Assembly (NCBI GenBank): GCA_025357875.1
Contig: JANYLK010000057.1
Location: 1 to 35,652 of the forward strand
Origin: Granulicella sp.
GTDB taxonomy: Bacteria; Acidobacteriota; Terriglobia; Terriglobales; Acidobacteriaceae
Reading direction: 5' to 3'
Length of the DNA: 35,652 bases
Both the position numbers and the translations under genes were made by a program. Under the pieces are notes generated by a model. The model searched no databases. It saw nothing but the letters and a program-made list of their open reading frames with translations, and was not told where the DNA came from. Shown one piece after another: positions 1 through 35,652 of this stretch. Numbering within the stretch: the stretch's first letter is position 1; each line of letters opens with the position of its first letter.

Positions 1-357
1 TGCGCGGTCGCCACCCTCTTCGTCACCCGCCTCACAATAGCGGTTGAGCATGGCGATCAGCGAGATGGATGCGGCGCCGCCGATGAGGAAGTAGGCGAGC
101 AGGTCTGGGAGTTTGAATGCAGCCTGGTAAGCGTCCTGCTCAGGGCCCGCGCCCCAGAGTGAATTGATGACCTTGATGCGGATCAGGCCGAGCAGGCCGG
201 AGAGCAGCGCACTGATCATCAGGAGGATAGCTGCGGAACTGGCGGTGTGCTGGCGATTGAAGGCTGACGTCATGCGCGATGAAGCCGCGATCGGATTCGT
301 GCTTGAAGGGGTTGCGCTTGTGCGGGACGGCGCGTTCGACGAGGGCGGGGGGATCAT
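1..357 (-). CDS. murJ: MurJ/MviN-type lipid II flippase, N-terminal fragment cut by the window edge
   Basis: The open frame runs from the window edge up to an ATG at 357, with an in-frame stop at 373-375. After a polar Ser/Pro/Thr-rich stretch of about 28 residues it reads MTSAFNRQHTASSAAILLMI, a hydrophobic helix (SALLSGLLGLIRIKVIN), then GAGPEQDAYQAAFKLPDLLA and YFLIGGAASISLIAMLNRYC. The helix, the 'DAY..AF.LPDL' segment and the 'GGAASIS' segment are the usual start of MurJ/MviN proteins of the MOP superfamily, which move lipid II across the inner membrane for peptidoglycan synthesis. The start is uncertain: ATG 357 keeps a disordered N-terminal tail, ATG 273 gives the compact family start, and neither has a clear Shine-Dalgarno. 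About three quarters of the protein lies outside the window. Confidence 0.82.
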   Translation of the reverse strand, partial: MIPPPSSNAPSRTSATPSSTNPIAASSRMTSAFNRQHTASSAAILLMISALLSGLLGLIRIKVINSLWGAGPEQDAYQAAFKLPDLLAYFLIGGAASISLIAMLNRYCEAGDEEGGDRA

Positions 358-396
358 CAAGATAATTCGATTCTAGAGTGATGAGTTGAAGACACA

Positions 397-480
397 AGCA
401 GATTCCTCCGCTGCGCTGCGGAATGACAAACAAAGTGCGCTGCGGAATGACAAAACATTGGGCGCTGCGGGATGACAAAT
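397..480. repeat. Family A dispersed repeat, three iterations
   Basis: Starts with GCAGATTCCTCCGCTGCG and then iterates GCTGCGGAATGACAAA three times (third copy GCTGCGGGATGACAAA). It lies in the gap between the murJ start and the end of the MerR-like gene. Shortened or diverged copies occur at many other sites in the window. Confidence 0.75.
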
Positions 481-509
481 ATTCGGCGTCGGGTGTCTTC
501 GGAGGACCG

Positions 510-1043
510 CTACTCAGTTGTATCGAAGGGGATATCGGGGGACTCTCCGCGGGCGGGTGCTCGGCGCGGGGTGCGTATGGTGTGCACCGGCGTTGCGGCG
601 GATTTTGGAGCGCCGGGAATTTTATCCATCGGGCGAGCGAGCAGTGTGGCGATGGATTGGAGTTCGCGACGGAGGCCGCGCAATTGCTTCGCATCGGACG
701 CGGGAAGGTCGGCTCCGGGCAAGGCAAGTTGCGGTTCCTTCAGACGGAACTCAGACTTGAGAACCTGGCGCGCGCCGGGGATGGTGTAGCCCTCGTCGTA
801 AAGGAGCGTCTTGACGCGGAGAGCCATCTCGACGTCGCGGCGGCGGTAGAGACGTTGGCCGGTTCCGCCTTTATTGGGCTTGAGCTGCGGGAATTCGCTC
901 TCCCAGAAGCGCAGGACGTAGGCGGGAACTTCGCAGAGCCGCGCGACTTCGCCGATGCGGAAGTAAAGCTTGTCGGGAATCTCAGACGCAGGAGTAGTAG
1001 AGCCATGATTGCTTCGACGGATTGGCTCGTGGTGTCCCATCAT
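510..1043 (-). CDS. MerR-family HTH transcriptional regulator
   Basis: 177 residues. A winged-helix MerR domain covers about residues 26-100: YFRIGEVARLCEVPAYVLRF, WESEFPQLKP, the wing segment GQRLYRRRDVEMALRVKTLL and then YDEGYTIPGARQVL. This is the short MerR-like type (SoxR/MlrA/HspR-like fold) that binds promoter DNA as a dimer. The C-terminal half (about 100-177) is Ala/Pro/Arg-rich with a short helix (LRGLRRELQSIATLLARP) that could dimerise. No Cys cluster or metal-binding loop is visible, so the effector is unknown. ATG 1043 is followed directly by a second ATG, with a weak GAGG upstream. The gene may follow the BamD-like gene in transcription; a family A repeat lies between them. Confidence 0.85.
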   Translation of the reverse strand: MMGHHEPIRRSNHGSTTPASEIPDKLYFRIGEVARLCEVPAYVLRFWESEFPQLKPNKGGTGQRLYRRRDVEMALRVKTLLYDEGYTIPGARQVLKSEFRLKEPQLALPGADLPASDAKQLRGLRRELQSIATLLARPMDKIPGAPKSAATPVHTIRTPRRAPARGESPDIPFDTTE

Positions 1044-1120
1044 CCGATGCGAACCCTCGTTTGAATCTTAGACCCGAAGACCATCCTGCAGGCTAGGGAG
1101 TGGTCCAAAATACAACGACA

Positions 1121-1190
1121 GAGATTCTGAGCTTCGCTCAGAATGACGACGTTTCTGTTTCAAAGAATGACGACTTTTCTGTTTCAAAAC
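1121..1190. repeat. Family A dispersed repeat (AATGACGAC variant, duplicated)
   Basis: GATTCTGAGCTTCGCTCAGA is an inverted repeat followed by ATGACGAC. The unit AGAATGACGAC plus a T-rich stretch (TTTCTGTTTCAAA) then occurs twice. It sits between the BamD-like gene and the MerR-like gene. Confidence 0.65.
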
Positions 1191-1205
1191 TTCAGAGGCA
1201 TCACA

Positions 1206-3083
1206 CTAGAAGGGATTGATCTTGGCGATACCCTTCTTCTTCTTGTGCTTGCTGGAGGACTCATCCGCCTTATCGAAGGTCGGCTTAGGCTTCTTTTTCC
1301 CGGCGACTGCGGCCTGCGCTGGAGGCTGTTTTCTTGATGCGGCGTCGTTGATCGGGTCTGGCGCGGTTGCGGCCTTTTCAATGGGAGGCAGCGGCGTTGC
1401 ATTGGCAGGAAGCAGGGGCCCTATGCCTCCGGTAGTGTCGACCGGGGGCTTAGCTGCGGGCGCGGCCGGGGTTGTGCCGGGGAAGGCTGGCGGGGTAGCT
1501 GGCGCGGTGATCGGCTGCAAGTTCGAGTCGGGCCGAACAATTTCAATGCCCATCGAAGTTCCGCCGGAGGACGGCGAGGATGGCGACATGTTGATGACCG
1601 CGGGGGAAGAGCCGCCGGCCGTCGTACTGGCGGGAACTTCCTGCAAGGTGAGGGGCGCGGCAGCCGGCACGGAAGATCCATCCGCGGTGGCTGGGGAGGT
1701 TCCTGCTCCGCTCGATGCTGCAACCGGAGCCATATTGGCGGCGGGATTCATCGAAGTTTTGAAGTCATCGATGGACTTGCGTACCACTGCAGCCGCGCTT
1801 GTGGGCTTCGTATCTTCGAGCGGCGGAGCTCCAATGGTTGCGGCTGGTACAGTGTCGGCCTGATGCATGATGAAGCCGATGGCGCGCTTGGAGAGTGTGT
1901 ACTGGCCGCGGCTATTCTCAAGCGAGGTGCTGGCGGCGAGTTGATCCGGCGTGGGTGTCGGGACGGGAAGACCCATGCCGACGAGACGGTCCTTTGCGTC
2001 TTCAACGTGCAGTGCGGCTGCGTGCTCGAGCACAACCTTGTTATAGGCGGCCTGGGCCTCGTCGTCATAGATCTTTTCGAGCCGCGCCTTGCCTGCTTCG
2101 GGAAGCTTAAGTGAGCGCACGAACTTCGCCTCCGCCGCATACGCGTCGCCGAGGCCGATCAGTACGTCATCCATGTGACTGTAGAGCGGGTACGAATCTA
2201 CGACCGTCTGGTAGCGCGCGATGGCGGCGGGATAGTTGGGCGGCGTGCGCGTTCCATAGAAGGACGCGATGTTGGTTTCGCGCGATGCCAGCGTCTCCTG
2301 CACTTCGCGCAGGCGCTGGTTGGCCTGGGGAACGAGCGTGGATTCGGGAAACTGCTGCAACATCAGGCGGTACTCTTGTTCGGCGTGGACAGTGGTGGTG
2401 TAGTCGCGATCCGGCTTGTCCATCTGGCGGAAGTAGATGTCGCCGACGCGCATCTGGGCCTCTGCTGCCTCGGGCGCGTTAGGGAAGAAGGTGATGAAGT
2501 CCTTGTATTCCTGCTCGGCCTGGGTGAGGGCTGCGGTGCCGCCTTCCTTATACCAGCTATCGGCGATGGCGAGCTTGGCGCGCATCATGAACTGCGATTC
2601 CGGATAGGTATTCAGCAGGGTCTGCAGGTCAAGTCTGCCAACGTCAAAACGGCCATGCTTGATCGCTTCTTCGGCCTTATCGTAGAGCTGCTTATCGGGC
2701 AGTTTCACGTCCAGGCCAGCGAGCTGATTGTCCTTCTTGACCTTCTTCACTTCCTTCTTCGTGGCCTTGGACGCGACAACTTTTTCATCCTTCGACTTGC
2801 GTCCTTTGACCGGCTTCTGGTTGGTGAGCGAGATGTCGTTTTTGGGCTGGGCTGCAGCGGGCGCGGCTGCGGCAGGCGTTGCGGTCTGCGCATCGGGCGC
2901 GGTGGTCTGTGCGGCGGGAGTTGCAGTCTGGGCTGCTGCATCCGGCGTGGGAGTCGCTTCCTGAGCATGCGCGCCAAGAGTTACGCCGAGCAGCGCGGCG
3001 GTGAGGCCGGTAGTGAGAGCAATGCGGAAGCTTGAGATGGGGAAGCGGGACGGGAAGGTGCTGCGATTGGTGCGTTGCGTCAT
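1206..3083 (-). CDS. Secreted BamD/YfiO-like TPR protein with long low-complexity tails
   Basis: 625 residues from ATG 3083, chosen because it has a GGAG upstream and places the signal peptide at the N-terminus. Signal peptide about 1-40 (IALTTGLTAALLGVTLGAHA|Q). Residues 41-80 are Ala/Pro/Thr-rich and 90-120 are Lys-rich. A BamD/YfiO-type tetratricopeptide region spans about 131-320 (KQLYDKAEEAIKHGRFDVGR, LLNTYPESQFMMRAKLAIAD, YKDFITFFPNAPEAAEAQMR, EYRLMLQQFPESTLVPQANQ). The rest is Ala/Pro/Ser-rich and ends in a Lys cluster (SSKHKKKKGIAKINPF). BamD helps fold outer-membrane beta-barrels. Classical BamD is a lipoprotein of about 250 residues; here the predicted cleavage site has Gln rather than Cys and the protein is more than twice that length. 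It could be the acidobacterial BamD or a paralogous TPR protein. Confidence 0.8.
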   Translation of the reverse strand: MTQRTNRSTFPSRFPISSFRIALTTGLTAALLGVTLGAHAQEATPTPDAAAQTATPAAQTTAPDAQTATPAAAAPAAAQPKNDISLTNQKPVKGRKSKDEKVVASKATKKEVKKVKKDNQLAGLDVKLPDKQLYDKAEEAIKHGRFDVGRLDLQTLLNTYPESQFMMRAKLAIADSWYKEGGTAALTQAEQEYKDFITFFPNAPEAAEAQMRVGDIYFRQMDKPDRDYTTTVHAEQEYRLMLQQFPESTLVPQANQRLREVQETLASRETNIASFYGTRTPPNYPAAIARYQTVVDSYPLYSHMDDVLIGLGDAYAAEAKFVRSLKLPEAGKARLEKIYDDEAQAAYNKVVLEHAAALHVEDAKDRLVGMGLPVPTPTPDQLAASTSLENSRGQYTLSKRAIGFIMHQADTVPAATIGAPPLEDTKPTSAAAVVRKSIDDFKTSMNPAANMAPVAASSGAGTSPATADGSSVPAAAPLTLQEVPASTTAGGSSPAVINMSPSSPSSGGTSMGIEIVRPDSNLQPITAPATPPAFPGTTPAAPAAKPPVDTTGGIGPLLPANATPLPPIEKAATAPDPINDAASRKQPPAQAAVAGKKKPKPTFDKADESSSKHKKKKGIAKINPF

Positions 3084-3259
3084 GCGTAAGACTCCATCTG
3101 CCGCGTGCTGGAATACCGGGCTTGACCCCACTCGGCGGGGTGGGGCTCGCTCTTCATTCTACTGGTTCCGGCCATCTTTTGCCGAGACGGCTTGGCCGAA
3201 AATGCACTCGCTGGCGGATCCGCATTCGACCGTGGTGACGATAGTGTCGGGCGTGCCGC

Positions 3260-3931
3260 CTAGCTCTTAGATACGGCGGCGCGGGCGGTGCGGAGGAACT
3301 CGACTGCGTTTTGCTCGGCGCGGCCTTTTTCGAATATGGCAGAGCCTGCGACGAGCATGTCCGCTCCTGCTTGGACCACCGAGGCGACCGTATCGTGAGC
3401 GACGCCACCATCGACTTCGATGCGGAAGTTGAGGCCCATGTGCTCGCGCAGTTCGACGAGGTGCGCGATCTTGTCGACCGCCAGCGGCAGGAACTGCTGA
3501 CCGCCGAAGCCTGGATTCACGCTCATTACGAGGACATAGTGAACCATCGGCAGGACTTCGATCAGCGTCTCGACCGGTGTGGCGGGGTTGATGACGACGC
3601 CCGGCAGCATGCCGTGGACGACGATCTGCTGCAGCGTTCGGTGGAGGTGGCGGCAGGCTTCCTGCTGGACGGAGATCATGTCTGCGCCCGCTTCGGCGAA
3701 GGCGGGGATGAAGGCGTCGGGGTCCTCGATCATCAGGTGGCAGTCGAGGGGGAGCTTCGTGATCGGCCTCAGGGCCTTCACCATGGGCGGCCCGAAGGTG
3801 ATGTTGGGAACGAAGTGGCCATCCATGACATCGACGTGGACGATAGTGCCGCCGCCACGCTCGGCTGCGGCGACCTCGTCGGCGAGATGGGCGAAGTCAG
3901 AAGCGAGGATGGAGAAGGCGAGTTCGATCAT
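3260..3931 (-). CDS. rpe: Ribulose-phosphate 3-epimerase
   Basis: 223 residues, the usual family length. It interconverts ribulose 5-phosphate and xylulose 5-phosphate in the cytosolic pentose phosphate pathway. A TIM barrel is recognisable throughout: FSILASDFAHL near the start, VHVDVMDGHFVPNITFGPP (about 32-50) with the metal-binding His/Asp, LDCHLMIEDP (about 63-72), VMSVNPGFGGQ (phosphate loop region, about 135-145), RIEVDGGV (catalytic Asp, about 170-177) and ADMLVAGSAIF near the C-terminus. The start at ATG 3931 matches the family, although the upstream sequence lacks a clear ribosome-binding site. The gene lies upstream of the BamD-like gene on the same strand, with about 175 bases between them. 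Confidence 0.95.
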   Translation of the reverse strand: MIELAFSILASDFAHLADEVAAAERGGGTIVHVDVMDGHFVPNITFGPPMVKALRPITKLPLDCHLMIEDPDAFIPAFAEAGADMISVQQEACRHLHRTLQQIVVHGMLPGVVINPATPVETLIEVLPMVHYVLVMSVNPGFGGQQFLPLAVDKIAHLVELREHMGLNFRIEVDGGVAHDTVASVVQAGADMLVAGSAIFEKGRAEQNAVEFLRTARAAVSKS

Positions 3932-3937
3932 GAGGAC

Positions 3938-3972
3938 AGGTTCGAGGTTCGAGGTGCCAGGTTCGAGGTCAT
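3938..3972. repeat. Short direct repeats, GGTTCGAGGT unit
   Basis: The core GTTCGAGGT occurs three times within about 35 bases directly upstream of the rpe start. It is unrelated in sequence to families A and B and may be a slippage-generated array in the rpe 5' region. Confidence 0.6.
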
Positions 3973-4128
3973 TGGGGGAAGTGTATCAGTGGAGGCGGAG
4001 GCTCAGGTTGCTGGCGTCTCGTTGTTTGACTGATGAGGCGCGGACGATGCTTGCGTGAATGCTGAGCCGAAAAGTCTTGCGAGCCGTCGTGGATTAGGGC
4101 TAAGGTGATCGCGGAAGAATGTGGCCCA

Positions 4129-5225
4129 ATGCTTACTTGCTCAAAGTTTCTTGCAATCCTCGTTTTTTCCTTCGGGTTGACAGTATCCGCAACCATTCAA
4201 GACGCGAAGGCTCAGCCGGCCGATGGCAGCAACAATCAGAAAGCGCATGCTCTTCTCCAAGCTGCTTCCAAGGTGAACGGTCTGGCTGGCGACGATGTGA
4301 AGCCGTGGCATCTGAAGGGGACGTATACCGTCGTTGACGGTAAAAATCCAAAGATTTGGTCGATGGAACAATGGTCCGCTGCACGCTATCGATGGCGAAT
4401 CAGCTACGCTGGCAAAATTTCAACATCCACGGTATGGAGCGTCTCGCGGGCGCACGAGCTAAAAGGGAAGAAAGACGACTTGAACGACTGGAGCCAGTCA
4501 GCAATCCTGTTTCCGCAGCTGCACTGATAAAGCCTGACTACGAGCTCCATTTGATGCACCTGAACCTGAGCGTGCCGCTGGATTGTGTATCGGTAGTTCA
4601 TCCTGAGCGGTATAAAAAGCCAATCAACCAAGAGTTCTTCCCGGTCCTTTGCTTTGACCAGAAGTTGCGCCTTAGGCTGCTTTCTCGGGGTAAGTTTGTG
4701 ATGGAGTACGACAACTACCAGAATTTCCAGAATCATGCGGTTGCGGGTTATGTCAGCGGAACGAACGCGGGTCAGTTGCGCTGGGAGTACAAGCGGACGA
4801 CGCTGGAGGCTTTGTCGCCAGGAGATCAGGTTCTCCTGACGCCTGTCAAAGACGCTGTTCCGACACCATATTGGCTGGATTCAGAAGACCCACAGCCTGT
4901 GCTGGTTCATCGCGAAGCGGGTCCAACCTATTTTCTAGCTGATCAGATGAGCCAAACCGACAAGGTATGGATTCCGGTCGTGATCCAGAAAGACGGGTCC
5001 GTGCGAGCCCTACGAAACGAAGGCATCTACGTCGACCGCGGAACAGATAGCGCTTGGCCGAGCGGTAGATACTCTGTCGACATAGTTGGAGGAGGCGGCA
5101 TTGGGCCTATTGTCGACGCCACCGAACGATGGCGATTCGAACCCTACGTCATCGATGGAGAGGTGGTCGAGATCTCCTTGATGATACCCTTCACGAAAGA
5201 TGGGCATCCCTGGGGGCAGTGGTAG
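4129..5225 (+). pseudogene. Frameshifted exported protein with TonB-C-like C-terminal domain
   Basis: Two overlapping frames appear to be one gene. Frame one, from ATG 4129, gives a signal peptide (LTCSKFLAILVFSFGLTVSA) and a domain ending KPWHLKGTYTVVDGKNPKIW, EQWSAARYRWRISYAGKIST, and stops at 4527. The next frame, overlapping from about 4450, continues with LHLMHLNLSVPLDCVSVVHP, FFPVLCFDQKLRLRLLSRGK and TTLEALSPGDQVLLTP, and ends in a TonB-C-like segment (VWIPVVIQKDGSVRALRNEG, ATERWRFEPYVIDGEVVEIS). Acidobacteria carry many exported proteins of this layout, but the function is unknown. The frameshift lies between about 4460 and 4527. It could be a true lesion, a sequencing error or, less likely, programmed. 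The gene is isolated on the plus strand between minus-strand genes. Confidence 0.65.
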
Positions 5226-5273
5226 GCGATGCAATGCCTGTTTCGTCGTCCGCTCGTTGGCTAAGGGCGACTG

Positions 5274-7079
5274 TTAGCGGGCGGAGTCCTCTGGGCGAGG
5301 TTTGCGGCGGCTCTTGAAGGTGGGGGGCTTGTCGACGATGGGGACGGTGCGTTCTACGTCGGGGCGGCCTTCGTGGAGGATCTTGGTGCGGGCGGGCTTT
5401 GGGGCGGCGTCTTCGGGATTGCGGGTGGCTTGATCGCGCTGGGTGTCGGCGATAGGTTTGGGGTCGCCGAGAGACATGCGGGCTGCTCCGTTCAGAATAC
5501 GGCGGATGGGCCAAACTCCTTTGTTGCTGCCTTCTGTGTTGGGGCTCTCGAGTTTCGGGAAAAAGATTTCGCCGGTGCGCTGCTTTTCGGGGCGGTAGTA
5601 CCAGCGGCGGAGGAGGGAGAGATGGTCGCTCAGCGTGGCCAGGTCGGTTGGGGTGGAGGCTTCTTGTTCGAGGGATGTGATCAGGTTGGTGGCGCGGAGT
5701 TCGGGGCTGAGTGCTGAGTTCGTGGCTGCTTCGGGACTTGACGGGAGAAGGGTGTTGGTGGGGTCGGTGATGCTGGATGTTTCGGGGTCCTTCGACTGCG
5801 CGCTGCGCGCTGCGCTCAGGATGACAGCGTCGGGAGAGGACAGATTGTTCAACTGCGATGCGACAGAAGGCATCGCATCTTCGCTCAGGATGACAATGTT
5901 TTGGGAACTCGCTTGTTCGCTCTGGATGACGGGCGTTGGGGTGGCTTGTTCGAGGGGGATCGCTTGCAGCATTAGCGGTTGCGCGAAGAGGGAGCTTCCG
6001 ACTGAGGTCTGCTCTTTTACAGCGCGCACGCCGAGTGTTGACAGGCGTGCGGGGCCGGCGATGCAGCCGGATTGCAGGAGGAAGACGGCGGCGGAGGGTT
6101 CGGCTTCGTTGGTCGCGGAATGATGCGGCGCGTCGCGCGAAATACGGAGATTCTTCGCTTCGCTCAGAATGACAGTCTTTTTGGGACTGGGTTCTAACGC
6201 CGCGCTCGGATGCGTGGTGGCTGGTTGCGCGACTTTTTGGACGAGGATGGCGCGGAGTTTGGGGATGGGTTGGACTAGCTCGTCGGCTAAAGACTGCGCG
6301 GCTTTGACCTTGTGCCATTGGGTGTGAAGCGATGCGGCTTTCTCGAACTCCATTGCGGCGGAGGCTTCTTCACGTTCGAGGCCAATGGCGATGATCATGC
6401 TCTCGCCTCGTGTGTCGAAGAATGCTTTGACGGCAGCGGCCTCGGCGGCATAGGCTGCTGCGCCTTCGGGTGTGCATGCCTGATTGCAGGGCGCGAGGCA
6501 CTTCTTCATCTCCTGGTAGACGCAGCCGGGATGCTCAGGAAACGGCGCGAGGTCCTCGTAGCAGCGGCGGAGCTTGAAGAGGTCGAGGACGGCGTCGCAG
6601 TAGCGATCGGCCGCGGTGCGCGAAGAGAACGGACCGTAGGTGTTGTCGAGCGCGCGTTTGCTGAGGCGGTTGGTCGAGTAGACGCGCGGGTACGCATTTT
6701 CGGCGGTGAAGCGGAGGAAGAATGGTGTGCGCAGTTTGAGGCGGCGTCGGGCTTGTTCGAGTCCAAAAATGCTTGCGCTGGCGTGGTACAGCGTTAGGGT
6801 CGATTCGAACTCTGAGCCGGTGATCGTGTATTCGATCCGCGCGACGCGGTCGCGGAGGTTGAGGCGCTTCGATTGCGAATCGGGTGGCGCGAGGATTCGG
6901 GTGATGCGGCGGCGCAGGTCGGCGGCTCGGGTGAGATACGGCTCAGCTTGAATCTGGCCTTCGACGTGCGGGCCTTGCAGCGCGAAGACTCCGGGAAGCG
7001 CAGGGAGGTCGCGGAGAATCTCTGCGGCGCGATCCGGATCAAACGCGAGTTGGTGCTCGAACTGAAAGCTTGCTGCCAC
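5274..7079 (-). CDS. UvrC-like protein with degenerate GIY-YIG domain and repeat-derived insertions
   Basis: 601 residues. The N-terminal part resembles a UvrC/Cho nuclease domain: LPALPGVFALQG (26-36), then EPYLTRAADLRRRITRIL (46-63). The GIY...YIG pair is replaced by GVF...YLT, so nuclease activity is doubtful. Residues 145-201 include YGPFSSRTAADRY and a Cys cluster (C173, C186, C194, C198, C202) as in UvrC. A UVR-type helix lies at about 236-262 (EREEASAAMEFEKAASLHTQ). The later part (AAVFLLQSGCIAGPARLSTL, about 330-350, and LSDHLSLLRRWYYRPEKQRT, about 483-502) is an extension I associate with acidobacterial homologues. Three stretches (301-314, 395-406, 418-432) are translated family A repeats. 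The C-terminus is Lys/Arg/Pro-rich. A role in DNA repair is likely but unproven. Confidence 0.75.
   Translation of the reverse strand: MAASFQFEHQLAFDPDRAAEILRDLPALPGVFALQGPHVEGQIQAEPYLTRAADLRRRITRILAPPDSQSKRLNLRDRVARIEYTITGSEFESTLTLYHASASIFGLEQARRRLKLRTPFFLRFTAENAYPRVYSTNRLSKRALDNTYGPFSSRTAADRYCDAVLDLFKLRRCYEDLAPFPEHPGCVYQEMKKCLAPCNQACTPEGAAAYAAEAAAVKAFFDTRGESMIIAIGLEREEASAAMEFEKAASLHTQWHKVKAAQSLADELVQPIPKLRAILVQKVAQPATTHPSAALEPSPKKTVILSEAKNLRISRDAPHHSATNEAEPSAAVFLLQSGCIAGPARLSTLGVRAVKEQTSVGSSLFAQPLMLQAIPLEQATPTPVIQSEQASSQNIVILSEDAMPSVASQLNNLSSPDAVILSAARSAQSKDPETSSITDPTNTLLPSSPEAATNSALSPELRATNLITSLEQEASTPTDLATLSDHLSLLRRWYYRPEKQRTGEIFFPKLESPNTEGSNKGVWPIRRILNGAARMSLGDPKPIADTQRDQATRNPEDAAPKPARTKILHEGRPDVERTVPIVDKPPTFKSRRKPRPEDSAR
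5786..5828. repeat. Family A repeat inside the UvrC-like gene (copy 1)
   Basis: Top strand reads TCCTTCGACTGCGCGCTGCG then GCTGCGCTCAGGATGACAGC. On the coding strand it is translated in frame as AVILSAARSAQSKDPE (residues about 418-432). Confidence 0.75.
5864..5897. repeat. Family A repeat inside the UvrC-like gene (copy 2)
   Basis: Top strand contains GCATCTTCGCTCAGGATGAC. It is translated in frame as NIVILSEDAMPS (residues about 395-406) and shares the VILSE peptide with the copy at 6139. Confidence 0.7.
6139..6178. repeat. Family A repeat inside the UvrC-like gene (copy 3)
   Basis: Top strand reads GATTCTTCGCTTCGCTCAGA followed by ATGACAGTC. It is translated in frame as KTVILSEAKNLRIS (residues about 301-314). 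Confidence 0.78.
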
Positions 7080-7204
7080 AGAATGGATTGTATCGAGCGG
7101 GCGGATGGAGTCGATAGCTCGATAGGTTCACCGTGTTTCGAGACCGCGACCGACGCCTGGCTCACGAATCCGGTCACATTTTTGATGCCCGCGACGAGTT
7201 GTCG

Positions 7205-7247
7205 TCTCCCACCCTTCGCAAATGCGCGAAGGATGGGGCACCCGGAG
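7205..7247. repeat. Family B palindromic repeat
   Basis: Left arm CCCACCCTTCGC (7208-7219), right arm GCGAAGGATGGG (7226-7237), pairing at 11 of 12 positions with the odd pair a possible G-U. It is followed by the family tail GGCACCCGG. It lies between the subtilase stop and the UvrC-like start. Confidence 0.78.
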
Positions 7248-7260
7248 TTCAATGGGACGC

Positions 7261-9129
7261 TTATTGAACGGACACGTGTTGCTGTTGGTTGAGGAGATCG
7301 ACGGAACGCTTTTCGTCGATGTTGTGGCGGCGGCCGTCTTCGCTGGGAGTGGTGCCGGCGACGATGAGATGGATGACCTGCTCCGGATTCAGTTTTGGAT
7401 TAAGCGCGAGGAGCTTGGCGGCGAGGTTGACGGTGTTGGGTGAGGCCATCGAGGTGCCGGAGAAGCGGACCTTCGCGCCGCCGGGCAGGACCGATTCGAC
7501 CTGATAGCCGTTAGCGTCGACCAGTACGGTGTCGCCATAGCTGGTGAAACTGGCCTCATCGCCGGCCTGATCGACAGCGCCGACGGTGAGCAGGTTGGGG
7601 AGCTTGAAGGACGAGGGAATCATTTCGTTGAAGCCGCTGTTGCTGTCTGCGTTGCCGGCGGCGCAGATGAAGAGGATGCCAGGGGCGCTATTGATGGCGT
7701 TGTAGAGGCCTTCGCGCTCGATGGCGAATAGCTTTTTGGCGGTGGCCTTACGCTCGGCGGCGTCTTTGCCGATGCCGTTCTTTTCGAGGGCCTGCTCGTT
7801 GTCCTGCGGACCTCCGCCCCAACTCATGTTGACGACTCGGATGTGGTTGGCTTTGAACCAGTCGACGTAGGCTTGCGAATCGGCAGCGGCGCGGCGGGAG
7901 AGTTCTTCGGTAGGCGCAAGGGGAATGTTGTGCCAGTCGAACGTGATGCGGCCGACGGCGAGGCGAATGGCGGGATTGCCGCGAGACGCGATGCCGGCGA
8001 CGTGGGTGCCGTGCGAGTAGATGCTGAAGAATTCCAGCTCTTCGAGGAAGGCTGGAACTTCGGAAGCCGACATGCTTGAGAGCTTCTGCTTGAGACCGGT
8101 GGCTTCAGGACTGTCGATCGAAAGCTGCAGGTCGGAGAAGCCCTTGAGCGCCGCGACCATGGAGGGGAACTGTTCCTTCTGCTTGGCGTCGAGCGGCAGG
8201 AGATAGCCGTGTGTGGGCAAGCCCGTAAGGTCGAAGGCAATGTCGTGGGGATCGGCCCCAGGGGCTGGCGACGGGACGGTGTAATCGCGCCCGGAGAAGA
8301 GAGACAGGTCGGAGCCGGAATCCCAGATGGCTACGTTGACTGGGGTGAGCTTGTTGGCGGCGGAGAGCGTGACCTCGCGGGCCTGCCAGATGTCGTCCTT
8401 CTGGACGTTGTGGTCGGCGACATCTTTGGAGAGCACGGCGAGCGTTGGCGCTTTGAGGGGGAGGATCTGCTTGAGGGCCAGGCGGTCGGCGATAAGAGCC
8501 CAGGCGAGGTCGTTGCTGAGCTGGTGGGTCTTGGCGAGGGCGGGTTCGACGCCTGCCTGAACGCTGCCCAGAACGAGGGCAGAACTCATGATCTCGGCGC
8601 TGCTCTTGCCCTCCTTGATGCGGTTGCCGACGACTGGCCAGGGCAGAGGCTGCAGGCTTGCTGCGTAGGCTTTGGCGAAGGCCTGCTCGAAGGGCGGGCC
8701 AGAGGTCTGGCCGGTGGATGCGCGGGCGTCGATCATGGCTTTGGTGCGCAGGCCGCTGAGGAGTTTGGCGTCGGGCTTATCTTCGAGATCACGGAGTTGA
8801 GGGAGGATTGTGAGCGCAGCTTTGTCGTCGTTGGCGAGAAGCTGGAGCGCGAGGCGAACGTTGAGGAGGCCGCGCATGGTTGCGTGATCCTGAATGTCGT
8901 AGCCGCTGAGGACGGAGTCAACGTCGGTCTTCACCTTGGCGGCGAAGGCGTTGAAGGTTGCGTCATCGGACTGGAGCAGCGCAGTGGCCGTTCCAGCGAT
9001 CGGATAGTTGAAGCGCGGCAGGTCGTCTTCGGTCTTGACTACCTTCTTCTGGGCGAGCGCGGCGGGCGCGAGTGCGAGAATACCGACGACGGCGAGGAGG
9101 GCTGCGAATCTGCGCGGATCAATCTTCAT
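7261..9129 (-). CDS. Secreted subtilisin-like serine protease (peptidase S8)
   Basis: 622 residues with a signal peptide (FAALLAVVGILALAPAALA|QKK, cleavage near 27). The first 260 residues are a helical region without a recognised domain. The catalytic triad is visible: Asp270 in VNVAIWDSGSD, His373 in YSHGTHVAGIASRGNP and Ser560 in RFSGTSMASPNTVNLAAKLL; the oxyanion Asn is N493 in ICAAGNADSN. About 100 residues separate the Asp and His, longer than in classical subtilisins. This spacer contains a helical stretch (KQKEQFPSMVAALKGFSDLQ). The protein probably acts in the periplasm or outside the cell. The ATG at 9129 begins MKIDPRRF, a normal Sec signal N-region. There is no obvious partner gene; a family B repeat lies just downstream. 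Confidence 0.92.
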   Translation of the reverse strand: MKIDPRRFAALLAVVGILALAPAALAQKKVVKTEDDLPRFNYPIAGTATALLQSDDATFNAFAAKVKTDVDSVLSGYDIQDHATMRGLLNVRLALQLLANDDKAALTILPQLRDLEDKPDAKLLSGLRTKAMIDARASTGQTSGPPFEQAFAKAYAASLQPLPWPVVGNRIKEGKSSAEIMSSALVLGSVQAGVEPALAKTHQLSNDLAWALIADRLALKQILPLKAPTLAVLSKDVADHNVQKDDIWQAREVTLSAANKLTPVNVAIWDSGSDLSLFSGRDYTVPSPAPGADPHDIAFDLTGLPTHGYLLPLDAKQKEQFPSMVAALKGFSDLQLSIDSPEATGLKQKLSSMSASEVPAFLEELEFFSIYSHGTHVAGIASRGNPAIRLAVGRITFDWHNIPLAPTEELSRRAAADSQAYVDWFKANHIRVVNMSWGGGPQDNEQALEKNGIGKDAAERKATAKKLFAIEREGLYNAINSAPGILFICAAGNADSNSGFNEMIPSSFKLPNLLTVGAVDQAGDEASFTSYGDTVLVDANGYQVESVLPGGAKVRFSGTSMASPNTVNLAAKLLALNPKLNPEQVIHLIVAGTTPSEDGRRHNIDEKRSVDLLNQQQHVSVQ

Positions 9130-9193
9130 ATGCTTTTCTCGAAGGGGAATTTGACTAAGACAGTGTACGCTGCTGTTCGCTTGCTGGTTCCCA

Positions 9194-10594
9194 CTAACTT
9201 GCGCCCGCGATGGTCATGCCTTCGATTCTTAGGGTGGGGGCGGCGGCGGCGCTGCGGAAGACGAGGTCGTTGCCGATGGCGGAGATGTTCTGGTACATGG
9301 TTTTGAGGTTGCCGGCAATGGTGATCTCTTCGACGGGGTAGGCGAGTTCACCGTTTTCGATCCATAGGCCGGCGGCGCCTTGCGAGTAGTCGCCAGTGAC
9401 GAGGTTGACGCCGAAGCCCATGGTTTCGGTGACGTAGAGGCCGGATTTTACGTCGCCGATGATCTGCTCGGGGGTGAGCGTGCCGGGCTGGAGGAAGAAG
9501 TTGCCGGCTCCGATGCCGGGATTCGAGGCCAGCGAGCGGGAGGCGTTGCCGGTGGAGGCGAGGCCTAGCTTGCGGGCGGTGTAGGTGTTCATGACGTAGT
9601 TCTTGAGGATGCCTTTTTCGACCAGGACGGTGCGGCGGGTAGGCAGACCTTCGCCGTCGAAGGGCGAGGTGCCGTAGCCACCGTAGGCGATGCCATCGCG
9701 ATCGAAGACCAGGGTGCCGTCGTCGATTACGGTGATGTTTTCGCCGGCTACGCGTTCGCCGAGCATGTTGTCGAAGAAGGTGGCGTGGCGATAGATGGCG
9801 TCGCCGTTGGCTGCTTCGAAGATGTTGCCGATGAGGCCGCGGGCGATTTCGGCGGAGAAGACTACCGGGGCTTGCTGGGTCTTGACTCGCCGGGCTCCCA
9901 ACCTACGTAACGTTCGGCGGGCGGCTTCCTGGCCGATGGCGATGGGATCTTCGAGCAGGCGGGTGGTGCGTGCAGCGGAGTACCAGTAGTTGCGCTGCAT
10001 CTTGCCGTCGGTGTCGTGGGCGATGGGCTGGGCGGAGAAGCCGCAGTAGGATCGGCGGTACTCGCCTGTGAAGCCGCGCGAGTTCATCATGATCTTGTGC
10101 GAGGTGGCGGTGTCAAAGTCGCCTCCGCCGGAGTTCTGGATGCGAGTGTCGAAGGCCATGGCGGCAGCTTCGACTTCGCGGGCGATGCGGATGCGGTCGG
10201 TGGGTGGCTGCTGGTTGACGTCGTCGAAGTAGAGGTGCTGGGCAGCGACGTCGTGCTGGCCGAAGTCGGCTGGGTCGGGGAGGCCGGCGAAGGGGTCTTC
10301 GGAGGTGATGCGGGCAAGGGTGACGGCTCCGGAGACCAGACGGTCGATGCTTTCGGGGGCGAAGTCGGAGGAAGAGGTGCTGGCGGTTTGGTGGCCGATG
10401 AAGACGCGGAGGCCGACGGCTCGGGAGCCGGATTCCTTGAGGGTTTCGACCTGGCCGAGGCGGACGCTGGTGGCGAACTCGTCGCCTTCATAGACGACGG
10501 CTTCGGCGTCAGTGGCTCCGGCTTTGAGGGCGCGGGCGAGGACATCGGCGGCGAGTTGCTTGAGGTCGGTTGCGGCGATGGTTTCGGTCGGCAA
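9194..10594 (-). CDS. pmbA: PmbA/TldE family metalloprotease-like subunit
   Basis: 466 residues, typical for PmbA/TldE. The start is a TTG at 10594, supported by GAGGG about seven bases upstream. Recognisable blocks: LARALKAGATDAEAVVYEGD and SVRLGQVETLKESGSRAVGL in the N-terminal half, IMMNSRGFTGEYRRSYCGFS mid-protein, then YGGYGTSPFDGEGLPTRRTV, ILKNYVMNTYTARKLGL and GVNLVTGDYSQGAAGLWIEN near the C-terminus. PmbA (TldE) pairs with TldD to degrade unfolded peptides such as CcdA and to mature microcin-type peptides; the metal site is carried by TldD. No tldD is present in this window. The upstream region contains a palindrome that overlaps a possible promoter (see 10684-10699). Confidence 0.93.
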   Translation of the reverse strand: MPTETIAATDLKQLAADVLARALKAGATDAEAVVYEGDEFATSVRLGQVETLKESGSRAVGLRVFIGHQTASTSSSDFAPESIDRLVSGAVTLARITSEDPFAGLPDPADFGQHDVAAQHLYFDDVNQQPPTDRIRIAREVEAAAMAFDTRIQNSGGGDFDTATSHKIMMNSRGFTGEYRRSYCGFSAQPIAHDTDGKMQRNYWYSAARTTRLLEDPIAIGQEAARRTLRRLGARRVKTQQAPVVFSAEIARGLIGNIFEAANGDAIYRHATFFDNMLGERVAGENITVIDDGTLVFDRDGIAYGGYGTSPFDGEGLPTRRTVLVEKGILKNYVMNTYTARKLGLASTGNASRSLASNPGIGAGNFFLQPGTLTPEQIIGDVKSGLYVTETMGFGVNLVTGDYSQGAAGLWIENGELAYPVEEITIAGNLKTMYQNISAIGNDLVFRSAAAAPTLRIEGMTIAGAS

Positions 10595-10683
10595 GGTGTT
10601 TCCCTCGGTGGTTCGGTGGATGGGATCGGGTTACCCCCCCTCCCCTCTACATACCTATAATATTCAAAACAAATGAGTAATAC

Positions 10684-10699
10684 TTTGGTATCTACCAAA
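10684..10699. promoter_or_regulatory. Operator-like perfect palindrome upstream of pmbA
   Basis: TTTGGTA-TC-TACCAAA is a perfect inverted repeat of seven bases per arm. On the minus strand a TTGACA lies just upstream (10720-10715), so a bound regulator would cover the downstream part of that promoter. The TTGGTA...TACCAA shape resembles GntR-type operators; this is inference from shape only. Confidence 0.45.
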
Positions 10700-10753
10700 T
10701 TGGCTTCGTCGTTCTGTCAAGGCGGTGGTCTAAGCGAAGTCTATGTAGAAGAA

Positions 10754-10766
10754 TGCATACTATGCA
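10754..10766. promoter_or_regulatory. Operator-like palindrome
   Basis: TGCATA-C-TATGCA is a perfect inverted repeat with a single central base, in the AT-richer stretch upstream of pmbA. No binding protein is encoded nearby. Confidence 0.35.
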
Positions 10767-10812
10767 CCTATCCTTATTCTACCGGATTGACCATAACTGT
10801 TACGCCAAGTTT

Positions 10813-10826
10813 ATTCCACGTGGAAT
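10813..10826. promoter_or_regulatory. Operator-like palindrome centred on CACGTG
   Basis: ATTCCACGTGGAAT is a perfect 14-base palindrome. It is the third palindrome within 150 bases of non-coding DNA; no adjacent intact gene explains it. Confidence 0.35.
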
Positions 10827-10987
10827 GAGCGAGTTAGAGTGTTTAGGGGGTTGACACGCAAGTTTGCTGAGGTAAACGGCGATATTTAGAGGATTGCTGT
10901 GATCGGCGGTCAATAAGTCGTTTTATCTCCTATACTTGGTGGTTTCGATTTGCGACCCGCCGTACTTGATTGTGGGGGTTCCAACGA

Positions 10988-11165
10988 CTAGTGCTCCGTA
11001 AGCTGTTCGACCTGGTCGATGATGAGGAAGCTGATGGGAGCTTGCGAGGGTTTAGGTCGCAGGACGAGCTGGATTTTGAGGGCGTCGCGGAAGTTGGCTG
11101 TGTTGTCGGCGATGGCGGCGTCTTCACCAGTCGGGTCGTGCGCAGCGACACCGCGTCCCGTAGTC
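10988..11165 (-). pseudogene. C-terminal remnant resembling a TIGR03435-family protein
   Basis: The minus strand reads DPTGEDAAIADNTANFRDAL, then KIQLVLRPKPSQAPISFLII and DQVEQLTEH before a TAG at 10990-10988. The pattern 'aL..QL.L...p..aP...lviD.ve...E.' followed by stop is how acidobacterial TIGR03435 proteins end. No start or N-terminal part is present; an in-frame stop lies just upstream. The match is from memory of the family's C-terminus and is tentative. Function of the family is unknown. Confidence 0.4.
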
Positions 11166-11490
11166 GATCAGACCAGACTCTACGACTTCGCCCCTGAACT
11201 CGCAGCCACCCATCCTTACGCCGGCTCACAACTTCCTGTGGTCGCTGGGATACAGCATAAGCGCCGTGAACGGGACGACGGAGATCCTAAATCCACGGCA
11301 GGTTTCGGGTTCCCTCCAGTCTCGGTATCAGACGCACTATGCGAAGCTGGCCTGGACGCTTTATCCGGGATGGGTGTGGAAGGGTGACTGGAGCTACTAC
11401 GGGTACGGAGAAGGCGCGCCGATCGGACCGACAGCACCACGGTCTTTTGATGGCAATGTCTACATACTTGGAGTGCATCACGATTTCTGA
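11164..11490 (+). pseudogene. C-terminal remnant of an outer-membrane-type protein
   Basis: The frame is open from just after a TAG at 11161-11163 and reads TPAHNFLWSLGYSISAVNGT, NPRQVSGSLQSRYQTHYAKL, AWTLYPGWVWKGDWSYYGYG, and finally FDGNVYILGVHHDF. Alternating aromatic/polar residues and a terminal Phe are typical of the last strands of an outer-membrane beta-barrel. There is no signal peptide and no credible start (only an internal GTG at 11266), so it is best read as the surviving tail of a lost gene rather than a 74-residue protein. Confidence 0.5.
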
Positions 11491-11496
11491 GAGAAG

Positions 11497-11700
11497 CTAG
11501 ACGGCTTTGCGCTGGAAGGTGGTCTTTTTGGTATTGGCGAAGGAGTCCTTGGCCTTGAAGGAGGCGACCGATGCGGTGGGTTGCTGCTTGGCGCCGCTGT
11601 TGACCTGGGCTGCCTTTTCCCGGGCGGATTGAAGCTTCTGGGCTTTCCGGCTTAGGCCGCCGATTTTTATGCCGGATGCTTTAGGAATGAAATCGCTCAT
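11497..11700 (-). CDS. Small basic hypothetical protein
   Basis: 67 residues from ATG 11700: SDFIPKASGIKIGGLSRKAQ, KLQSAREKAAQVNSGAKQQP, then SFKAKDSFANTKKTTFQRKA. It is Lys/Arg/Gln-rich, without signal peptide or membrane segment, and probably cytoplasmic and partly helical. I recognise no family. The frame continues upstream of 11700, but there it overlaps the start of the divergent YidB-like gene and loses the basic composition, so 11700 is the better start. A weak GAG lies upstream. It may be unexpressed. Confidence 0.45.
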   Translation of the reverse strand: MSDFIPKASGIKIGGLSRKAQKLQSAREKAAQVNSGAKQQPTASVASFKAKDSFANTKKTTFQRKAV

Positions 11701-11789
11701 AAGGAATTTTCTCACGACTGAGATTGCCCGGGGACGGAGCAACCGATTGGTGGCTACCGGAATCCTTACGGAGTATCGAGGTTGTAACC

Positions 11790-12182
11790 ATGGGGATTCT
11801 GGATGAGATTGGAGCACTGGCCGGGCAGGGTGGCCAAACGACACAGGTGGCGGGCGGACTGTTGCAGGCCCTGGAGCAGCATCCGGGCGGCATCGGTGGA
11901 CTGCTGAATTCGATCAAGGAAAATGGCATGGAGAATCATGTGAACGCGTGGGCCTCCGGGCAGCAGGCGACCGCGACCCCGGCAGAGGTTCAGCAGGGAC
12001 TGGACGGGACCGGCCTGATTGAACGCACGGCTGCGAAGGCGGGCGTATCGCCGGCGGTGGTAACCATGGCAATGACCACACTGCTGCCTATGGTGGTACA
12101 GCATTTTGCGCCCAATGGAAATGCAACTCCGCAGAGCGCGTTTGGTGGACTAGCGCAGCAGATATTGGGAAAACTTCTTTGA
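11790..12182 (+). CDS. YidB-family (DUF937-like) protein
   Basis: 130 residues from ATG 11790, where the family's start MGILDEIGALAGQ appears. It shows the YidB pattern: a Gly-rich helix (GGLLQALEQHPGGIGGLLNS), GMENHVNAWASGQQATATPA, then AEVQQGLDGTGLIERTAAKA and GVSPAVVTMAMTTLLPMVVQ. E. coli YidB belongs to this family; its role is not established. The longer upstream frame is not family-like. It is followed 62 bases later by a BON-LysM gene on the same strand, suggesting a two-gene stress or envelope unit. Confidence 0.82.
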   Translation: MGILDEIGALAGQGGQTTQVAGGLLQALEQHPGGIGGLLNSIKENGMENHVNAWASGQQATATPAEVQQGLDGTGLIERTAAKAGVSPAVVTMAMTTLLPMVVQHFAPNGNATPQSAFGGLAQQILGKLL

Positions 12183-12244
12183 GATTGGGACGTTGAATCT
12201 CGCACACATAAACGTTTGACCCAACCGAAAACAGGAGATGTTCG

Positions 12245-12637
12245 ATGGCTGATCTAGAGCAGTTGAAGCAGAAGTACGCCCCGGTGATTGCGACGATTCA
12301 GGAGTTTGCACCCTATGGTGCGAAGGTGGATGCGGTGGATCTCGCGGGGGAACAGTTGCACATCAAAGGCGAGGTCCCTTCGCAGGTGGTTGCGAATCGG
12401 GTGTGGGACGCGATCAAGCAATGTGATTCGACGTATGCCGACTTGAAGCATGAGATTGCGACGACCGGACCGGCGGAGCAGAAGTACACGATCAAGGCGG
12501 GAGACAATCTCTCCAAGGTCAGCAAGCTGTTTTATGGAACTCCGAACAAGTATCCGGAGATCGCGAAGGCGAATGGGATGGACAATCCGGACAAGATTCA
12601 GCCGGGGCAGGAGATTACTCTGCCGGTGATTGGATAA
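12245..12637 (+). CDS. BON-LysM protein (Kbp/YgaU-like)
   Basis: 130 residues with an AGGAG ribosome-binding site about seven bases before ATG 12245. Residues 1-75 fit a BON-like domain (AKVDAVDLAGEQLHIKGEVP, VVANRVWDAIKQ). Residues 79-129 are a LysM domain (KYTIKAGDNLSKVSKLFYGT, NKYPEIAKANGMDNPDKIQP, GQEITLPVIG). E. coli Kbp (YgaU), with the same BON plus LysM order, is a cytoplasmic potassium-binding protein. No signal peptide is visible here, in keeping with Kbp. It probably shares a transcript with the YidB-like gene upstream. Confidence 0.88.
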   Translation: MADLEQLKQKYAPVIATIQEFAPYGAKVDAVDLAGEQLHIKGEVPSQVVANRVWDAIKQCDSTYADLKHEIATTGPAEQKYTIKAGDNLSKVSKLFYGTPNKYPEIAKANGMDNPDKIQPGQEITLPVIG

Positions 12638-12643
12638 TTCGGA

Positions 12644-13402
12644 TTAGCTGGAGGTGGGGTCGTAATCGTTGGCGGTGATGATTTGCAGTCCGGAGTGGGT
12701 GGCTTCGGGCTGCGAGTCGAGCCGCTGCTGGTCGATGAGCAGAATGGTGCGGACCGCGGTGGCGGGATAGGCGACCTGGGTTCCGGTGAAGGCGGGCGGA
12801 GTGGCGCCGGGCGCGGCTCCGGCGGGGTAAGCGACGAAAGAGTAGGTGCCGGCGGGCGCGTTGATGTAGCCGGTATTTGCTCCAAAGTTGATGCTGGAGG
12901 CGATGGGCGACGCTCCGTTGAGGGAGAGGCCGGGCGGCAGTAGATAGAGGTCGACGGGGCCGGATCGGATGGCCTGGCCAAGGAATCGGAGTGCGATCTG
13001 GCCGGCGGGCGCGGGGGTGGACTGATCGCGCAAAACCGCCATCTGCAGGTTCGCGGAGATGTTGCCAGCGAGCACAGTGTATTGATTGCCGGGGGCGAAG
13101 ACTACGCGTACCTGCGCCAATTGCTGAAGCGTTCCCGCGGTATATGCTATGGGGGCGTAAGTTCCTGAAGTGATAGGGCTATAGGAGGTTACGGTTCCAA
13201 AGCCGATGTTGTAGAGGCCGGCGTGGGCTTGGGAGGGCGAATTCTGATAGATGTCGAGTGCGGGCGCGTCTGGGGAGGCGGCGATGACTCGGACCTGTGC
13301 GGCGGGCTGGACACCGGTCACGCCTTGGCAGCCGGCGAGGCCTGCGGCCAGGATCGCGAGACCTGTGATGCGAGTCGCGAGATGGAGGCGGGTGAGCGGC
13401 AT
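12644..13402 (-). CDS. DUF4397-containing lipoprotein
   Basis: 252 residues from ATG 13402. This start puts a lipoprotein signal at the N-terminus: MPLTRLHLATRITGLAILAA then GLAGC, a clear lipobox with Cys25. Two similar Ig-like units follow, the usual DUF4397 arrangement: VRVIAASPDAPALDIYQNSP ... YAPIAYTAG, and ALRFLGQAIRSGPVDLYLLP ... YSFVAYPAGAAPG. The function of DUF4397 is unknown; the protein should be anchored in the outer or inner membrane facing the periplasm. The stop lies only six bases from the stop of the convergent LysM gene, leaving little room for a terminator. Confidence 0.87.
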   Translation of the reverse strand: MPLTRLHLATRITGLAILAAGLAGCQGVTGVQPAAQVRVIAASPDAPALDIYQNSPSQAHAGLYNIGFGTVTSYSPITSGTYAPIAYTAGTLQQLAQVRVVFAPGNQYTVLAGNISANLQMAVLRDQSTPAPAGQIALRFLGQAIRSGPVDLYLLPPGLSLNGASPIASSINFGANTGYINAPAGTYSFVAYPAGAAPGATPPAFTGTQVAYPATAVRTILLIDQQRLDSQPEATHSGLQIITANDYDPTSS

Positions 13403-13720
13403 ACAAAAAGTACGTCGAGGCGGCGTGATCGGACTCAATCGTGGATCAAAATGATGAGTCGAGGGAACGACGGCAAAAGATAACTGTATCCGATACCGGG
13501 GGAGACTAGGTGGGAGGTGACCCAGAAGTGACAGAGGAATGACATTTACCCATTTGGACAGGGCGAAGAAGGGGAACGCCTGGGCTCGACGTGATTCGGA
13601 CGAAATGCGGGGATTCTTTCCCTTTGGCAGCTCAGGGCCAGAATGGCAGGGGATGTGGGGTTGAGAATAAGTTACCCGAATGTGGGGGACGCCCGAGGTG
13701 TAAGCGTTCGTATGTTCAGG
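13403..13720. other. Gene-free stretch upstream of the DUF4397 gene
   Basis: No ORF with coding character. It should hold the promoter of the minus-strand DUF4397 gene and the 3' end of the stress-protein gene. The only structure noticed is a family A-like repeat at 13601-13650. Confidence 0.5.
13601..13650. repeat. Diverged family A repeat
   Basis: Begins CGAAATGCGGGGATTCTTTC and ends with AGAATGGCAG. The first 19 bases are identical to the copy upstream of hisF at 27272, so both derive from one subfamily. Confidence 0.6.
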
Positions 13721-14620
13721 TTACTGGTCGCACTGGCGGACGCTTAGGACCGGGCATGGGGCGTTGAGGAGGATTTCGAGGAGGCCGCTTCCGAAGACCT
13801 CGCGGGCGAAGGAGTTACGATGGACGCCCAGAGCGATGAGGCCTATATCGAGTTTCCGGGCCAGGTCGCAGACGGTCTTGCCTACGGGCCCTTCGAGGAT
13901 GTGAATATCGGTATCGGACGGGACGGCGGATTCGATTGCCTGGCGAATAGCGCTTACGGCTTGGGGTTTGGTGGCCAGAGGGATGGCCTGAACGACCGAG
14001 AGCTGCGCGCCGGTAGTCTGGCGGATGCCAAGGGCGAGCGATAAGCCGCAGAGGGTTTCTGGGGAGAAGTCGCCGGCGAAGAGGATGTGGCGGGCGCCTT
14101 TTTCGTCCCAGTCTGGCTGGTTCCGGGCGGAGCCGACGGTGAGCACAGGGGTAGTGATGGCGCGAATCAGCCGTTCGGCGGTCGAGCCGAGGAACATTCC
14201 ATGGATGCCGCGACCTCCGTGGGTGGCGAGGACGAGGAGATCAATGGATTCCGCGCCGAGGATGTCGCGGATATTTTCCGATACGGGACCCTTGCGCAGG
14301 AGGGTGATGGACGGAACTTCCTGGGCGTCGGCGAGCTTCTGGAGGGCGTCGAGGTCGGCCTGGAGATCGAGTTCGAGCTTGAGCATGGCGCCGGGAAGGA
14401 TGGTGGCCATGCCATTCGCGGTCTGGTGGGCCATGACATGGACGAGCACCAGGGACGAGCTGTAGATTTTGGCGATGTCGATGGCGCGCCAGAGTGCGGC
14501 TTTGGAGGCCTCGGAGAAGTCGATGGGGACCAGAATCCGTTTGACCTTGGGGATTCTTACCAAGACGGAAGGTACGGGAGTCGGGTGGGTCGTGATCATA
14601 TGAGCCATCAGGGTCGTCAT
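13721..14620 (-). CDS. Tandem universal stress protein (two UspA domains)
   Basis: 299 residues. Domain 1 (about 27-165) starts KRILVPIDFSEASKAALWRA and carries the ATP-binding motif GGRGIHGMFLGSTAERL, matching G-x2-G-x9-G-S/T. Domain 2 (about 175-296) starts RHILFAGDFSPETLCGLSLA and ends EILLNAPCPVLSVRQC; its loop (LGVHRNSFAREVFGSG) lacks the full ATP motif. UspA-type proteins are cytosolic and act in stress and dormancy survival, but the ligand here is unknown. ATG 14620 is preceded by GAGG at a suitable distance. The gene lies 57 bases downstream of a diguanylate cyclase on the same strand and may be co-transcribed with it. Confidence 0.93.
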   Translation of the reverse strand: MTTLMAHMITTHPTPVPSVLVRIPKVKRILVPIDFSEASKAALWRAIDIAKIYSSSLVLVHVMAHQTANGMATILPGAMLKLELDLQADLDALQKLADAQEVPSITLLRKGPVSENIRDILGAESIDLLVLATHGGRGIHGMFLGSTAERLIRAITTPVLTVGSARNQPDWDEKGARHILFAGDFSPETLCGLSLALGIRQTTGAQLSVVQAIPLATKPQAVSAIRQAIESAVPSDTDIHILEGPVGKTVCDLARKLDIGLIALGVHRNSFAREVFGSGLLEILLNAPCPVLSVRQCDQ

Positions 14621-14676
14621 GCAGCAACCTCAATCCTATTATGAGCCGAAGGCCGGGAGGGTTTCAGTGGCGAAGG

Positions 14677-16824
14677 TCACAACGCTGTTGCTTCGGAGGA
14701 GGAGGATGCGTGCATCTCGCATTGGACGTAGGGTCCGGCGTTTGGAGAAACATTCGCTGGGGGTTGATGGTGTGGAGTGGTGATCAGGTCGTCGGTGAAG
14801 ACCTGGAAGCATCCACGGCCGCTGGCTTTTGCGCGATACATGGCGGCGTCGACACGCTTGAGCAGGGCCTCGGCATCGACAGACTCGCCGGAGATTGTGC
14901 AAACGCCGACGCTGGCAGAGACGGCGAGTTCTAGTTTTCCAATCCGCACCGGGCAAGACAGCGCGGATACGACCTTTGCGGCGACCAGTTCTGCCTGGCC
15001 TGGTTTGACGAGATCGTTGAGCAGCACGATGAACTCATCGCCACCCATGCGGGCGATGCTGTCGGTCTTTCGGATTATGGTGGAGAGGCGTTCTGCGGTG
15101 GTTCGCAGGACCTGATCGCCACTAGCGTGGCCGAAGGCGTCGTTAATATGCTTGAAGTTGTCGAGGTCGAGCATGAGGAGCGCGACGCCTTTTTTAAAGC
15201 GGCGCGAACGTTCCAGTGCGGTCTGCAGGTGGTCGTGCAGAAGCGCGCGGGTGGGAAGGCCTGTAAGGGTGTCGTGGAGGGCCATGTGGCGGTAGAGTTC
15301 ACGGCTTTCGCGGAGTGCGCGGGTTTTCTGGTCGACTCGGCGTCTGAGCACCAATACCCACACGGCGACGGCAAGGGTTATCAGCAGGATGAATGGGAGT
15401 ACAAGACGCAGGCGGGCCCCGGTCCACCAGGGTGGAGATAGAAGGATGACCACGTCCTGGGGAGAGCGCAGCAGGATCCAGAAGCGTAAGGCCTGCGGTC
15501 CACCGTAACTGAGCAGGGTTCCCGAGGAATCGAATTGCACCGAGCAGATTCCGGTGATGTTGAGCGTGCTTCCGATGCGGATTGCGGAGAGGTAGGAATT
15601 GGTTAGGGCCTTGGGAAGGATCGCGCGGAAGACGGATTTTCCTGATTCCAGAACGAGGGTTGTATCGTGTGCTTCAAGGTCGCGTCCGATCAGACGCGCT
15701 TCGATGGTGACGGGTTCGGAGTCGTGGTCGCCCTTGAGCGCTTCATCCGAAGTGATGACGGGGATGGCGATAGGGTGAGTGTTTGGCGAGGCGTTGAAGA
15801 CGGCGTTTTCCAGCGAGGGCCGGAATCCAGCGAGGGTAGTAAATCCCGCGAGATCCACGGAGGAGCCGACAGCAAGTGGGGTGGACTGGGACGACTGAGC
15901 ACACAGTCCCTGGGTGTCATCCTCGATGCATAGACTTCGCCCGGGCCAATGGAGGGTTACAGTCCCGGCGACATGGACACGGTGAGGCCAGGAAAGGGTG
16001 GGCTTAAACTGGGAAAGGCTATCCAGACTTTGGGTTGGCTGGGTAAAAATTCCCGCGCGACCGGGTTCAAGGATGGTCACAGTCTGAAGTCCGGGAAAGT
16101 AAAGACGGCTTGCGGTCATCTGCCGTTTGGAGTTGAACAGGGTACCCGCGTTGCCGCGAATTCGCACCGTTGCGTCGACGAGACGGTTGTAGTCGACTCC
16201 GGGCTGCTTCACGGTGGTAGCTCCAATGGTGCCGTCCGCCATGGCGACCTGGAGGGTTACGTGGGTGGCCGAGTCTCGGACGTCGCGTACCACGCCCTCA
16301 ATCTGGACCCATCGGCAGTCGTCGGTTCCTGTGAGGAGATGAGAGAGAGTGACTGTCGTTGCCCGGAGTGGGAGATGCGAAGGCGCGATGGCGCGGATCA
16401 GGGAGTTATCGATGACCGGGGCAAAGTCGCCGGGTGCGCTTATGCCAGAGACGTCGACGAGGGTGCCAGGCGCGGGAGGGCCTTTGGGCCATTCGGTGTT
16501 TGCTGGCACGATCGCATAGATGCCGCCGGTCTCATCCTGCAGGAACGCTCCGCCGCGCTTACCATCGATGGATGGGTTGAGGTACGTAACGACTGCGCGT
16601 AGATGTATGGGATAGCCGCGGCGCGCTTTTTCGGTAGAGAGATTGTGGGCTTCGCGCAGGGTGATGATGGTGCGCAGGGGCTTGGTGGCGCCCGGCTGCT
16701 GGATGGTCTGCGATGTCGAATCCGGATGAGCTGAGCTTTGCGCTAGAACGCTGCTTGCAACCAAAGCGAGGACAAAGGAAACAGGGATACAACATCGCCA
16801 CGAAATGTAGGAGCAGTGCGGCAC
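14677..16824 (-). CDS. Membrane diguanylate cyclase with large periplasmic sensor region
   Basis: 715 residues from a GTG start. Signal-like N-terminus (residues 1-28, CIPVSFVLALVASSVLA). Residues 50-460 are periplasmic and contain repeated beta-rich segments of OB-fold character (RRGYPIHLRAVVTYLNP, LVDVSGISAPGDFAPVIDNS, WVQIEGVVRDV, HVAGTVTLHWPGRSLCIED). A transmembrane helix spans about 473-493 (VLPFILLITLAVAVWVLVL). The GGDEF domain lies at about 515-680 with an intact active site (MGGDEF, GG at 594-595). The inhibitory site RKTD is at 585-588, five residues before GGDEF, as in product-inhibited cyclases. It makes c-di-GMP from GTP. No EAL domain is present. The periplasmic ligand is unknown. 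Confidence 0.93.
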   Translation of the reverse strand: MPHCSYISWRCCIPVSFVLALVASSVLAQSSAHPDSTSQTIQQPGATKPLRTIITLREAHNLSTEKARRGYPIHLRAVVTYLNPSIDGKRGGAFLQDETGGIYAIVPANTEWPKGPPAPGTLVDVSGISAPGDFAPVIDNSLIRAIAPSHLPLRATTVTLSHLLTGTDDCRWVQIEGVVRDVRDSATHVTLQVAMADGTIGATTVKQPGVDYNRLVDATVRIRGNAGTLFNSKRQMTASRLYFPGLQTVTILEPGRAGIFTQPTQSLDSLSQFKPTLSWPHRVHVAGTVTLHWPGRSLCIEDDTQGLCAQSSQSTPLAVGSSVDLAGFTTLAGFRPSLENAVFNASPNTHPIAIPVITSDEALKGDHDSEPVTIEARLIGRDLEAHDTTLVLESGKSVFRAILPKALTNSYLSAIRIGSTLNITGICSVQFDSSGTLLSYGGPQALRFWILLRSPQDVVILLSPPWWTGARLRLVLPFILLITLAVAVWVLVLRRRVDQKTRALRESRELYRHMALHDTLTGLPTRALLHDHLQTALERSRRFKKGVALLMLDLDNFKHINDAFGHASGDQVLRTTAERLSTIIRKTDSIARMGGDEFIVLLNDLVKPGQAELVAAKVVSALSCPVRIGKLELAVSASVGVCTISGESVDAEALLKRVDAAMYRAKASGRGCFQVFTDDLITTPHHQPPANVSPNAGPYVQCEMHASSSSEATAL

Positions 16825-17131
16825 TTACAAGATGATCGGCGCACAGGCGACGAATAGTTATCCCCCTTTAGTTGGATATTGAGGGTCGGGAAGCGGACAT
16901 AGGAAACGGTTGCATTAGCGCGATATTCCGTGAAAGTGCCGGTCGGGGTGAAGCACCCGATTTCTAATGGATGGAGTCCTATCAGGATGAGGGCAGGGTT
17001 GGTCCTTGCGGAGGATAACGGAAGGGTGTGGGGGTGTGGAGAACATTGGGTGGCTGTTGGGGTTGAAGATACGGGGAACGGCATCCTACGAGTTACGCTG
17101 GGCGAACGGATTTGGAGCGATTTGTGGCGCT
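16825..17131. other. Divergent intergenic region
   Basis: Separates the diguanylate cyclase (minus) from the LssY_C gene (plus), so it must hold both promoters. The frame of the plus gene is open back to 17006, but the protein start is better placed at 17132. No strong palindrome or terminator was seen. Confidence 0.45.
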
Positions 17132-18373
17132 ATGGTCTACATGATCAGATTTGCGAAGGATTGGCGGCGAGGCGTTCTTCTGGCGTCGGTGGCGGGGATG
17201 CTGGTATGCGTTCCCGGAATGCGGGCTCAGGAGGCGGCTAAGGATGTGGGCCGGGCGGCGGCCAACGCAGCGGCAGCCGCTGCGAGCAAAATCCTCGTGC
17301 CTCGGGTAGAGCCCATTCTAAGTATGCGACGGGCAGTGGGCGGGGTCGCGCCGGCTGCACACAAGAAGAGCTATGACTTCACCCTGAAGGATTCGCAATG
17401 GCTGGATACGGGGGTGTCACTGGCGGCTGGAGAGGTGCTGAAATTTGCGGCGGCCGGGGAGTTTTCGTTGGGCGATCTGCGGGCTGTGGGGCCTGACGGG
17501 GTCGAGCGGGGATTTAGAGATTTGCTGCGGAATTTTCCTCTCAACTCGGCGAAGACTGGAGAGTTGATTGGACGAGTGAGCGATATGGGCGCGTCCGTCC
17601 CGTTCGCGATCGGGGCGCAGAGTGACGTGACCATGCCGACCAGCGGGCGGCTGTTTCTTCGGATCAATGCTAGTGACGATCTTGCCGGGACGGGCGAGTT
17701 CAAGGTCAAGGTAAATTTCCCGGCGGCCGCCAAGGCGGTGCTTGGCGGACGCATTGCGACTGGCGTTGAGGTGAGTTCCCTGGTATCGCCGGAGACGTTT
17801 GAGGATATTCCAAGGCGGGTGTCGGACAAGGCAGGGCACCACGGCGACATGGTGAATTACGCGCTGATTGGGACCCAAACTCAGGTGGAGGCGGCGTTCA
17901 AAGCAGCGGGCTGGGTGGTGGTGGACAAGTCAGTTGAAGACGCTGTGCTGCATGGGTTGCTGGCAACATTGAGTCACGAGGCGTACACCGAGATGCCGAT
18001 GAGTACTTTGTACCTTTTCGGTCGACCGCAGGATTTGTCGTTTGCCCGGGGTGACCCATTGAAGGTGGCGATGGAGCGGCATCATCTGCGGGTGTGGAAG
18101 ACGGACCGGATGGTGGGAGGAGCACCGTTGTGGGTAGGGTCGGCGACCCACGATGTGGGGTTTGAGACGGACCAGAGGAACGGCGATGTGACGCATAAGA
18201 TCGACCCGAAGGTGGACGGGGAGCGGGATTATCTGCTGCAGAGTTTCGACGCGGCAGGGATGTTTTCGAGTGCGGCTTATGTGACTCCGGAGGGCCCGCT
18301 GAGGGAGGCGCAGACGGCTACGGGGGGAAGTTTCTCGTCGGATGGGCGGATTCTTGTGATGGCATTGAAGTAG
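17132..18373 (+). CDS. Exported protein with LssY C-terminal domain
   Basis: 413 residues from ATG 17132 (a second ATG lies at 17141). This start gives a signal peptide, RRGVLLASVAGMLVCVPGMRA|Q. An Ala-rich linker follows, then a beta domain (about 85-215) resembling a PA-IL/galactose-binding-like fold: WLDTGVSLAAGEVLKFAAAG, GELIGRVSDMGASVPFAIGA, SGRLFLRINASDDLAGTGEF. The last 150 residues match LssY_C: GDMVNYALIGTQTQVEAAFK, AAGWVVVDKSVEDAVL, PMSTLYLFGRPQDLSFARGD, HHLRVWKTDR and LWVGSATHDVGF. The function of LssY_C is not known; LssY itself was named in Legionella type I secretion. Its location is probably periplasmic. Confidence 0.85.
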   Translation: MVYMIRFAKDWRRGVLLASVAGMLVCVPGMRAQEAAKDVGRAAANAAAAAASKILVPRVEPILSMRRAVGGVAPAAHKKSYDFTLKDSQWLDTGVSLAAGEVLKFAAAGEFSLGDLRAVGPDGVERGFRDLLRNFPLNSAKTGELIGRVSDMGASVPFAIGAQSDVTMPTSGRLFLRINASDDLAGTGEFKVKVNFPAAAKAVLGGRIATGVEVSSLVSPETFEDIPRRVSDKAGHHGDMVNYALIGTQTQVEAAFKAAGWVVVDKSVEDAVLHGLLATLSHEAYTEMPMSTLYLFGRPQDLSFARGDPLKVAMERHHLRVWKTDRMVGGAPLWVGSATHDVGFETDQRNGDVTHKIDPKVDGERDYLLQSFDAAGMFSSAAYVTPEGPLREAQTATGGSFSSDGRILVMALK

Positions 18374-18483
18374 GCGGGATAGGGGCTTGCGGAGGAAGGC
18401 GGTCGAGCGTGGCTCGATACCTCCCTGCCCGGCGATGAGACTGCCGGTCGAGGATGGGACCCCCGGTTTTGTGGCATTCGACA

Positions 18484-18540
18484 AAGCAGATTCCTACGGA
18501 ATGACAGACAAAAAACCCTACGGACTGACAGAGAAGAAAT
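18484..18540. repeat. Family A repeat, duplicated unit
   Basis: AAGCAGATTCCTACGGAATG is followed by ACAGACAAAA, and then a second unit, CCCTACGGACTGACAGAGAA. It lies between the convergent ends of the LssY_C and fucosidase genes and could serve as a bidirectional end structure. Confidence 0.68.
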
Positions 18541-18542
18541 GG

Positions 18543-20147
18543 CTAGGCGAGGCCTAGTCCCTGGGAGCCTTCTATGCGGAGGGTGTACGGCATGTTGGGC
18601 GACGGCGGGGTTGCGGGTAGGGTGACGACGAGGGCTTCGGCGGTTTGCTTGAAGGTTACGGAGGCAGGTGTTGGGCCGAGCAGGGTTACGCGCTCAACTT
18701 TGGCGCAGGTGGTGGAGAGGGACTTGATGGTGGCGGATGCGGTGGCTGGGTAGCGGTAGCCGAAGGCGTAGAGGTTGCCGATGGCGGTGGTGAAGCGGAA
18801 GCTGGCTTCGGTGATGGGGATTCGGGGGGCGGCGCCGTCGCGGATGGCTGTGGTCTGGTCGGCGGTGGAGCCTCCCTTCCAGTCGGGTGGGACTTCGGAG
18901 GGCGTGCCGGGGCCTTCGCCGGGGATGCGCCAGGCGCGGGAGTCGTAGATGCCTTCGCCATTCGATTTCAGCCATTCACCGATGGCGAGCAGGACTTTTT
19001 GCTGGATGTTGGGAATGCTGCCGTCGCCCATGGGAGAGACGTTGAGCATGAGATTGCCGCCGGTGCTGGCGTGCTCGATGAGTTCGGTGATGACGCTGGA
19101 GGCGGGGCGGATGGACATCTGGCGAGGCGATTCGGTGTAACCCCAGGTGCTGCCGATGGCGTCGTCGGACTGCCAGGGGTAGGGGTAGATCCATTTGGGT
19201 GCGCGCTGCTGCTTTTCGAAGTCCTGCACGGAGCCGGCGAGGTAGGCCCAGTCCTTGGTGCCGAAGGTGACTTCCTTATTCCACTTCGCCGCGCTGTTGA
19301 AGTAGTATGTGGCGGCGCGAAGCTTGATGGGGTCGTAGGTGCGCGGGTTGACTCCGTTGTCGAAGTAGATGAGCTGCGGCTGGTACTTGTCGATGAGTTC
19401 CTGTACGCGGGCCAGCCAATCCTCCTGGAAAACCTGTGAGGCGCCGCCGTCGTTCATCTCGCCGGGGATGGGAGGGCCGTAGAAGCCAGCGTATTTCGGA
19501 TCGAACTGATCGTTGGGGACGCCGGGGGAGGGGTAGGCGAAGGTGTGGTGCTCCATGCGGTGGGTGGAGAGACCGAAGATGAGGCCCTGCTTCTTGACTG
19601 CGGCGGCTAGTTCGCCGGTGAGGTCGCGTTTGGGCCCCATCTTTCCGGCGCACCAGGGGGTGATGTCGGAGTTCCACATGGCGAAGCCGTCGTGATGCTC
19701 GGCTACGGGGACTACGTATTTTGCACCGGCATCTTTAAAAAGTTGGGCCCACGCGGTGGGATCGTATTTGGGGACGGTGAAGAGGGGGATGAAGTCCTTG
19801 TAGCCGAACTTGTCAGGGGAGCCGTAGTGCTCGGTGTGCCAGGCTACGTCGGAGGTGTACATGTGTTTGATGTACCACTCGTTAATGCGGGCGGGGATGG
19901 AGTAGAGGCCCCAATGGATGAAGATGCCGAACTTGGCGGGGTTAAACCACGCGGGCGTCCGGTGCTGGTCGCGGATAGAGGCCCAGGTGGGTTTGAATGG
20001 GCCGTCGAGATCGGGCCTGGGTTTGGCGTAGGCGTCGGGGGAACCGGCTGGGGCGCCGAGCTGGGCGTGGAGCGCGCGGGGGAGGATGGTCGAGGCGGCG
20101 GTGAGGAGCGAGCTTTGGGCGAGGAAGCGGCGACGGGATAACGGCAT
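18543..20147 (-). CDS. Tat-exported alpha-L-fucosidase (GH29)
   Basis: 534 residues from ATG 20147, chosen because it directly precedes a Tat signal, PLSRRRFLAQSSLLTAAST, with cleavage after about ALHA (28). GH29 motifs: WFNPAKFGIFIHWGLYSIPA (67-86), NEWYIKHMY, AKYVVPVAEHHDGFAMWNSD (142-161), RDLTGELAAAVKKQGLIFGL (174-193) and QLIYFDNG (258-265), where Asp263 is the probable nucleophile. The catalytic strand reads YFDNG rather than the more common WFDGG. The second half contains EHASTGGNLMLNVSPMGDGS, also typical. It removes alpha-L-fucose from glycans in the periplasm or outside the cell. No sugar transporter or TonB receptor gene is adjacent. Confidence 0.95.
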   Translation of the reverse strand: MPLSRRRFLAQSSLLTAASTILPRALHAQLGAPAGSPDAYAKPRPDLDGPFKPTWASIRDQHRTPAWFNPAKFGIFIHWGLYSIPARINEWYIKHMYTSDVAWHTEHYGSPDKFGYKDFIPLFTVPKYDPTAWAQLFKDAGAKYVVPVAEHHDGFAMWNSDITPWCAGKMGPKRDLTGELAAAVKKQGLIFGLSTHRMEHHTFAYPSPGVPNDQFDPKYAGFYGPPIPGEMNDGGASQVFQEDWLARVQELIDKYQPQLIYFDNGVNPRTYDPIKLRAATYYFNSAAKWNKEVTFGTKDWAYLAGSVQDFEKQQRAPKWIYPYPWQSDDAIGSTWGYTESPRQMSIRPASSVITELIEHASTGGNLMLNVSPMGDGSIPNIQQKVLLAIGEWLKSNGEGIYDSRAWRIPGEGPGTPSEVPPDWKGGSTADQTTAIRDGAAPRIPITEASFRFTTAIGNLYAFGYRYPATASATIKSLSTTCAKVERVTLLGPTPASVTFKQTAEALVVTLPATPPSPNMPYTLRIEGSQGLGLA

Positions 20148-20254
20148 GCGGGGAAGCATATCCCGCCAAGGAAATACTTTCAAATGGGAAAGCTTCGGGA
20201 TAGGCTGGTAGCGCTTTCTGTTTGCACCGCAGAGAAACTTTCAGGAGATGTGGG

Positions 20255-20593
20255 ATGAGTGGAATGTGTGGAGTGCGCGGCAGGCTGTTAGCCTGTGCGC
20301 TGTTTGCATTCATTTTAGTGGTTGGGTTGTGCGACGAGTCAGCGGCGGGACAGGCTGCGATGGCTGACAGCATTGCGGAGAACATTGCTGCGTCGAAGGA
20401 CTTGCTGGATATCAATATGGCCACAGCGGCACAGTTGAAGGCGCTGCCGGGGATGGGCGATGCGTATGTGCAGCGGGTGATCGCGGGACGGCCGTACACG
20501 GCGAAGAACCAGCTGACCATGCGGGGGATTCTCCCGGCGGAGGCATACGACAAGATCAAGGTACTGATCGTCGCCCACCGGCCGAAGCCGTAG
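20255..20593 (+). CDS. Small exported helix-hairpin-helix protein (ComEA-like), copy 1
   Basis: 112 residues, with AGGAG about seven bases before ATG 20255. Signal or membrane segment RLLACALFAFILVVGLC (about 10-27). A single ComEA-like HhH unit covers about 50-108: LLDINMATAAQLKALPGMGD, AYVQRVIAGRPYTAKNQLTM, ILPAEAYDKIKVLIVAH. HhH motifs bind DNA non-specifically; ComEA uses them to capture DNA in the periplasm. This protein is only the DNA-binding part with an export signal. A paralogue follows 100 bases downstream. Whether it serves transformation or another role is not known. Confidence 0.88.
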   Translation: MSGMCGVRGRLLACALFAFILVVGLCDESAAGQAAMADSIAENIAASKDLLDINMATAAQLKALPGMGDAYVQRVIAGRPYTAKNQLTMRGILPAEAYDKIKVLIVAHRPKP

Positions 20594-20693
20594 ACAAAGC
20601 AGGCCGGAAACGCACAGAGTATGCGAAATGAGATATTCTTCACGGGCTCTCGTCGCGCACCTTTTTTGAGCAATTCCGAGGAGGATTTCGAAC

Positions 20694-21053
20694 ATGCTGC
20701 TTCGTAGAAAGTTTCTTGCTCCCGTATTGTCGGTCGCGCTGGGAATGATGGCGTGGTCAAGTGGTTTACACGCGCAGCCGCCTACCAAGCCGAAAGCTAA
20801 GGCCGCACCGGCGGCTAGCACGGCGGCCAAGCCGGTGGCAAAGCCCGCAGCGTCGACGGCGTTGCTGGACATCAACACAGCTACTGCGGATCAGTTGAAG
20901 GCGTTGCCCGGGGTCGGGGACGCGTATTCTGCAAAGATCATCGCCGGACGGCCCTACACGATGAAGACCCAGTTGACGACGAAGAAGATCGTTCCGCAGG
21001 CTACGTACGACAAGATCAAGGATATGATCATCGCGAACAAGCCGGCGAAGTAG
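20694..21053 (+). CDS. Small exported helix-hairpin-helix protein (ComEA-like), copy 2
   Basis: 119 residues with a strong GAGGAGG before ATG 20694. Signal peptide [20 protein letters not shown] ending HAQ (about 28), then a Lys/Ala/Pro linker (about 30-55), then an HhH unit very similar to copy 1: [57 protein letters not shown]. The shared IAGRPYT.K.QLT and YDKIK segments show that the pair arose by duplication. The basic linker would favour DNA or envelope binding. Each gene has its own ribosome-binding site. Confidence 0.9.
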
Positions 21054-21592
21054 CGAACGGTAAGGCAGGATTGACCGGTGGTCGAAGTCCTTTGCGGCCC
21101 AACGGCGGCGGAGATTCGGTGCCGCCCGGTCCTGCGGCCAGAAGACAGAATGGCTATTGGCGGTCCCATTGCCAGTTGCTGAAGTTCTGACGGAGTTTGC
21201 TTTTAAGCAACAAATCATGAGAGGACACGACATCATTGTGCGTTTCGGGCTCAGCAGTCTGCCAGTCCGCCACAAACAGCGCCTCGGCATTGGGATGATG
21301 CGGGATGGATCCGAAGATCATTGCTTATCCATCGCAGTCGAGGCTTGGGATGCAGATGCCCGGAACTCAGGTTGCGCGTAACGAATATCCAAACCTCCTG
21401 TTACTCCGCATTGATTTGACGAGCGTCAAACTGCAAGCTGCACCGAGCCAGTGGCCTAGCTTCGGCCTGAATGCTATTTCCACTCACTGGCCCAAGTTTG
21501 AGCTACTACCCGTCCAAGAGCGGTGTGCAGGTAATACCGCCCTATGCCGCGAAGTAAGTTCATTTTGACCAATGGGCGCGGCTGAACCTGCG
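21054..21592. other. Gene-free stretch upstream of the his leader
   Basis: Several short frames are open on both strands (for example 21305-21568 plus), but none has a ribosome-binding site or a family I recognise. It probably holds decayed sequence and the distal his promoter region. Confidence 0.45.
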
Positions 21593-21622
21593 TTGACAAA
21601 GGGATTAGGCGAGGGGTAACCT
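21593..21622 (+). promoter_or_regulatory. Possible his operon promoter
   Basis: TTGACA at 21593-21598 is a perfect -35. The best -10 is weak (TAACCT at 21617-21622, 18-base spacing). If used, transcription would start about 21628-21630, right at the leader ATG, so the leader peptide might be translated from a nearly leaderless mRNA. Confidence 0.35.
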
Positions 21623-21630
21623 TGGTCAAG

Positions 21631-21714
21631 ATGAACTTTTCGATGCAGCATCACGGACACCACCATCATCATGCGCATAGCGTGTTGGCGGCTGTGTCCG
21701 GTGCGGCGAGATAG
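21631..21714 (+). CDS. hisL: Histidine operon leader peptide
   Basis: 27 codons, ATG 21631 to TAG 21712-21714, reading MNFSMQHHGHHHHHAHSV and then LAAVSGAAR. Eight of the 27 residues are His (positions 7, 8, 10-14, 16). It precedes a GC-rich terminator-like hairpin and the first his gene, hisI. In enterobacterial his operons, a His-rich leader peptide senses charged tRNA-His: ribosome stalling at the His codons prevents terminator formation. The placement and composition here fit that role. The Shine-Dalgarno is poor (GAGGGG 14 bases upstream), so translation may be leaderless or start at the second ATG (21643), which keeps all His codons. Confidence 0.85.
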   Translation: MNFSMQHHGHHHHHAHSVLAAVSGAAR

Positions 21715-21773
21715 CAAAAGCACACCAGGATTTCACAAGGCCCGCTGACGCGCATACCGCGAGCGGGCCTTTT
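21652..21773 (+). promoter_or_regulatory. His attenuator: mutually exclusive RNA pairings
   Basis: Segment 1 is CACGGACAC (21652-21660, inside the His codons). Segment 2 is GTGTCCGGTG (21694-21703); 1:2 pair over nine base pairs with one bulged G. Segment 2 also overlaps GCGGCTGTG (21688-21696), which can pair with segment 3, CACAAGGCCCGC (21734-21745), through GCGG/CCGC and TGTG/CACA with an internal bulge. Segment 3 contains the left arm of the terminator, so 2:3 pairing excludes termination. Ribosome stalling at His codons would cover segment 1 and favour 2:3. The pairings were worked out by hand, and the 2:3 helix is the weakest part. Confidence 0.65.
21737..21773 (+). terminator. Rho-independent terminator (attenuator 3:4 hairpin)
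   Basis: AAGGCCCGCT (21737-21746) pairs perfectly with AGCGGGCCTT (21762-21771) around a 15-base loop that can itself add CGC/GCG pairs. It is followed by a short U tract (TTTTCTCT). It lies 22 bases after the leader stop codon and about 115 bases before hisI. Confidence 0.78.
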
Positions 21774-21831
21774 CTCTGCGCGCAGGTAGATGCGGCCATC
21801 GAGCGAGAAAAAGGCGAACGACGGAGAATTT

Positions 21832-21853
21832 GATCCCTGCGGATCAGAATGAC
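21832..21853. repeat. Short family A-like repeat between attenuator and hisI
   Basis: GATCCCTGCGGATCAGAATG then AC: a small inverted repeat (GATCC...GGATC) with the family tail AGAATGAC. It lies in the hisI 5' untranslated region, about 37 bases before the start codon. Confidence 0.5.
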
Positions 21854-21889
21854 GAAATTGGTAGAGATCACTTGAAAGAGAGAGACACT

Positions 21890-22249
21890 ATGGAAGCAGT
21901 AAATGCACCAACAATTGACTTTGCAAAGATGGATGGGTTGGTACCCGGAATTGTGCAGGACGCAAAGACGGGCGAGATGCTGATGCTCGGTTTCCTCAAC
22001 GAGATCAGCTACCAGAAGACGCTGGAGTCGGGCTTTGTGACGTTCTGGAGCAGGACTCGATCGAAGCTTTGGATGAAGGGCGAGACCAGCGGTAACCGGT
22101 TGCGTGTAATCACGGCGGCTACCGATTGCGATAACGACACGCTGTTGTTCCGGGTTGAGGTCGAGGGCGATGGACTGGTTTGCCATGAGGGCACCGTGAG
22201 CTGCTTTACGAAACCAATTTCGGTTACAAATTCTGTGGGGACGAAATAA
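21890..22249 (+). CDS. hisI: Phosphoribosyl-AMP cyclohydrolase
   Basis: 119 residues from ATG 21890, preceded by AAAGAGAGAG. It catalyses the third step of histidine synthesis, opening the purine ring of phosphoribosyl-AMP. Family signatures: [40 protein letters not shown], and the metal-binding pattern with DCDNDTLL followed by CHEGTVSCF near the C-terminus. It is the stand-alone cyclohydrolase: no HisE (pyrophosphohydrolase) domain is fused, and no hisE gene is in the window. Its TAA overlaps the hisG ATG by one base, indicating coupling. It is the first structural gene after the attenuator. Confidence 0.95.
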
Positions 22250-23124
22250 TGACGACGAAACTGAAGCTTGGAATTCCGAAGGGTAGTTTGCAGGATGCGA
22301 CGATTGCGTTGTTCGAGCGCGCGGGCTGGCGGATTTCGGCAAGTGGACGCAGCTACTTCCCCGCGATCGACGATGATGAGATCGAGTGCATGCTGGTTCG
22401 CGCGCAGGAGATGGCTCGCTACGTGGAAAAAGGCGCGCTGGATGCGGGTTTGACCGGCAATGATTGGGTGCAGGAGAACCAGACAGATGTGGAGTATGTC
22501 ACCAGTCTCACGTATTCGAAGGTGAGCCGGCAAAAGGTTAAGTGGGTGCTTTGCGTGCCGGAGGATTCGCCGTTTCAGAAGCCGGAGGATCTTGCAGGTA
22601 AGGTGATTGCGACGGAGTTGGTGGAGTTTACGAAGCGCTATTTTGCTGCGAAGAATATCCCGGTTAAGGTTGAGTTTAGCTGGGGCGCAACTGAAGTGAA
22701 GCCGCCTACGCTGGCCGACGCGATTGTCGAGGTGACCGAGACGGGTTCAAGTCTGCGGGCGAATCGACTGCGGATTATCGAGACGCTGATGGAGTCGGAG
22801 ACGCAGTTGATTGCGAATAAGGCCGCATACAAGGACTTGTGGAAGCGGAACAAGATCGAGAATATTTCGCTGATGCTGAATGCGGCGATTGCGGCGCAGG
22901 GACGTGTCGGCCTGATGTTGAATGCGCCGAAGGACAAGCTGGATTCGATTGTTGCGGAGCTGCCGGCATTAAATTTCCCCACGATTTCGCATCTAAGCGA
23001 TCCGGCGTGGGTAGCGCTGAATACGATTCTGGATGAGGTTGTAGTGCGCGATGTGATTCCGAAACTGAAGGCTGCGGGCGCAACAGGAATCGTGGAGTAT
23101 CCGCTGAGCAAGGTTGTTTTGTAG
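22249..23124 (+). CDS. hisG: ATP phosphoribosyltransferase, long form
   Basis: 291 residues. The first committed step: condenses ATP with PRPP. The length and the C-terminal part ([20 protein letters not shown] to [15 protein letters not shown], about 210-291) indicate the long HisG_L form with its own regulatory domain, so no HisZ is needed and direct feedback inhibition by histidine is expected. Catalytic part: [20 protein letters not shown] near the start, [16 protein letters not shown] (about 62-77), and the PRPP loop [20 protein letters not shown] (about 156-175). It overlaps hisI by one base and is followed by hisD after ten bases. Confidence 0.96.
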
Positions 23125-23134
23125 GGAGTAAGTC

Positions 23135-24394
23135 ATGAGGCTGGTGAAGACATTTGGACGGGGTAGGTCGGCCGCGGAGGCTCTGATTGCGGCGCTCGAG
23201 CAGCGTGGCGAGCTTAACACGTCGAAGGTTGAGAAGATTGTGACTGATATCGTTACAGATGTCAGGCGGCGTGGCGATTTGGGATTGCGGAGGTATGCGG
23301 CGAAGTTCGACGGGCTGCAATCGGGTACAGAGTTGCTGGTTTCGCCTGAAGAGATGAAGGTTGCATGGGACGCAACGGCACCGAGGTTGCAGGCGGCGAT
23401 GAAGGCGGCTCAGGCTAACATTCGTGCGTTTGCCGAGGCTCAGAAGCCGAAGGAGTGGACGATTTCTCCTCTAGCGGGCGTGACGACGGGGCAGATTGTG
23501 CGGTCTTTGGAGAGTGTCGGATGTTATGTACCCGGCGGGCGATATCCGCTGCCTTCGACGCTGCTGATGACAGTGACGCCGGCCCAGGTGGCGGGGGTGG
23601 AGCGGATTGTGGTGTGCTCGCCTAAACCTGCGCGGGAGACGATGGCTGCGGCCTGGATTGCGGGCGTGACCGAGTTCTATCGTGTGGGTGGGGCGCAGGC
23701 GATTGCTGCGATGGCGTATGGGACGCAGACGATCGCGCGGGTGAACAAGATTGTCGGGCCTGGGAATTTGTTTGTGACGGCGGCGAAGGTAATGGTGTCG
23801 CAGGCGTGCGGGATCGATATGCCGGCGGGACCGACGGAGATTGTGGTCACGAGCGAGAGCGGCGATGCCGCGGGAATTGCGGCTGATCTGGTCGCGCAGG
23901 CGGAACATGATCCTGAGGCACTAGCGGTGCTGATTACGAGCAATACGGTGCTCGCGGAGGCCGTAAAGGTCGAGGTGAAGGCGCAAGCGAAGGGAAATCT
24001 GATCGCGATGCTGTCGCTGGCAGCGCACGGGTGCATATTTGTGACTGAATCGGTTGCAGAAGCGCAGGCGCTAACCAATCGGTTGGCTCCGGAGCACTTG
24101 ACCGTAGATGCGAAGGCGGATTTGAAGTGGGTGAAAAATGCGGGATCTGTGTTCGTTGGGGCGTATGCGCCGCAGTCGATGGGGGACTACATCTCCGGTC
24201 CGAACCATGTGCTGCCGACGGGGCGCGTGGGGCGCGTGCGCGGCGGGCTGAGTGTAATGGATTTCGTGAAGGTGATTACGGTGCAGCGATACACACGCAA
24301 GGGACTGTGGGCGATGGGACCACATGCGATTGCGCTGGCCGAGGCGGAAGGATTAAAGGGGCATGCGGATAGCGTGCGCGTGAGGATGCGATGA
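23135..24394 (+). CDS. hisD: Histidinol dehydrogenase
   Basis: 419 residues, a usual length. It carries out the last two steps, oxidising L-histidinol to histidine with NAD. Zinc ligands by family position: Gln255 and His258 in VAQAEHDPEALAVL, Asp351 in PQSMGDYISGPNHVLPTG, His410 in GLKGHADSVRVR. The catalytic pair Glu320-His321 is in RLAPEHLTV. The signature GPGNLFVTAAKVMV followed by GIDMPAGPTEIVV (about 208-238) is intact. The stop overlaps the hisC start by four bases (ATGA). No defects seen. Confidence 0.97.
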   Translation: MRLVKTFGRGRSAAEALIAALEQRGELNTSKVEKIVTDIVTDVRRRGDLGLRRYAAKFDGLQSGTELLVSPEEMKVAWDATAPRLQAAMKAAQANIRAFAEAQKPKEWTISPLAGVTTGQIVRSLESVGCYVPGGRYPLPSTLLMTVTPAQVAGVERIVVCSPKPARETMAAAWIAGVTEFYRVGGAQAIAAMAYGTQTIARVNKIVGPGNLFVTAAKVMVSQACGIDMPAGPTEIVVTSESGDAAGIAADLVAQAEHDPEALAVLITSNTVLAEAVKVEVKAQAKGNLIAMLSLAAHGCIFVTESVAEAQALTNRLAPEHLTVDAKADLKWVKNAGSVFVGAYAPQSMGDYISGPNHVLPTGRVGRVRGGLSVMDFVKVITVQRYTRKGLWAMGPHAIALAEAEGLKGHADSVRVRMR

Positions 24395-25566
24395 CATCTG
24401 CTACTAAAAGTTTTACAAAACAAGCTGCCGCAAAGAAAAATGTAACGAAAATAGTGGCAAGGCGCGCCGTGCTGGCGATGCCGGAGTACCATCCTCCACT
24501 GGCTGGTCGGGATGCGTTACGGCTGGACTTCAACGAGAACACGCTGGCGGCGTCGCCGAAGGTAATTGAGCGATTAAAGCAGACGACTGCGGAGGGGCTG
24601 ACCAAATATCCGGAGCGCGAAGGCGTGGAGAAGATTGCTGCGGCGCACTTTGGATTGCAGCCCGAGCAAGTGGTGTTGACGAATGGTGTGGATGAAGCGA
24701 TTCACCTGCTGTGCGCGGCGTTTCTGGAGGAGGAGGACGAAGCGCTGATCCAGACGCCCACGTTCTTCATGTATGAGGTCAGCGCGGGGATGATGACGGC
24801 GCGCGTGAAGAAGGTGCAGGCGGACACTTCACTGGAGTTTCCCTATGAGCGATTTCTGGCGGGGATGACGCCGCGGACGAAGCTGATCATGGTGGCGTCG
24901 CCGAACAATCCCACGGGAGCGGTGGTGAGCCGGGAACATCTGCTGGGGATCTGCGCGGCGGCTCCGCAGGCGGTGGTGATGGTGGATGAGGCGTACTTTC
25001 ATTTCTTCGGCGAGACGGTGATGGAGGATGTTGAACGCGTGCCGAACCTGATTGTTGCGCGGACGTTTTCGAAGGCGTACGGACTGGCAAATCTGCGCAT
25101 CGGGATGCTCGCTGGTAACGCGGAGCTGATGAAGTATGTGCGCAAGGTGAGTTCGCCTTACAACGTGAATGGTGTGGCGCTGGATTGTCTGCCGGTCGCG
25201 TTGGCTGACGATGCGTATGTGCAGTGGTACGCGGAGCAGGTGCATGCAGGGCGGGTGCGGATGATGGATGGATTACGGGAGTTGGGTGTGGACTTCTTTC
25301 CGAGTCATGCGAATTTTGTCTTGTTGAAGATAGGCGCGAAGCATGCGGAGTTGGTGACAGCGATGCGGGCGCATGGCGTGTTGCTGCGGGATCGCTCGGC
25401 TGATCCGGGGTGCGATGGGTATGTGCGGATTACGATTGGCGTGGACGAGCATGTCACGCGTGGATTAGCGGCGTTGAAGGCGTCGCTGACGGAGATTGGA
25501 TGGAGACCCAGCGAAGGTTTAGCGGTGCAGACTGAGACTGATAAAGGAGGGCGCGAGTATGAGTGA
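24391..25566 (+). CDS. hisC: Histidinol-phosphate aminotransferase
   Basis: 391 residues. PLP-dependent class I/II aminotransferase converting imidazole acetol phosphate and glutamate to histidinol phosphate. Family blocks: LRLDFNENTLAASPKVIERL (43-62), LTNGVDEAIHLLCAAFLEEE (96-115), MVASPNNPTGAVVS (167-180), VMVDEAYFHFFGE (196-208) and ARTFSKAYGLANLRIGM (223-239), with Lys228 as the PLP lysine. The first 30 residues are a Lys/Thr/Ala-rich extension before the conserved part (VLAMPEYHPPLAGRDALRLD). It overlaps hisD by four bases and the following microprotein by eight bases. Confidence 0.96.
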   Translation: MTSATKSFTKQAAAKKNVTKIVARRAVLAMPEYHPPLAGRDALRLDFNENTLAASPKVIERLKQTTAEGLTKYPEREGVEKIAAAHFGLQPEQVVLTNGVDEAIHLLCAAFLEEEDEALIQTPTFFMYEVSAGMMTARVKKVQADTSLEFPYERFLAGMTPRTKLIMVASPNNPTGAVVSREHLLGICAAAPQAVVMVDEAYFHFFGETVMEDVERVPNLIVARTFSKAYGLANLRIGMLAGNAELMKYVRKVSSPYNVNGVALDCLPVALADDAYVQWYAEQVHAGRVRMMDGLRELGVDFFPSHANFVLLKIGAKHAELVTAMRAHGVLLRDRSADPGCDGYVRITIGVDEHVTRGLAALKASLTEIGWRPSEGLAVQTETDKGGREYE

Positions 25567-25744
25567 TCTGAGTCCGCAGCGGAGGAAGGTTGTGATCTTG
25601 TGTGCCGCGATAGGGTCCACGGGCGGAGCGTCGGTCCTGCTAAAGGGGCACGATTTTCTGCGTGGTGCGCTGGTCGGCTTTATGCTCGTGATGTTGGTTT
25701 ACGCGATTACACAGTTTGTGAAGTTGAAGAGATCGGGGCTATGA
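25559..25744 (+). CDS. Membrane microprotein embedded in the his operon
   Basis: 61 residues with an excellent AAAGGAGGG before ATG 25559. Its start overlaps the end of hisC by eight bases and its stop overlaps the hisB start by four (ATGA). N-terminus [20 protein letters not shown] is basic; a glycine/leucine stretch ([19 protein letters not shown]) is followed by a clear transmembrane segment ([20 protein letters not shown], about 37-56) and a basic tail. One or two membrane helices are likely. I recognise no family. Tight coupling on both sides makes it very likely a real gene. Confidence 0.78.
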
Positions 25745-26340
25745 GCGATCTGGTGCGGACAGGAACGGTGAATCGCGATACGACGGAGACGCAGATTGCG
25801 CTGACGTTGACGATCGATGGGCAGGGCTTGTATTCCGTGACGACGGGGATACGTTTTTTTGATCACATGCTGGAGTTGTTTACGCGGCATGGCGGGTTTG
25901 ATCTGACGCTGTCATGCAAAGGCGATTTGGACGTCGATCAGCACCATACTGTCGAGGATGTTGGGATTGCGCTGGGTGAGGCGTTTGGGATTGCGCTGGG
26001 CGATAAGAAGGGCATTATGCGCGCCGGTTATTTTGTGATGGCGATGGATGAGACGCTTGCGGTGGCTGCTGTGGATCTGAGCGGGCGTGTTGCTTACGTG
26101 GTTGATGACCAGGTTACCGTGCCGCTGGTTGGGGATTTTCAGACTGAGTTGGTGGCGGATTTCTTTGATGGATTTGCGCGTGGCGCGAAGGCGAATGTGC
26201 ATGTGAAGACGATGTATGGGCGGAGTAATCATCATAAGATCGAAGCGATCTTCAAGGCATTTGCGCGGGCTATGCGCGGGGCTTGTAGTCGGGATGAGCG
26301 GATGCGGGAGATGCTGCCGAGTACGAAAGGATTGTTGTGA
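25741..26340 (+). CDS. hisB: Imidazoleglycerol-phosphate dehydratase
   Basis: 199 residues, the monofunctional form without the histidinol-phosphatase domain found in E. coli HisB. It dehydrates IGP to imidazole acetol phosphate. The manganese-binding His/Glu clusters are present: [17 protein letters not shown] (39-55), [16 protein letters not shown] (66-81, H68 H69 E72) and [20 protein letters not shown] near the C-terminus. The expected ending, LPSTKGLL, is intact. It overlaps the upstream microprotein by four bases. Its own TGA overlaps a downstream GTG (26337) that opens a small broken ORF. A separate histidinol-phosphate phosphatase must be encoded elsewhere. Confidence 0.96.
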
Positions 26341-26570
26341 GTAAATTCACAATACCTCGAGAGAAAAAGCTCGCTGGTCTCGCCCTGGATAGCCGGAATG
26401 TCTATGGCGAGAATGACAAAGCGAGTCGCAAACGAATACCTCGCGCCAAACAAGAGGGTCACCAAGCGCTGCGACGTGCCGCAAAGCAGCCTCTTTAGAA
26501 CATGGCCTCCGCACTCGATGAGGACGATTTTGGAATACAAGACAACTGGAGACCGGCAGGCGCTGACTAG
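26337..26570 (+). pseudogene. Small ORF between hisB and hisH, interrupted by an in-frame amber codon
   Basis: A GTG at 26337 overlaps the hisB stop (GTGA) and opens 53 codons: [52 protein letters not shown], then TAG (26496-26498). The same frame resumes directly with ATG 26502: MASALDEDDFGIQDNWRPAG, AD, TAG. Read through, this is a highly charged 77-residue protein. Coupled position and Lys/Arg-rich then acidic composition suggest a real small protein that has acquired a stop. Alternatives are two tiny genes or amber readthrough. A frame-shifted ORF (26398-26583) overlaps it and ends at the hisH start. I recognise no family with certainty. Confidence 0.5.
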
Positions 26571-26579
26571 GAAACGCAA

Positions 26580-27215
26580 ATGATCGCTGTCATCGATTAC
26601 AAAGCGGGAAATTTGACTAGCGTGGTGAAGGCGCTCAAGTTTCTAGATGCGCGGGATGTGGTGGTGACGCAGTCGCCGGAGGATGTGTTGCGGGCGGACA
26701 AGATCGTGCTGCCGGGAGTGGGACATTTTCAGTCGACGCAGTTGCTGAAGGATTTGGGATTGACTGAGGCGGTGCGCGAGGCGGTTGCTAAAGGTACGCC
26801 GTTTCTGGGGATTTGTGTGGGGTTGCAGTGGCTGTATGAGGGGTCGACTGAGGCTCCGGAGACGGATGGGTTGTGTGCATTTTCTTCGCAGTGCGAGCGG
26901 TTTCCGGCGAAAGAGATTAAGCAAATCAATGGAAAGGAAATTGCCGTGGAGTTGAAGTCGCCGCATGTGGGCTGGAATTCACTGGAGCAGATTCGGCCGG
27001 ATTCCCGACTGTTGCGTGGGGTGGCGGATGGAGCATTCGTTTATTTCACACACTCGTGGCGGGCTCCGGTTTCTCACGATACTGCGGCGGTTACAAATTA
27101 TGGGGGGGCGTTTACGGCGGCGGTGGAGCGTGGGAATGTGATGGGCGTGCAGTTCCATCCGGAGAAGTCGGCTGAGGTTGGGTTGCGGGTGTTGCAGAAT
27201 TTTGTGGAGTTGTGA
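26580..27215 (+). CDS. hisH: Imidazole glycerol phosphate synthase, glutaminase subunit
   Basis: 211 residues. Class I glutamine amidotransferase that feeds ammonia to HisF. The triad is complete: Cys79 in FLGICVGLQWLYEG, His193 and Glu195 in VQFHPEKS. Other family blocks: IAVIDYKAGNLTSVVKALKF at the start, KIVLPGVGHF with the oxyanion region (41-50), HVGWNSLEQIR (129-139) and FVYFTHSWRAP (153-163). ATG 26580 is preceded by AGGAAAC. It is followed by a 126-base gap carrying a family A repeat before hisF, although the two proteins form one complex. Confidence 0.96.
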   Translation: MIAVIDYKAGNLTSVVKALKFLDARDVVVTQSPEDVLRADKIVLPGVGHFQSTQLLKDLGLTEAVREAVAKGTPFLGICVGLQWLYEGSTEAPETDGLCAFSSQCERFPAKEIKQINGKEIAVELKSPHVGWNSLEQIRPDSRLLRGVADGAFVYFTHSWRAPVSHDTAAVTNYGGAFTAAVERGNVMGVQFHPEKSAEVGLRVLQNFVEL

Positions 27216-27271
27216 AGGAAGGCTTGTCCCGTGGGCTAATACCCGAACCTATCTCAGAGCAAAAGCAACGG

Positions 27272-27316
27272 CGAAATGCGGGGATTCTTTGCTACGCCCC
27301 TGAATGACAAACAATG
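27272..27316. repeat. Family A repeat between hisH and hisF
   Basis: CGAAATGCGGGGATTCTTTG, then CCCCTGAATGACAAACAATG. It lies about 25 bases before the hisF start. The first 19 bases are identical to the copy at 13601. Confidence 0.68.
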
Positions 27317-27341
27317 AGGGTAGTGAGCAAGTGAGGTTAGA

Positions 27342-28112
27342 GTGCTGACGAAGCGGATTATTGCTTGTTTGGATGTGCGGGGTGGGCGGGTGGTGAAGGG
27401 TGTGCAGTTCGTCGATATCGTCGATGCGGGCGATCCGGCGGAGTTGGCGCATCGTCATGCGGCGGCGGGGGCGGATGAGATTGTGCTGCTCGATATAACC
27501 GCTACGCATGAGGGACGCGGGACATTGCTGGAGACGGTGAGGCGGGCGGCGGCGAAGCTGTTTGTGCCGTTCACCGTGGGCGGCGGGATCGGATCGGCGG
27601 AGGATGCGGCGGCGGTGTTCGATGCGGGGGCGGATAAGGTAAGCATTAATTCTGCGGCGATCGCTCGGCCGGAGTTGATTGGCGAGATTGGCGCGAGCTT
27701 TGGAGCGCAGGCGGTAATTGTGGCGATCGACGCCAGGCGTGGTGCGCGCGGGGTGGAAGATGCGGAGGTTTATGTCAGCGGGGGTAGGAAGGCTACGGGG
27801 TTGCGTGTGGTGGAGTGGGCGTTGGAGGCGGAGGCGCGGGGTGCGGGCGAGATTCTGCTGACTTCGATGGACACGGATGGGATGCGTGGGGGGTTTGATT
27901 GCGAGTTGACTGCAGCGGTGAGTTCGGCGGTGCAGATTCCGGTGATTGCTTCGGGTGGTGCGGGGAGCGCGGAACATTTTGCGGAAGTATTTGGGCGGGG
28001 TAAGGCTGACGCGGCGCTGGCGGCTAGCATCTTTCATTTTGGCGTTACGGATTCGCGGGAGTTGAAGGGGAGGCTGCAGCAGGCGGGCGTGAGTGTGCGG
28101 CTGCCTTGTTGA
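27342..28112 (+). CDS. hisF: Imidazole glycerol phosphate synthase, cyclase subunit
   Basis: 256 residues from a GTG start with GAGG nearby. It joins PRFAR with ammonia from HisH to give IGP and AICAR. A (beta/alpha)8 barrel with both catalytic aspartates: Asp11 in [19 protein letters not shown] and Asp130 in [11 protein letters not shown]. Phosphate-binding loops: [20 protein letters not shown] (77-96), [16 protein letters not shown] and [18 protein letters not shown]. The length is normal. The GTG start and the repeat just upstream may give it lower translation than the coupled genes upstream. Confidence 0.96.
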
Positions 28113-28244
28113 AGGCTTCGCGCCAGGCGTTGATTCATGCGCGCTTCATCGGGAGGTGCGATGGTTGTTTTGCACCTTGGTCCCGGGATCGAAGAGTTGG
28201 AACTGGGGGCATTGTGTTGTCTATACTTGCAGCTATCGACACTT

Positions 28245-28256
28245 GTAGATATCTAC
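28245..28256. promoter_or_regulatory. Operator-like palindrome upstream of the hisF-hisA unknown gene
   Basis: GTAGATATCTAC is a perfect 12-base palindrome 35 bases before the 128-residue ORF, in a locally AT-richer patch (TTGTCTATACTTGCAGC just upstream). It may mark an internal promoter or operator in the his operon. Confidence 0.35.
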
Positions 28257-28291
28257 GGATCGAAATTCTGGCCGAGGATTAAGGAGAGTGG

Positions 28292-28678
28292 ATGCTGGAC
28301 GTTCTGCAATTGCGCATTCACCTCGACGTATTTGATCGATTGCGATTGTGCCAGGCCGTGCTGCGGAGCGATTGCCATGCGGCGTTTACGGTCACGGGCA
28401 TGCAATCCATCTGGCCGCTGGCGAGTTGGGATGAGACTTCGCTCGTGGAACAGATCAACGTGCGCGGCTGGTTCCCATTGCTGGACCAGATGACGGATGA
28501 ATTTCTGCTTTGGCACCCGCAGGGTGGATGCTTCTTCGTGCATCGGGACAGGGTCGTGTACCGGGTGGCGGAGAGCGATTCGCGCGGCGTGCTGTTCATG
28601 CAGCTAGAGTTGGATCGACCGATAGTGGTGGTGCCAAGGCGGCCGGCGGATTCGCGTCGGGCGTATTCGCAGCCTTGA
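28292..28678 (+). CDS. Conserved-looking hypothetical protein between hisF and hisA
   Basis: 128 residues with a strong AAGGAGAG before ATG 28292. No signal peptide or membrane segment. The sequence is well-mixed, with several Trp and Cys residues: RIHLDVFDRLRLCQAVLRSD, SIWPLASWDETSLVEQINVR, GWFPLLDQMTDEFLLWHPQG, GCFFVHRDRVVYRVAESDSR, ELDRPIVVVPRR. The hydrophobic/charged alternation suggests a folded alpha/beta cytosolic protein. I do not recognise the family. Its place inside the his operon, 23 bases before hisA, points to co-expression with the pathway, but a shared function is only inference. Confidence 0.75.
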   Translation: MLDVLQLRIHLDVFDRLRLCQAVLRSDCHAAFTVTGMQSIWPLASWDETSLVEQINVRGWFPLLDQMTDEFLLWHPQGGCFFVHRDRVVYRVAESDSRGVLFMQLELDRPIVVVPRRPADSRRAYSQP

Positions 28679-28701
28679 CGACTGGCTGAGACAATAGAAG
28701 C

Positions 28702-29469
28702 ATGTTGATTCCTTCGATCGATTTGATGGGTGGGCGGATTGTGCAGCTCGTTCAGGGCGAAAAGCTGAAGCTAGCGTTCGACGATTTTGAATACTGGATT
28801 GAGCGGTTTTCGAAGTATCCACTGGTACAACTTATCGATCTGGATGCGGCGATGCGGCAGGGTGAGAATCGCGCGCTGATCGAGATGATTTGTGGGCGGC
28901 TGCCGTGCCAGGTGGGTGGTGGGTTGAAGACGGCGGAGGATGGGCGGCGACTGCTGGATGCGGGGGCAAAACGGGTTATCTATGGGTCCAGTTTGTTTGG
29001 GGTGGATGAGGAAGGATCCCACTCATCGCTTGAAGCCGCGATGAATGGGGCACCCGGGATTTCTGGGGCACCCGAGGTGGTGGCCAAGCGGCGGCACAAG
29101 GTGATTCGGCTAGAGTTTGCGGAGGAGTTGAAGCGGGTGCTGGGGGAGGAGGCGCTTTGCTTCTCGGTGGATACGAAGGGTGGGCGGGTCGCGGTGAAGG
29201 GGTGGAAGGATTCCGTCGATTTGACGCCTGAGGAGGCGGTGACCTGGCTGGAGGATTCTTGCGCGGCGTTCCTGTATACGCATGTGGATACGGAGGGGAC
29301 GATGCAAGGGTTCCCGCTGGATGTGGCGGCGGTGCTGCGCGCTTGCACGGCGAAGCAATTGATTGTGGCAGGAGGCATCAAAGAAAGAGCAGAGGTTGAT
29401 GCGCTGAATGCGATGGGCGTGGATGCGGTGGCGGGGATGGCGGTTTATTCTGGCGCGATGGAGGCTTGA
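28702..29469 (+). CDS. hisA: HisA-type ProFAR isomerase carrying a repeat-derived insertion
   Basis: 255 residues. It isomerises ProFAR to PRFAR, a (beta/alpha)8 barrel like HisF. Core motifs: LIPSIDLMGGRIVQLVQGEK at the start (catalytic Asp7), QLIDLDAAMRQGENRALIEM (43-62), CQVGGGLKTAEDGRRLLDAG (69-88), LCFSVDTKGGRVAVKGW (152-168, second catalytic Asp157), AAFLYTHVDTEGTMQGFPLD (188-207), LIVAGGIKERAEVDALNAMG (220-239). Residues 106-126 (SHSSLEAAMNGAPGISGAPE and on) are a translated family B repeat lying in a loop after GSSLFGVD. The reading frame and all core motifs survive, so the protein is probably functional. It is the last gene of the operon. Confidence 0.92.
   Translation: MLIPSIDLMGGRIVQLVQGEKLKLAFDDFEYWIERFSKYPLVQLIDLDAAMRQGENRALIEMICGRLPCQVGGGLKTAEDGRRLLDAGAKRVIYGSSLFGVDEEGSHSSLEAAMNGAPGISGAPEVVAKRRHKVIRLEFAEELKRVLGEEALCFSVDTKGGRVAVKGWKDSVDLTPEEAVTWLEDSCAAFLYTHVDTEGTMQGFPLDVAAVLRACTAKQLIVAGGIKERAEVDALNAMGVDAVAGMAVYSGAMEA
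29017..29077. repeat. Family B palindromic repeat inside hisA
   Basis: Left arm CCCACTCATCGC (29018-29029) and right arm GCGATGAATGGG (29038-29049) pair at 11 of 12 positions. The family tail GGGGCACCCG follows, and a second GGGGCACCCG lies 15 bases further on. It is translated in frame as part of HisA. Confidence 0.8.
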
Positions 29470-29518
29470 GTATGAGAGGTAGCTTAGGGCCGCGCGGTAT
29501 GGCGTTAGAGATTTGAAT

Positions 29519-29560
29519 GTCCCATCCTTCGCATGAAGACGTGAAGGATGGGCATCCCGA
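29519..29560. repeat. Family B palindromic repeat after hisA
   Basis: CCCATCCTTC (29521-29530) pairs perfectly with GAAGGATGGG (29543-29552), followed by the tail GCATCCCG. It could act as an RNA end structure for the his transcript, although no U tract follows. Confidence 0.75.
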
Positions 29561-29580
29561 CATTTTGTGGGAGCGAGCGA

Positions 29581-29635
29581 AAGCAGATTCCTCCGCTGTG
29601 CTGGGAATGACAAATATGAGCGAGAATGACAACGA
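29581..29635. repeat. Family A repeat before the aldo/keto reductase gene
   Basis: AAGCAGATTCCTCCGCTGTG, then GGGAATGACAAATATGAGCG, and a second AGAATGACAACG. Immediately upstream of ATG 29651, so it forms most of that gene's 5' region. Confidence 0.7.
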
Positions 29636-29650
29636 AAGAAGCGAGGCAAT

Positions 29651-30646
29651 ATGGACTATGTGAATCTGGGTCGGACGGGCGTGAAGGTTTCACGGATTTG
29701 TTTGGGGTGCATGTCGTATGGGGTGCCGCCCGCTGGGCCGCTGCGACCGGGCAGCAATGCGTGGAGCTTGAATGAAGAGCAGAGCGAGCCGCTCTTTCGT
29801 CAGGCGCTGGATGCGGGAATCAATTTCTTTGATACGGCGAATGTGTACTCGACTGGCGATAGTGAGGCCGTGCTGGGGCGTTTCATCAAGGCCAATGCGA
29901 AGCGCGAAGACACGGTGATTGCTACCAAGCTGAATGGCGTGATGCGCGATGGGCCGAACGGCGGCGGACTTTCGCGCAAGGAGATTTTCTTTGAGTTGGA
30001 CGAGAGCCTGCGGCGGCTGGGAACAGACTATGTTGATCTCTACCAAATTCATCGCTGGGACAAGACGACTCCGATCGAAGAGACGATGGAGGCGTTGGAC
30101 GATGTAGTGCGCGCGGGCAAGGTGCGGTATATCGGCGCGTCGTCGATGTGGGCGTGGCAGTTTTCGAAGGCGCTGTATACGTCGGAAAAACACGGCTGGG
30201 CAAAGTTTGTGACGATGCAGCCTCACTACAATCTGCTGTATCGCGAGGAAGAGCGCGAGATGTTGCCGCTGTGCCTGGATCAGGGCGTTGGGGTGATTCC
30301 GTGGAGCCCGCTGGCGCGTGGGCGGCTGGCGCGACCTTGGGATTCTGAGACAAAGCGGTCGGAGTCAGATAGGTATGCGAAGAATCTGTATGCCGAGACA
30401 GAGGAGGCGGACAAGCGAGTTGTGAATCGGCTGAGCGAAGTGGCCAAATCGCGTGGCGTTGCGCTGGCTCAGGTTGCGCTGGCGTGGGTGATGGCCAAGC
30501 CGGCGATTACTTCGCCGATTGTGGGGGCTACGAAGATTCATCACTTGCAGGATGCGGTGGCGGCGGTTTCATTGAAGCTGACGGCTGAGGAAGTGAAGGC
30601 GCTTGAGGAGCCGTATGTGCCGCACGCGGTGCTTGGATTGAGCTAA
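29651..30646 (+). CDS. Aldo/keto reductase
   Basis: 331 residues. NADPH-dependent oxidoreductase of the AKR superfamily, cytosolic; substrate unknown. The catalytic tetrad is visible: Asp61 and Tyr66 in FFDTANVYSTGDSE, Lys93 in VIATKLNGVM, His134 in VDLYQIHRWDKTTPIEETME. NADPH-binding segments near the C-terminus: VIPWSPLARGRLARPW, and ITSPIVGATKIHHLQDAVAA. It resembles the YajO/YhdN-like group. It follows hisA by about 180 bases filled with one family B and one family A repeat, so it is probably a separate transcript. No sign of damage. Confidence 0.94.
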   Translation: MDYVNLGRTGVKVSRICLGCMSYGVPPAGPLRPGSNAWSLNEEQSEPLFRQALDAGINFFDTANVYSTGDSEAVLGRFIKANAKREDTVIATKLNGVMRDGPNGGGLSRKEIFFELDESLRRLGTDYVDLYQIHRWDKTTPIEETMEALDDVVRAGKVRYIGASSMWAWQFSKALYTSEKHGWAKFVTMQPHYNLLYREEEREMLPLCLDQGVGVIPWSPLARGRLARPWDSETKRSESDRYAKNLYAETEEADKRVVNRLSEVAKSRGVALAQVALAWVMAKPAITSPIVGATKIHHLQDAVAAVSLKLTAEEVKALEEPYVPHAVLGLS

Positions 30647-30722
30647 ATCCGGGTTCAGTGGACATTAAGGTGCGAGGGTGAGAATCATTCTCAGCGTGCT
30701 GGCACGCTATGAGGAGAACGCT

Positions 30723-31190
30723 ATGTCGATTTGGACTTTGAAGACTGCAGCAGTTGTGGTGGCGGCATTTTCAATGACGCTCGTGGCGTCTGCGGAGAAG
30801 AAGATTGAGCGCTCGGCGCTGCCGCCGGCGGTGGAGAAGAAGGTTCAGGAGCAGTCGAAGGGCGCGACCATCAAGGGCTTTTCTTCAGAGACCGAGAACG
30901 GCGTTTTCCAATATGAAGTGGAGACGATGGTGAATGGCCACAGCCGCGATCTCGCGGTTGCGAAAGACGGAACGCTGCTGGAGGTTGAGGAAGAAGTCTC
31001 GATGGACAGCCTGCCCGCAGCGGTGAAGAGTGCACTGATGGCAAGGGCGCCGGGTGCGAAGATTACCAAGGTGGAGTCGCTGACGAAGAAGGACAAGCTG
31101 GTTGCGTATGAGGCGGCGACGTTGAAGGGTGCGAAGAAGGGCGAAATCCAGGTTGGGCCGAATGGGGAGAAGTTGACGCACGAGGAGTAA
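30723..31190 (+). CDS. Exported PepSY-like small protein
   Basis: 155 residues from ATG 30723, preceded by GAGGAG. Signal peptide LKTAAVVVAAFSMTLVASA (cleavage near 24). The mature part holds two related alpha/beta units resembling PepSY or DUF2874-type folds: LPPAVEKKVQEQSKGATIKG with FQYEVETMVNGHSRDLAVAK, and LPAAVKSALMARAPGAKITK with VAYEAATLKGAKKGEIQVGP. Each unit shows the pattern 'LP.AV...l......a.I..' then a strand ending in 'G'. PepSY-type domains are thought to inhibit or modulate proteases, but for this protein that is inference. Location: periplasm. Confidence 0.75.
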   Translation: MSIWTLKTAAVVVAAFSMTLVASAEKKIERSALPPAVEKKVQEQSKGATIKGFSSETENGVFQYEVETMVNGHSRDLAVAKDGTLLEVEEEVSMDSLPAAVKSALMARAPGAKITKVESLTKKDKLVAYEAATLKGAKKGEIQVGPNGEKLTHEE

Positions 31191-31211
31191 GCGGGGCGCG
31201 GACAAATTAAG

Positions 31212-31268
31212 TATCCCCATGATCACCCTTTGGACTTCGTCCTCTGGGTGAGCATGGGGCACCCGGCT
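31212..31268. repeat. Family B-type hairpin repeat between convergent genes
   Basis: CCCCATGATCACCC (31215-31228) pairs with GGGTGAGCATGGGG (31246-31259) at 13 of 14 positions, followed by CACCCGG, the family B tail. The arm sequence differs from other family B copies, but tail and geometry match. It may act as a bidirectional transcription end signal. Confidence 0.7.
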
Positions 31269-31280
31269 TCTAATGCTTGC

Positions 31281-32333
31281 CTAGTTGCCGGTGTCGGTAC
31301 TGGAGATGGCGTAGTAGCCTTTGCGGGTTTGGACTTTGAGGTTTTTGCCGCAGCCGAGTTCGATCTTGCGGAATGTGCCGTCCGCCTTGAGGTTTGTGGG
31401 CGTGTAGCTGAGCAGGTATTGGGTGCGGAGTTCTTCCTGGATCTGGTTGAAGGCGTCTTCAAGACGCTTGCCATTGTTGCCGACGTTGATGACGCGGCCT
31501 CCTGTTTCACGGGCTAGTTGCTCCATGTCGCGTGCGCCGAAGTCGGCGAGGTTGCCGAAGCCTCCGCCACCGTAAAAGCCTCGGTCGGCGATGAGGATGA
31601 CGTAGACGATGGCGTTGGCTTTCTGCGCGGCCTCGGTCGCGGTTTTCAGGGTCTCCTGCGAGCCCTGGTCGCCTCCGTCAGTGAGCATGACGATGATTTT
31701 GCGGCCGGCTTCAATACGGAGTTTCTCGTTGGCGGCGAGGAAGACGGCGTCGTAGAGCAAAGTGCCGCGTGGGTTTCCATTGCCAGTAACGGAGCCGGTG
31801 CCTGCGCCAGTGTTAATGGTTGCCTTATCGAGGGCGTGCTTGATTTCGCTGGCGCGGTTAGTGTAGTCGGCGAGCAGGTCGACGTTGATGTCGAAGGAGA
31901 TAAGGAAGGCTTCGTCCTTGGGAGTCAGGACTTCGCGCAAGAAGGTAGCGCCGGACTCCTGCTCGAGCGGTAGGACGCTCTGCTGGCTGCCGGAGGTATC
32001 GAGCAGGATGCCGATGGTAAGTGGGAGGTTTTTTTCCTGGGTAAAGTTCTTGATGATCTGCGGTGTCTTGTCCTCGGTGAGCGAGCAGTCGCTCTTGGCA
32101 AGATTGGTGATGAAGCCGTTTTTGTCGCGCGCGGAGAAATAAAGGTTCACGAGGTTGACGTTAACGCTGAGGGTTGGGGCGCTCATGTCGCTCTGAGGCA
32201 GGGCAGGAGCGTTGGAAGGCGGAGGAGGGCCGCTGGGCGAGGGTGCTTCCTGGCCGTGCAGCACCCGAGTGAGGAGGACCGGCGGCAGCATAGCGAGGGA
32301 GAACAGGGTCGCGGCAAGGAGTCGGGAGCGCAT
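31281..32333 (-). CDS. Secreted VWA-domain protein (VWFA-related acidobacterial type)
   Basis: 350 residues with a signal peptide (LLAATLFSLAMLPPVLLTRV, mature near 28) and a Pro/Ser linker (30-50). A domain typical of TIGR03436 follows: VNVNLVNLYFSARDKNGFIT with DCSLTEDKTPQIIKNF, then a von Willebrand A domain with the metal site DTSGS (112-116) in LPLTIGILLDTSGSQQSVLP, IIVMLTDGGDQGSQETL, and a C-terminal strand region (YLLSYTPTNLKADGTFRKIE, TRKGYYA). VWA domains mediate protein contacts via a bound divalent metal. Probably periplasmic or surface-exposed. It is divergent from a second VWA gene at 32670. Confidence 0.92.
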   Translation of the reverse strand: MRSRLLAATLFSLAMLPPVLLTRVLHGQEAPSPSGPPPPSNAPALPQSDMSAPTLSVNVNLVNLYFSARDKNGFITNLAKSDCSLTEDKTPQIIKNFTQEKNLPLTIGILLDTSGSQQSVLPLEQESGATFLREVLTPKDEAFLISFDINVDLLADYTNRASEIKHALDKATINTGAGTGSVTGNGNPRGTLLYDAVFLAANEKLRIEAGRKIIVMLTDGGDQGSQETLKTATEAAQKANAIVYVILIADRGFYGGGGFGNLADFGARDMEQLARETGGRVINVGNNGKRLEDAFNQIQEELRTQYLLSYTPTNLKADGTFRKIELGCGKNLKVQTRKGYYAISSTDTGN

Positions 32334-32420
32334 ACCGTATTAGACGACGGATTGGCGGCGTCGTGGACTTAGGGGGAGCGAATTTTCGCGGGGCGACATT
32401 CATCGGCTAGCGGTGGGGGG

Positions 32421-32464
32421 AGAAGCGCATTCCTCCGATTCGCTCCGGAATGACAAACAATGAC
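32421..32464. repeat. Family A repeat between the VWA genes
   Basis: AGAAGCGCATTCCTCCGATT, then CGCTCCGGAATGACAAACAA. Close to the type copy at 397. Confidence 0.72.
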
Positions 32465-32479
32465 CAGTTCAGGTTTTAC

Positions 32480-32522
32480 ATCCCATCCTTCGCGACGATG
32501 CAGCGAAGGGAGGGTCACCCGA
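32480..32522. repeat. Family B palindromic repeat between the VWA genes
   Basis: CCCATCCTTCGC (32482-32493) pairs with GCGAAGGGAGGG (32503-32514) with two mismatches, followed by TCACCCG. Confidence 0.72.
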
Positions 32523-32669
32523 AGTTGTTGAGGCAGGGCGGTGAACCACAATCACCTGAATGGGTTCCGGCGTCTAACGGGGAAGGTATCAAAAGATGGG
32601 CGCGTGCAAAGTGACGGCTTATGCGGGCCGCTGGTAGTCTGATACCTGATTGCTTTGGGGGTTTTCGAG

Positions 32670-34001
32670 TTGAGACTAGGTGTATTGGCAGGATCGCTAG
32701 GGTTGGTGATGGTCGGGTTGCAGGGACGGCCGCCGGTTGCACTTGCGGCGGGGCAACAGGCTGCGGCGCAGCAGGCGATCCCGGACGCTCCCAAGCCCCA
32801 AACGACGCTTCCGAAATTAAACTCGATAACTCCAGGTGAGGGAACGACTTCCACGTCGAACGGAGACGGTCAGCCGGTTGAAGTCCTTGCGGCTCCCTCT
32901 ACAGCGCCCGCGCCAATGAGTCCGTCAGCGGCCGCCAGCCAGTCCCCCACTTACGATGCGCCCGTGGGTAAGGGCGCGGATGCGATCACGACGTTGATGG
33001 TTCATGTTGACGCCGTCGATGTCGCGTTTACTGTTAAAGATTCGAAGGGCAGGCTGGTGCCGGGACTGACGTCGCGCGACGTACAGGTATATGAGAACGG
33101 CTTGATGCAGCACATCGACCTGTTTACGAATGAGTCGCTTCCGCTCTCGGTTGCGATTGTGATCGATCAGAGCATGACCAAGGATGAGATGACCCGTGTG
33201 AACAATGCTATGGGGTCGTTGCAGGACGCGTTCACTCCATACGACGAGGTTGCGGTTTTTACGTACAACAAGGGTCCAAAGATGGTGACCGACTTTACCG
33301 GGGCGCAGAGCGCGCGGCTAACCCAAGCGATCGAGCGATCGAAGGGCGATGGACGGGAACCCCCTATGGCGGGAAGTTACGGCCCGCTGGGACAGACGAC
33401 GGTGATCAACGATCAGAATTTTGACCCGAATACGGCCGCGGTCCGAGGTCATACGAGCATGTCGCTGGAAACGCCGCGGGAAATACATCCGCTGAACGAT
33501 GCGATTCTGGCAGCGGCAACTGCACTGAGAAACCGGCCGATCGAACGTAGGCGCGTGATCTACGTGATCTCGGATGGCAAGGAGTATGGCAGCCAGGCGA
33601 AGACTGGCCAGGTGATTAAATATCTGCAGACGAACCGGATTGAAGTCGACGCCACGATAGTGGGCGATTCGGCTGTATGGGGGCTGGGGATGATGGACCG
33701 CATGCATCTTCCGCTGATGATGCGGGACAATAATCTGCCACCGTACGTTAATATGACCGGCGGAAATATTGACGCTGAGTTCCGCACGGCATCGATTGAG
33801 AAGAGTTTTGCCAGGGTGGCTCTAGAGGCGCGGGCACGGTATACGGTTGGTTACACGACGCACGAACCGTTCCTCGACGGCAAGTATCGCAAGCTCGAAG
33901 TGAAGGTGCTGCATCCCGACTTGACGGTGATTGCGCCTCCGGGATATTGGCCACGGGCGATGGAGATAAGGGCGCGGCCCCCCGTCTCCGCGTCACCTTA
34001 G
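32670..34001 (+). CDS. Secreted VWA-domain protein (VWFA-related acidobacterial type), second copy
   Basis: About 443 residues if it starts at TTG 32670; TTG 32655 or ATG 32709 are alternatives, as no clear ribosome-binding site decides. The 32670 start gives a signal-like segment (RLGVLAGSLGLVMVGLQGRP). A long Ala/Pro/Ser/Gln-rich region follows, then MVHVDAVDVAFTVKDSKGRL with LTSRDVQVYENGLMQHIDLF. The VWA core is LPLSVAIVIDQSMTKDEMTR (metal site DQSMT, a variant of DxSxS), RRRVIYVISDGKEYGSQAKT, and the end ARYTVGYTTHEPFLDGKYRK. Same family as the divergent neighbour, but more divergent in the metal site. Confidence 0.88.
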   Translation: MRLGVLAGSLGLVMVGLQGRPPVALAAGQQAAAQQAIPDAPKPQTTLPKLNSITPGEGTTSTSNGDGQPVEVLAAPSTAPAPMSPSAAASQSPTYDAPVGKGADAITTLMVHVDAVDVAFTVKDSKGRLVPGLTSRDVQVYENGLMQHIDLFTNESLPLSVAIVIDQSMTKDEMTRVNNAMGSLQDAFTPYDEVAVFTYNKGPKMVTDFTGAQSARLTQAIERSKGDGREPPMAGSYGPLGQTTVINDQNFDPNTAAVRGHTSMSLETPREIHPLNDAILAAATALRNRPIERRRVIYVISDGKEYGSQAKTGQVIKYLQTNRIEVDATIVGDSAVWGLGMMDRMHLPLMMRDNNLPPYVNMTGGNIDAEFRTASIEKSFARVALEARARYTVGYTTHEPFLDGKYRKLEVKVLHPDLTVIAPPGYWPRAMEIRARPPVSASP

Positions 34002-34046
34002 AGCGCGAGATGCGGAACGCATCGACTTCGACAACAAACGAATTCC

Positions 34047-34940
34047 ATGAATAGTCTGCTGCGCGGAAATGTACTGTTCGCGCTGGCAGCGGCTACCTTC
34101 TGGGGTGGCGGCGACTTCTGCGGCGGGATGGGCGTAAAGTCGGCGGGCGGCGGGTTGCGCGCGGCGTTGCGGGTGGTGCTGCTGAGCCATGCGACCAGCT
34201 TCGCGGTGCTGGTGGCGATTGCGCGGTTGCGGGGGGATGTGTTTCCGCACGGCGCACTGTTGGGCTGGGGGATCGCCGCGGGAGTTGCCGGAGGACTCTC
34301 GCTTACCTGCTTTTACATTGCGCTATCGCGTGGGGCGATGGGCGCGTCGGCGGCGGTGAGTGGGCTGCTTGCGGCTGCGATTCCAGCGGCAGTGTCGATG
34401 TGGCAGGATGGATCGCCGGGCGCGCGGCCGATGGTGGGATTTGCGGTTGCGGGGATTGCGATCTGGCTAATCGCGGCCGGGCCCGCGGGCCAAACGGCGG
34501 GCTCTGCGGGGCGTGAGACTGCGATGCTGGCGACGCTGGCTGGGGTGGGCTTCGGACTCTATTTTGTGGCGCTGAAGATGGCCGGGCCTGCGGGCGTGCT
34601 TTGGCCGATGGCGACGGCGAGGATGGGAAGCCTCGGCGTCTGCTCGCTGATCATTGTGGGCTTGCGGTTCAAGCGTCTGAAAGCTGGCGACGTGGATGTG
34701 AGGCTGGGGAAGAGAGCGGTGGGATATTCGCTGGCGACTGCGCTCCTCGATACTTCGGGGAACCTGCTTTTTCTGGCGGCGACACGGGCGGGTAGGCTGG
34801 ATGTGGCGGCGGTGCTGGCATCTCTGTATCCGGCGTCGACGATATTGCTGGCGGCTTTGGCGCTGGGTGAGCGACCGACGCGAAGACAGGCGATCGGGAT
34901 GGCGACGGCGGTCATTGCTGTAGCAATGATTGCGGTTTAG
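34047..34940 (+). CDS. EamA/DMT-family transporter
   Basis: 297 residues, with about ten hydrophobic helices in two repeats of five, the EamA (drug/metabolite transporter) layout. First repeat: RGNVLFALAAATFWGGGDFC at the start, GWGIAAGVAGGLSLTCFYIA, GAMGASAAVSGLLAAAIPAA. Second repeat: MLATLAGVGFGLYFVALKMA, GYSLATALLDTSGNLLFLAA, VLASLYPASTILLAALALGE and RQAIGMATAVIAVAMIAV. The 'LYP..T.llA...lgE....q..G' ending is characteristic. An inner-membrane exporter or importer of small metabolites; substrate unknown. The start ATG 34047 lies 45 bases after the VWA stop, so it could be co-transcribed. Confidence 0.92.
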   Translation: MNSLLRGNVLFALAAATFWGGGDFCGGMGVKSAGGGLRAALRVVLLSHATSFAVLVAIARLRGDVFPHGALLGWGIAAGVAGGLSLTCFYIALSRGAMGASAAVSGLLAAAIPAAVSMWQDGSPGARPMVGFAVAGIAIWLIAAGPAGQTAGSAGRETAMLATLAGVGFGLYFVALKMAGPAGVLWPMATARMGSLGVCSLIIVGLRFKRLKAGDVDVRLGKRAVGYSLATALLDTSGNLLFLAATRAGRLDVAAVLASLYPASTILLAALALGERPTRRQAIGMATAVIAVAMIAV

Positions 34941-35163
34941 AAGGTGCGTGGATCGGAATTATGTGCAGGCGGGTACGTAGTTGGGATTATGTTCCGGGCC
35001 TTCAGCCCTTCGTTCTGCGGCTGGCAGCGAACCTAGCTTGTAATGTGCCGCGCCGTTGGCGCCTTGGTGAGCGGATCGCGAAGTCTAATGGCGCGGGCTG
35101 GGACGTCAGACAACGCGCTCGAATGACGCGGATCGGGACGTCGCGCCAGTGCGGATGGCGGAT
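34941..35163. other. Short gene-free stretch between transporter and tatA
   Basis: Convergent intergenic space without a convincing ORF. A pyrimidine/purine-rich inverted segment near 34995-35040 (GGGCCTTCAGCCCTTCG) looks like a further dispersed repeat type, but only one copy was seen here. Confidence 0.35.
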
Positions 35164-35460
35164 TTACTTGATGACGACTGCGTTTTCTTGTGCGGCTTTC
35201 TGCTCGATTGCGAGGCGGGCTTCCGCGGCAGCTTTCGCGTCCGCAGCCATCTTGGCTTCCTGGTAGGCCTTGGCTTCTAGCTCTTCGCGCTTCCTGTTGG
35301 CTGCGGCATCTTCGTCGCTAAGGCCCTTCATGCCATCTTTGAAGCCGCGCAGGCCTTCGCCCAGACCTTTGCCTAGTTCCGGCAGCTTCTTGCCGCCGAA
35401 GAAGATGACCACGATAACGCCAAGAAGAAGAAGATGCATCGGTTGAAATAGTTCGCCCAT
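35164..35460 (-). CDS. tatA: Twin-arginine translocase subunit TatA/E
   Basis: 98 residues from ATG 35460, preceded by GGAG at good spacing. One N-terminal transmembrane helix (LLLLGVIVVIFFGG), then the hinge and amphipathic helix with the family signature FGGKKLPELGKGLGEGLRGF and KDGMKGLSDED, then an Ala/Lys/Glu-rich tail predicted to be helical (KREELEAKAYQEAKMAADAK). TatA polymerises to form the pore for folded proteins with RR signals. The GH29 fucosidase in this window carries such a signal, so it is a candidate client. No tatB or tatC is in the window. Confidence 0.95.
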   Translation of the reverse strand: MGELFQPMHLLLLGVIVVIFFGGKKLPELGKGLGEGLRGFKDGMKGLSDEDAAANRKREELEAKAYQEAKMAADAKAAAEARLAIEQKAAQENAVVIK

Positions 35461-35652
35461 AATAAATTCTCCTTGCAGGTCTAGGCGTGCGGAAGACACC
35501 CGGCTGCACACATTATTGTCGCACATGTCAAGCGGTGTTGAGGGCCTTGCGCGGTCACTCCGCTAAAGGTGTCTGTAGGGTTTACGTGACTGCAGACGGA
35601 TCGGATTGCGGAGGCTCGGGGTGCGGCGAATCCTTCCGACTACACTGGTTTG

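Follow-up and report, generated by a model that had tools for sequence, protein, structure and literature searches.

Ribosome-mediated attenuation in response to histidine is well known in enterobacteria, and groups that study attenuation have published taxon-wide lists of attenuators. His attenuators have also been predicted in some Firmicutes, according to the available passages of two papers (PMC9413887; PMC2965389); in the second of these, as far as those passages go, Naville and Gautheret report almost no predicted Acidobacteria attenuators with an associated function. Leader peptides encoded by leaderless mRNAs are described, in the portions of the sources at hand, for Streptomyces lividans (leuL, trpL, ilvL and others; PMC8079986) and for Sinorhizobium (trpL; PMC7298713), and part of another report gives predicted leaderless genes at 9.7-19.4% in 3/3 Acidobacteria genomes (PMC3160421). 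Among the open-access matches listed, no description was found of a His attenuator in Acidobacteriota or of a leaderless His attenuator; subscription journals lay mostly outside this search and earlier mentions of either are possible.

The window, which is the whole 35,652-nucleotide stretch of Granulicella DNA that was analysed, contains a his operon that is predicted, with a probability of roughly 0.9, to be controlled by a His-responsive, ribosome-mediated transcription attenuator. Based on NCBIfam matches, the operon reads hisI-hisG-hisD-hisC-hisB-hisH-hisF-hisA on the forward strand (21890-29469). The first structural gene, hisI (21890..22249), matches phosphoribosyl-AMP cyclohydrolase at 126 of 126 bits, exactly at the cut-off, and is followed by hisG to hisA (22249..29469), with hisA scoring under its curated cut-off (140.7 of 228.95 bits). 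A 128-codon ORF without an NCBIfam match lies between hisF and hisA (28292-28678). The nearest named relatives of HisI are from Acidobacteriaceae, and loci carrying HisI include those of cultured Terriglobus roseus DSM 18391 and of Edaphobacter and Granulicella strains.

Upstream of hisI on the same strand is the leader ORF hisL (21631..21714), which begins with the ATG at 21631, ends with the TAG at 21712-21714 and encodes MNFSMQHHGHHHHHAHSVLAAVSGAAR. As an earlier note on this DNA had reported, it has 27 codons of which eight specify His, and it is thus the short ORF rich in codons for the operon's own amino acid that is characteristic of an attenuator. The His codons are concentrated in codons 7-16 (21649..21678; HHGHHHHHAH), the third positions of which are the most variable in relatives. 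These relatives were drawn from 110 HisI-derived loci, 80 from named relatives and 30 from further genomes of the family, 10 of which are duplicates. A search of close relatives for a His run and a terminator, proposed in the earlier note, found both. Upstream of hisI, 109/110 loci have an ORF in which four or more His fall within 12 residues, and the sole exception (L079) has just 152 nt of upstream sequence. A terminator-like hairpin with trailing T's is present in 108/108 loci (98 once duplicates are removed), a count made without a shuffle control that leaves out L079 and L028, the latter having a leader with five His. In an alignment of 96 of the 98 leaders (A1), from which L059 and L078 were excluded because their start assignments are odd, 92/96 leaders have six to nine His. 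The His codons alternate between CAT and CAC while the residue is unchanged, and in pairwise comparisons over eight codon columns of the leader, seven of which are mostly His, 42% of third positions differ compared with 9% of first and 16% of second positions.

The RNA from 21631 to 21775 folds at -58.3 kcal/mol (z -3.24), which beats all 200 dinucleotide shuffles. Between the leader ORF and the first gene, where an attenuator has its intrinsic terminator, such a terminator occurs at 21737..21773 on the forward strand. It has a main stem of 10 bp (21737-21746 with 21762-21771), an inner helix and a U tract (TTTT, 21770-21773), in agreement with the ten-base-pair hairpin and short U tract described in the earlier note. 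The stem is interrupted, and a simple consensus scan of 21500-21950 returned no terminator-like sites. The competing antiterminator is a continuous 12-bp helix between a 5' arm at 21680..21691, located within the leader ORF just past the His run, and a 3' arm at 21742..21753 that overlaps the 5' arm and loop of the terminator, both on the forward strand. A different helix had been put forward for this pairing in the earlier note (21688-21696 with 21734-21745); that helix is not the best one and gave way to the 12-bp helix, which is the version kept in relatives. Cells of the 12-bp helix are paired 85.6% of the time over 96 relatives, compared with 30-45% when the partners are slid, and both sides have changed at three core pairs in 33, 16 and 6 of the 96 sequences. 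At the level of sequence, formation of this covarying helix excludes the terminator, as is expected of an antiterminator.

In the minimum-energy fold, the 5' arm of the antiterminator is engaged in a 1:2 hairpin (21648..21704, forward strand), the inner part of which pairs the His codons at 21663-21674 with the arm at 21680-21691. The earlier note had placed a 1:2 helix at 21652-21660 with 21694-21703, and a similar helix does exist, with different limits: the pairs are 21654-21660 with 21694-21700, extended by 21648-21651 with 21701-21704. The inner helices between His codons and arm are 87-96% paired in relatives, with changes on both sides, and the outer helix is just about 50% paired. A tree-based test for compensatory changes was underpowered, with few independent events and no single column significant among those listed. 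Outside the family, leaders pair better on average with their own terminator arm (-24.8 kcal/mol) than with the arms of other families (-20.5 kcal/mol); for 17/30 leaders the own arm is better than at least 90% of the foreign arms, and 6/30 pair worse with their own arm than with most foreign ones, in a comparison that left out L196, where no terminator was found. Conservation of the leader, synonymous change of its His codons and covariation of two exclusive structures together support the ribosome-mediated His attenuation that the earlier note had proposed.

Under the attenuation mechanism, RNA polymerase would start at the hisL AUG or no more than about 2 nt away, and a ribosome would load on the AUG at the very 5' end of the message, with no Shine-Dalgarno (SD) site. 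When charged tRNA-His is scarce, the ribosome would be expected to stall on the His codons. Since the arm at 21680-21691 pairs with the His codons, a ribosome parked there would free this terminator-blocking arm, which could then pair with 21742-21753 and block the terminator, so that RNA polymerase would continue into hisI. With ample His, the ribosome would reach the stop codon and depart, the His codons would refold onto the arm to give the 1:2 hairpin, and the terminator would form.

Folding with and without masking of the leader, which the earlier note had suggested as a check, was carried out and did not discriminate. In equilibrium folding of the full-length RNA, the terminator is at 0.95 or more in all 24 masking cases, and a shortened RNA adopts the antiterminator (0.87) with no ribosome in place; the switch must therefore be kinetic. 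The full-length E. coli his leader, when masked, likewise folds into its terminator at equilibrium. Equilibrium folding is therefore neutral on a kinetic switch.

Transcription of the leader probably begins at a promoter that did not figure in the earlier note. A -35-like box, TTGACA (21593..21598), and a -10-like box, TAACCT (21617..21622; form TAnnnT), lie on the forward strand, the latter 8 nt 5' of the ATG, and constitute the predicted hisL promoter. The TTGAC motif is common to relatives, occurring 35-45 nt 5' of the leader start in 98/98 family leaders (36-39 nt in 88/98), and TAnnnT ends 4-14 nt 5' of the start in 96/98, mostly at 8 or 9 nt. An SD-like 4-mer is absent from 95/98. The leader mRNA is predicted to be leaderless because the boxes lie at a near-fixed distance from the start and SD motifs are rare. 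In the part of the source consulted, -10 boxes of internal his promoters of C. glutamicum are placed 7 +/- 1 nt upstream (PMC3896937), and on that spacing the 5' end is expected to coincide with the hisL AUG or to lie about 2 nt from it at most, which corresponds to a predicted transcription start at about 21629-21631.

Alternatively, the attenuator could be the same and its message not leaderless, with transcription starting further upstream, the boxes not being the promoter or not only that, and hisL being translated from an SD-poor site. Where a leader had several possible starts, the one nearest the expected distance to TTGAC was chosen, which leaves room for this arrangement, as do the agreement of the window's -10 box with TATAAT at only 3/6 positions and the lack of promoter-like sites in the consensus scan of 21500-21950. 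The chosen start is nonetheless ATG in 96/98 family leaders, and under tighter limits both boxes precede 92/98 leaders and 0/98 hisI starts, while of all ATGs in the 80 named loci, counted on both strands (13,766), 76 have them, leaders included. SD-like motifs follow the opposite pattern, being present in 3/98 leaders and at 74/98 hisI starts. Equal spacing is also seen outside the family, where among 32 leaders (20 from the class and 12 from the phylum) both boxes occur in 24, the -10 box in 30 and an SD-like motif in 1. An upstream start is considered unlikely, and a leaderless hisL mRNA is the prediction preferred here.

It is much less probable that hisL encodes a conserved His-rich small protein, for example one that binds metal, which has its own terminator and lies by chance before a separately promoted hisI. 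Conservation of the peptide does extend past the His run (as ...SVLAAVSG or ...MPADCHGL), 116 nt separate the terminator tail from hisI, and the SD-like motifs before most hisI starts (74/98) would suit independent expression of that gene. The residues after the His run, however, overlie the antiterminator arm, and this arm covaries with the terminator; no promoter-like site was found at 21773-21890 in the consensus scan. The terminator-like hairpin begins 21-45 nt past the leader stop in all 108 loci. Further evidence comes from R1, a covariance model built in this analysis. Among 150 sampled genomes of the family, hisI is present in 111 and R1 matches 105, all of which belong to the 111, so that the leader accompanies hisI in every R1-matching family genome. 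In three of the genomes with hisI and no R1 match (G016, G044, G087) a His leader is visible on reading, and in the others (G043, G051, G137) hisI is at or near a contig end. Control by a T-box, a riboswitch or a protein-bound attenuator in place of a translating ribosome is scarcely credible: histidine T-boxes do control his genes in other phyla according to the passages available (PMC9413887), but nothing in the window attains the gathering score of an Rfam family, no T-box is among the matches at the site up to E 10, and little besides the His-codon ORF and its pairing arms is transcribed ahead of the terminator.

Ribosome-mediated His attenuation of hisI appears to extend beyond the family. 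R1 matches were found in 188/299 class genomes at E 0.001 and in 76/297 genomes of the phylum sample at E 0.01. Twenty of the stronger class matches out of the 188 (E 7e-13 to 1e-6) were inspected; in 18/20 five or more His fall within 12 residues, the other two having four and three, and the next ORF has a HisI-like start, judged by the printed part, in 17/20. Among 20 inspected phylum matches (E 4e-10 to 2e-3), a His leader is present in 12 and absent from 8. Outside the class, hisI occurs in 107/159 genomes, from which 32 genomes of 28 families were taken, omitting f59 and f46, in which a leader had already been found. A His leader precedes hisI in 4/32 (L221-L224); a terminator was found by scan in three of these four, the boxes lie by eye at about the same spacing, and one of the starts is GTG. 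An ORF of at least 114 codons runs up to hisI in 24/28 of the genomes without a leader. Such an ORF is also found in two of the four leader-bearing genomes, and the position of hisI as other than the first gene is therefore no more than a likely reason for the absence of a leader. The attenuator appears to accompany operons in which hisI comes first and not to be universal in the phylum; verified cases span the class and several families of other classes, but not the whole phylum.

His-rich leaders also occur before genes other than hisI. Of the 12 phylum matches with a His leader, one has it before a HisG-like ORF (L189, genome G586) and another before a HisZ-like ORF (L196, genome G487), both ORFs having been named from reading; relocation of the leader, or more than one origin, is possible. 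Within the family, hisI is missing from 28/110 high-quality genomes. Of 15 tested hisI-negative family genomes, 14 also have no hisD match (G001, G004, G007, G010, G011, G014, G022, G023, G025, G042, G045, G049, G053 and G060), the exception being G048 with a match at 39% identity. Many of the genomes lacking both genes are >95% complete, and it is possible that they are histidine auxotrophs which have lost operon and attenuator together. For other amino acids, a simple script recognised no leaders 5' of pheA-, trpE-, leuA/HMGL- or ilvB-like genes in the same genome. A locus from another class (L200; G416:C34:41585-43900) has a leader-like ORF ending in ...WRYFYFSFFSIARGAGNAMV, followed by a terminator-like hairpin and an ORF that reads as prephenate-dehydratase-like, and is a candidate Phe/Tyr attenuator.

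The proposed hisL attenuator supplies a function, a sequence model, a clear test and cultured carriers for one Acidobacteria attenuator. If its 5' ends are confirmed, it would offer a natural system, from a large phylum of soil bacteria, for studying how ribosome and RNA polymerase are coupled when the message is leaderless. A more tentative idea, which we consider rather doubtful at present, is that leaderless attenuation is old in Acidobacteriota: a 70S ribosome on the emerging 5' AUG might couple ribosome and polymerase without a Shine-Dalgarno sequence, and the promoter-to-AUG geometry might have stayed constant across several classes even as the leaders and hairpins around it diverged in sequence.

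The attenuator shares with the enterobacterial his attenuator (hisL; RF00514) a short His-rich leader ORF, alternative hairpins and a terminator before the his operon. It differs in that the first gene is hisI, whereas in enterobacteria it is hisG, and in that its His codons are split by Gly/Ala (the E. coli hisL peptide, for comparison, is MTRVQFKHHHHHHHPD). Other differences are the location of the antiterminator arm inside the leader ORF, the predicted leaderless start and the lack of a match to RF00514, His_leader being absent from the seven weak Rfam matches at the site up to E 10. The attenuators predicted in Firmicutes likewise have a His leader peptide, a terminator and an antiterminator before his genes, whereas they belong to another phylum, have other sequences and carry three to five consecutive His codons, and the available passages of the papers mention no leaderless start (PMC9413887; PMC2965389). 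The leaders of Streptomyces and Sinorhizobium, as presented in the portions of the sources at hand, match the arrangement predicted for hisL, with an mRNA that begins at the start codon and continues into attenuator structures, though they respond to other amino acids in other phyla, and their leaderless starts are based on transcripts while that of hisL is predicted from promoter spacing (PMC8079986; PMC7298713).
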